DNA of 52,212 nt from positions 1 through 52,212 of the forward strand of contig JAGGUV010000095.1 of the NCBI GenBank assembly GCA_021158345.1. The letters run 5' to 3'. The DNA is from Bacteroidales bacterium. GTDB taxonomy: Bacteria; Bacteroidota; Bacteroidia; Bacteroidales; AUK083. A program made the translations under genes and the position numbers. This document shows, in pieces, positions 1 to 52,212 of this stretch; the stretch's first letter is position 1, and each line of letters begins with the position of its first letter. Below the pieces are notes generated by a model, which saw only the letters and a program-made list of their open reading frames with translations, was not told where the DNA came from and made no database searches.

Positions 1-23
1 AATTAATAATTTCTATTAAAAAA

Positions 24-252
24 CATTCATGCATTCGTGGCTGTATTTATTTTAAACGGTTATTATTATTTAATCCCTTACGGGATTATTTTATTTGCCG
101 AAATTAATAATAAACAAATCCTAACTAATTTTTAAATTGATTAAACTCCGAAGAAGTTGAATTATAATAACCACAGGTTTCACCTGTGGTAAATTCAACA
201 AACAACAAACAACTCCGTAGGAGTTGAACAATAAAATTAATGCATTCGTGGC
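24..252. repeat. Intergenic block of short palindromes bounded by a 13-bp direct repeat ATGCATTCGTGGC (29-41 and 240-252)
   Basis: Exact direct repeats at both ends; internal inverted repeats TAATCCCttaCGGGATTA (~71-88), ACCACAGGTttcACCTGTGGT (170-190), AACTCCgtaGGAGTT (211-225). Confidence 0.75.
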
Positions 253-296
253 AATTTACATTTAAGCTGTCCTTTCAGGGCGTAAGAAGAAAAGCC

Positions 297-1157
297 TTAC
301 AGATAAGCTCTTAACATCTTAGACCTGGAACTGTTTCTAAGTCTTCTTATAGCTTTTTCTTTTATTTGTCTTGCTCTTTCACGAGTAAGATTAAATCTTT
401 CGGCTATTTCCTCAAAAGTAAGACTGTGATTAATACCAATTCCGAAATAAAGATTAATTACTTCTTTTTCTTTTTCGGATAAAGTAGATAAAGACCGTTG
501 AATTTCGGCATTAAGAGATTCTTTAATTAATTTAGAATCAGTAACAGGAGTTTGATCATTAGCCAAAAGCTCAATGAATTCTTTATCTTCATCTTCTCTT
601 ACAGGCGCATTTGTTGATAAACACTTTGGAGAATTTTGAAAAGCTGCTTTAATTTTTTGTTCAGGCATCTCTAATTCATCAGCAATTTCCTTAAAAGTTG
701 GAGGTCTCTCAAGTTTCTGTTCTAATTCTGCTTTTGTTTGTTTTACTTTATTAATATACGAAACCTGATTCAAAGGTAATCTGATAATTCGAGACTGCTC
801 AGCAATAGCTTGTAGTATTGATTGGCGTATCCACCAAACAGCATAAGAGATAAATTTAAATCCACGGGTCTCATCAAACTTACTTGCAGCTTTTATAAGT
901 CCTAAATTACCTTCATTTATTAAATCTTGCAAACTTATACCCTTGCCTTGATATTGTTTTGCAACTGAGACAACAAAACGAAGATTTGCTTTTGTAAGCT
1001 TTTCGAGTGCAATTTTATCTCCTGCTCTTATTCTCTGCGCCAATTCAACTTCCTGTTCAGCAGATATCAGAGGCTCTTTGCTAATATCCTGCAAATATTT
1101 CTCTATAGATGCAGTACTCCTGTTTGTTATTGATTTTGTTATTTTTAATTGCCTCAT
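297..1157 (-). CDS. rpoD: Primary RNA polymerase sigma factor, RpoD/SigA family
   Basis: 286 aa; sigma70 region 2 (LRFVVSVAKQYQGKGISLQDLINEGNLGLIKAASKFDETRGFKFISYAVWWIRQSI) and region 4 HTH (SLTFEEIAERFNLTRERARQIKEKAIRRLR). Confidence 0.96.
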   Translation of the reverse strand: MRQLKITKSITNRSTASIEKYLQDISKEPLISAEQEVELAQRIRAGDKIALEKLTKANLRFVVSVAKQYQGKGISLQDLINEGNLGLIKAASKFDETRGFKFISYAVWWIRQSILQAIAEQSRIIRLPLNQVSYINKVKQTKAELEQKLERPPTFKEIADELEMPEQKIKAAFQNSPKCLSTNAPVREDEDKEFIELLANDQTPVTDSKLIKESLNAEIQRSLSTLSEKEKEVINLYFGIGINHSLTFEEIAERFNLTRERARQIKEKAIRRLRNSSRSKMLRAYL

Positions 1158-1216
1158 AATATACCCTTTATATCTTTAACTTCTTACTTTATAAAATTAA
1201 ATTAGATTAAAAAAAT

Positions 1217-2707
1217 TTAAAGACCTATTCCATAATATGCCTTTATGCCATTAGAATAAAAACCTTCAATTAACACACCGCCTCTTTTTTCTGTTAAAAT
1301 CTTTTTAATATCATTAATGGAATATAATGTTTTATTATTAATTTTCGTTATTATAAAACCTCTTTTAATACCATTATCTTTAAAAACACCAGCCTTTAAA
1401 TCAGTTATTTCAAAACCATTACTAACTCCGTATTTATTTAAACGGTTTTTTGAAACAGGTTCTATTGTTGCTCCCAATATTATTAATCTATCATTTTTTA
1501 AAATTTTAGTATTACCATTTCTGTTTTTAAGTGTTATATTAAAACTTTTATCTTTATTACCACGTTTTATATAAATTTTAACTATATCACCGGGATTGTG
1601 TTGCCCTATTGCTTCAAGAAGTTCCGATGTATTGTTTATATCTTTATTATTTATTTTATATATAATATCTCCCGGTTTTATACATGATTCTTCATTAGAA
1701 TCATTGTCTTCAACTGAAACAATATAAACGCCTAAAATTCTTTTTATATTGTTTTCTTTTGCAAATTCACTATCAATATTTCTTATAGAAACTCCAAGAT
1801 AAGCTCTTTGAACTTCGCCATAATTTATTAAGTCATTAATAACTTTTTTAACAATATTTATAGGTATAGCAAATGAATAACCCTCATAGTGTCCTGTTCC
1901 TGAGGCAATTGCTGCATTTATGCCAATAAGTCTTCCTTTAACATCCACTAAAGCACCTCCACTATTACCGGGATTTATGGCTGCATCTGTTTGAATAAAT
2001 GATTCAATAGGTGTATCGCTACCTGTACTCTTTCCCAGAATATTAATATCCCGCGCCTTTGCACTTACTATTCCTGCTGTAACTGTTGATGTTAAATTAA
2101 AAGGGTTACCTACTGCCAATACCCACTCACCAACCTTTACATCATCAGAATTACCATAAACTAAAAACGGCAGATTTTTTTCTTCTATCTTTATTAAAGC
2201 AATATCAGTAGAAGGATCTGTTCCTATAATTTTAGCGACATACTTCCTTCTATCATTAAGAGTAACTGTAATTTTATCAGCTTCTTGCACAACATGATTA
2301 TTTGTTACAATATAACCATCTGTAGTTATTATTACTCCTGAACCTGATGCTTTAAAAATCCTTTCTCTTTGTCTAGGATAAATATACCTGTCTCCAAAAA
2401 TATCTCTTAAATCAAAAAAATAATCATATACACTACTTTTTTGAGTAAACTCGGTTTCTATATGAACAACTGCATGTACTGAGACTGCTGCCGCTGATGT
2501 AAAATCATTATTAAAAGATTCCACTTGTTTGTATCCTGCAAAACTTACAGGCGGCATATCTGATTTTTTAACTGTATCTATTTGAACCGCATCCTCTCTT
2601 CTATCAGTAATTTTAAGAATACTTACTGATATTATCACGCTAATTACAACTAATAATAAATATTTACCAGCTTGTTTTACTTTCATAACTTTTTCTTTAT
2701 TTAACAT
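1217..2707 (-). CDS. HtrA/Deg-family trypsin-like serine protease with PDZ domains
   Basis: Catalytic motifs TNNHVV, DIALIKI, GNSGGALVD; PDZ region; N-terminal membrane anchor/signal. Confidence 0.94.
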   Translation of the reverse strand: MLNKEKVMKVKQAGKYLLLVVISVIISVSILKITDRREDAVQIDTVKKSDMPPVSFAGYKQVESFNNDFTSAAAVSVHAVVHIETEFTQKSSVYDYFFDLRDIFGDRYIYPRQRERIFKASGSGVIITTDGYIVTNNHVVQEADKITVTLNDRRKYVAKIIGTDPSTDIALIKIEEKNLPFLVYGNSDDVKVGEWVLAVGNPFNLTSTVTAGIVSAKARDINILGKSTGSDTPIESFIQTDAAINPGNSGGALVDVKGRLIGINAAIASGTGHYEGYSFAIPINIVKKVINDLINYGEVQRAYLGVSIRNIDSEFAKENNIKRILGVYIVSVEDNDSNEESCIKPGDIIYKINNKDINNTSELLEAIGQHNPGDIVKIYIKRGNKDKSFNITLKNRNGNTKILKNDRLIILGATIEPVSKNRLNKYGVSNGFEITDLKAGVFKDNGIKRGFIITKINNKTLYSINDIKKILTEKRGGVLIEGFYSNGIKAYYGIGL

Positions 2708-2862
2708 GATGATTATTTTTATATTATACTTATTTTTTTTATTTTTGTTTCAATTATTGTGATTTATTAACGTTTTTAAATTTTATATGTTACTTAATCT
2801 TAGTTAAAAAATGTTAATTTTGTAGCCTTGATATAGAATTTACAAAACACCTGTCTAAAATC

Positions 2863-3657
2863 ATGAAAATAATTTTTTATAAATATCAGTGTACTGGCAA
2901 TGATTTCATTATTATTGACAACAGAAATTTAAAATTTCCATATAATAAAATTTTAATAAAAAAATTGTGTAACCGCAGAACAGACATTGGTGCTGATGGC
3001 CTTATCTTAATAGAAGACCACAAAGATTATGATTTTGAAATGAAATACTTCAATTCTGACGGAACCGGAAATATGATGTGTGGTAATGGAGGCAGATGTG
3101 CTGTTGCTTTTGCAAAACATCAGGGCATTATTAATAAAAACGAAACTAAATTTATTGTAGCAAATAAAAAATACTTTGCCGGAATTATTAAAACTTTAAA
3201 AAATTCTTCTGAAATAGCTTTAAAATTTAATGATATAAACAACGTTAAAATTTACGACGACCATTATGTTCTTGACACAGGAGCACCTCATTATGTGAAA
3301 TTTGTCTCTGATTTAGAAAATTATGATGTTTATCATAAAGGAAAAGATATTCGTTTCAATGATGAATTTAAAGAAAAAGGTATTAATGTAGATTTTGTGG
3401 AAAGAAATAAAAATCGTCTTTTTGTAAGAACTTATGAAAGAGGAGTGGAAAACGAAACTTTGTCGTGCGGAACAGGTGTTGTAGCTTCTGCTATCGCCGC
3501 TCATCTTTATAGCAAATATTCTAAATTTCTCTCTTATAATATCAAAACATTAGGCGGGATATTAAAAGTAAAATTTAATAAAATCTCCGATAAATTTGTT
3601 GATATTTATCTTGAAGGACCTTCTACTTTTGTATATAAAGGTGAGATAGATATTTAA
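2863..3657 (+). CDS. dapF: Diaminopimelate epimerase
   Basis: GNDFIIIDNR, catalytic Cys motifs MMCGNGGRC and SCGTGVVASA. Confidence 0.96.
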   Translation: MKIIFYKYQCTGNDFIIIDNRNLKFPYNKILIKKLCNRRTDIGADGLILIEDHKDYDFEMKYFNSDGTGNMMCGNGGRCAVAFAKHQGIINKNETKFIVANKKYFAGIIKTLKNSSEIALKFNDINNVKIYDDHYVLDTGAPHYVKFVSDLENYDVYHKGKDIRFNDEFKEKGINVDFVERNKNRLFVRTYERGVENETLSCGTGVVASAIAAHLYSKYSKFLSYNIKTLGGILKVKFNKISDKFVDIYLEGPSTFVYKGEIDI

Positions 3658-3747
3658 CCTCCTACAATATTTTTTTTATAACAAAATAATAGTATTTATT
3701 TACATTAAATATTATTTTTGTGCTTTCTAATGTAATTTTTTAAAATC

Positions 3748-5202
3748 ATGTTCACATTTATAATCTCGGTAATTGCTTTATTATTAGGATATTTTATTTA
3801 CGGAAAATTTATCACAAAATATTTTGGTGCTGACGATAATATAAAGACCCCGGCTATTAGAATGGCTGATGGAGTTGATTACATACCCATGCCTGTATGG
3901 AAAATGTATATGATAGAATTTTTAAATATAGCAGGATTAGGTCCGATATTTGGAGCAATACTGGGAGCCATGTATGGTCCTGTTTCATATGTATGGATTG
4001 TTTTGGGCTGTATTTTTATGGGTTCTGTTCACGATTATTTTTCAGGTATGCTCTCTGTTAGAAACAATGGTGCAAGTATTTCTGAAGTTGTAGGCAAATA
4101 TCTTGGTGTTGGATTTAAAAATTTCTTAAGAGTTTTCTCAATATTATTATTAATATTTGTTGGGGTTGCATTTGTTACAGGTCCTGCCGGATTACTACAA
4201 ACTTTAACAGGAGGTAATAAAGCTATTTGGCTTTATATAATTTTTGGATATTATATTATTGCAACATTATTACCGATAAATAAAATTATAGGGAAAATAT
4301 ATCCGATTTTTGGTGCTACTTTACTCTTAATGGCAGTTAGTATTGCGGGAGCTATGTTATTCAAGGGAGCTACTGGTTCATTATCATTACATGAATTATC
4401 ATTTACCGATTTCAAAAATTTCCATTCAAATCCAACACATAACATCTTATTTCCTATGATGTTTATTGTTATCTCATGTGGTGCAATTTCAGGATTTCAC
4501 TCTACACAGGCACCTTTAATGGCACGATGTATGAAAAAAGAACGCTATGGCAGGCAAGTATTCTATGGGGCGATGATATCAGAAGGTATTGTAGCTCTTA
4601 TTTGGGCAACAGCTGCTATTAATTTCTTTCATGGTACAAACGGATTGAACAATACTTCATTAATAAGCGGACATAATCCTGCATGGATAGTTAATGAAAT
4701 TTGTAACACATGGCTTGGTAGAACAGGTGCTGTACTTGCTATCATAGGTGTTGTTGCATGCCCTATCACAACAGGCGATACTGCATTTAGAAGTGCTCGA
4801 CTTACTATTGCCGACATCTTTAAATTCAAACAAGGAAATATAAAAAACAGACTTATTGTTAGCATTCCTCTTTTTGTTGTTGGCTTTATTTTATCACAAA
4901 TACAGTTTTCAACTATTTGGAAATATCTTGGTCTTTCAAATCAAATTTTATCAACTATAGTTTTATGGACTGCCGCAATGTACCTTGCTAATCATAAAAA
5001 AAATCACTTACTTTTATCAATACCTGCAATGTTTATGACTATTGTTTGTTTTACTTATTTGCTGGTTGCCCCTATAAAAAACGGAGGCTTGGCTATTGAT
5101 ACTTCTATTGGTTATCCTATTGGTGCTATATTAGGTGTACTGTCAATGCTTTGGTTTTTATATGCATCAAAAAAAAAAAAAACTCTAAACTTAAAATCGT
5201 AA
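3748..5202 (+). CDS. cstA: Carbon starvation protein A (short CstA-type peptide/pyruvate transporter)
   Basis: 484 aa polytopic membrane protein; GPIFGAILGAMYGP, SGFHSTQAPLMARCM, PITTGDTAFRSARLTIAD. Confidence 0.92.
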   Translation: MFTFIISVIALLLGYFIYGKFITKYFGADDNIKTPAIRMADGVDYIPMPVWKMYMIEFLNIAGLGPIFGAILGAMYGPVSYVWIVLGCIFMGSVHDYFSGMLSVRNNGASISEVVGKYLGVGFKNFLRVFSILLLIFVGVAFVTGPAGLLQTLTGGNKAIWLYIIFGYYIIATLLPINKIIGKIYPIFGATLLLMAVSIAGAMLFKGATGSLSLHELSFTDFKNFHSNPTHNILFPMMFIVISCGAISGFHSTQAPLMARCMKKERYGRQVFYGAMISEGIVALIWATAAINFFHGTNGLNNTSLISGHNPAWIVNEICNTWLGRTGAVLAIIGVVACPITTGDTAFRSARLTIADIFKFKQGNIKNRLIVSIPLFVVGFILSQIQFSTIWKYLGLSNQILSTIVLWTAAMYLANHKKNHLLLSIPAMFMTIVCFTYLLVAPIKNGGLAIDTSIGYPIGAILGVLSMLWFLYASKKKKTLNLKS

Positions 5203-6015
5203 TTTTCGGGGATTAGCACATATTACCGGTATTCCGGCTTTATTAAAAATCAAGTCTGAATTCCATGGATTTAAAATATGTTTTGATACTGATTTCTTTT
5301 CACTTGTAAATAACATTATCATATCAGCATTATTTGTAATACTGTAATTTAATATTTGTTCACATAAATCAGTACCTTTAATATGTCTGACTATTAAATA
5401 TTTAATACTATTAAAATCGAAAATATTCTTTATAATATTTAATATTTCTGTTTCCTTTTCAATAAGATCATTGCGTTGAATATTTTGTACGTATAAATGT
5501 ATTTTTGCATTAAAAAGTTTAGCGATATATACTATCCAATCAATACATATTCCTTTATCATAATAAATATTAATTGGTACAACAATATTATTAGATTCCA
5601 AAGAAATAAATTTTTCACTAACTGAGATACAAGGATTCTTCAGGCTTTTCATTATTTTAATAGCATAATCGTCAGTTAGATGTTGAATTCCTGTTTTTCC
5701 ACGAGAACCGAATACTACAAAATTCACATTAATTTTTTTTGCCACTTCGCTAATAACAGTATATATACTCCCTTCCTTATAAATATATTCTACATTTACT
5801 TTGCTAATATTTTTAATCTCATTTTTTAATGAAGTAAGCTTTTTGATTATTAAATCATCAGATAAAGATTTTTTATAATATGCTATTGTATCAGGATTTT
5901 TAACATGCAATAATACTACCTTGTAATTTAATTTGTATGCTAAATCTACAGCTTGTCTTAAAGCATTCATACATAATTCCGAAAAATCTGTTGGTACTAA
6001 TATAATATTATTCAT
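5191..6015 (-). CDS. Tandem-domain universal stress protein (UspA family)
   Basis: ILVPTDFSELCMNALRQAVDLA, VFGSRGKTGIQHL; second half weaker USP-like; overlaps cstA tail-to-tail. Confidence 0.9.
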   Translation of the reverse strand: MNNIILVPTDFSELCMNALRQAVDLAYKLNYKVVLLHVKNPDTIAYYKKSLSDDLIIKKLTSLKNEIKNISKVNVEYIYKEGSIYTVISEVAKKINVNFVVFGSRGKTGIQHLTDDYAIKIMKSLKNPCISVSEKFISLESNNIVVPINIYYDKGICIDWIVYIAKLFNAKIHLYVQNIQRNDLIEKETEILNIIKNIFDFNSIKYLIVRHIKGTDLCEQILNYSITNNADMIMLFTSEKKSVSKHILNPWNSDLIFNKAGIPVICANPRKLRF

Positions 6016-6181
6016 AATTTTAATTTTTTTATAAAAAACTTTCTAAATTTACAAAAAAATAATCAATATTGCAAGGAAATTTTAAAAATAAATAAAGTTA
6101 ACTCAATTTTATTTATTAAATGGCAAAAAAATATTGTATCTTTGATTAAAAATTTTTTAATATTTTGAGGAATAAACTATA

Positions 6182-6694
6182 ATGAGAGGCAAAACTATTA
6201 ATTTAAGAGCTATTGAACCTGCTGATATTGACATACTTTATAAATGGGAAAATGACACATCAATTTGGTATTTGAGCAACACTATCGAACCTTTTTCAAA
6301 ATTTATTCTTGAACAATATATTTTAAGCTCAAATCAGGATATATATTCTAAAAAACAATTAAGACTTATGATTGATATAAATGAATCAAAAAAAACTATT
6401 GGAAGTATTGATTTATTTGATTTCGATCCAAAAAATAAAAGAGCAGGTATTGGAATTTTAATTAATAAAAATGAAAGAGGCAAGGGATATGCTTCTGAAG
6501 CTCTGGAATTACTAATTAATTATTCTTTTCACACTTTGGATTTACATCAACTTTACTGTAATATCTCTGCTGATAATAATGTAAGTTTGAAATTATTTCA
6601 TAATTTTGGCTTTAAAATAATCGGATTAAAAAAGCAATGGAACTTTATCAATGACAAATGGATGGACGAATACATGTTGCAGTTGATAAAATAA
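6182..6694 (+). CDS. GNAT-family N-acetyltransferase (RimJ/RimL/SpeG-like)
   Basis: NLRAIEPADIDILYKWEND, NERGKGYASEAL, SLKLFHNFGFKIIG. Confidence 0.93.
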   Translation: MRGKTINLRAIEPADIDILYKWENDTSIWYLSNTIEPFSKFILEQYILSSNQDIYSKKQLRLMIDINESKKTIGSIDLFDFDPKNKRAGIGILINKNERGKGYASEALELLINYSFHTLDLHQLYCNISADNNVSLKLFHNFGFKIIGLKKQWNFINDKWMDEYMLQLIK

Positions 6695-6762
6695 TATTAA
6701 AAAAGACATTACTCTATTTAAACTATTAAATAACACTAGAATAAAAAAACAATTGATTATTT

Positions 6763-7854
6763 ATGAGCAAATACTATAAACCTGGTTATTACAGTAGAAA
6801 CTCAAGAAGAAAAACTTCTTTTTTTCATAAAATTTTTCATTTTTTATTAGTTGTAATAATCATTCTTGCAGGATATTATTCTTTTAAATTATATCAAACT
6901 TTTTATAAAACCAATGTATGGCTTGATGGTAAAAAAACTATCTCAATATATATACCAAAAAATGCAGATTTTAATGATGTAAAAAAATTATTATACGAAA
7001 AAGGAATAATAATAAACCGTAATACTTTTGAATGGCTGGCAAAATACAAAAAATACGATAAACATATTATCTCAGGACGCTATGTTTTTCTTCCTGATAT
7101 GAACAATTACGATATTATAAATATACTGCGCAGTGGTAAACAAAAACCTGTAAAAGTTGTTTTCAACAGTATCAGGACAAAAGAAAAATTTGCTTCTGTA
7201 ATTTCAAAACAAATTGAAGCTGACTCTGCTTCTATAATTAAGCTTCTTAACGATTCTGTTTATCTTTCAAAATTTAACTTTAATACCCAAAGTATTTATG
7301 GTATGTTTATTCCAAATACTTATGAATTTTACTGGAACACTTCTGCAAAAAAATTTATGGAACGTATGTTTAAAGAGTATAATAAATTCTGGAATAAAAA
7401 AAGAAGAGAAAAAGCAGATGAACTAAAATTATCATTAAATGAGATATCAACATTAGCTTCAATTATTGAACAGGAGACTTCAAAAAATCAGGAGAAACCT
7501 GTTATTGCAGGTGTTTATATAAATCGTTTAAAAAGAAAATGGCGTTTACAGGCTGACCCCACTTTAATATTTGCTTTGGGAGATTATAACATCAGAAGAG
7601 TTTTGGATGAATATAAAAATATTGACTCGCCCTATAATACATATAAATATGCTGGTCTGCCTCCAGGTCCTATTTGCATCCCTTCAATATCTTCTATTGA
7701 TGCTGTGTTGAATTATGAAAAACATAAATACTTTTACTTCTGTGCTAAAGAAGACCTTTCGGGTTATCATAATTTTGCATCCTCTTATTCAGGACAACTT
7801 AAAAATGCCAGAAAATACAGAAAAGCTCTTAATAAGCTTAAAATCATGAAATAA
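6763..7854 (+). CDS. mltG: Endolytic transglycosylase MltG (YceG-like)
   Basis: N-terminal TM; SIIEQETSKNQEKPVIAGVYINRLKRKWRLQADPTLIFALG; YNTYKYAGLPPGPICIPSISSIDAVL. Confidence 0.95.
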   Translation: MSKYYKPGYYSRNSRRKTSFFHKIFHFLLVVIIILAGYYSFKLYQTFYKTNVWLDGKKTISIYIPKNADFNDVKKLLYEKGIIINRNTFEWLAKYKKYDKHIISGRYVFLPDMNNYDIINILRSGKQKPVKVVFNSIRTKEKFASVISKQIEADSASIIKLLNDSVYLSKFNFNTQSIYGMFIPNTYEFYWNTSAKKFMERMFKEYNKFWNKKRREKADELKLSLNEISTLASIIEQETSKNQEKPVIAGVYINRLKRKWRLQADPTLIFALGDYNIRRVLDEYKNIDSPYNTYKYAGLPPGPICIPSISSIDAVLNYEKHKYFYFCAKEDLSGYHNFASSYSGQLKNARKYRKALNKLKIMK

Positions 7855-7856
7855 CA

Positions 7857-8471
7857 TTATTCTGTATGTAAAAATTTAATCTTAAGACCTTTAATTTTTT
7901 TAAATTTTTCGTAAACACGATTAGTATTATTTTTTCTTACTGAAAACACAATTTTGCAATCCATCTGATAATCATTAGATATTAAAGCAATTTTCTCTTC
8001 CTTAATAATTTTCATTACATTATTCATGTCAGTATATTCGAAATGAATTTCATAAACATCGTTAACAGTTTTTGTAATGATATTATTTTTACTAAGAGCA
8101 TCTTTAGTAGCAGTTTTATATGCATTTATCAAACCCGGAATACCAAGTTTTGTTCCACCAAAATATCTAATAACAACGACTAAAGTATTTGTTAAATCAT
8201 GCGAAAGCAATTGTCCGTAAATAGGTTTTCCTGATGTTCCTGACGGCTCTCCATCGTCGTTCATTCTGTATGCTGATTTATCAAAACCTAAAATATAGGC
8301 ATAACAATGATGCCTTGCATCGTGATATTCTTTTCGTAATTCTTGTAAGATTGTCTTTATTTCTTCTTCTGTTGTAACAGGATATGCAAAAGCATAAAAT
8401 TTACTGCCCCGATCTTTAAAATATCCTTGAGTTCTTTTTTCTATTGTCTTATAAGTATCTTCAAAAAGCAT
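7857..8471 (-). CDS. YigZ/IMPACT family protein
   Basis: DARHHCYAYILG, RMNDDGEPSGTSGKPIYGQL, VVVIRYFGGTKLGIPGLINAY. Confidence 0.93.
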   Translation of the reverse strand: MLFEDTYKTIEKRTQGYFKDRGSKFYAFAYPVTTEEEIKTILQELRKEYHDARHHCYAYILGFDKSAYRMNDDGEPSGTSGKPIYGQLLSHDLTNTLVVVIRYFGGTKLGIPGLINAYKTATKDALSKNNIITKTVNDVYEIHFEYTDMNNVMKIIKEEKIALISNDYQMDCKIVFSVRKNNTNRVYEKFKKIKGLKIKFLHTE

Positions 8472-8676
8472 AATTTATTTTTAATTTTCAGATGATAAAA
8501 GTAAAAAAATAATGGATGAATTTTAAATATAATAATTTTTTTTATTGTTAATCTAAATTTGGAATATTTAATGATTGGTGGATTGATTTTTCCGACTATG
8601 CTATAATTAATTTGTAATAAATTAAATAATATACGATAAAATCTTACGGGAAATGTGATTTTTTTTAAAAAAATCA

Positions 8677-8706
8677 TTGAAATTTATAAATAAAATCTTA
8701 CCTTTG
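8677..8706 (+). promoter_or_regulatory. Bacteroidetes-type sigma-A promoter upstream of AOR
   Basis: TTG (8677-8679) N19 TACCTTTG (8699-8706), matching the -33 TTTG / -7 TAnnTTTG consensus. Confidence 0.65.
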
Positions 8707-8781
8707 AAAATTATTGATACAAGTTGTCAACAATAATCTTGTGAAACTTAACAAATAATTAGTAACTAAAAACATTTAATT

Positions 8782-10578
8782 ATGTCCTATCAAAAAAAAA
8801 TATTACGAGTAAACCTATCTTCTAAAAAAATTACTACAGAAGATTTGCCAATGGATTTGGCAAAAAATTACATAGGTGGACGAGGATTAGCCTCAAAAAT
8901 TTTATACGACGAAATTGACCCAACAATTGATGCATTATCGCCGAAAAACAAACTTATCTTCTCAACTGGACCGCTAACCGGAACAAATGCACCAACAGGC
9001 GGACGTTATATGGTTGTTACAAAAGGACCTTTAACCGGGACAATTGCATCAAGCAACTCAGGTGGATTTTTTGGAGCAAAATTCAAAAATACAGGTTACG
9101 ACTTAATCATTTTTGAAGGCAAAGCCGATACCCCTTGCTATCTTTATCTTGATGATGAAAAATCAGAATTGCGAGATGCTTCACATGTGTGGGGAAAAGA
9201 TGTTTATGAAACTACCGACATACTTTTAAAAGAAGCTCCGGGCAGAGCCAAAGTTGCTTGCATTGGTCAAGCCGGTGAAAGATTATCTTTGATGGCAGCT
9301 ATAATGAACGATAAAGGTCGTGCTGCAGGACGTACCGGTGTAGGAGCAGTTATGGGAAGTAAAAATCTGAAAGCTGTTGTTGTTTCCGGTAAGAAAAAAG
9401 TATTAATTGAAGATAAAGAAGCATTTACTACTGCTGTGAAACAACGAATAAAAATGCTAAAAGAAAACGGCGTTACCGGGCAAGGTTTGCCAGCTTTGGG
9501 AACAAAAGTTTTAGATAAAATTATTAATGACAGTGGTTTGTATCCTACCTTTAATTTTCAGGAAGCTGTTTTTGAAAACACCGATGAAGTTTCCGGAGAA
9601 GCATTAGTAGAAAAACAATACTTGATTAAAAATGTAGCTTGCTTTGCTTGCCCAATTGCTTGTGGTAGATTAGTTGAACTACCAACCGGACTAAAAGGCG
9701 AAGGTCCTGAATATGAAACAGGTTGGGCTTTTGGTGCTAATTGTGGAGTTAAAGATTTGAATGCAATTACTCAAGCTAATTTTTTGTGTAATCAATATGG
9801 TTTAGATACTATTTCTGTAGGTGCCACTATAGCTGCTGCTATGGAACTTTACCAAAAAGGATACATCAAAAAAGAAGAATTAGACAAAGGTCCTGAACTA
9901 AAATTTGGAAACTCAGAAGCTATTGTTTATTACACAAAAAAAATTGCACTTCGCGAAGGCATCGGTGATAAATTGGCATTAGGCTCTTACAGATTTGCCG
10001 AAAGTTACGGACATCCTGAATTCTCAATGACTGTTAAAAAACAAGAAATCCCTGCTTACGACCCAAGAGGCGTTCAAGGTCACGGACTTGGTTATGCCAC
10101 AAATAACAGAGGCGGATGCCATGTTAGATCATACTTAATTTCTCCGGAAATTGTTGGAATGCCTGAAAAATTAGACCCTCAAGAACTTAATGGAAAACCT
10201 GAATGGGTGAAAATTTTTCAAGACTTAACCGGTGTAATTGATTCTGCCGGTTTATGCTTATTCACATCTTTTGCCTTGGGTGCCGGCGATTACAAAGATT
10301 TAATAAATGCTGATACAGGCTTTAATTATACCGAAGAAGAACTGATGAAAGTAGGTGAAAGAATTTGGAATCTTGAACGTATGTTTAATCTGAAAGCCGG
10401 ATTTACAGCTGTTGATGATACACTTCCAAATCGATTGCTAAATGACCCCGTTCCCAGTGGTCCAAACAAGGGTCATGTTCACAGATTGTCTGAACTATTA
10501 CCTAAATATTACAAACTAAGAGGTTGGAACGAAAAAGGTGTTCCTACAGATGAGAAAATAAAAGAATTAGGAATATAA
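8782..10578 (+). CDS. aor: Aldehyde:ferredoxin oxidoreductase (tungsten/molybdopterin AOR family)
   Basis: 598 aa; GGRGLASKILYDEIDP, FSTGPLTGTNAPTGGRY, CFACPIACGR (CxxCxxxC 4Fe-4S ligands), later Cys in SAGLCLFTSFA. Confidence 0.94.
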   Translation: MSYQKKILRVNLSSKKITTEDLPMDLAKNYIGGRGLASKILYDEIDPTIDALSPKNKLIFSTGPLTGTNAPTGGRYMVVTKGPLTGTIASSNSGGFFGAKFKNTGYDLIIFEGKADTPCYLYLDDEKSELRDASHVWGKDVYETTDILLKEAPGRAKVACIGQAGERLSLMAAIMNDKGRAAGRTGVGAVMGSKNLKAVVVSGKKKVLIEDKEAFTTAVKQRIKMLKENGVTGQGLPALGTKVLDKIINDSGLYPTFNFQEAVFENTDEVSGEALVEKQYLIKNVACFACPIACGRLVELPTGLKGEGPEYETGWAFGANCGVKDLNAITQANFLCNQYGLDTISVGATIAAAMELYQKGYIKKEELDKGPELKFGNSEAIVYYTKKIALREGIGDKLALGSYRFAESYGHPEFSMTVKKQEIPAYDPRGVQGHGLGYATNNRGGCHVRSYLISPEIVGMPEKLDPQELNGKPEWVKIFQDLTGVIDSAGLCLFTSFALGAGDYKDLINADTGFNYTEEELMKVGERIWNLERMFNLKAGFTAVDDTLPNRLLNDPVPSGPNKGHVHRLSELLPKYYKLRGWNEKGVPTDEKIKELGI

Positions 10579-10650
10579 CAAAATTAATTCCTTTATAATT
10601 GAGACAACTGCAAAAAACACATTGCAGGTTCGTTTCAACAAAATAAAATA

Positions 10651-10688
10651 AAAAAACAGAGGTAGTTTTAATTACCTCTGTTTTTTTT
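10651..10688 (+). terminator. Rho-independent terminator downstream of AOR
   Basis: ACAGAGGTA-N8-TACCTCTGT followed by a T run. Confidence 0.9.
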
Positions 10689-10761
10689 CGACTAATATTA
10701 ATTATTTCTGTATATTTTACTTTTTACTTGTTTATTGATTATTGAGTGTTTTTTAGTTTGG

Positions 10762-10796
10762 CTACTGACTGCTAACTGCCGCCTGAAGACTGCCCT
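10762..10796 (+). repeat. Degenerate 7-bp tandem repeat, five CTGnnnn-type units
   Basis: CTACTGA CTGCTAA CTGCCGC CTGAAGA CTGCCCT read directly. Confidence 0.6.
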
Positions 10797-10804
10797 CTCA
10801 CACA

Positions 10805-10906
10805 CTATTCTCCACTAATCTTTATTACCTTATTTCTGAACAATAGTTCGTTGCCGCTCGAAATGATAATCATATAAACTCCTTCGTCGTTTAAATGCTT
10901 CGAATT
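10805..10906 (-). pseudogene. Remnant of a T9SS type A C-terminal sorting domain
   Basis: Minus-strand translation NSKHLNDEGVYMIIISSGNELLFRNKVIKISGE* with an upstream in-frame TAG (10907-10909) and no start. Confidence 0.75.
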
Positions 10907-10912
10907 CTATCA

Positions 10913-10943
10913 CCCGCAAGATTTTAAAAACCTTGCGGGTATT
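10913..10943. repeat. Short inverted repeat (CCCGCAAG ... CTTGCGGG)
   Basis: CCCGCAAGattttaaaaacCTTGCGGG. Confidence 0.7.
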
Positions 10944-11006
10944 TAAAAAATAATCTTCAATATCTGCATATTACCCAAATTACGTATAGCCTTTATTGGC
11001 GTTTAG

Positions 11007-11918
11007 TTATTTTTTATTTTTTCTAATCGACTGTTTCACAAGACTTAAAATATATTCCAAATTCTCATCATCTTTTACTTGAATTTCAAAATCTCCATTT
11101 CCCCAATGACCAGTTGTTGAAACATCTCTCGTAATTCCTTTTGTGTCTTCGAGTTCTCCTTTGCTCATATTAATCCACATTTTCAATGCTTTTTTCTGTG
11201 GTAAAATATCAATCACATTTCTTCCTGCCACAAATGCTATATATTTTTTCTTTGGCTTAACTTCAAGATTATCTAAATTCAGAATAGCATTTTTAAATTT
11301 TTCGTAAAGTTCTTCTATTTCTTCGTTAACATTTTCTAAATGTTCTTGTTCAGAATAAACTTTAATTTCTTTAATTACGTGGTCTATTGTTTTGTCAGTC
11401 TTTGAGATAGTTTTTATACTTTCTTGTGCTCCAGCCTTTTGTATTTGTTCAAAAGCAACAGAATTGTTTTCGTATCTTTTTACTTCCCATAATTCTATGG
11501 GTAAATCTTTAAAGTTAATTGCTTCCCTTTGGTATGTTGTAAATGCAGGGGAAATAAACATAACACGTGATTGTGACCAATCTAGGTCGTTTCGTTTCAA
11601 CGTTTTGTCAAGATTTTCGTTAAATTCTAATATAAAATCTGCTTTGTTATTTAGCATTAATGATAAATAAGCATATCCTTGGTCTATAACGCTGAAATTT
11701 TTATCCCTTTTATATTCAATGATAACAAAAGCATTTGCATCTTTATCAAAGGCAAGTGTATCAATTCTAAAATTATTCAGAGCAAATTCCGATTTAACAA
11801 AATCAAGTCCGAAAATTGTATTCAGATTTTGTTCTGTTAAGGTTTGAATTTCTTTCTCAAGTTTGAACGGCTTTTCCATTATATACTCTAATCTATTTCC
11901 TATTTTAAAAAGTGCCAT
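11007..11918 (-). CDS. Putative PD-(D/E)XK nuclease with C-terminal DUF5655-like domain
   Basis: FRIDTLAFDKDANAFVIIEYKRDKN (D...ExK core); C-terminal KKKYIAFVAGRNVIDILPQKKALKMWINMSKGELED...GHWGNGDFEI. Confidence 0.8.
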   Translation of the reverse strand: MALFKIGNRLEYIMEKPFKLEKEIQTLTEQNLNTIFGLDFVKSEFALNNFRIDTLAFDKDANAFVIIEYKRDKNFSVIDQGYAYLSLMLNNKADFILEFNENLDKTLKRNDLDWSQSRVMFISPAFTTYQREAINFKDLPIELWEVKRYENNSVAFEQIQKAGAQESIKTISKTDKTIDHVIKEIKVYSEQEHLENVNEEIEELYEKFKNAILNLDNLEVKPKKKYIAFVAGRNVIDILPQKKALKMWINMSKGELEDTKGITRDVSTTGHWGNGDFEIQVKDDENLEYILSLVKQSIRKNKK

Positions 11919-12085
11919 TTTTTATTTCTATTTATGTTGTTTATTCTTGAATTCAGGTTCTTTTTTATAATTTTTTTATCAATTATCAAATATAAAAAAA
12001 AATTTCAACCTATGCTACAATTAATTTTTATATAAAAAAAACATTATCTTTACATCAGAATTTAAACTCCTAAAAAACTATTATC

Positions 12086-13249
12086 ATGAAAACTATAAAA
12101 TTGTTTTTATTTGTTTTTGTCTCTGTGATATTATTTTCAAATTGTAATAAAAATGCTAATAATATAGCAAAGATAAAAGAACAGGGAAATTTTGAATGTT
12201 TTCCCGAAGGCACAGTAAAAGAAGACGGAGAATGTTGTTTAAATTGCGAAACTTCTGCTGTGGCATATTATAATGATAAAATATTTATGGCTATTGATAA
12301 AGTATATCCTGATCATTCGCCTGTATTTTATACAGATTATAATAGAAATTCTATATTGGAAGAAAAACCTCCATACCAGGAAGGTCCTATTTTTTATGCA
12401 AAATATACCCAGGCATTTAATCCCAAAAAAATAAATATTCTGGAAAATAAAAAGCTTCAAGAGGCTAGAAAATTCGAAGATTTTACTCTTACTCCTGATA
12501 ATAAATATATCTTACTTTCAACTGCTTTTAACAGAATAGATCCCAAATATAATATGCTTTTAGCATGGGACACCAAAAACAATAAAGCTATAAATATTAT
12601 TTCTCCTTCTGTTGATGAAAACGGATTTATCAGCTCTATAAAAATCCATAAAAATATTTCAAAAATTTTATTTAATAATACTGATAAAGAAAACTATTTT
12701 AAAATAGAAGGCTTAGCTGCTATTCCAGGTAATAAATTTTTGTTCGGTGTTCGCGAGCAGGGAAAATCTTATACTGATTTTGATTATTGCATTAAAATAA
12801 TTCAGGTTACATATACTATTGAAAATGACATTATTAAACTAAATGATGATTTTAAATTAATTTATAATTATCATCCTGAAAAAAATCTGAATTTAGAATT
12901 ACCAATAGCTTTATCAAGTATAGAATATGATAAATTCAATGATAGATTATATTTGCTTACAAGCTACGAGCATTCTGATACTGACACAGGTGTTGGTGCA
13001 TATTTATGGACTTTACCCATAGAAAAATTGTATAAAAATCTGCCTCCTGAACTTGTTTTAAAGGATGATAATAAACCTTTATTGTTTGCACATAAATCAG
13101 AAGGCATTAGTGTTTTAGATAAAAAAACCGTTTTTATTATTAATGATGACGACAGAATATTAGGCAGGGCAGATATCACAGATCCTGAAAGACAATTTTT
13201 CAGAAAGCCCAATCAAACATCATATTATATTGTACGTTTCAGAAATTGA
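12086..13249 (+). CDS. Hypothetical lipoprotein, possibly beta-propeller/phytase-like
   Basis: Signal peptide with lipobox-like LFSNC; GLAAIPGNKFLFGVREQG, SSIEYDKFNDRLYLLTS, SEGISVLDKKTVFIINDDD suggest a propeller; function uncertain. Confidence 0.6.
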   Translation: MKTIKLFLFVFVSVILFSNCNKNANNIAKIKEQGNFECFPEGTVKEDGECCLNCETSAVAYYNDKIFMAIDKVYPDHSPVFYTDYNRNSILEEKPPYQEGPIFYAKYTQAFNPKKINILENKKLQEARKFEDFTLTPDNKYILLSTAFNRIDPKYNMLLAWDTKNNKAINIISPSVDENGFISSIKIHKNISKILFNNTDKENYFKIEGLAAIPGNKFLFGVREQGKSYTDFDYCIKIIQVTYTIENDIIKLNDDFKLIYNYHPEKNLNLELPIALSSIEYDKFNDRLYLLTSYEHSDTDTGVGAYLWTLPIEKLYKNLPPELVLKDDNKPLLFAHKSEGISVLDKKTVFIINDDDRILGRADITDPERQFFRKPNQTSYYIVRFRN

Positions 13250-13262
13250 TATTTTGTAAAAT

Positions 13263-15041
13263 TTAATTTTCAAACAACAGCTTATAATCTTTTTCTTTAG
13301 CTTTATTATACCATTTTGTTGGAATAATTTTCCAGTTATTATTTGCTTTGGGATTTATAGTTTTATTTTTCTCAATCCATTTCATCAGATAATATCTAAT
13401 ATCTCTATCAGTAGAATTAATAAGACGTTCCGATAATTTATCCTGAGGAATTTTAGCTCCCTGGGTAAGATGTCCTCCCCCACCGCAGCCTCTGTATGAG
13501 TTTACTGCCACAAGATATTTTTTATCCATATCAAAAGCTTTGCCATTTGTCATTGAGATTATCTTTATTTTTTCACCTTTAGGTTTTGAGACATCAACAA
13601 TATAATTTATTCCTTCTGCTGATTCATAATTAAAAAACGGTGTTGATAAATATTTTTTCCCTGATGAGGATGTTTTATCACTAAAATTAAGAAGATGGTC
13701 GTTTTCATTCTTCATCCGGTTAAACCAAAGATTATAAGAATATTCAAGGACATCCTTTATCTCTTTTCCACTCAATTGTATTGTATATAAAAAATTTTCA
13801 TATTTATATAATTTAAACATATCTCTCACATGAAGAGTGCCTTTATTTATTTCAGTGTCAAAAGAAAAAGGAGCTGCAAACGAAATATCAGCCTTTGAAA
13901 TTTTAAGTTGAAGATTATGGATTAAATCAATAAAAGGGGAATCACCAAAGAATGCGTCTTTTGTGCTTATTGTTTTTGATATTGTGCCAACAGGCTTTGA
14001 CACAAATTTATTTACAGATACAAAATAAGGTTTAAATTTTTCCACAAAATCTTTATCAGGTTTAAATTTATACGTTTTAACAATATCCCCTGAAATAGTT
14101 TTATTATAAGCTTTATTTTTAGCTTTATTTTTATTGTTAAAATCAAAAGATATATTTGCAACAGCAAAATCGTATGCCCTTGAAGTTGGTCCCAATATCA
14201 AAACATCTTTTCCTTTTGGATTTTTGGCATAAAAATTCCAGCCTTTATGATCGTGGCCAACAAAAATAATATCGAAACCTTCAACCTGCTGTGCTACAAG
14301 CAAAGAGGCATTTTCATTTTTCGGTGTATCGGCAGTTTCATTGTTAAAAGTAAAATCTATTCCTGAATGAAATAAGCCAACAATCAAATCAGGTTTCTCT
14401 TTTTTCTTAATAATTTTTATCCATTTTTTCGCCGAGATAATCATATCTTCAAATTCAATGCCTTTCCATAAATTTTCGGGCAACCAAAATGGAATACTTG
14501 GCGTTGTTAATCCCAAAACGGCAATCTTTACACCCTTTTTATAAAATATTTTATAAGGATTAAAATATGGCTTTTTTGTTTTTATATTTATTGCATTAGC
14601 TGCTAACCATGGAAAATCCGATTCTTTTACAAGTTTATCATATACTTCATGACCCGGTTCAATATCATGGTTGCCTACAGTTGCTGCATCATAATTAAGA
14701 TAATTCATTGTGGCGGAACAGATATGTTTAACTTTTTTGTCAATAATATTATTGTAATACACTGTTGGGTCGCCCTGTAAAATATCGCCATTGTCAAGTA
14801 ATATCACATTCTGGTTTTTGTTTGCTCTTTGTTGTTTTATATAAGTTGCAATTTGAGCAACAGAATTTGATGAGGCTTTGTTATCCAAAAAATCAAAAGG
14901 AAATATTGCACCATGAATATCGCTGGTTACAATTAGCTTGAAATTTACTTTATCAGGTCTCTTGCTTTTATTGCATGACGAAACAGTTATTAATAAAATT
15001 ATTATTAATATTTTACTTATTATTGTTTTTAAATATTTCAT
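13263..15041 (-). CDS. Bifunctional metallophosphatase/5'-nucleotidase (UshA/CpdB-like) lipoprotein
   Basis: TSDIHGAIFPFD, DNGDILQGDP, TVGNHDIEPG, VGHDHKGW, NSYRGCGGGGHLTQGA; N-terminal lipobox SSC. Confidence 0.93.
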   Translation of the reverse strand: MKYLKTIISKILIIILLITVSSCNKSKRPDKVNFKLIVTSDIHGAIFPFDFLDNKASSNSVAQIATYIKQQRANKNQNVILLDNGDILQGDPTVYYNNIIDKKVKHICSATMNYLNYDAATVGNHDIEPGHEVYDKLVKESDFPWLAANAINIKTKKPYFNPYKIFYKKGVKIAVLGLTTPSIPFWLPENLWKGIEFEDMIISAKKWIKIIKKKEKPDLIVGLFHSGIDFTFNNETADTPKNENASLLVAQQVEGFDIIFVGHDHKGWNFYAKNPKGKDVLILGPTSRAYDFAVANISFDFNNKNKAKNKAYNKTISGDIVKTYKFKPDKDFVEKFKPYFVSVNKFVSKPVGTISKTISTKDAFFGDSPFIDLIHNLQLKISKADISFAAPFSFDTEINKGTLHVRDMFKLYKYENFLYTIQLSGKEIKDVLEYSYNLWFNRMKNENDHLLNFSDKTSSSGKKYLSTPFFNYESAEGINYIVDVSKPKGEKIKIISMTNGKAFDMDKKYLVAVNSYRGCGGGGHLTQGAKIPQDKLSERLINSTDRDIRYYLMKWIEKNKTINPKANNNWKIIPTKWYNKAKEKDYKLLFEN

Positions 15042-15050
15042 TTTTTTATA

Positions 15051-15261
15051 TTAAAAAATTCCACCTCCAATTAATAAACGAAAAATTGCAATAATTAAAA
15101 CTACAAGGTTTAAATCTCTGCCTGTTTTTTTTTCACAAAATATACCAATAACAATTCCTATTATGCAGATTATTAAAGATATCCAGTTCAACCATCCCAG
15201 CAATGGAAATAAACCTATTATTGTTATTATTAAGGATACAACACCTAAGATTAATTTTCAT
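15051..15261 (-). pseudogene. Small hydrophobic membrane protein (~69 aa) with an apparent 1-nt frameshift near the 5' end
   Basis: Removing one A from ATGAAAATTAATC gives MKLILGVVSLIITIIGLFPLLGWLNWISLIICIIGIVIGIFCEKKTGRDLNLVVLIIAIFRLLIGGGIF*; lies 9 nt upstream of the nucleotidase on the same strand. Confidence 0.6.
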
Positions 15262-15393
15262 ATTTATATATTTTACACCATACATCAAAAATATATTTTT
15301 TATGTGAATTAATTTCAACTATCTGAAAAAAACCATAAGACTATTTTTCATCTATTTATATTTAACTAATTTGTTAATATTATGTATTTTACG

Positions 15394-15415
15394 TTAGCCA
15401 CTAATACACGAATGA
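15394..15415 (+). repeat. Copy of the GCCACKAATRCA-type interspersed motif also found at 24-42 and 236-252
   Basis: AGCCACTAATACACGAATG vs AGCCACGAATGCATGAATG (revcomp of 24-42). Confidence 0.5.
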
Positions 15416-15464
15416 AATCGGTATTATAATTTAATCATTCCCTTACTTGCCCTGTAACGTAATG

Positions 15465-15533
15465 TGTACAGGGCTTGCCCTGTAATTTACCCTGTAGCGA
15501 AGCATATCAGGGTGAAATGTACAGGGCTTGCCC
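15465..15533 (+). repeat. Duplicated TGTACAGGGCTTGCCC motif (15465-15480, 15518-15533) in noncoding DNA
   Basis: Two exact 16-bp copies separated by CCCTGTA-containing sequence. Confidence 0.75.
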
Positions 15534-15804
15534 AAATTAATTCTAAAATCCAAATTCTAAAATCTAAATTCCCTTTGGTCATGAATGTTTCATCTACACA
15601 TAAACACAGGTATTATTACAACAATTTCTTTTATGAAACCCCTCTCCGATATTGTATTTACTGATTATCTAACCTGTTTTTACACATTGCTTTTTATTAA
15701 TTTTTACAGAGCTGTTTATTACTAATAAAATTAAATTTTATATAAAAATAGCATTTTTCTAACAACCACTAAATTAAATAATAAGATTTTCATAATAAAA
15801 GGTA

Positions 15805-15832
15805 TTGTAATATTAAAAAATATATATATTTG
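15805..15832 (+). promoter_or_regulatory. Promoter for tRNA-Leu/tig
   Basis: TTG (15805-15807) N17 TATATTTG (15825-15832), 19 nt before the tRNA. Confidence 0.6.
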
Positions 15833-15850
15833 CACACCAAAATAATACCT

Positions 15851-15933
15851 GCGGATGTGGCGTAATTGGTAGCCGCGCTAGACTTAGGATCTAGTGGTCC
15901 TAGACCGTGGGGGTTCGAGTCCCTTCATCCGCA
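15851..15933 (+). tRNA. tRNA-Leu (anticodon UAG)
   Basis: Acceptor GCGGATG/CATCCGC; anticodon arm CTAGA-CTTAGGA-TCTAG with central TAG; long variable arm; T-arm GGGTTCGAGTCCC. Confidence 0.95.
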
Positions 15934-16006
15934 CTTTTTTAGAATACCGTTCAATAACTTATTGAACTGTATTTTTATTTATATACAATCAATATTTTTT
16001 TTTAAA

Positions 16007-17374
16007 ATGAACATAACTAGAGAAGATACAAGCGATTTAACTGCTACTATTAAAATTGAAATAAAACACGATGATTATAAAGATGCAGTACAAAAAATAT
16101 TAAAAGATTACCAAAAAAAAGCAAATGTACCTGGATTCAGACCCGGAAAAGTGCCTTTTGGTATGATCAACAAAATGTATGGCAGAAATGTTGTTATTGA
16201 CGAGGTCAACAAAAGCCTTAGCGAGTCTATTTCTAAGTATATTACAGAAAATAAACTTAATATTTTAGGTAATCCTTTACCAAATATTGAAAAATCAAAA
16301 AATATTGATTGGGATAATTTCAAAGATTTTGAATTTTATTTTGATTTAGGTTTTGCTCCTGAATTTGACATTGACCTTGAAAATAATATTGAAATTGATT
16401 ATTATAATATTCTTCCAGACCAAAAAATGGTTGACGAAAATATTAAAGGTCTTCAGAAAAGATATGGTACTACAATAAATCCTGAAACAGCTGAAGAAAA
16501 TGATATTCTTAAAGGTGAAATTATTGAACTCGACGAAAACGGCGAAATAAAAGAAAATGGTGTTAAAAACAACACCAGCATTATGCCTGCATATATCAAA
16601 CTTAAAACTGTTAAGTCAAAATTTATTGGAGCTAAAAAAGGTAAAGAAATAAAATTTAATCCTTTAAACGCTATTAAAAATAACACTGAAGTTTCTTCAA
16701 TGTTAGGTATTAAGAATTCTGAAGATAAAGCAATGAATTCTGATTATAAATTTACTGTTGAAACAATTGAAAGAATTCTCCCTGCAGAAATCAACAAAGA
16801 TTTATTCAAAAAAGTCTTTCCTAATGACAATATTGAAACAGAAGAAGAATTTACTGAATTAGTAAAAAAAGACCTTTCAAAAAGTTTTGTTTACGACAGC
16901 GACAGAAAATTTTTAAACGATGTTCAGACAAATCTTCTTAAAACAACAAATTTATCTTTACCTGATGAATTTATGAAACGTTGGATTTTTGAAAATAATA
17001 AAGATAAATTTTCAAAAGAAGATATTGAAAAAGATTATACTGCTAATGCAGAAGGTGTAAAATGGCAACTGATAGAAAATAAAATTGTTGAAAAATACAA
17101 AATTGATGTAAGTGATAAAGATGTTAAAGATTACGTTATCAATTATTTCAAACAACAATTCCCTTCAAATCCAAACGATTCGGAAGAAGATATTAATAAA
17201 AGATTAGGGACTATTGCTGACAGTGTATTGAAAAACAAAGAAGAAGCAGAAAAAATCAAAACAAATTTATTTAGTGAAAAATTAACAAATTTATTTAAAT
17301 CAAAAATAAAAATTAAAAATAAAGACATAGAGTTTGAAAAATTTGTTAAATTAGTATCGAAAAAAGAAAAATAA
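16007..17374 (+). CDS. tig: Trigger factor
   Basis: MNITREDTSDLTATIKIEI..., VPGFRPGKVPFGMINKMYG; start moved from the ORF-track 15866 because that start lies inside the tRNA. Confidence 0.94.
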   Translation: MNITREDTSDLTATIKIEIKHDDYKDAVQKILKDYQKKANVPGFRPGKVPFGMINKMYGRNVVIDEVNKSLSESISKYITENKLNILGNPLPNIEKSKNIDWDNFKDFEFYFDLGFAPEFDIDLENNIEIDYYNILPDQKMVDENIKGLQKRYGTTINPETAEENDILKGEIIELDENGEIKENGVKNNTSIMPAYIKLKTVKSKFIGAKKGKEIKFNPLNAIKNNTEVSSMLGIKNSEDKAMNSDYKFTVETIERILPAEINKDLFKKVFPNDNIETEEEFTELVKKDLSKSFVYDSDRKFLNDVQTNLLKTTNLSLPDEFMKRWIFENNKDKFSKEDIEKDYTANAEGVKWQLIENKIVEKYKIDVSDKDVKDYVINYFKQQFPSNPNDSEEDINKRLGTIADSVLKNKEEAEKIKTNLFSEKLTNLFKSKIKIKNKDIEFEKFVKLVSKKEK

Positions 17375-17386
17375 TTTTTAGACTAT

Positions 17387-18076
17387 ATGAATACTGAAGA
17401 ATTTAAAAAATATGCTGTAAAGCATCAAGGAATAAGTAGTGTTACTTTAGATAATTATATTTCAGCAAATACAGGATATATATCTCCGACAATTATTGAA
17501 GAACGTCAATTAAACGTAGCACAAATGGATGTGTTTTCACGTTTAATGATGGATAGGATTATTTTTCTTGGCGTTCCTATCGATGATAACGTTGCAAATA
17601 TCATACAAGCACAGTTACTATTTCTTCAATCAGTAGATACAAAAAAAGACATTCAAATCTATCTTAATACACCCGGTGGTGCTGTATATCCAGGATTAGG
17701 AATATACGATACAATGCAATATATTCAACCTGATGTAGCAACAATTTGTACAGGTATGGCTGCATCTATGGGCGCTGTTTTGCTTTGTGCAGGCACTAAA
17801 GGCAAACGCTCTGCACTTAATCACTCAAGAGTATTAATACATCAGCCTTTAGGAGGCATGCAAGGACAAGCTTCTGATATTGAAATCACTGCAAGAGAAA
17901 TAATGAAAATAAAGAAAGAATTATATGAAATTATTTCTCTCCATTCGGGACAATCATATAAAAAAATATGGAAAGACGGTGACAGAGATTTTTGGATGAC
18001 TGCCAGTGAAGCTAAAGAGTACGGCATGATTGATGAAGTGCTTACAGCTACTAAAAACACTAAAAAGAAGAAATAA
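17387..18076 (+). CDS. clpP: ATP-dependent Clp protease proteolytic subunit
   Basis: DRIIFLGVPIDDNVANIIQAQLLFL, CTGMAASMGAVLLCAGTKGKR, ALNHSRVLIHQPLGG. Confidence 0.98.
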   Translation: MNTEEFKKYAVKHQGISSVTLDNYISANTGYISPTIIEERQLNVAQMDVFSRLMMDRIIFLGVPIDDNVANIIQAQLLFLQSVDTKKDIQIYLNTPGGAVYPGLGIYDTMQYIQPDVATICTGMAASMGAVLLCAGTKGKRSALNHSRVLIHQPLGGMQGQASDIEITAREIMKIKKELYEIISLHSGQSYKKIWKDGDRDFWMTASEAKEYGMIDEVLTATKNTKKKK

Positions 18077-18105
18077 TTTTTTATTGCAAATAATAACTTA
18101 TTCTT

Positions 18106-19338
18106 ATGAGTAAAAATATTGAAAGATGTTCCTTTTGTGGAAAACCCAAAAAAGAATGTAACATTCTTGTTGCAGGATTAAATGCTTTTATTTGTGATAA
18201 ATGTATTGAACAGGCTAATATTATTATTAAAGATGAGGTAGATTATAAATCTACTAAAAAATTTTCTGATTTTAAGATATTTAAACCCCTTGAAATAAAA
18301 AAATATCTCGACCAATATGTTATTGGACAGGACCAGGCAAAAAAAATTCTTTCTGTTGCTGTTTACAATCATTATAAAAGAATAACACATCCTTCTGACA
18401 AGCTTGAAGATGTTGAAATTGAAAAATCAAACATTATTATTGCAGGCGAAACAGGCACAGGTAAAACACTGCTTGCACGTACTATTGCTAAAATGTTAAA
18501 TGTGCCATTTTGTATTGCTGATGCTACTGTTTTAACAGAAGCAGGTTATGTTGGCGAAGATGTTGAAAGCATATTATCAAAACTTTTACAAGCTGCTGAT
18601 TACGACGTAAAAGCTGCTGAAAGAGGTATTATTTTTATTGACGAAATTGACAAAATTGCAAGGAAAAACGATAACCCTTCAATTACCAGAGATGTATCAG
18701 GAGAAGGTGTGCAACAAGCTTTGTTAAAACTCGTCGAAGGTGCTATTATTAATGTTCCGCCTCAAGGTGGCAGAAAACATCCTGAACAAAAAATGATTCA
18801 GGTGAACACTAAAAACATTCTCTTTATTTCAGGTGGCGCTTTTAATAATATCAATAAAATTATCGGAGGCAGACTGCAAACAAATATGATTGGCTTCAAT
18901 TACGATAAAGAAAAAGAAGATATTGACAAATCAAATATGCTTCAATATGTTTCACCTCAGGATTTTAGAGCCTTTGGATTAATACCCGAAATTGTTGGCC
19001 GTTTCCCTGTTGTTACTTATCTTAATCCTCTCGACAAAGATATTCTTAAAAGAATTTTAACAGAACCTAAAAATTCTTTAATAAAACAATACACCAAACT
19101 ATTTGAAATAGATGGAGTAAAATTAAGTTTTGATAATGATGTTCTTGATTTTATTGTTGATAAATCTATTGAATTTAAACTTGGCGCCAGAGGATTACGC
19201 TCTATAATTGAGTCTATTATGACTGATGCTATGTTTGATTTGCCTTCTGATAAATCCGTAAAAAAACTACACATAACTCTCAATTATACTAAACAAAAAT
19301 TCAGAGAGACAACTATGTTAAAACATAAAGTTGCTTAA
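18106..19338 (+). CDS. clpX: ATP-dependent Clp protease ATP-binding subunit ClpX
   Basis: N-terminal Zn domain [12 protein letters not shown]...CDKC; Walker A GETGTGKT; Walker [21 protein letters not shown]. Confidence 0.98.
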
Positions 19339-19398
19339 TTTTTTTCATACTTTTGTATTACCTGATGATTAATAAAGCTTATCTTTCAGTGTAATATT

Positions 19399-19986
19399 AT
19401 GAAAAAAATCACTTTTATACTTTTCATACTTATTATTAATATTTATTATCCCTATTCTCAGGAAATAAAAAAATATTATCCTGTAAAAGCTACAATAATA
19501 AATAATGATTCAATTCCAATAATAATACTTCCAAAAATAGATATTGTAAGTACCCCGATAATAAGAAACAAAAGAGAATGGCGAAGATACATTAGACTTG
19601 TACGAAATGTAAAAAAAGTATATCCTTATGCTAAACTGGCTTCAATAAAATTGCAAGAATATGATGTCCTGTTGAAAAATGCCAAAAACGAAAAACAAAG
19701 GCGTAAATTGATGAGAAAAGCAGAAAAAGAAATTGAAGACAGATATGGTAATGAACTGCGAAAACTAACTTTTTCTCAGGGAAAAATCTTAATGAAACTT
19801 CTTGACAGGGAAACTCAACATACTTCTTATGAACTTGTAGAAGATTTAAGAGGAAAATTTGTTGTGTTTTTCTGGCAGGGTATTGCAAGAATTTTCGGAT
19901 ACAACCTTAAAATAAAATACGATCCTTTGAAAAAAGATAAAGATATTGAATTAATTGTTTTAATGATTGAAAGGGGGAAGATATAA
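19399..19986 (+). CDS. DUF4294-family exported protein
   Basis: NKREWRRYIRLVRNVKKVYPYAKLA...LDRETQHTSYELVEDLRGKFVVFFWQGIARIFGYNLK. Confidence 0.85.
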   Translation: MKKITFILFILIINIYYPYSQEIKKYYPVKATIINNDSIPIIILPKIDIVSTPIIRNKREWRRYIRLVRNVKKVYPYAKLASIKLQEYDVLLKNAKNEKQRRKLMRKAEKEIEDRYGNELRKLTFSQGKILMKLLDRETQHTSYELVEDLRGKFVVFFWQGIARIFGYNLKIKYDPLKKDKDIELIVLMIERGKI

Positions 19987-20011
19987 TTATTCCCAAATTC
20001 TATAATCTACC

Positions 20012-21373
20012 CTATTTTATCCCATTTTTCTTAACACTTCTTTTCAATCCATTATAAGTTATAGGTTTAGCAAGTATTTTATTGTTTTTATCTAAAAGGA
20101 ACATAGTAGGTGTGGCATAAATATTATAATCAATTGCAGCAGCATTATCCCAACCATTAAAATCTGTTACAACAGTCCAGGGAAGATTTAGCATAGTCAA
20201 CGCCTGTTCAAGATTTTCCTTATTTTCATCAAGACTGACAGAAAATATTACAAGGTTTTTATTATCAATATTTTTATACCATTTTTTTAATTTAGGCAAC
20301 AGCCTCATACAATGTGAACATTTACTTGACCAAAAAAGCACCAGTTTATAATTGGCATTAATTTTTGACAAAGACATTATTTTTCCTTCGATATTTGGTA
20401 AAACAATATCAGGGACAACTTTCCCTACTGCCATTTTCTTATATTTTTCAAGTCTTTGATATATGTCAGAATCTTCATCTTTATTTTCACATTGTCCGGG
20501 GACATTATAATTTGTGGCAATATGCAATAAGACCTCATCAAAATGATAATGTTCAAAACCCTGCACAAGATAATTAAAAACAAAAGCATACATTTTATCG
20601 TTGTCGAATGTTAACTGCAAAATTTTGTCCACAGCAAAAGAGAATTCCTGTTCGAGTTCTGCTTTTGACATATTTTGGTCGGAAAATAACCCGAGAAAAT
20701 CGGTTATTTTTTTTATAAAAATATCCGAATAAATAAGGCTTGTATCATTAAAATCAACATTATCAAACCAATGATTTTGAAAATATTTTTTTTGTTCTTC
20801 AATTTGTAAATCAGGGGGAACAAAAGGTTTCATGTCAATTTTTATCATTTTAGATACAAATGCCTTGGGATGATGTTTAATAATTGAATCAGCCCAAATA
20901 TGCAATTTGTTTTGCACTTGATCAAATTCGTGATAAGCAGTTTTATAAAATTCTGTATTTTTTGGATACCAAGTAAGTACCGGGCTTAGCAACTCTAATT
21001 TTTTGTTGGTCTCGTTTCTAAAAGAAATGTATGAATAATAAATTTTATTTTCTTCGGATTTAATTATTTTCAAACTGTCCTGCATTGCAGGCCATTGAGT
21101 CTCAAAATCAATATCAGGTTCATCAACAAAAAACACAAAACCATTTTTGCCATCAGAGATACGATACATACCGGGAACAATGTTCTTTTTTATCAAATAT
21201 TTCAATTTCCCATTCTTTATTTCTGTACTGTCTATTTTATAAAATCTGTCGCCTTTAAACTGTTGGAGGTAAAATATTCTGTCTCGACAGTTTGATATTT
21301 TTACTTCTATCTGCCCAAGAGAAAATAATGGAAAAAGAATAAACAAAAAGTATGTGATAATCAATTTTTTCAT
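20012..21373 (-). CDS. Thioredoxin-like (TlpA/redoxin) exported protein with DUF5106-like N-terminus
   Basis: C-terminal LVLFWSSKCSHCMRLLPKLKKWY (CxxC), YATPTMFLLDKNNKI. Confidence 0.87.
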   Translation of the reverse strand: MKKLIITYFLFILFPLFSLGQIEVKISNCRDRIFYLQQFKGDRFYKIDSTEIKNGKLKYLIKKNIVPGMYRISDGKNGFVFFVDEPDIDFETQWPAMQDSLKIIKSEENKIYYSYISFRNETNKKLELLSPVLTWYPKNTEFYKTAYHEFDQVQNKLHIWADSIIKHHPKAFVSKMIKIDMKPFVPPDLQIEEQKKYFQNHWFDNVDFNDTSLIYSDIFIKKITDFLGLFSDQNMSKAELEQEFSFAVDKILQLTFDNDKMYAFVFNYLVQGFEHYHFDEVLLHIATNYNVPGQCENKDEDSDIYQRLEKYKKMAVGKVVPDIVLPNIEGKIMSLSKINANYKLVLFWSSKCSHCMRLLPKLKKWYKNIDNKNLVIFSVSLDENKENLEQALTMLNLPWTVVTDFNGWDNAAAIDYNIYATPTMFLLDKNNKILAKPITYNGLKRSVKKNGIK

Positions 21374-21560
21374 ATATCAATCATTTTATAATTTATTAAT
21401 AACAAACCAATTACAAAATTCATAAATAAATGTAATCGCTTTGCTTTAGCATAAACTTATTCTAATTAGTGTCGACATGCTATAATTAAAAAAGTATATG
21501 TTCAAATTAATTTTTTATCAAAAATATTATTTTTTTATCAATAAAAAAACTATTGTAAAT

Positions 21561-21588
21561 GTAGAGACACAAAATATTGTGTCTCTAC
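21561..21588. repeat. Perfect 28-bp palindrome GTAGAGACACAAAATATTGTGTCTCTAC
   Basis: Self-complementary intergenic sequence. Confidence 0.85.
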
Positions 21589-21690
21589 AATACGACAAAA
21601 AATAATTTACGGATTTATGATAAACTCAATTATTAAATATAATATCTCCCAAATAAAAACAATTTTATATTTTTACAAAAAAAAACGCTT

Positions 21691-22578
21691 TTGAAAAAGA
21701 AAAAAATATTATTCATAATAAATCCTATTTCCGGAACAAATAGAAAAAGGAAAAAAGAAAAAACATTAAAATATATAAACAAATATATTGACACTGATAA
21801 ATATCACTATAAATATATCTTTACAAAAGCAAAAAATCACGCTAAAAGCTTAAGTATTGAAGCAGCGGAAAACGGCTATGACATAATTGTAGCAGTTGGT
21901 GGTGATGGAACAATAAATGAAGTCTCAAAAACATTAATTAACACAGATATTATTCTCGGCATAATACCATTAGGCTCGGGAAACGGATTAGCAAGACATC
22001 TTAATATTCCTCTTAATTTAAAAAAAACAATAAAAATAATTAACAAGTGTAAGACTAAAAAAATAGATACTGTAATTGTTAATAATGATGCTTTTATAAG
22101 CATAGCAGGAGTAGGTTTTGATGCATACATAGCAAAAAAATTCGAACAGAATATACATCGCGGGTTCAAGACTTATTTTAACCTTATCTTAAAAAAATAT
22201 ATAAATTATGAACCCAAAGAATACATAATTGAGATTGATGGTAAAAGAACTGTTGAAAAATCACTTTTTATTACTGTTGCTAATTCAAATCAATTTGGCT
22301 ACAATGCTATAATTGCACCAAATGCAAAATTAAACGACGGATTAATTGATGTATGTATTACAAAAAAACCACCTGTAATAAAAGCCATATTTATTTCAAA
22401 TCTTTTATTTTTGAGAAAAATTGACAAATCAAAATTTATTAAAATCATTCAGACAAAAAAAATAAAAATAATTCGCCAACAAAATAACATAATAAATCTT
22501 GACGGAGAACAAATACTTCTGTCAAAAGAACTAAATATTAAAGTCAATCCATTATCGTTAAATGTAATTGTTCCATAA
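21691..22578 (+). CDS. Diacylglycerol kinase-family lipid kinase (YegS/DgkB-like)
   Basis: FIINPISGTNRKR, VAVGGDGTINEVSKTL, GIIPLGSGNGLARHLNIP; TTG start. Confidence 0.93.
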   Translation: MKKKKILFIINPISGTNRKRKKEKTLKYINKYIDTDKYHYKYIFTKAKNHAKSLSIEAAENGYDIIVAVGGDGTINEVSKTLINTDIILGIIPLGSGNGLARHLNIPLNLKKTIKIINKCKTKKIDTVIVNNDAFISIAGVGFDAYIAKKFEQNIHRGFKTYFNLILKKYINYEPKEYIIEIDGKRTVEKSLFITVANSNQFGYNAIIAPNAKLNDGLIDVCITKKPPVIKAIFISNLLFLRKIDKSKFIKIIQTKKIKIIRQQNNIINLDGEQILLSKELNIKVNPLSLNVIVP

Positions 22579-22589
22579 CACATAAATTT

Positions 22590-22931
22590 ATGAACAAAAA
22601 GAAAAAAATTAAAGATATTGTATATTCAACTAACCCTAATTTTAAGTACGAATATGAGGAAGATGAAATACAAGATACTTTGCCTCCAAAACAACAGAAA
22701 TTAAAAATATTGCTTGACAGAAAATTAAAAGGAGGCAAAAAAGTTACCATCATTAAAGGCTTTGTCGGAACCGACCAAGATTTAAAAAATTTAGGTAAAA
22801 TGTTGAAGACAAAACTCAGTGTTGGAGGTTCTGTAAAAAACAATGAAATAATACTGCAGGGCGACCTAAGAGATAAAGTTTTTGATATTTTAACAAAATC
22901 AGGTTATAAAACGAAAAAGTCAGGTGGATAA
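22590..22931 (+). CDS. SUI1/YciH-family translation initiation factor
   Basis: KKVTIIKGFVGTDQDLKNLGKMLKTKLSVGGSVKNNEIILQGDLRDKVFDILTKSGYK. Confidence 0.92.
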   Translation: MNKKKKIKDIVYSTNPNFKYEYEEDEIQDTLPPKQQKLKILLDRKLKGGKKVTIIKGFVGTDQDLKNLGKMLKTKLSVGGSVKNNEIILQGDLRDKVFDILTKSGYKTKKSGG

Positions 22932-23067
22932 TTTCTAAGAAATAATTTTAAAATTTCATTCTAAAAAAAAAGCAATTAAGAATTTTAATAATTTTGCAAA
23001 AGATATTTCTTAAGCAGTTAAACACATTATCTGTAATTAACTCTTAATTATTTAAAAATTTAAATCA

Positions 23068-23343
23068 ATGAAAGTAAGTTTTTTTCACAGGCCGAAACCA
23101 AAAAAATTCGAATTCAAACCGCGTTATTATAATAAAGAAAAAGAAGAAAGAGAAATGCGGGAAAAAAGGATTAAAAAAGAAATAGAAAACGAAAGTAAAG
23201 ACATTAAACATTTTGAATCGGAAATACATAATAAATGGAAAAGGACTGACAGAGATAAAATGAGACAGAAATCAATTAGAAGGACAATAATATATATTTT
23301 GCTTCTATTAATGATTTTGTATTTAATGTTTCATAAATTTTAA
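23068..23343 (+). CDS. Small hypothetical protein with C-terminal TM helix
   Basis: 91 aa; charged N-terminal region then IRRTIIYILLLLMILYLMFHKF; 5 nt upstream of mutL. Confidence 0.7.
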   Translation: MKVSFFHRPKPKKFEFKPRYYNKEKEEREMREKRIKKEIENESKDIKHFESEIHNKWKRTDRDKMRQKSIRRTIIYILLLLMILYLMFHKF

Positions 23344-23348
23344 AATAT

Positions 23349-25196
23349 ATGCCTGATATAATAAAGCTACTGCCTGATTCAGTTGCAAACCAGATAGCTG
23401 CCGGTGAGGTAATACAAAGACCTGCATCAGTAGTAAAAGAATTACTTGAAAATTCTATTGATTCAGGAGCTACTGAAATTAAATTAATTATTAAAGATGC
23501 AGGAAAAACATCTATACAAGTAATTGATAATGGCTGTGGTATGTCTGATACTGACGCCAGATTATGTTTTGAAAGACATGCTACTTCAAAAATTACTAAT
23601 GCAAACGATTTATTCGCAATACGCACTCTCGGTTTCAGAGGAGAAGCACTTGCTTCTATTGCTGCCATTGCACATATTGAGCTTAAAACAAAAAAAGAAA
23701 ATCAGGAGCTTGGAACTGCTATTGAAATAAAAGGTTCAAAATTTATTGACCAATACCCCTGTTCTTGTCAAAAAGGAACTTCTTTCTCTGTAAAAAATTT
23801 ATTTTATAATGTTCCTGCCAGAAGAAATTTTTTAAAATCAAACACTGTTGAAACAAGACATATTTTTGACGAGTTTTTTAGAGTTGTTTTAACAAATCCT
23901 GAAATTTCGTTTTCATTATACAATAACACAAAACAAATATATCAATTAAACAGCGCCACATTAAAACAACGTATTGTTACTCTTATGGGTAATACTTATA
24001 ACAAGAAACTGATACCTGTGGAACAAAAAACCGACATTGTTTCCATTAAAGGATTTATATGTAAACCTGAATTTGCTAAAAAAACCAGAAATGAACAATT
24101 TTTCTTTGTTAATAATAGATTTATTAAAAATGCTTACTTAAATCATGCTGTAATAAATTCTTTTAAGGAATTAATACCTGAAAATACTTTCCCATCATAT
24201 TTTATTTATTTTGATATTGATCCTACAAAAATTGACATTAACATTCATCCTACAAAAACAGAAATAAATTTTCAGGACAGCCAGGTTATTTATGCTATCT
24301 TAAAAGCTGCAATACGACAGTCAATAGGAAAATATTCCCTTACTCCAACAATGGATTTCGACTTAGACAAAAGTCTGGATTTTCCTGAACCTACTAACAA
24401 GACAAATATTATAGCCCCAAAAATAAATATTAATCCTAATTTTAATCCATTTGAAAATAATAAACATAGTGTTAATACAAGAATAAGCAACAGAGAAAGA
24501 TTAAATAATGAAAACTGGTCAAAACTTTATAATAATTTTGAAAAACAGACTTTTAATCACGAAGAAGAACAGCTATCAATTAATCATAAAACTGATAGGG
24601 CAAATTCAGAAATAAACCAAGACAAATATGGAGATATATTTCAGTTACAAAATCAATTTATCATTACAAAAACAAAATCAGGTATTATTATTATTGACCA
24701 ACAAAAAGCACACGAAAGAATATTGTACGAAGAATTTTTAAAAAAATCAGATAACGATGATAATATTGTGCAAAAAAAACTCTTCTCAGAAGAAATAAAA
24801 TTTCCGTTATTTGATTTTAATTTAATAACAGATTTACTTGATGATTTTAATTCCTTAGGGTTTAACATATCTATTTCTGAAAATAAACAAAATACAATTA
24901 TTATTAACGGAGCTCCAAATTCAGCATCAAACAACGATTTAAAAAAATTAATAGAAAATATTCTTGAAAATTATAAATTAAATAAAACTGATTTAAATAT
25001 TGATAAAAAAATTAATTTAGCATTTTCAATGGCTAAAAATTTATCGACAAAAAAAGGAGTTAAACTTCATATTGAAGAGATGAAAAATATTATTGACAGA
25101 TTATTTGCTTGCGAAGCACCATATTCATCACCGGAAGGCACTCCAACATTAATAAAAATTTCTGTTGAAGATATTGAAAAAAAATTTAATATTTAA
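23349..25196 (+). CDS. mutL: DNA mismatch repair protein MutL
   Basis: LPDSVANQIAAGEVIQRPASVVKELLENSIDSGAT, DNGCGM, RHATSKI, TLGFRGEALASIA. Confidence 0.98.
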   Translation: MPDIIKLLPDSVANQIAAGEVIQRPASVVKELLENSIDSGATEIKLIIKDAGKTSIQVIDNGCGMSDTDARLCFERHATSKITNANDLFAIRTLGFRGEALASIAAIAHIELKTKKENQELGTAIEIKGSKFIDQYPCSCQKGTSFSVKNLFYNVPARRNFLKSNTVETRHIFDEFFRVVLTNPEISFSLYNNTKQIYQLNSATLKQRIVTLMGNTYNKKLIPVEQKTDIVSIKGFICKPEFAKKTRNEQFFFVNNRFIKNAYLNHAVINSFKELIPENTFPSYFIYFDIDPTKIDINIHPTKTEINFQDSQVIYAILKAAIRQSIGKYSLTPTMDFDLDKSLDFPEPTNKTNIIAPKININPNFNPFENNKHSVNTRISNRERLNNENWSKLYNNFEKQTFNHEEEQLSINHKTDRANSEINQDKYGDIFQLQNQFIITKTKSGIIIIDQQKAHERILYEEFLKKSDNDDNIVQKKLFSEEIKFPLFDFNLITDLLDDFNSLGFNISISENKQNTIIINGAPNSASNNDLKKLIENILENYKLNKTDLNIDKKINLAFSMAKNLSTKKGVKLHIEEMKNIIDRLFACEAPYSSPEGTPTLIKISVEDIEKKFNI

Positions 25197-25209
25197 AAAA
25201 AAATTATAA

Positions 25210-26070
25210 ATGAACGGACAATATAGATCATCAGGATTAGGGTATACTCCACCAATAGTAAAAAATCTTTTAATTATAAATGTAATTTTTTTTCTGACAA
25301 CATATTCTTTTGGCTCAGCTTTCAATATTGACTTAACAGATTATTTAGGATTACATTATTTTGGTTCTGAAAAATTCCGCATCTATCAAGTCATAACATA
25401 TATGTTTATGCACGGAAGCATAGCTCATATTTTCTTTAATATGTTTGCTTTGTGGATGTTTGGCAAAATCCTTGAACAAGTATGGGGAGGTAAAAAATTT
25501 CTTATTTATTATCTTGTTTGTGGCATTGGTGCTGCTTTAACACATTATATTATTTATTATTTCAGCATACATCCTTTAATGGTAAAAATAAATACTTTTT
25601 TATCTAACCCTGATATTGCAAACTTAGAATCATTGATAGCAGCACATAAATTTCATGTAAATGAATACTCAGGTGAAATATGGAATAGTTTTATTCAGTT
25701 TCAAAAAAATGTAAGTGTGCTTTCTTTTAACAGCAGCAATCACATTGCTATGCAGGGTGCTGTTAAATTTATTTCCGAATACAAAGAATATTATCTTGAC
25801 TTACCAAATGTTATTGGGGCTTCAGGTGCTGTTTTTGGTATTTTACTTGCTTTTGGAATGTTGTTTCCTAATGAAAAATTATTTATTATTCCATTTCCAT
25901 TTCCTATCAAAGCTAAATGGTTTGTTCTTGCTTATGGTGCTATTGAATTATATTCAGGTTTTGCAAATAATCCGGGTGATAATGTAGCACATTTTGCTCA
26001 CCTTGGAGGTATGATATTTGGTTTTATTTTAATAAAATTGTGGAGTAAAAAAAATTATAATTCTTTATAA
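25210..26070 (+). CDS. Rhomboid-family intramembrane serine protease
   Basis: HGSIAHIFFNMFALWMFG, GASGAVFGILLAF, HFAHLGGMIFGF. Confidence 0.93.
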   Translation: MNGQYRSSGLGYTPPIVKNLLIINVIFFLTTYSFGSAFNIDLTDYLGLHYFGSEKFRIYQVITYMFMHGSIAHIFFNMFALWMFGKILEQVWGGKKFLIYYLVCGIGAALTHYIIYYFSIHPLMVKINTFLSNPDIANLESLIAAHKFHVNEYSGEIWNSFIQFQKNVSVLSFNSSNHIAMQGAVKFISEYKEYYLDLPNVIGASGAVFGILLAFGMLFPNEKLFIIPFPFPIKAKWFVLAYGAIELYSGFANNPGDNVAHFAHLGGMIFGFILIKLWSKKNYNSL

Positions 26071-26071
26071 T

Positions 26072-27001
26072 ATGAAAAATTTTAAAAGCTATAGATATAA
26101 TCCATACGTCAATAAAATACTATTTTTTTTCAAAAAAAAGACAATATTATCGCAATTGATATTAATAAATATTGCTGTATTTATTTTAATAAATTTTGCG
26201 AATTTATTTTTTTGGCTTTTCAGGGTTCAACCTAACAATGCGCTTGGTATTTCGCCATTAACATATTGGTTGTCAGTGCCTTCAAACTTACATCTTTTGA
26301 TACAAAGGCCATGGTCGATTTTTACATATATGTTTTTACATGAAAATTTCTTCCATATATTTTTTAATATGTTGGTTTTATATTTTTCAGGTAAAATTTT
26401 TTTAGAATACTTAAGTGGCAAACAACTTTTAAATACTTACATTATCGGTGGAATTACCGGTGCTGTTTTTTATATTGTTTCATTTAACATTTTTCCTATT
26501 TTCGAAGCCTCGGTAAATTATTCTGTTGCTTTAGGTGCATCAGCGTCAGTGCTTGCAATATTAGTCGCCATAGCCACATACATACCCGACTACTCGGTTA
26601 TATTAGTACTTTTCGGAAGAATAAAGCTTAAACATCTTGCAATTATTCTTGTTGTTATAGATATTTTAAGTATTAGCAGAGGAAATCCTGGGGGGCATAT
26701 TGCTCACTTAGGAGGAGCTTTATGGGGCTATTTGTCTATTGTTTTATTACAAAATGGATATAATAATTTATTTAATCTTAACAACTTGCATTTTACTAAA
26801 TTTTTAAATATTTTTACAAAAAAGAAAAGTAATTTTTCTAATAATAATCAAAGGCCAATTTCTGATGAAGAGTATAATAGAAGAAAAGTAAAAAATCAGA
26901 AAAAAATTGATAAAATCCTTGATAAAATATCAAAGTCAGGATATCAAAGCCTCACTAAAGAAGAAAAAGAATTACTCTTTAAAGCTAGTAATAAACATTA
27001 A
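26072..27001 (+). CDS. Second rhomboid-family intramembrane serine protease
   Basis: HENFFHIFFNMLVLYFSG, ALGASASVLAILVAIATY, HIAHLGGALWGY. Confidence 0.9.
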   Translation: MKNFKSYRYNPYVNKILFFFKKKTILSQLILINIAVFILINFANLFFWLFRVQPNNALGISPLTYWLSVPSNLHLLIQRPWSIFTYMFLHENFFHIFFNMLVLYFSGKIFLEYLSGKQLLNTYIIGGITGAVFYIVSFNIFPIFEASVNYSVALGASASVLAILVAIATYIPDYSVILVLFGRIKLKHLAIILVVIDILSISRGNPGGHIAHLGGALWGYLSIVLLQNGYNNLFNLNNLHFTKFLNIFTKKKSNFSNNNQRPISDEEYNRRKVKNQKKIDKILDKISKSGYQSLTKEEKELLFKASNKH

Positions 27002-27161
27002 ATATTATTTTGACAAACCATAAAAAAAAAATAATTATATTTTAAATTTTTTTCTTAAGGCAAATATTATATAAGCAATTTGCTTATTTTTTTCATATTG
27101 TGCACATTTTGTCAACCCGAATAATTTTATATATATTTCTTTTTTTGGTTTAGGATTTTAT

Positions 27162-28127
27162 TTGTTCTTATCAATAAATATTGCATTTGTAATATTTTGG
27201 CTGTTTTTCAGAAAAAGCAATATGTTAATCTCCTTATTTGTAATACTTTTATGCTGGAATCGCATTACAGCAAACATTCAATTTAACAAATCAAAAATTC
27301 CTGAAAATTCAAAAGAATTATTAAAGGTAATGACATATAATACCAGATTTTTCAATTATTATCATTGGGAAAATCTAAATAATATTAAAACTACTGATAA
27401 TATTCTCAACCTGATAAGCAAAGAGTCACCTGATATAATTTGTTTCCAGGAATTTTTTTCAGATAACTCCAAATATTTTAATCTAAAAAAAATAAACAGT
27501 AAATACCCTGCTGCCAAATTTCATTATATAAAATCATATTGGAATAATAAGGATTTTTTTTCTATGGCAATATTTAGTAAATACAAGATAATTAACAGTA
27601 ACAATATTTTTGTAAGTGATAAAATTAGAAACTTTTGTATCTATTCCGACATATTATATAAAAAAGACACTATAAGAATCATTAATATACATTTACAATC
27701 AATCCGTTTAGACACATCAGATTATAATTTTTTAACAAAAATAAAAGATAAAACCAATGAAAATAAATACCTTATACAAGGTTCAAAAAAATTAATATGG
27801 AAATTAAAAGCAGGTTTTCAAAAAAGAGCAAGAGAGTCTGAAATTATTAGTTTAGTTATAAAAAATTCGCCATACCCTGTTATCGTATGTGGAGACTTTA
27901 ACGACACTCCTGCTTCATACGCTTATAATAAAATATCTAAAAATTTATCCGACTCTTATATTGAAAAAGGCTATGGCATTCCAAAAACTTGTTTGAAAAA
28001 TTTTTTATTTTCACGAATTGATTATATTTTATTTTCAAACTATTTTAAATCTGTTTATTATAAAGTGATTAAAAAAAAATATTCGGATCATTATCCTGTT
28101 ATTACTTATCTTAAAAATTACAACTAA
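27162..28127 (+). CDS. Endonuclease/exonuclease/phosphatase (EEP) family protein; N-terminus probably longer than this TTG start
   Basis: [46 protein letters not shown]...[10 protein letters not shown]. Confidence 0.88.
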
Positions 28128-28131
28128 AAAA

Positions 28132-30162
28132 ATGGACTTTAAATTAACATCTGAATATATTCCAACAGGAGATCAACCCGAAGCAATTAAACAACTTGTT
28201 GAGGGAATAAAGAGAAATGACAAAAATCAAGTTTTATTAGGAGTAACAGGCTCGGGAAAAACTTTTACTATTGCTAATGTTATTGAACAAGTAAAACGCC
28301 CCACCTTGATATTAAGTCATAACAAAACTCTGGCAGCCCAACTTTACGGTGAATTCAAACAATTTTTTCCTGAAAACGCAGTAGAATATTTTGTTTCTTA
28401 TTATGATTATTATCAGCCCGAAGCATATATTCCTGTTACAAACACATACATTGAAAAAGATATGTCAATTAATGATGAAATTGAAAAGCTAAGATTAAAT
28501 GCCACTTCATCATTACTTTCAGGTAGAAGAGATATTATTATTGTTGCCTCGGTATCATGTATTTATGGCATTGGAAACCCCGAAGATTTTAAAACTAATA
28601 CTATTCATCTTAAAAAAGGTGAAATTTTAAGCAGAGAAAAATTATTATATTCACTTGTTGACAGTCTATATTCAAGAACAGAAGCTGATTTTAACAGAGG
28701 TAATTTCAGAGTTAAAGGCGATACTGTTGATATTTTCCCTGCTTATGTTGATAATTTATCTTACAGAATTATTTTCTGGGGCGACGAAATTGAAAATATT
28801 TATTCTTTTGATCCTATAAGCGGTCATAAAATTGAAGCTTTCGAAAATATTACAATATTCCCGGCCAACATTTTCATTACATCAAAAGATAAAATGAAAA
28901 AAGCAATAATAGAAATACAAAACGATTTGTTTAAACAAATAGACTATCTTAAAAAAAACAAAAAAACATTAGAAGCAAAACGGTTAAAAGATAGAGTAAC
29001 CTATGATATTGAAATGATGAAAGAATTGGGTTATTGCTCAGGTATAGAAAATTATTCAAGATATTTTGACGGAAGAAAAACAGGGTCAAGACCATTTTGT
29101 TTGATAGATTATTTTCCTGACGATTTTCTCTTAGTCATTGACGAAAGTCATGTTACTATTCCACAAATAAGAGCAATGTATGGTGGCGACCGTTCCAGAA
29201 AACAAAACCTTGTAAATTATGGATTCAGGCTACCTGCTGCTCTTGACAACAGACCTTTAACATTCGAAGAATTCGAAAACATTACTAATCAAACAATTTT
29301 TGCAAGTGCTACTCCTGCTGATTATGAATTGGAAAAATCTCAGGGTGTGGTCGTTGAACAATTAATTCGTCCTACTGGTTTGCTGGATCCTGTTATTGAA
29401 GTAAAACCCAGCCTAAACCAAATTGATGACCTTTTACAAAGAATTAATGAAACTATAAATAAAAAAGAAAGAGTGCTTGTTACAACTCTTACAAAAAAAA
29501 TGGCTGAGGAATTATCAAAATATTTTCTTAATTTAAATATTAAATGCAGATATATACATTCCGATGTGGCGACATTAGAAAGAGTTGAAATTATGCGTGA
29601 TCTACGCTTAGGTGTTTTTGATGTACTTATTGGTGTTAATTTATTAAGAGAAGGTTTGGATTTGCCTGAGGTTTCTTTGGTGGCTATACTTGATGCTGAC
29701 AAAGAAGGTTTTTTGCGTTCTGAGAGGTCATTAACACAAACAGCAGGAAGAGCAGCTCGCAATATAAACTCTAAAGTAATTATGTATGCTGACAAAATAA
29801 CAAAATCAATGCAAAATACTATTAATGAAACTAATAGAAGGAGAGAAAAACAACTTGCTTATAATATTAAAAATAATATTATCCCAAAACAAATAATTAA
29901 AACTACTGAATCAATTATGGGACAGACTTCTGTGGCAAACACAAAAGCATATATTGAAAATACTTCAGTTAGTTTTGCTGCTGAAGAGAACATTAAATAT
30001 ATGAAAAAAGATGAAATTAAACAATTAATATCAAAAACAAAAAAAGATATGGAATCATCCGTTAAAGAACTAAATTTTATTGAAGCAGCACATTTACGTG
30101 ATAAATTATTGCTCTTACAAGAGCAGTATTCAAAATTATTAAAAAAAAATTCTTTTAATTAA
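28132..30162 (+). CDS. uvrB: Excinuclease ABC subunit UvrB
   Basis: [73 protein letters not shown]-type motif; C-terminal UVR domain. Confidence 0.98.
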
Positions 30163-30207
30163 TATATATTTTATCTTTGTAATAAAAATAATCATCATTT
30201 TTGATAT

Positions 30208-30576
30208 ATGAAAAAGAAAGTTTTAGTAATAGACGATGAAAGAAGCATCAGATTATTATTAGAAAATTATTTGAAAAAAGATTACCAGGTGGTAACAAAA
30301 GAAAATGGACTTGAAGGACTTAACTGGTTACAAGAAGGTAATATGCCTGATATAATAATAGTTGATATTCAGATGCCGACACTTGACGGTATTGCTGTTG
30401 TTAAAAACATCAGAGCAAGCGGTTTTTTTAAAAAAATTCCTATAATAATGTTAACAGGCATTGAAAGTAGCTCTGAAAAAATAAAATGCTTAAAATTAGG
30501 AGCAAACGACTATTTAGTAAAACCTTTTAATCCTGAAGAATTATCACTAAGAATTGAATTATTATTAAACAAATAA
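30208..30576 (+). CDS. Stand-alone response regulator receiver (CheY-like)
   Basis: VLVIDDERS, IIIVDIQMPTLDGI (phosphoacceptor Asp), IIMLTG, DYLVKPF. Confidence 0.95.
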   Translation: MKKKVLVIDDERSIRLLLENYLKKDYQVVTKENGLEGLNWLQEGNMPDIIIVDIQMPTLDGIAVVKNIRASGFFKKIPIIMLTGIESSSEKIKCLKLGANDYLVKPFNPEELSLRIELLLNK

Positions 30577-30580
30577 TTTT

Positions 30581-31780
30581 ATGAATGAGAATAAAAAATA
30601 TTCATTACTTTATATTGGTCGTGATAATAATTTTATACAATTTCTAAATGAAAATTCTGATAAATTCACATTTTACTTAAAAGAAAATCCTCTTTTCGCT
30701 AATGAATTTCTAAATAATAATAAAGATATTACCATTGATGTTATTATTTGTGAAACAAATCTACCGGGGAGCAATGGCATAGAAGTATATAAAATGCTTT
30801 CAAAAAAATTATTTTATAAAAATACACCTTTTATTCTTGTTAATGATAAAGAATTTACCCCTGATACTATAAAATATGCATTAGAAAATGGTATCAGTGA
30901 TTATTTTGTAAAACCCATTAACGCTAATGACCTTTTAATAAGAATTGAATATCTGATACTATTTAAAAAAACTCATCATATAAAAAACCAATCTAAAAAA
31001 ATAAAATATAAAAAAACAAAATATAAAATTCCAACAACAAAAAGGATTTTTGACATTGTTTTTTCAGGATTAGCATTACTAATTTTATCACCTATACTAC
31101 TATTAACAGCATTAATAATTTGGATAGATTCAGGATTTAAAGGCAATGTTTTCTATAAATCAAAAAGAGTTGGTACAGGTTATAAAATATTTGATTTCTA
31201 TAAATTCCGTTCAATGAAAATTGGCGCTGATAAAGAATTAAAAGATTTAAAAACATTAAATCAATATCAGGAAACAGAACCATTTGAAATTGATTTTGAT
31301 AAAGAATGTCCAAGATGTAAAAAACTTGGACATCCATGTTCAACAATTCTTATCATAGGCGATAAAAAGATATGTGAGAACTTTTATCTTGCTCAAAAAA
31401 AACAAAATGCTAATTCTACATTTATTAAAATAATGAATGACCCTAGAATAACAAGATTCGGTAAATTTATCCGTAAAACTAGTATCGATGAATTACCACA
31501 ATTAATTAATGTATTAAAAGGTGACATGTCAATTGTAGGCAATAGACCTTTGCCTTTATATGAAGCAGAATTACTAACTTCTGATAACTGGACAGAAAGA
31601 TTTTTAGCACCTGCAGGTATTACAGGACTCTGGCAGATTAGTAAAAGAGGTAAAGCAGATATGTCGGAGGAAGAAAGAAAAAACCTTGACAATGAATATG
31701 CTAAAAAAAATTCATTCTGGTTTGATATTAAAATCATATTAAAAACTATTCCTGCTTTATTTCAAAAAGAAAACGTATAA
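30581..31780 (+). CDS. Degenerate receiver domain fused to a bacterial sugar transferase (undecaprenyl-phosphate phosphoglycosyltransferase)
   Basis: N-terminal REC-like fold with GR in place of the acidic pair and E58 at the Asp position; C-terminal KRIFDIVFSGLALLILSPILLLTALII...KFRSMKIGAD...RITRFGKFIRKTSIDELPQLINVLKGDMSIVGNRPLP. Confidence 0.92.
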   Translation: MNENKKYSLLYIGRDNNFIQFLNENSDKFTFYLKENPLFANEFLNNNKDITIDVIICETNLPGSNGIEVYKMLSKKLFYKNTPFILVNDKEFTPDTIKYALENGISDYFVKPINANDLLIRIEYLILFKKTHHIKNQSKKIKYKKTKYKIPTTKRIFDIVFSGLALLILSPILLLTALIIWIDSGFKGNVFYKSKRVGTGYKIFDFYKFRSMKIGADKELKDLKTLNQYQETEPFEIDFDKECPRCKKLGHPCSTILIIGDKKICENFYLAQKKQNANSTFIKIMNDPRITRFGKFIRKTSIDELPQLINVLKGDMSIVGNRPLPLYEAELLTSDNWTERFLAPAGITGLWQISKRGKADMSEEERKNLDNEYAKKNSFWFDIKIILKTIPALFQKENV

Positions 31781-31894
31781 TATATTTTTTATGAAAAAAG
31801 TTGAGTTATTTATAACTATATAAAAAGTTTTTCTTATTTTTATAAATTATTTAAAATAATAATTCTATTTTTAAAAATTTAAAATACAATTATA

Positions 31895-32662
31895 ATGTTT
31901 TTAGTAAAAAATAAAGTCTCTTTTTATATAATCTTTTTATTAACTATTCTATCAAATATTTGTCATTCTCAAGATACAAAAAATGACAATTATTTTAATC
32001 CGTTAACAGACGATATAACAAATAAAATTCCCCCTTTGGAAATATTAATTGATTCTGCTATTGCTAACGACCCAAATGTAAAAACTGAATTATTACAATT
32101 AGCTATCGACAGATATCAGATTAGTTCATCAAAACGCAACTGGACAAAGAGCCTTGGTGTTCAAGGGATGTTAGATTGGGGCACCTGGTATTATGACGAC
32201 AAAGATGAATTATCAAATCTAAATCGTTTTTATCTTACAACTTCTATGCGTACTGTTTATGAGGCGGGAGTTTTTATTAAAATGCCTATTAATGATTTCT
32301 ATGACAGAAGAAACCAAATTAATATAAGCAAAAAACGCCTTGAACAAACAATGATTCAAAAAGAAAAAAGAATAAGAGAGATACGTCAAATTGTAATAAC
32401 AGAATATAATATTTTACTTAAAAATCAAAATCTTATTAAAGTAGCTAACTCATTTCAACAATACACTTTGGTTCAGATGCGAATGGCTGAAAATCAATTT
32501 CTAAACCATGAAATTTCCATTGCTGAATTGGCAAGATTAAAAGAAATACAAAAAACCGGTCAAGTAGAATTAGAAAAATATAAAGGAGACTATATTAATG
32601 CATATATGATGTTGCAAGAAATAACAGGAATAAAATTTAATCTAATTAATGAATTAAAATAA
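31895..32662 (+). CDS. Short TolC-like/outer membrane efflux-type protein
   Basis: 255 aa; signal peptide; helical segments PPLEILIDSAIANDPNVKTELLQLAIDRYQISSSKRNW... typical of OEP repeats. Confidence 0.75.
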   Translation: MFLVKNKVSFYIIFLLTILSNICHSQDTKNDNYFNPLTDDITNKIPPLEILIDSAIANDPNVKTELLQLAIDRYQISSSKRNWTKSLGVQGMLDWGTWYYDDKDELSNLNRFYLTTSMRTVYEAGVFIKMPINDFYDRRNQINISKKRLEQTMIQKEKRIREIRQIVITEYNILLKNQNLIKVANSFQQYTLVQMRMAENQFLNHEISIAELARLKEIQKTGQVELEKYKGDYINAYMMLQEITGIKFNLINELK

Positions 32663-32664
32663 TT

Positions 32665-35328
32665 ATGGATATCAAGCAATTAATCAGATTATTCAAACAA
32701 CATTTCTTACTATTATTAATAGTTCCTATTATTCTTGCTGTTGCTGTATATTACTTAACAAAAAATCAAGGTAAAAAATATACATCTAATACAATAGTAT
32801 ATACAGGATTTGCTTCAGGATATTCCATAGAATCTACAGATAGAAGAAATATTGACTATTTTAGTATAAATATGCAGTTTGATAATTTAATAAATATAAT
32901 TAAATCACGTCAAACTATTGAAAATACTGCTATACGTTTATTAGCACAAGATCTCTCATTGGAACATCCCGATCCTGAATTTATCTCTAAAAAATCATAT
33001 AAAGAATTACAAAGAATTGTTCCCGAAGAAGTTAAGGACCTTGTTGTAAAAAACAACAGATCTGGACAGGAAAGAAAAAAAGCCGAACAAATAAATTTGC
33101 TTGAAGAACAAATTCATAAACTCGAAAATCAATTATCTGATAAAAAAGAAAAAATAGATAAAGTTAAAAATAATGAACAGTTAAGTAATAATAACACTCA
33201 AACCGAAATAGAAACTAAATCTGAAAATAATTTTATTTTTCATACGGTTCAGCCCGGGGAGTCAATCTCTTTGATAGCAAGTAAATATGGCGTTTCCATT
33301 GGAGAATTAAAATATTTGAATCATCTTACTTCTGATCAAATAGCAGAAGGGGAAAAATTAATAATTGCATATTCGCCTGTTAAAATCAAAAAAAGCCCGA
33401 AAACTGAAGATAAAACAAAAACACCACAGATAATATATTCTGAAAAAAAAATACTGCCTGATTATATTTCTATGTCTGATTATGAAAAAACTGTAAAAAA
33501 TTTAACTGAATATTATCATCAAAATGACACAAATTTTGTTTATGAACTTTTAAATTATGATCATAAACATTATAGTATTAAAGCTATTTCAGCAAATGCA
33601 AAAATATATAGAATAAGTAATTCGGACTTAGTGAGAGTTAGCTACACACTGGATGATCCGGGAATCTGTCAACAAACTCTAAAATTACTTACAGAAGTTT
33701 TTATTTTAAATTACAAATTTTTAAAAGAAGTTCAAACAGATGCCGTATTAAATTATTTTCAGGAGCAAGTAGCAGCAGCAAATAAAAGACTAAAAGATGC
33801 CGAAGATAGACTTTTAAAATTCAATCAAGATAATAATATTATTAACTATTACGAACAAAGTAAATATATTGCAGTACAAAAAGAAGATTTAGATAAATAT
33901 TATCAAGACGAACAAATACGATTATCTTCTGCAGCAGCAGCATTAAAAAAAATAGAAAGCAAACTTACAGTTAAAGACAGCATTTATTTAAAAAGTGATG
34001 AGATAAGTAAAAACCGTGACAAGCTTTCAGCAATATCCGAGAAAATTATTATTAATGAAATATCTAACAATAATGACCCTCTGGAAATTCAAAAATTAAA
34101 GAAATTACAAGAAAACTCAGAAAAAATAAAAAATAAAATTAAAGAATACGTTGATCAGCTTTATTTATATTCAAATACAACCGAGGGTATTCCAATAAAA
34201 GATTTACTTACAAATTGGTTAAAAAATGCTTTAACATACGAAGAAGCTAAAGCAAGTTTAAGAGTATTAAGTGGAAGAAAATTAGATTTTCTGAAAACAT
34301 ATCAAATATTTGCACCTTTAGGAGCAACTCTAAAACGTATTGAAAGAGAAATAAGTATTGAAGAAAAATCATATCTCGAAAATTTAAGAAGTCTGAACCT
34401 TGCCAAAATGAAACAGCAAAACCTGGCTATGTCTTCTAATATGAAAATTGTTGATGAGCCTTATTTCCCTATTGCTGCTAATCCTTCTAAAACAAAATTA
34501 TTAATTCTTCTTGCAGCTTTTGCCGGTTTTATAATTATTGCATTTATTATTTTATTATTAGAATATACTGATACATCAATCAGAACACCTGAACATGTTG
34601 AAAAATTAACTAAGCTAAAACTTGCAGGTGCATATCCTTTTATTAATGATGAATTTGATGATAAACTAAACAATATTTCCGACAGATTAATTGAGATGAT
34701 TATTCAGAATATTTATCTTAAGCTAATTTATAAATCTAATAATCATCATGAGAAACCTTTTTTAATATTAGTTTTTAGCACACAAGACCAAACCGGAAAA
34801 ACTTACATAACTAATAAAATCATTAAAGCCCTTCAAAACACAGGCGAAAAAACTCTTTATTTAAACTATACAAAAAATAAACTCAACAATATCTCAGAGA
34901 ACAATAATCATAAAATAACTTATACTCTAAATAATAAATTTTATGAAACGAAAAATATTGGCGATTTATTTAATAAAAAATCTATCAGAGAAAAAAATTA
35001 TCACTATGATTATATCTTTGTTGAAATACCTTCATTGATATTCAATCCAATACCTATTGATTTGATGAGTTCTATTGATTTACCTATATTATTTGTAAGT
35101 GCTAATCATCATTGGAGAAAAGCAGATATTTCCGCATTAAATATTTTACAAGATGTTTCTTTAGAAAAGCCACTTTTAGTGCTTAATAATACGGAATTAT
35201 TTGCTTTAGAAGACGTTATCACCAAAATACCACAAAAAAGCAAAACATTTAAAACAATAAAAAATATTTTAACGTTCCCATTTAAAATAAGGGTTAATTT
35301 TGGAATTGATAAAAGAGAAAATAAATGA
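32665..35328 (+). CDS. Polysaccharide co-polymerase (Wzz/Wzc-like) with internal LysM and degenerate C-terminal BY-kinase-like domain
   Basis: N-terminal TM, long coiled coil, second TM before cytoplasmic domain; LysM HTVQPGESISLIASKYGVSIGELKYLNHLTSDQIAEGEKLII at about 33238-33372. Confidence 0.88.
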   Translation: MDIKQLIRLFKQHFLLLLIVPIILAVAVYYLTKNQGKKYTSNTIVYTGFASGYSIESTDRRNIDYFSINMQFDNLINIIKSRQTIENTAIRLLAQDLSLEHPDPEFISKKSYKELQRIVPEEVKDLVVKNNRSGQERKKAEQINLLEEQIHKLENQLSDKKEKIDKVKNNEQLSNNNTQTEIETKSENNFIFHTVQPGESISLIASKYGVSIGELKYLNHLTSDQIAEGEKLIIAYSPVKIKKSPKTEDKTKTPQIIYSEKKILPDYISMSDYEKTVKNLTEYYHQNDTNFVYELLNYDHKHYSIKAISANAKIYRISNSDLVRVSYTLDDPGICQQTLKLLTEVFILNYKFLKEVQTDAVLNYFQEQVAAANKRLKDAEDRLLKFNQDNNIINYYEQSKYIAVQKEDLDKYYQDEQIRLSSAAAALKKIESKLTVKDSIYLKSDEISKNRDKLSAISEKIIINEISNNNDPLEIQKLKKLQENSEKIKNKIKEYVDQLYLYSNTTEGIPIKDLLTNWLKNALTYEEAKASLRVLSGRKLDFLKTYQIFAPLGATLKRIEREISIEEKSYLENLRSLNLAKMKQQNLAMSSNMKIVDEPYFPIAANPSKTKLLILLAAFAGFIIIAFIILLLEYTDTSIRTPEHVEKLTKLKLAGAYPFINDEFDDKLNNISDRLIEMIIQNIYLKLIYKSNNHHEKPFLILVFSTQDQTGKTYITNKIIKALQNTGEKTLYLNYTKNKLNNISENNNHKITYTLNNKFYETKNIGDLFNKKSIREKNYHYDYIFVEIPSLIFNPIPIDLMSSIDLPILFVSANHHWRKADISALNILQDVSLEKPLLVLNNTELFALEDVITKIPQKSKTFKTIKNILTFPFKIRVNFGIDKRENK

Positions 35329-36701
35329 CCAATTTATTAAAAAAAACTTTATCAAACAATAATATTCTATCCCTTTCGAGTAATGTGTTTGTTGCAGTGT
35401 TTGGATTAATAAGTTTTATTTTATTAACACGAACATTAAAGCAAGATATATTTGGAGAATGGGTATTATTTATTACAGCATCAAATTTTATTGAGATGCT
35501 ACGTTTTGGAATTACACGTACTGCAATAATTCGTTTTTTGTCGGGCGTCAAAGGAGAAGAAAAACAAAAATTTATTGGGTCCAACTGGGTAATCGGTTTA
35601 ATAATTACTTTAATACTAATTTCAATAATCTGGATTTCACTTTTATTATTCCCAGAAACTATTAAACAATCAGGATATAATTTATTTTTCACATGGTATC
35701 CTATTCTTGCAATAATCAATATGCCATTCAACAATGCTTTATCAATATTACAGGCAGATCAAAAATTTAATAAAATTCTCATTATTCGTTTAATTAATGT
35801 TGGCACATTCGTTATATTTCTAATTTTTAATTTATTATTTATAAAATGGGGAATAATTAATATCCTTTATTCATATTTAACAATTAATCTTTTTACTTCG
35901 CTTATTTGTATTTTATTTAAATGGGCAGGATTAAAATATATTTTTAAAGCAACGCGAGCCACTAATAAAATTATATTAAATTTCGGTAAATATACAACAG
36001 GTACTCTCATAGGCAGTAATCTGCTCAAAAGCTCCGACTCATTTATTATAGGATTAAGTCCAATTCTTGGCACAACAGGGGTTGCTCTTTATAGTATTCC
36101 TCTTAAACTCACAGAAATACTCGAAATACCTATACGTAGTTTTATTGCCACAGCTTTTCCAATTATGTCTAAAGCCAGCATAGAAAATAAAATTAATGAG
36201 GTTAAAAAAACTTATTACACATATTCCGGTGCAACTTTTTTTCTCCTACTCCCAATTATTATTATCTGTATTATTTTTGCAGAAAAATTAGTTGTATTTT
36301 TAGGTGGTGAAAGCTATGCTGAAACTGCCAATATTTTCAGAGTGTTCTGTATTTACGGTCTTTTTCTACCTCTTGATAAATTTACAGGCGTTACATTAGA
36401 CAGTATTAACAGACCTAAAAAAAACTTTTTCAAAGTTATTTATATGACTTCTGCAAATATTATTGGCGATCTTGTTGCTGTATTTGTTCTCATCAAAATT
36501 TTTCCTAATTTAAACAATATTTCATTGCTCATTTCTGTCTCAGCAGTTACTGTTGTTATGATACTTGTTGGACTTTTTGTTGGTTTTAAATATCTTAATA
36601 AAGAAATAAATATTAATTTTAAAAATAATTTTAAATATGGGATTAAATTTTATAAAAATCTTTTAAGTAAAATTTCATTTTTTAATCCCAAGAATTATTA
36701 A
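35325..36701 (+). CDS. Polysaccharide flippase (Wzx/MATE-like oligosaccharide transporter)
   Basis: 458 aa polytopic; VFGLISFILLTRTLKQDIFGEWVL; 4-nt overlap with upstream gene. Confidence 0.88.
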   Translation: MTNLLKKTLSNNNILSLSSNVFVAVFGLISFILLTRTLKQDIFGEWVLFITASNFIEMLRFGITRTAIIRFLSGVKGEEKQKFIGSNWVIGLIITLILISIIWISLLLFPETIKQSGYNLFFTWYPILAIINMPFNNALSILQADQKFNKILIIRLINVGTFVIFLIFNLLFIKWGIINILYSYLTINLFTSLICILFKWAGLKYIFKATRATNKIILNFGKYTTGTLIGSNLLKSSDSFIIGLSPILGTTGVALYSIPLKLTEILEIPIRSFIATAFPIMSKASIENKINEVKKTYYTYSGATFFLLLPIIIICIIFAEKLVVFLGGESYAETANIFRVFCIYGLFLPLDKFTGVTLDSINRPKKNFFKVIYMTSANIIGDLVAVFVLIKIFPNLNNISLLISVSAVTVVMILVGLFVGFKYLNKEININFKNNFKYGIKFYKNLLSKISFFNPKNY

Positions 36702-36726
36702 TTTTATATTAATAAATATTTTATTA

Positions 36727-38190
36727 ATGTTAAATAAATATAAACAATATTCTGGTTCATTAATACTTAAAAAACCTCTGGTATTATTAATACTGTTTGC
36801 AGCAGTAATACTAATAGCTTTATTAATATCATACGGGGGTATAAAGATTACTATTGCCCTTTTGTTTCTACCGTTTATTATAGTGTATTTTAATTTTTTT
36901 TTTAAAATTCCTGCAATAGGTTTAATATCAGTGTTAATATTTGCCTTTACTGCCATAGGTTTAAACAGATATATTTTAAATGTCCCCCTTGGACTTAGTA
37001 TAGATGTTTTTTTAGTATTAACATATATTGCCTTATTTTTTAAATTATTTTATGAAAAAGAAAAATGGGCATTAATAAAAAATGACCTTTCTTTAATAGC
37101 ATTAATATGGTTTATATATGGATTATTAGAATTTTTTAATCCTTTAGCATTAAGCAAATTAGCATGGCTTTACGCTATGCGTGGTATGTCATTATATTTT
37201 TTGTTAACAATACCACTTGCATATCTTCTATTTAACGATTTTAAATATTTAAAAAATTTTCTATATATATGGGCATTTTTCTCAATACTTGCCACATTAA
37301 AAGGCTGCATGCAGCTATATTATAAACCTGACTATGCAGAGCAACGCTGGCTTGATGCCGGAGGAGGTATTACACATATATTATTTGGCGAACTCAGGGT
37401 CTTTTCTTTTTACAGTGATGCAGGTCAATTTGGTGCTGCTCAGGGACAAGCTGGTATTGTTGGTACTATTGTAGCATTAAATTCAAAAAAGATAAAAAAT
37501 AAAATAATTTTTGGATTAATGGGTCTTGCAGGTTTTTATGGTATGATTATATCAGGGACAAGAGGAGCCATGATAGTACCAATGTTTGGTGCTTTTTTAT
37601 ATCTTATTCATAGAAAAAATATAAAGACCTTAGCTATTGGTCTTTTAATAATGGCAGCCGTTTTTGTATTTTTCAGATATACATGGATAGGTCAAAGTAA
37701 TTCCCAAATAAGAAGGATGAGAACAGGCTTTAGACCAACAGATGATATCTCACTACAAGTAAGACTTAATAATAGAAAAATATTAAAAGCGTATCTTGCT
37801 GACAAGCCTTTTGGTGGTGGCATTGGAAGTGCAGGTGACTGGGGTAGAAGATTCTCTCCTCAAGGCTTTCTTGCTAATGTGCCTACTGATAGTTGGTATG
37901 TTCAAATATGGGCTGAACAAGGTATTGTTGGCCTTGTTCTTTATCTTTCGCTTATGATTTATATTCTTATTAAAGGCTCTTTTCTTATAATGTTCAAAAT
38001 CAACCACCCCATATTATTTGGCATTTCCAGTGCCCTTTTATGTGGCATCTTTGGAAGCCTGGGCGCCAGCTATGGTAATGGTGTATTTGGGCAATTACCC
38101 AGCGGAATATTAAATTATTTAAGCATGGCTTTTATTTTTATGGCTCCGCAATTTGACAAAAGATTAAATACTAAAAATATTATTTTTTAA
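36727..38190 (+). CDS. O-antigen ligase/polymerase family membrane protein (Wzy-like)
   Basis: 487 aa polytopic; GFYGMIISGTRGAMIVPMFGAFLY, PTDSWYVQIWAEQGIVGLVLYLSLM. Confidence 0.87.
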   Translation: MLNKYKQYSGSLILKKPLVLLILFAAVILIALLISYGGIKITIALLFLPFIIVYFNFFFKIPAIGLISVLIFAFTAIGLNRYILNVPLGLSIDVFLVLTYIALFFKLFYEKEKWALIKNDLSLIALIWFIYGLLEFFNPLALSKLAWLYAMRGMSLYFLLTIPLAYLLFNDFKYLKNFLYIWAFFSILATLKGCMQLYYKPDYAEQRWLDAGGGITHILFGELRVFSFYSDAGQFGAAQGQAGIVGTIVALNSKKIKNKIIFGLMGLAGFYGMIISGTRGAMIVPMFGAFLYLIHRKNIKTLAIGLLIMAAVFVFFRYTWIGQSNSQIRRMRTGFRPTDDISLQVRLNNRKILKAYLADKPFGGGIGSAGDWGRRFSPQGFLANVPTDSWYVQIWAEQGIVGLVLYLSLMIYILIKGSFLIMFKINHPILFGISSALLCGIFGSLGASYGNGVFGQLPSGILNYLSMAFIFMAPQFDKRLNTKNIIF

Positions 38191-38254
38191 TCTTCTCTTA
38201 TTCTACCTTTGCTAATCAATAATTTTTTTTTATTTTTACTTATATTTTTTTTCT

Positions 38255-39055
38255 ATGGTAATTAATAATAACATTCTATTAAAAACAGCTTTAACTGCCT
38301 CATATAAGGCAGCCTGTTCAATTTTGAAAATATATAACTCTGACTTTAATTTTGAACTTAAAAAAGATAATAGTCCTATTACTTTAGCTGATAAAGAATC
38401 AAATATTATTATTACTGATATTTTAAAAACCACTAATATCCCTATTATTAGCGAAGAATCAAAAAAAATACCATATGATATCAGAAAAAATTATGAATAT
38501 ACCTGGATTGTTGATCCTTTAGATGGAACAAAAGAATTTATTAAAAGAAATGGAGAGTTTGCAATAAACATTGCATTAGCACATAAAGGAAATGTAATTA
38601 TTGGAGTAATATGTGTACCTTATTTAAATATAATTTATTTTGCATCAAATAATATTGGTTCTTATAAACTTAATAATTTTAAATTATATGATATTCCAAA
38701 TATAAGTCTTGATGAAATTATTAAATCATCAAAAAAACTACCTTTAAAAAGTAACAAAGAAAAAATTATACTTTGTAGTAACTCGCATTTAAATAATGAA
38801 ACTAAAAATTTTATTGAAAAATTATCTGATAAAAATTATAAAATAATAAAAAAAGGCAGTTCAATAAAATTTGGGATAATTGCAGAAGGCAAAGCAGATA
38901 TTTATCCAAGATTATCACCAACAATGGAATGGGACACTGCTGCCGGTCAGATAATTGTAGAGCAAACCGGGAAAAAAATTCTTAATTTCAACACAAGAGA
39001 AACATTAAAATATAATAAAAAAGATTTAAAAAACCCTAGTTTTATAATTGAATAA
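38255..39055 (+). CDS. cysQ: 3'(2'),5'-bisphosphate nucleotidase CysQ
   Basis: SPITLADKESN, IISEESKKIPYDIR, WIVDPLDGTKEFIKRNGEFAINIAL, MEWDTAAGQIIVEQTG. Confidence 0.92.
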   Translation: MVINNNILLKTALTASYKAACSILKIYNSDFNFELKKDNSPITLADKESNIIITDILKTTNIPIISEESKKIPYDIRKNYEYTWIVDPLDGTKEFIKRNGEFAINIALAHKGNVIIGVICVPYLNIIYFASNNIGSYKLNNFKLYDIPNISLDEIIKSSKKLPLKSNKEKIILCSNSHLNNETKNFIEKLSDKNYKIIKKGSSIKFGIIAEGKADIYPRLSPTMEWDTAAGQIIVEQTGKKILNFNTRETLKYNKKDLKNPSFIIE

Positions 39056-39066
39056 TTTTTATTATT

Positions 39067-39996
39067 ATGAGTAAAAACAATACATATCCATTAGTTTCAA
39101 TAATTACCATTAATTATGACCATCCTGAAGTAACATGTGATCTTCTTGAATCATTAAAAAAAATAACCTATCCTAATATTGAAATAATTGTGATTGATAA
39201 TGCCTCACCAAATGACGATCCTTCAATTATAAAAGAAAAATATCCTGAAATAATTTTTATTCAAAATAAAAAAAATTATGGCTTTGCAGTTGGTAATAAT
39301 ATTGGAATAAAAAAAGCAAAAGGTAAATATATTTTACTGTTAAACAATGATACTGTTGTTGATGAAAAATTTTTAGAGCCTTTAGTATTAAAATGTGAAT
39401 CGGATAAATCAATTGGAGCAGTAAGTCCGAAAATACGATTTCACTACTCTCCTGAAACAATACAATATGCTGGATTAACTCCAATTAATTCATATACTGT
39501 AAGAAGTAAAGGCATAGGATTTGGTGAGAAAGACAGAGGACAATATGAAGAAGACAGGATAACAGCCTATGCTCATGGTGCTGCTATGCTTTTCCCAAAA
39601 GAAATCCTAAAAAAAGTTGGTATGATGTCTGATATTTTCTTCTTGTATTACGAAGAACTGGATTGGGGTTACAGACTAAGACAAGCAGGATATAAAATTT
39701 ATTACGTGCATAATTCTCTTATTTATCATAAAGAATCAATGTCAACAGGGAAATTAAGTCCTTTTAAAATTTATTATCTCAACAGAAGCAGAATTTTGTA
39801 TATGCGTAGAAATATTCATGGAATAAAATTTGTCATTGGTTTATTTTTTCAATTATTTTTTTCAATACCAAAAAATGCTTTATTTTATCTTTTAAAAGGA
39901 AAATATAAATTATGTTTTGCTTACTTCAGAGCTATTTTTTGGCATATAAAAAATATTTTTAACAAAAAAATACATGAAAATATTTATTACAAATAA
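39067..39996 (+). CDS. Glycosyltransferase family 2 (rhamnosyltransferase-like)
   Basis: VSIITINYDHPEVTCDLLESL, VIDNAS, LLLNNDTVVD, FLYYEELDWGYRLRQAGYKI. Confidence 0.93.
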   Translation: MSKNNTYPLVSIITINYDHPEVTCDLLESLKKITYPNIEIIVIDNASPNDDPSIIKEKYPEIIFIQNKKNYGFAVGNNIGIKKAKGKYILLLNNDTVVDEKFLEPLVLKCESDKSIGAVSPKIRFHYSPETIQYAGLTPINSYTVRSKGIGFGEKDRGQYEEDRITAYAHGAAMLFPKEILKKVGMMSDIFFLYYEELDWGYRLRQAGYKIYYVHNSLIYHKESMSTGKLSPFKIYYLNRSRILYMRRNIHGIKFVIGLFFQLFFSIPKNALFYLLKGKYKLCFAYFRAIFWHIKNIFNKKIHENIYYK

Positions 39997-40002
39997 TTTT
40001 CA

Positions 40003-40938
40003 ATGGTAAGAAAAAAAAGAAAAAAATATTATCCTCTTGTATCAATTGTTACAGTTAATTACAACAATTCAAAAGACACTTGTGAATTAATTGAATCACT
40101 TAATAAAATCACATACCCAAATATTGAAATAATTGTTGTGGATAATGCTTCAAAAGAAGACAACCCTATAAATATAAAATATAAACATCCAAATATTGTT
40201 TTCATACAAAATCCTATAAATTATGGATTTGCAGCAGGGAATAATTTTGGTATTATGAAAGCGAGAGGCAAATATGTTCTATTATTAAATAACGATACTA
40301 TTGTTGAGCCTAATTTTATGGAGCCTCTTATTGACAAGATGGAATCAGACGAAACAATAGGTGCTGTAAGTCCTAAATTAAGATATTATTACGATCCTAA
40401 AATAATTCAATATGCAGGCTATACACCTTTAAACAAATATACATTAAGAAATAATGCCATTGGTTGTCGCGAAAAGGATATTGGTCAATATGATGAAGAC
40501 AGGATAACCGCCTATGCTCATGGTGCAGCTATGATGGTTCCTATGAGCCTGATAAAAAAAATCGGAATGATGTCATATACTTTTTTCCTTTACTACGAAG
40601 AAGCAGACTGGTGTGTGAGGATTAAAAAAGCAGGATATAAAATCTATTATGTCCATAATTCTCTTGTTTATCATAAAGAATCTATGTCAACAGGAAAATT
40701 AAGTCCAATGAAAATATACTATTTAAACAGAAACCGCATAGTTTTTATGAGACGAAACATCACAGGAATAAATTTTTTAATTGCCTTACTCTACCAGATT
40801 TTAATAGCAATACCAAAAAATGCTTTCTCTTTTCTTTTAAAAGGGAAAGTAAAACTTTTTCTTGCTTATTACAGAGCTATTGGCTGGAATATTACAAATA
40901 TGTTTAATAAAGAAATTCATGAAAACCCAATGTTATAA
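40003..40938 (+). CDS. Glycosyltransferase family 2, tandem paralog of the preceding gene
   Basis: VSIVTVNYNNSKDTCELIESL, LLLNNDTIVE, FLYYEEADWCVRIKKAGYKIYYVHNSLVYHKESMSTGKLSP. Confidence 0.93.
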   Translation: MVRKKRKKYYPLVSIVTVNYNNSKDTCELIESLNKITYPNIEIIVVDNASKEDNPINIKYKHPNIVFIQNPINYGFAAGNNFGIMKARGKYVLLLNNDTIVEPNFMEPLIDKMESDETIGAVSPKLRYYYDPKIIQYAGYTPLNKYTLRNNAIGCREKDIGQYDEDRITAYAHGAAMMVPMSLIKKIGMMSYTFFLYYEEADWCVRIKKAGYKIYYVHNSLVYHKESMSTGKLSPMKIYYLNRNRIVFMRRNITGINFLIALLYQILIAIPKNAFSFLLKGKVKLFLAYYRAIGWNITNMFNKEIHENPML

Positions 40939-40953
40939 TTAATCCTATCTGCC

Positions 40954-42147
40954 ATGAAAACATTTTTTCAAATAATCAATATTATACAAATAATAATTTT
41001 TGTCTATCTTTCAATATCCAGTTTATACTTTTTTATTTTCTCTTTTGCAAGTTTATTTACTAGGAAGAAAACATTTCCAAAATCAGAAAAAAAATTAAAA
41101 TTCGCAATTTTAATTCCAGGATACAAAGAAGATAATGTGATAGTTGATGTTGCTAAAAATGCTTTAAAACAAAATTATCCTCACAATTTATTTGACGTAG
41201 TTATTATTGCCGATTCTTTTAAAAGCGAAACATTAGCAGAACTTAAAAAATTGCCAATAATTACTATTGAAGTAGCATTTAAAAAAAGTACAAAATCAAA
41301 GGCATTAAACAAAGCAATGTCGCAGCTTACAAAAGATTATGATGTAGCAATAATTTTAGATGCAGACAACATCATGGAGCAGGACTTTATTGAAAAAATA
41401 AATAATGCAATGTTGGCAGGTAACACTATTATTCAGGGACACAGGACTGCAAAAAATTTAAATTCATCGTTTGCTATACTTGATGCAGTAAGTGAAGAAA
41501 TGAATAATAATATTTTCAGAAAAGGGCACAGAAATTTAGGTTTATCATCAGCAATTATCGGTTCGGGAATGGCTTTTAAATATGATTTTTTTAAAGCTCT
41601 TATGAAAAATATTACAGCTGTTGGAGGCTTTGACAAAGAAATTGAATTAAAAGTGTTGAAAGACAGATATAAAATTGAATATCTGGAAAATGCTTATGTT
41701 TATGATGAAAAAGTACAAAAGTCTGAAGTGTTTTCAAATCAAAGACGCAGATGGTTATCAGCACAAATACATTACTTTCGCAAAGACTTTCTTAATGCTT
41801 TGTGGCATCTTTTATCCAAAGGAAATATTGATTATTTCGACAAAGCATTACAATTTATTCTGCCACCACGAATACTTTTAATAGGAATATTATTTATTAT
41901 CTGCATTTTCTCATTATTTTTAAATCCTGTTAGTTTCACTATTGTGTGGCTAATAACTTTAACGGTTTGCATAATTACTTTTTTATTTTCTATTCCTAAA
42001 AAATTCTATAATTTAAAAACATTAAAAGCTATACTTTCTTTACCAAAAGGATTTATTTTAATGCTTTTATCACTATTAAATATAAAAGGAGCTAACAAAA
42101 AATTTATTCATACTGAACATAGTAATATTAATGAGGATAAAAAATAA
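40954..42147 (+). CDS. Membrane-anchored processive-type glycosyltransferase family 2
   Basis: FAILIPGYKEDNVI, IILDADNIMEQDFI, QRRRWLSAQIHYF; N-terminal and C-terminal TM segments. Confidence 0.9.
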   Translation: MKTFFQIINIIQIIIFVYLSISSLYFFIFSFASLFTRKKTFPKSEKKLKFAILIPGYKEDNVIVDVAKNALKQNYPHNLFDVVIIADSFKSETLAELKKLPIITIEVAFKKSTKSKALNKAMSQLTKDYDVAIILDADNIMEQDFIEKINNAMLAGNTIIQGHRTAKNLNSSFAILDAVSEEMNNNIFRKGHRNLGLSSAIIGSGMAFKYDFFKALMKNITAVGGFDKEIELKVLKDRYKIEYLENAYVYDEKVQKSEVFSNQRRRWLSAQIHYFRKDFLNALWHLLSKGNIDYFDKALQFILPPRILLIGILFIICIFSLFLNPVSFTIVWLITLTVCIITFLFSIPKKFYNLKTLKAILSLPKGFILMLLSLLNIKGANKKFIHTEHSNINEDKK

Positions 42148-42278
42148 ATTATATTAAGTTTTACTGATATTTTTAATGTATAATGAGGAATTATTATAGT
42201 AATGTGATATTGGTGTAACCAAATAATATTTTTTATCTGAAATTTAAAAGCAATTACAATATAAAGTATTAAAACAAA

Positions 42279-42310
42279 AAAGGTTGTCCTAAATAAATAA
42301 GACAACCTTT
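42279..42310 (-). terminator. Terminator at the 3' end of the T9SS/FN3 gene
   Basis: AAAGGTTGTC-N12-GACAACCTTT, T-rich tail on the minus strand; lies between convergent genes. Confidence 0.8.
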
Positions 42311-42333
42311 CTATTCAATAAGTTATTATAAAT

Positions 42334-43827
42334 TTAGTTTGAAACAACAAACCTCTTAGTAATTATATTATTACCATTTTGAAGTTTAAACATATAAGTT
42401 CCATTATTAATATCGTTAAGATTAATGTTTCTAATATTTTTTCCTGTTTTAGAATTGAATTCTTCAGAATAAATAACTTTACCTAAAAGGTCAAATACAG
42501 AAATTTTAATATTAACAGATTTTTTAGTATTAAAAGTTAAAGATAAATTATTAGAAACAGGATTAGGGAAAATATTAACACTTGATTTTAAAATTGCAAC
42601 ATCATCAATACCTGTAGCTGACTTAGTTTTAAAAGTCCATACTTCACTCCACATAGTTGTATCAACAGTATTAATTGCTCTTACTCTCCAGAAATAATTT
42701 TGTTTATATTTCAAAGAATTATCAATTTGATAAACAACAGGATCGTCTTCTCCAATAGGGATAGTAATATCCATAGGATTACTAAAATCAGCAAGAGTAT
42801 CATACTGTAATTGGTAAGAAACAACACCTAACACTTGATTCCACTCAAGAGTAGGTAAAATTTCAATGTCAACAGCATCATTAGCAGGAGAAGAAAGTAA
42901 AACTGTGTTAATAGTACTAAAAGTCCAAACAGAAGTCCAAACAGATGTGTCAACATCATGACGGGCTCTAACTCTCCAGAAATATTCCTGTCCAAAAGCA
43001 AGATTATTTACTGTTAAAGTATTTTCTTCGGATAAAAATGTAAAAGGCTCAGTGAAACTACCGTCCATATCAACCTGAACATCAAAATATTTAGTACCAT
43101 CAACTTTATCCCATTCTAAATCAACAGCTATACCCATATTATCAGAACCGTTAGAAGGTGCACTAAGGTCAAAATCTTCGATAATTGAAAAATTTCTAAC
43201 ATCAGACCAGCTAGAAGAAGCTAAATCGTGTGTAGCTCTGACTCTCCAATAATATTTGGTGTTAAAACATAAATTATTAACATCAACATCAGGATAACTA
43301 GCTTGTTCATAATTCAAAAAACCATTAATAGGATTAGTAAAATCAGCAGAAGTATCAAGCTGATAATCATACTGACTAATACCGGTTATAGAATTACTGC
43401 CAATTTTGCCTTTCCACTTTAAAGTAACCATTGGATCAAGTCCTACTTTATTATTATTTGGTTTATATAAAGTGAGCTTATCAAAAACAGTAAAAGATCT
43501 TGTTTCAGTCCAGGCAGAGGTATCATCACCATCAATTGCTCTTACTCTCCAAAAATATTTTTGATTAAATAAAAGAAATTGATTTTCAACACTAGTTAGT
43601 TCTGTATTAAATATTACAGGATTAGAAAACAATGAATCAGTATCAATTTGTACTTCATAACAAATTGACAAGCTACCGGCAACAGCATCCCAATCTAAAA
43701 TTGCATTAGGCATTTGATTCTCAGCATTATTTTCCGGTAATTTTAAATTTGGTGCATATATATCAATTTGTGCAAAGCTAAAAACTGATAAAAACACAAA
43801 TAATAATAATAAATTTATTTTTTTCAT
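42334..43827 (-). CDS. Secreted T9SS type A cargo with four FN3-like repeats
   Basis: Repeated YFWRVRA/YYWRVRA...W(S/T)(E/D)V(W/R)xF modules; C-terminal NIFPNPVSNNLSLTF...GTYMFKLQNGNNIITKRFVVSN. Confidence 0.92.
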   Translation of the reverse strand: MKKINLLLLFVFLSVFSFAQIDIYAPNLKLPENNAENQMPNAILDWDAVAGSLSICYEVQIDTDSLFSNPVIFNTELTSVENQFLLFNQKYFWRVRAIDGDDTSAWTETRSFTVFDKLTLYKPNNNKVGLDPMVTLKWKGKIGSNSITGISQYDYQLDTSADFTNPINGFLNYEQASYPDVDVNNLCFNTKYYWRVRATHDLASSSWSDVRNFSIIEDFDLSAPSNGSDNMGIAVDLEWDKVDGTKYFDVQVDMDGSFTEPFTFLSEENTLTVNNLAFGQEYFWRVRARHDVDTSVWTSVWTFSTINTVLLSSPANDAVDIEILPTLEWNQVLGVVSYQLQYDTLADFSNPMDITIPIGEDDPVVYQIDNSLKYKQNYFWRVRAINTVDTTMWSEVWTFKTKSATGIDDVAILKSSVNIFPNPVSNNLSLTFNTKKSVNIKISVFDLLGKVIYSEEFNSKTGKNIRNINLNDINNGTYMFKLQNGNNIITKRFVVSN

Positions 43828-43876
43828 TCTATTAAATTTTATTTAATTAAAATTAATTTCTTTTTACAAATATTAT

Positions 43877-46744
43877 TTAAAATACAATAAATTTCGATGT
43901 AACGCTTTCCTGACCTGCAACAACTTGCATAATATAAGTACCTTTTGTTAAATCTTTACAAGAAATTTTCACATTTGATGTTCCCTTATTATGCTTATAT
44001 AAGTCAAGAGATTTAATAATTCTACCATTCAAATCAAAAATATTAACATAAACATTACTTGGTTTATTTAATGTAAAACTAATATTAGCAATATCTCTAA
44101 CAGGGTTAGGATAAATATTTAATTCAGATTTATTAATATTAGCAGGATTATCATTGTCGTTAATTCCAACAAAATCTTTCGATTGAAATAAGCCTCTTCC
44201 ATAGGTAGCAGCATAAATATATCCATAATTTTTAACACCTGGATAATAAGTATAAGTAACACCATCAGGATTTAAAACTTTCATAGTAGCTTTATTTAAT
44301 GTTTGCTGTTTAAGCATAAAAACAGGAACATCACCCATATTTGCTCCATCTTTAACCCATACTGTTGAATTACCATCAATAGCATCTGTTGTATATATAC
44401 CGTCTTCAGTACCAATAATAATAAGGTCTGGATTTTCCATTTCAATTAAAGAAGAATAAACAGGCATAAAAGGTAAATTTCCTTGAATACAAACAAAATC
44501 AGGTATTGAATCTAAAGCATTATTAGTCATATAAACATAATCTTCATTACCATAATTTCCGAGAGTAACAACAAGATGATTATCATCCTGAGGGTCAAAG
44601 GCTACAGAAGTAATAGCACGATCAGTAAATTCTTTAACTAAAGAAGTAGAAACAATACATGTAGAACTTGAAACATCTGCTCTTTCAAAATTATAAGCTA
44701 AAGCAAGATTTGATATTCTGTATAATTTACCTTCTTGAGTTCCAACATATAAATTATTTGCATTATCAGAACAAGCTATACATTGAGTAGTTCCTTCAAA
44801 ACCTGAATTATCTTTATCTGCAATAGTAAACCACTCAGGTTCATTTGTGAAATCAAGTGCTTCTTTAGTCATATAAAGTGCATCTTCAATTCCAAGGAAT
44901 AATCTTGATTGAACCGGGTCTTTCACTCTAATAGTATCGCCTTCAGACATTTCTATTGGTAAAACATAATTGAACGGGAAATTATTGTTATTGCTTTTAA
45001 CAATAATTGAAGTATTGGCAGGATAGTGCTTATCGGCTGTAAATGTTACCGAATCTCTACTATTTTCATCTTCAAAACTTTCCCATAAAATAAAAGGATT
45101 TAAAAACAATTCGGTTTCGGGAGCATTAAAGTTTAAAGAAAAATTCTCTCCCATATCATCGGAACGATTAATATTGCCATCAGAATTTGATAGAATAAAT
45201 GCTTCGGGATTAATAAATGAAATAGCATTGTAAGCACCATTTTGCCCTGTAAATAATTTTCTGGCAGACATAGGAGTATTTCCTTGTCCGTCAATATATA
45301 AAACCCCATTATCCTGAGAACCGCCAATAACACTACCGTCTTTTGAACAGTTAACAGTATAAAACTGATTTACATTATATCCTCTGTTTAAAGTATGAAA
45401 AGTTTCAGCACCATCATTAGACATAAAAACACCTGCACTACAACCAATTAAAATAGTGTTTGGGTCAGAAGGTTTAAATACATAAGTAAAATGAGAAGGA
45501 GGTAAATACATAGGTATAGATATTCCTGTTATATTAATTGATTTCTGACACCAGTTATAAAAACCTGCATCAACTTTAGTACCTTCCCACATTTGAATAC
45601 CACCTACAATAATTCTTTCAGGATTATTTGGGAATACACTAATAACATTATCGTATAATCCTAAAAAAACATCCTCATTCATAGGATTTTGAAAGATATT
45701 AAAATCTTCACTGCTTCCGGGTCCAATAATGGTCCAATGTACACCTTTATCTGTAGAACAATAAATATTTTCTAATTGACCCGGGTCATTTGCATCTTTA
45801 ACAGCAACAGCATAAATATAATTAGGGTCAGAAGGAGCTATTGCAAATTCAATTCTGCCAATACCGCTAACAGGCAGGTCATAAGTTGAATCAGTAGAGT
45901 GACAAATAAAATTTTCTGCATCACCGTCAGAGATAAAACATTTATTATCAACACAAGCAACTACAGAACCGTCAGAGGCAACGTCAACATCAAAGCTATT
46001 AGCAATAAGTTCAGTACCGTCAGAAGATTTAGCAAGATTCCAACTAACACCCTGGTCATCGGAATACCATAAACCTTTATTTGTAGAAGCGTAAACTCTG
46101 CCATTATTATCAGCAGCTAATTTATTAATATAAGACCACGCAACGGTATCAGTACCAAAAACCGGTTGAGTATTTTCCAATAAAGAAAAATTCTCACCAT
46201 CAGTAGATTTATAAATACCCTGGCCAATAAAACCGCCATAAGCAGACACAGCATCATAATAAAAACCTTCTCCTGTTCCTACATAAATATCGCCGTTAGG
46301 AGTTTGTGTAATACAAGAAATATTGAGACATTGTCCGTCAATATTAATTTTAGTCCAACTTTGACCTACAGTTACAGATTTCCATATTCCACCGCTAACA
46401 CCGGCAGCAAAAATAGTTTTATTTTCAGGGTCCTGATTATCGAATAAAATAGCACGTGTTCTTCCGCTAAAATTGTCAGGACCTAACTCCTCCCATGAAA
46501 TAGCATCAGAATATTTTGAGCCTTTATTCATTAAACGAATTTGTTCTCTCGCTTTTAAAACATCTTTTAATTCAAGCTTTCCTGTTTTCTGATTATTTCT
46601 AAGAATAGAAATATATTTATCAGCCTTTGGAGCATTATTTGTTTTTGTATTTTTAATAGTCATTGCATTAGCAGAAGCAAATGCCAAAGTTGACAATCCA
46701 AAAATTACAGTTAAAAAACCAAATAGTAAATGTCTATTTCTCAT
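43877..46744 (-). CDS. Secreted T9SS type A cargo with BNR/sortilin-like propeller repeats
   Basis: GGIWKSVTVGQSWTKI, GIYKSTDGENFSLLE, GLWYSDDQGVSWNLA, VFMSNDGAETFHTL; C-terminal NIYPNPVRDIANISF...GTYIMQVVAGQESVTSKFIVF. Confidence 0.93.
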   Translation of the reverse strand: MRNRHLLFGFLTVIFGLSTLAFASANAMTIKNTKTNNAPKADKYISILRNNQKTGKLELKDVLKAREQIRLMNKGSKYSDAISWEELGPDNFSGRTRAILFDNQDPENKTIFAAGVSGGIWKSVTVGQSWTKINIDGQCLNISCITQTPNGDIYVGTGEGFYYDAVSAYGGFIGQGIYKSTDGENFSLLENTQPVFGTDTVAWSYINKLAADNNGRVYASTNKGLWYSDDQGVSWNLAKSSDGTELIANSFDVDVASDGSVVACVDNKCFISDGDAENFICHSTDSTYDLPVSGIGRIEFAIAPSDPNYIYAVAVKDANDPGQLENIYCSTDKGVHWTIIGPGSSEDFNIFQNPMNEDVFLGLYDNVISVFPNNPERIIVGGIQMWEGTKVDAGFYNWCQKSINITGISIPMYLPPSHFTYVFKPSDPNTILIGCSAGVFMSNDGAETFHTLNRGYNVNQFYTVNCSKDGSVIGGSQDNGVLYIDGQGNTPMSARKLFTGQNGAYNAISFINPEAFILSNSDGNINRSDDMGENFSLNFNAPETELFLNPFILWESFEDENSRDSVTFTADKHYPANTSIIVKSNNNNFPFNYVLPIEMSEGDTIRVKDPVQSRLFLGIEDALYMTKEALDFTNEPEWFTIADKDNSGFEGTTQCIACSDNANNLYVGTQEGKLYRISNLALAYNFERADVSSSTCIVSTSLVKEFTDRAITSVAFDPQDDNHLVVTLGNYGNEDYVYMTNNALDSIPDFVCIQGNLPFMPVYSSLIEMENPDLIIIGTEDGIYTTDAIDGNSTVWVKDGANMGDVPVFMLKQQTLNKATMKVLNPDGVTYTYYPGVKNYGYIYAATYGRGLFQSKDFVGINDNDNPANINKSELNIYPNPVRDIANISFTLNKPSNVYVNIFDLNGRIIKSLDLYKHNKGTSNVKISCKDLTKGTYIMQVVAGQESVTSKFIVF

Positions 46745-46819
46745 ATCATTTAAATTTATTAATTTTTATTTTTTCAAATTTATAAAATATATTAAAAATG
46801 TACTTTAATTTTAAACATA

Positions 46820-46849
46820 CAAAGATAATATCTTTTTAATAAAATACAA
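46820..46849 (-). promoter_or_regulatory. Bacteroidetes-type promoter for the BNR T9SS cargo gene
   Basis: Minus strand TTG (46847-46849) N19 TATCTTTG (46820-46827). Confidence 0.65.
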
Positions 46850-47198
46850 TAATATAATAGAACAAAAAATAATAAAAAATAGGGTCAACCATAAAAAAAA
46901 ATTATTAGTTATTTAAAACATTTATAATTAATTATGAATGTTTTGAAAAACAACTAATTAATATATAATTCTATTATAAAAAATATTAAAAATAAAAAAA
47001 AATTTAAACCTGAAAAAAAGATTTTTCAATCATAAAAAAATCTTTTCGAAAATGGCTCAAACATTGAAACATAAATTATATTTCACATAAAAAATATCGA
47101 AATTTAAAATATATCATTAAATAAAATTAATAAATTTGCTCCAGAAATCTAAAAAAATTAATACCGAAACTATTTGTAAACATTTTAAAAAATAAAAT

Positions 47199-48416
47199 AT
47201 GAAAAGAAAAAATCTATTACTAATAGCTATTAGTATTTTATTAACTAATATAAGTATTAGCACCATTGCACAAAAAAACGATTCAATAAAAGAAGAAAAG
47301 GGATATGTTTTTGACACAATAAAAATGGTTCCAACAACATCAGTGAAAGACCAGTACCGCTCAGGAACATGCTGGGATTTTGCTACTATTTCGTTTATAG
47401 AATCCGAAATATTAAGAAATAACAAAGGAGAATACGATTTATCAGAGATGTATGTTGCAAGAAATGCTTATTCTGATAAAGCAATAAATTATGTTCGTTT
47501 TCATGGCAAGACCAATTTTGGACAAGGCGGTCAAGCACATGATGTTATAAATACAATAAAAAAATCAGGTATTGTTCCTGAAGATATTTATCCGGGATTG
47601 GAATATGGAGAGAAAAATCACACTTTTGGAGAAATTGATGAAATTTTAGGAGATATTTTAAAAGCTGTTGTTAAAAACAAAAACCATAAGCTTACTACAA
47701 AATGGTTAGAGGCTTATAATTCTGTTTTAGATACTTACTTTGGTAGTATTCCTGAAAATTTTATATATAATGATAAAAAATATACACCTAAAACTTTTGC
47801 AAAAGAATTAGGAATAAACCCTGATGATTATATTGAACTAACATCTTATTCACATCATCCATTTTATAAAAAATTTATTTTGGAAATACCTGATAATTGG
47901 TCAAAAGACGAATATTACAACTTGCCTATTGACGAACTTATTGATGTTATAAATTATGCATTAAAAAATAATTATACTGTAGCATGGGATGGTGATGTAA
48001 GCGACAAAGGCTTTTCTTTTAGAAATGGCATTGCTATTATTCCTGAAAAAGACATTAAAAATATGACTGACACAGAAAGAAATAAATGGGAAAAACTAAC
48101 AGAACGTGAGAAAAGAGCAAGTTTGTATAAATTTGATAAACCAGGCAAAGAAAAAAATATCACACAGGAAATGCGTCAAGAAAATTTTGACAATTATACC
48201 TCAACTGATGATCATTTAATGCACTTAACAGGAATAGTAAAAGATCAAAACGGAACAATTTATTATATGACTAAAAATTCATGGGCACCAAACAGTAATA
48301 AATTCGGCGGTTATCTTAATATGTCGGAATCATACGTTAGACTTAATACTATTGCAATAATGATAAATAAAAATGCTTTACCCCGGAAAATAGCAAAAAA
48401 ACTGAAAATAAAATAA
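47199..48416 (+). CDS. C1 (papain-fold) family peptidase, bleomycin hydrolase/PepC-like, exported
   Basis: Signal peptide; QYRSGTCWDFATISFIESE (Cys), DDHLMHLTGIV (His), YMTKNSWAPNSNKFGGYLNMS (Asn). Confidence 0.92.
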   Translation: MKRKNLLLIAISILLTNISISTIAQKNDSIKEEKGYVFDTIKMVPTTSVKDQYRSGTCWDFATISFIESEILRNNKGEYDLSEMYVARNAYSDKAINYVRFHGKTNFGQGGQAHDVINTIKKSGIVPEDIYPGLEYGEKNHTFGEIDEILGDILKAVVKNKNHKLTTKWLEAYNSVLDTYFGSIPENFIYNDKKYTPKTFAKELGINPDDYIELTSYSHHPFYKKFILEIPDNWSKDEYYNLPIDELIDVINYALKNNYTVAWDGDVSDKGFSFRNGIAIIPEKDIKNMTDTERNKWEKLTEREKRASLYKFDKPGKEKNITQEMRQENFDNYTSTDDHLMHLTGIVKDQNGTIYYMTKNSWAPNSNKFGGYLNMSESYVRLNTIAIMINKNALPRKIAKKLKIK

Positions 48417-48434
48417 AAAATATGCGGACAAAAG

Positions 48435-48467
48435 AAAGAGGCTTTCTAAAACGAAGCCTCTTTTTTT
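48435..48467 (+). terminator. Rho-independent terminator downstream of C1 peptidase
   Basis: AAAGAGGCTT-N9-AAGCCTCTTT with T tail. Confidence 0.9.
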
Positions 48468-48483
48468 ATGCAATTAAAATTAA

Positions 48484-50052
48484 TTACCACCAAATTTGTT
48501 TTCCTGATTTATCAATAGTAAAAATACGTTCTTCATTATGAGAATCTTCAGCTTTGAGCCAATATAATGCATTGGAAGGAACATCTTTAAATATCAAGGC
48601 TTTGCCCTTCGACTTCTTCTCTCCTATTTTTATCCATTTGTCATACCAATAATATAAAGTATAATTTTTATTTTTTTTAAACGATACTTTAGTGATAAAA
48701 TCCGTTGTTTCTTTAGTTTCAGAAGCAGTGGTTCCGAAAACTTTTATTGAACGTAAATTGAGAGTATCAGGAATAATAGTATTAATTTTAGCATTTTTAT
48801 CAAAAATAAAAGGATTTCCTGCAGGCTTAATTTTTTTATCAATAAAATATGCAGGCAAATAAACAATATCAGTACCCATATCAGTAAAAATCACTTCATC
48901 ATTATTAATTTCACTCCAGTGTATTGCTCTCCATTCGCCTGTGTTAAACACACAAATATATGCAAAATCATTAGTATCGGTTTTTGTTTTCTTTAATTTC
49001 ATTTTAATATCAAAAGCAGAAACATAATCTTTAGTAACATCAGAATAAGTATTATGTCTTAGATATGGAGGGAGCTTTTCATTATTATTTTTATTTTTTT
49101 CTTTTAAAGACGATAATTGTTTAGCAAAAGTTTTTCTGTAAACCTTTGCAAAAACATGATGTAGATTATATTTGCCAGGATTGGCTTCGCCACCCATAAA
49201 AATAACAACCTTGCCAACAGAATCTAAAGTTGCATTCCAGGCATGATTATTACCTGTCTTAGCCCAATAAGGAGTATAATCGCTCATAACAGGCACGCCC
49301 ATAGCTCTGAAAGCAAATATTGCCAGATTAGTCATGTCTTCACATCTGCCCATTTTATTTTTAAGCATTTCACTAAAACCTTGGTCTGTAGGATGCTCAT
49401 AATATCTTGAATCGAACCTAAACCACGATTTAATATTATCATTAATAAGACAAGCTGCTTTAATAGGGTCAGAGCTGCCTTTCATTGAATCAACAACCCA
49501 ATTAAAATTATTATAGAAATATTCTCTCCAATTTTCAAGAGGTTCATTGCTTCCGCGATAAGGTAAAATATATTCACAAAATTGATCAAAGTTCAAATGT
49601 CGTGACCAGGGAAAATCTCTCCAAGCCTTAAAAGCCAAGTCAATATTTTTTATCAAAAAATCAGATGTTATTGTATCATAATCCATTATTTTTTTATCAA
49701 TAACAAAGTGTATAGGACCAATAACATTTTCAATAGAATCCCATGCTTTTACCACTTCTTGATAATTTTTATATTTTAAAACATCCCAATCAACAGTATT
49801 TGAAGCTGTATCAACCATTTTAAATGTAACATATGAATGCTCACACATATTTCCTATTAAAAAATAAGCAGCTTTAATCTTTAAAGTATCATCAGAATTT
49901 TTATAATGTTCAATAACTGCTTCAAGTTGGCTTCGATTTTTACCCGACTTTTTAAGAATTGCTTCCACATTATCAGGATTTTTAGAGACATTACAAGAAG
50001 ACATTATTAATACTAAGAACATTAATAAATACAAAATGTTAATTTTTTTCAT
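48484..50052 (-). CDS. Transglutaminase-like domain lipoprotein
   Basis: Lipobox MSSC; GRCEDMTNLAIFAFRAMGVPVMSDYTPYWAKTGNNHAWNATLDSVGK (Cys/His of the transglutaminase core). Confidence 0.88.
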   Translation of the reverse strand: MKKINILYLLMFLVLIMSSCNVSKNPDNVEAILKKSGKNRSQLEAVIEHYKNSDDTLKIKAAYFLIGNMCEHSYVTFKMVDTASNTVDWDVLKYKNYQEVVKAWDSIENVIGPIHFVIDKKIMDYDTITSDFLIKNIDLAFKAWRDFPWSRHLNFDQFCEYILPYRGSNEPLENWREYFYNNFNWVVDSMKGSSDPIKAACLINDNIKSWFRFDSRYYEHPTDQGFSEMLKNKMGRCEDMTNLAIFAFRAMGVPVMSDYTPYWAKTGNNHAWNATLDSVGKVVIFMGGEANPGKYNLHHVFAKVYRKTFAKQLSSLKEKNKNNNEKLPPYLRHNTYSDVTKDYVSAFDIKMKLKKTKTDTNDFAYICVFNTGEWRAIHWSEINNDEVIFTDMGTDIVYLPAYFIDKKIKPAGNPFIFDKNAKINTIIPDTLNLRSIKVFGTTASETKETTDFITKVSFKKNKNYTLYYWYDKWIKIGEKKSKGKALIFKDVPSNALYWLKAEDSHNEERIFTIDKSGKQIWW

Positions 50053-50130
50053 TATTATTATTTTTATGATTAAAAAAATACGGATTAAAATAAAAGATAT
50101 AAATATACAATAATGATTAGAAATACTATA

Positions 50131-50658
50131 TCAGAACAACAAATTTTCTTTTTTTGTTTTCTTTTTTGTACATAACAAGCCTCTTCTGTTAGCCCAGCCA
50201 TAAATAAAATCTTTTATCTCAATGAGTCTATCATCAATATCAACTTTAGCATCTCTGATACAAATAACAGAATTACTTGACAAAACATCATTAATAATTC
50301 TTAAATTATAAAATAAAGGCGAGTTGTAATCGTCGCAATAACCGGGGTTAAGATAATGAATGTACATAGAAAAATCATTGTCTGAAAAATAATTAAGTGT
50401 TTCTGTAAGCTTACGGGAATAAAGCAAAGAACAAAGAACAATTCTGGGTTTATCAACTTTAATAATTTCACCTACATACTTATGTCTTTCTCCGGGAGAA
50501 CCATTAATAAGAAAAACCTCAACATATTCATTTTCGTTTAAATATAATCGTCTTAAATTTTTACCCGTGTTAACGCGCCTGCCAAATAGAGCTTTCCATG
50601 TATATGATTTTCCAGAGCCGTTTTTACCCAATACTCCCACTAATAAATTTTGCTTCAT
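50131..50658 (-). CDS. Small P-loop NTPase/ATP-binding protein of unknown function
   Basis: 175 aa; Walker A GVLGKNGSGKSYTWKALFG; no other recognised domain. Confidence 0.7.
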   Translation of the reverse strand: MKQNLLVGVLGKNGSGKSYTWKALFGRRVNTGKNLRRLYLNENEYVEVFLINGSPGERHKYVGEIIKVDKPRIVLCSLLYSRKLTETLNYFSDNDFSMYIHYLNPGYCDDYNSPLFYNLRIINDVLSSNSVICIRDAKVDIDDRLIEIKDFIYGWANRRGLLCTKKKTKKENLLF

Positions 50659-50770
50659 AATTATGGTTATTTAATATTAAATTAAAGCATTCAAATATAA
50701 TAAATTAAAATTAAATAATCATGTTTTTAATTTATTTATTATTAACAACTAAAAAATGTAAAATTTTTAT

Positions 50771-50818
50771 AAAAAAAACCGCAATATTTAATTTGAAAAA
50801 ATAAATATTGCGGGTTTT
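50771..50818 (-). terminator. Terminator (possibly bidirectional) downstream of aminotransferase
   Basis: CCGCAATATTTA-N11-TAAATATTGCGG with A/T tracts on both sides. Confidence 0.85.
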
Positions 50819-50869
50819 TATTCCTTATTTTAATATTAACAAGCTTTTTAAAGCTATGCAATAAAATTT

Positions 50870-52072
50870 TTAATTTTCAATTCTTCCGGGATAAACTTTT
50901 AAAGCTTCTTCGAGGCATTTCACAGCTCTAACAAGGTCTTCTTCTTTGAGCACATAAGCAATACGAGCCTCATTCTTTCCAAGCCCTTTAGTAGCATAAA
51001 ATCCTGAAGCCGGTGCTAACATAACAGTCTCACCATTATAGTTGAAATCTTCTAACAACCACTGACAAAATTTATCCGTATCGTCAACAGGTAAGCTGAT
51101 AACAGAATAGAAAGCTCCTTTAGGCATTGGAGAATATACGCCGGGAATTTTGTTTAATAAATCAATAACAATATTACGACGTTTAATGTATTCGTTATAA
51201 ACCTCATCAAAATATTCATCAGGAGTATTAAGAGAAGCTTCTGCAGCAACCTGTCCAAATAAAGGAGGACATAAACGTGCCTGACCAAATTTTAAAACAG
51301 TTTCAATAAGTTGCTTATTACGTGAAACGAGAGTCCCGATTCTCAAACCGCATTCGCTATATCTCTTGGATACAGAATCCATTAACACTAAATTATCGTC
51401 AATGCCTTCGAGTTGCATAACAGAATAATGCTCGTTGCCATCATAACAAAACTCACGGTAAACTTCATCAGAAAACAAAAACAAATTATGTTTTTTAACA
51501 ATATCTCTTAGTTGTAATAATTCATCTTTAGAATATAAATATCCTGTTGGGTTATTAGGATTACAAATCATAATAGCTTTGGTAGCAGGAGTAATTTTCT
51601 TTTCAAATTCAGATATCGGTGGCAAAGCAAAACCGTCTTTAATATTAGAGGTAACAGGAACAATTTTTACACCTGCTTGAACAGCAAAACCATTATAATT
51701 AGTATAAAAAGGTTCAGGGATAATAACCTCATCACCGGGATTTAAACAGCTCATAAATGCAAAAATAATTGATTCTGAGCCACCTGTAGTAACAATAATA
51801 TCAGTATAGTCAACATCGATACCAACATTTTTATAATATTTTGCAAGACCTCTTCTGTATGATTCGATACCTGCAGAATGTGTATAAGCAGCGACTTTAA
51901 AATCAAAATCTCTAATAGCCTGAAGGCCATTTTCAGGTGTTTTGATATCAGGCTGACCAATGTTTAAATGATATACTTTAATACCTCTTTTTTTTGCTTC
52001 TTCTGCATAAGGGACTAATTTCCTGATAGGAGAAGAAGGCATAAAATTTCCTCTTTCTGAAATATTTGGCAT
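50870..52072 (-). CDS. Pyridoxal phosphate-dependent aminotransferase (class I/II, AspC-like)
   Basis: YHLNIGQPDIKTPENGL, MICNPNNPTGYLYSKDEL, FSDEVYREFCYDG, DSVSKRYSECGLRIGTLVS. Confidence 0.95.
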   Translation of the reverse strand: MPNISERGNFMPSSPIRKLVPYAEEAKKRGIKVYHLNIGQPDIKTPENGLQAIRDFDFKVAAYTHSAGIESYRRGLAKYYKNVGIDVDYTDIIVTTGGSESIIFAFMSCLNPGDEVIIPEPFYTNYNGFAVQAGVKIVPVTSNIKDGFALPPISEFEKKITPATKAIMICNPNNPTGYLYSKDELLQLRDIVKKHNLFLFSDEVYREFCYDGNEHYSVMQLEGIDDNLVLMDSVSKRYSECGLRIGTLVSRNKQLIETVLKFGQARLCPPLFGQVAAEASLNTPDEYFDEVYNEYIKRRNIVIDLLNKIPGVYSPMPKGAFYSVISLPVDDTDKFCQWLLEDFNYNGETVMLAPASGFYATKGLGKNEARIAYVLKEEDLVRAVKCLEEALKVYPGRIEN

Positions 52073-52092
52073 AATACTTTTTTTTAAATTAT

Positions 52093-52212
52093 TTATTTGG
52101 CAACAGGTGTTGCATTTGAATTTATCTTTTTAACAGGCATTATTTCATCAGGTTTTTTGATTACTTTACCTTTTATTTTCAAAACTATAGGTGATGTTTT
52201 AGCATTTGAATA
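52093..52212 (-). CDS. C-terminal fragment of a DUF1573-like protein (truncated by window edge)
   Basis: Translated manually: YSNAKTSPIVLKIKGKVIKKPDEIMPVKKINSNATPVAK*. Confidence 0.55.
   Translation of the reverse strand, partial: YSNAKTSPIVLKIKGKVIKKPDEIMPVKKINSNATPVAK

Follow-up and report, generated by a model that had tools for sequence, protein, structure and literature searches.

How do Wzx/Wzy-type polysaccharide exporters stay in register across the peptidoglycan? A locus of a Bacteroidales bacterium bears on this question, as its polysaccharide co-polymerase (PCP) carries a LysM domain, and to our knowledge the known Wzx/Wzy exporters have no wall-binding part in the co-polymerase. 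The window analysed here is the whole stretch of 52,212 nucleotides that holds this gene, corresponding to one contig (C167) of a 2.47-Mb assembly of 190 contigs, which was also scanned as a whole.

The co-polymerase and its LysM-containing insert

The features of the gene and its product are the following:

32665..35328, + strand: LysM-bearing PCP, 887 aa (open reading frame with ATG start; Wzz and LysM Pfam matches; PslE, Wzc and CapA-CapB profile matches)
32701..32763, + strand: putative first transmembrane helix (TM1), about aa 13-33 (hydrophobic stretch; model helix 3-32, low confidence)
33055..33477, + strand: LysM-containing insert, aa 131-271 (wholly missing in most LysM-less homologues)
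33241..33366, + strand: LysM domain, aa 193-234 (PF01476; alignment to AtlA 2mkx and to 4uz2)
33658..34437, + strand: predicted periplasmic coiled-coil region, about aa 332-591 (long helices, low-confidence model; PslE alignment)
34492..34566, + strand: putative second transmembrane helix (TM2), about aa 610-634 (hydrophobic stretch; model helix 607-634, low confidence)
34774..34812, + strand: degenerate P-loop FSTQDQTGKTYIT of the C-terminal BY-kinase-like domain (motif table)

Judged by its profile matches, the product of positions 32665-35328 is a divergent but real PCP of the Wzz/PslE/Wzc type. The Wzz profile (PF02706) scored 22.5 bits on residues 1-89 in the protein scan, under its cut-off of 25.5, and 28.4 bits in the whole-genome scan, over it. 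This profile matches 15 of 36 members of the PCP family at E<=0.001, and GNVR was detected in 15 of the 36. The family profile in turn matches PslE 156-572 with E=1.2e-15, over the base, the coiled coil and TM2, and the Wzc structure with E=5.9e-12. The Wzz/Wzc-like identity proposed by a first-pass annotation is upheld by these matches to the PslE and Wzc structures. Like the PCP, PslE (PDB 9v6l, from Pseudomonas aeruginosa) and Wzc have a base, a coiled coil, TM2 and a BY-kinase-like cytoplasmic domain, but their alignments contain no counterpart to the LysM. The best NCBIfam match is the XrtA/PEP-CTERM chain-length determinant TIGR03007, a 498-position model that stops ahead of the cytoplasmic domain; it covers the base and the coil without the LysM, and its 30.8 bits are far under the model cut-off of 278.85. 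By analogy with related families, the PCP would expose this region on the periplasmic side and would form a ring. The AlphaFold2 model of the full-length protein, built from a two-row alignment and with a pLDDT of 35, was used for local secondary structure only. The same genome also has a 749-aa open reading frame with two Wzz matches (L174, contig C58, 25431-26897).

The LysM is held in an insert of about 140 aa in the periplasmic base domain, N-terminal to the coiled coil, past the first periplasmic helices and ahead of the region that aligns with PslE, from residue 156 of PslE onwards; its placement between TM1 and the coiled coil is as the first-pass annotation had stated. The domain itself, also claimed there, is a canonical LysM and was confirmed by PF01476, which covers residues 193-234 with profile positions 1-42 of 43 (E=6.1e-11, 42.5 bits, cut-off 20.9), and the whole-genome scan places it at the same site with 45.4 bits. 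In the low-confidence full-length model this region consists of a strand (E190-194), two helices (H201-208 and H212-219) and a strand (E231-235). The isolated LysM was modelled with a pLDDT of 77, and its top Foldseek matches in the PDB are mostly LysM domains, at weak scores (E>=0.26).

In the C-terminal BY-kinase-like domain (34774-35043) the nucleotide-binding motifs are degenerate, as they are throughout this family of homologues. The P-loop keeps GK[ST] (GKT here) and has lost its first Gly, the Walker A' Asp is lost (the motif reads LNYT), and Walker B has Glu for Asp (VEIP). Assignment as a BY-kinase, such as Wzc or CapB, was rejected, as Walker A, A' and B are not intact and the C-terminal tyrosine cluster is absent: the final 40 residues of the PCP do not include a single Tyr.

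The putative outer membrane partner

Immediately upstream of the PCP, 2 bases from its start, ends the gene of an outer membrane protein:

31895..32662, + strand: TolC/OMF-like outer membrane protein (OEP) with one repeat and a signal peptide, 255 aa (PF02321 once, full-length, E=1.8e-14)

A PCP homologue was found in 69 of the 393 genomes searched within the order, and 60 of these 69 loci were analysed, which together with the window and L039 gives 62 proteins. An OEP gene adjoins the PCP in 59 of the 62 loci, two of the three exceptions being cut by a contig end, and the complete homologues in these 59 loci are 239-284 aa long. TolC and OprM belong with this protein to the common OEP family (PF02321), and OprM is weakly matched by it, but they have two repeats where the neighbour has one; the other OEP open frames of the genome (435-503 aa) likewise have two matches each. 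A half-length TolC would need twice the subunits, that is, a hexamer, for a 12-strand barrel. Elsewhere in the phylum, in other classes, OEP genes of single-repeat size likewise adjoin PCPs that lack a LysM.

Poly_export (PF02563) is absent from the window, and its sole match in the genome lies on another contig (C124). A Wza-dependent export system was accordingly rejected, as no PF02563 protein is encoded in the locus. That a single-repeat TolC-like protein so regularly accompanies the PCP points to an outer-membrane exit other than Wza. Compared with PslE and the Wzc type, the PCP has degenerate kinase-like motifs, and its putative partner takes the place of a Wza-type export protein. This partner may be more surprising than the LysM, and no paper on a TolC–PCP pairing was found in literature searches.

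Recurrence, conservation and probable role of the LysM domain

One or two LysM domains, often a pair, are detected by HMM at exactly the same site in 29 of the 62 homologues. Because the domain recurs at this site in so many homologues, L039, an independently sequenced MAG contig, among them, chance or artefact can be excluded. The first-pass annotation had implied that LysM-bearing PCPs are rare, which did not hold: this order has many of them, and in another order of the same class four genomes of one family (f180) carry two LysMs each at this site. No LysM was present in the homologues taken from the phylum's other classes. Most LysM-less homologues align with residues 1-131 and then with 271-887, with zero residues in between, so that the LysM and its linkers constitute a discrete insert. 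At the insert site, L108 has a weak LysM-like stretch, and L099 and L111 have short inserts of 44-52 aa without a LysM. On a scaffold tree built without the insert columns, which is unrooted and in which gains are not separable from losses, LysM presence requires 5 state changes, versus about 21 under shuffling, and insert presence requires 3; a single clade of the LysM-bearing rows is rejected (AU p about 1e-58).

As half of the homologues do without it, the LysM is not essential to the exporter. A non-essential module with several state changes would suit a spatial cue, in which the LysM binds septal, polar or denuded peptidoglycan and localises export with no mechanical role, and FimV/HubP are known LysM-bearing localisers (PMC12918733). 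However, the locus shows no indication of polarity, and such a cue is hard to tell from anchoring by sequence. We regard this reading as quite unlikely.

The ligand can be approached through AtlA of Enterococcus faecalis, a hydrolase whose LysM (2mkx) aligns with that of the window over 45 ungapped residues (E=2.7e-6). Peptidoglycan binding by the AtlA domain is proven and its contacts are mainly main-chain (PMC4083421). AtlA residues G11, T13, N32 and I39 correspond to G198, S200, N219 and I226 of the PCP; on this alignment, most residues of the AtlA groove are kept. The PCP differs at F40, the sugar-stacking residue, which is Ala227. Glycan binding by the PCP LysM nevertheless appears plausible, because the AtlA contacts are mainly through the main chain and the F40A mutant retains about 25% of the binding (PMC4083421).

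Conservation of the domain is high at particular HMM positions across 42 LysM domains, such as Asn27 (42/42), Gly38 (41/41) and Val3 (40/40). In the LysM clade, mean identity of the LysM is 0.45 with a gap fraction of 0.00, and that of the linkers is 0.36 and 0.16, with many gaps. Seven close pairs gave pN/pS values of 0.19 for the scaffold, 0.30 for the LysM and 0.44 for the linker, which are rough ratios given the high pS of some pairs. Purifying selection maintains the LysM, whereas its linkers drift. This selection, stronger than on the linkers, and the fold- and groove-defining residues retained in the 42 domains go against the reading that the LysM has ceased to bind glycan and serves in protein–protein contacts or as a structural part, or is carried along neutrally. 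That reading would be in line with the Ala at the position of F40 and with the LysM-less remnants of L099 and L111, but we consider it very improbable.

The best explanation, which we hold as probable, is that the LysMs tether the exporter formed by the PCP and the single-repeat OEP to the peptidoglycan. Anchoring to the wall had already been put forward in the first-pass annotation; it stands as the best-supported function, though as an inference, since most of the groove residues are kept, the domain is under purifying selection, one or two copies per chain occur in an oligomer-forming family, and there are precedents in other machines. Accessory peptidoglycan-anchoring domains of trans-envelope machines are established for TsaP and PilQ (AMIN) of type IV pili and for GspB of the T2SS, and such anchoring parts are said to be the less conserved ones of these machines (PMC9239104), which is also the case for the LysM here. 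In those systems the module belongs to a separate protein or to the secretin, whereas here it is on the polysaccharide co-polymerase itself. The replacement of AtlA F40 by Ala227 and the lack of a LysM in half of the homologues count against anchoring.

The model proposed here is that the PCP would be the inner-membrane co-polymerase of a Bacteroidota Wzx/Wzy-type export system and that it probably forms a ring, like Wzz, PslE and Wzc. Each subunit would extend a flexibly linked LysM from its base domain, and this LysM would bind glycan strands of the peptidoglycan. The resulting LysM ring would fasten the trans-envelope exporter, that is, the PCP with its single-repeat TolC-like partner, to the cell wall, and this tethering may help to align the inner-membrane ring with the outer-membrane channel. 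The domain, its insertion site, its recurrence, the selection on it, its groove residues and the conserved operon are observed, whereas binding to peptidoglycan and tethering, like the contact between PCP and OEP, are inferred. More tentatively, and with some doubt on our side, the locus may exemplify a Wza-free exporter of Bacteroidota in which a PCP ring sits directly on an outer-membrane channel of half-TolC subunits. In many lineages this exporter would also be clamped to peptidoglycan by LysMs arranged in a ring on the PCP.

LysM domains, PCPs and the wall anchoring of machines are each already known, and what appears to be new is their fusion in a PCP; in the open literature no paper was found on a LysM fused with a PCP, a Wzz or a chain-length determinant. 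With a fused LysM that changes presence several times at one site, and with natural LysM-less relatives, a direct test is possible.

Neighbouring genes and the exported polymer

The PCP sits in a Wzx/Wzy gene cluster, which, besides the OEP, comprises:

30208..30576, + strand: stand-alone response-regulator receiver (PF00072, E=1.2e-29)
30581..31780, + strand: receiver fused to a phosphoglycosyltransferase (PGT), the initiating sugar-phosphate transferase (PF02397, E=5e-59; PF00072)
35325..36701, + strand: Wzx-type flippase (PF13440/PF01943)
36727..38190, + strand: Wzy/WaaL-type polymerase or ligase (PF04932, E=4e-12)
38255..42147, + strand: inositol-monophosphatase (IMPase)-family enzyme and three GT2 glycosyltransferases of the same cluster (Pfam)

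All genes are on the + strand, in the order UvrB, receiver, receiver–PGT, OEP, LysM-bearing PCP, flippase, Wzy/ligase, IMPase-family enzyme and three GT2, and the PCP and flippase genes overlap by 4 bases at the PCP stop codon. The flippase and a Wzy_C protein lie directly downstream of the PCP, as they do in most homologous loci, most of which also retain the order receiver, receiver–PGT, OEP, PCP and Wzy; the flippase is absent from several distant ones. A neighbour supplying the LysM where the PCP is without one was rejected as a candidate, as the adjacent open reading frames of the loci examined contain no LysM.

The polymer handled by this cluster could itself be the ligand, the alternative that the first-pass annotation had offered beside anchoring. 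The LysM would then recognise the exported or growing GlcNAc-containing polysaccharide, for chain-length control or for hand-over to the channel. LysM domains generally bind GlcNAc-X-GlcNAc (PMC4083421), this one is located in the periplasmic domain of a chain-length protein, and the glycosyltransferase set is alike across many LysM-bearing loci, although it is largely conserved in itself and so does not tell polymer binding from peptidoglycan binding. The cluster shows no evident sign of a GlcNAc polymer, however, and the rest of the operon persists through gains or losses of the LysM; we judge this reading unlikely.

The window also encodes type IX secretion tails, which point to Bacteroidota. 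In the stand-alone receiver (30208-30576) the phospho-acceptor Asp is retained in all aligned loci. In 43 of 52 loci the PGT-fused receiver (30581-31780) carries a Glu there instead, and it is likely a pseudo-receiver. The PGT of this fusion contains a cysteine-rich, zinc-ribbon-like insert (CPRC...CS...IC), which is missing in distant loci and present in most of those related to the window.
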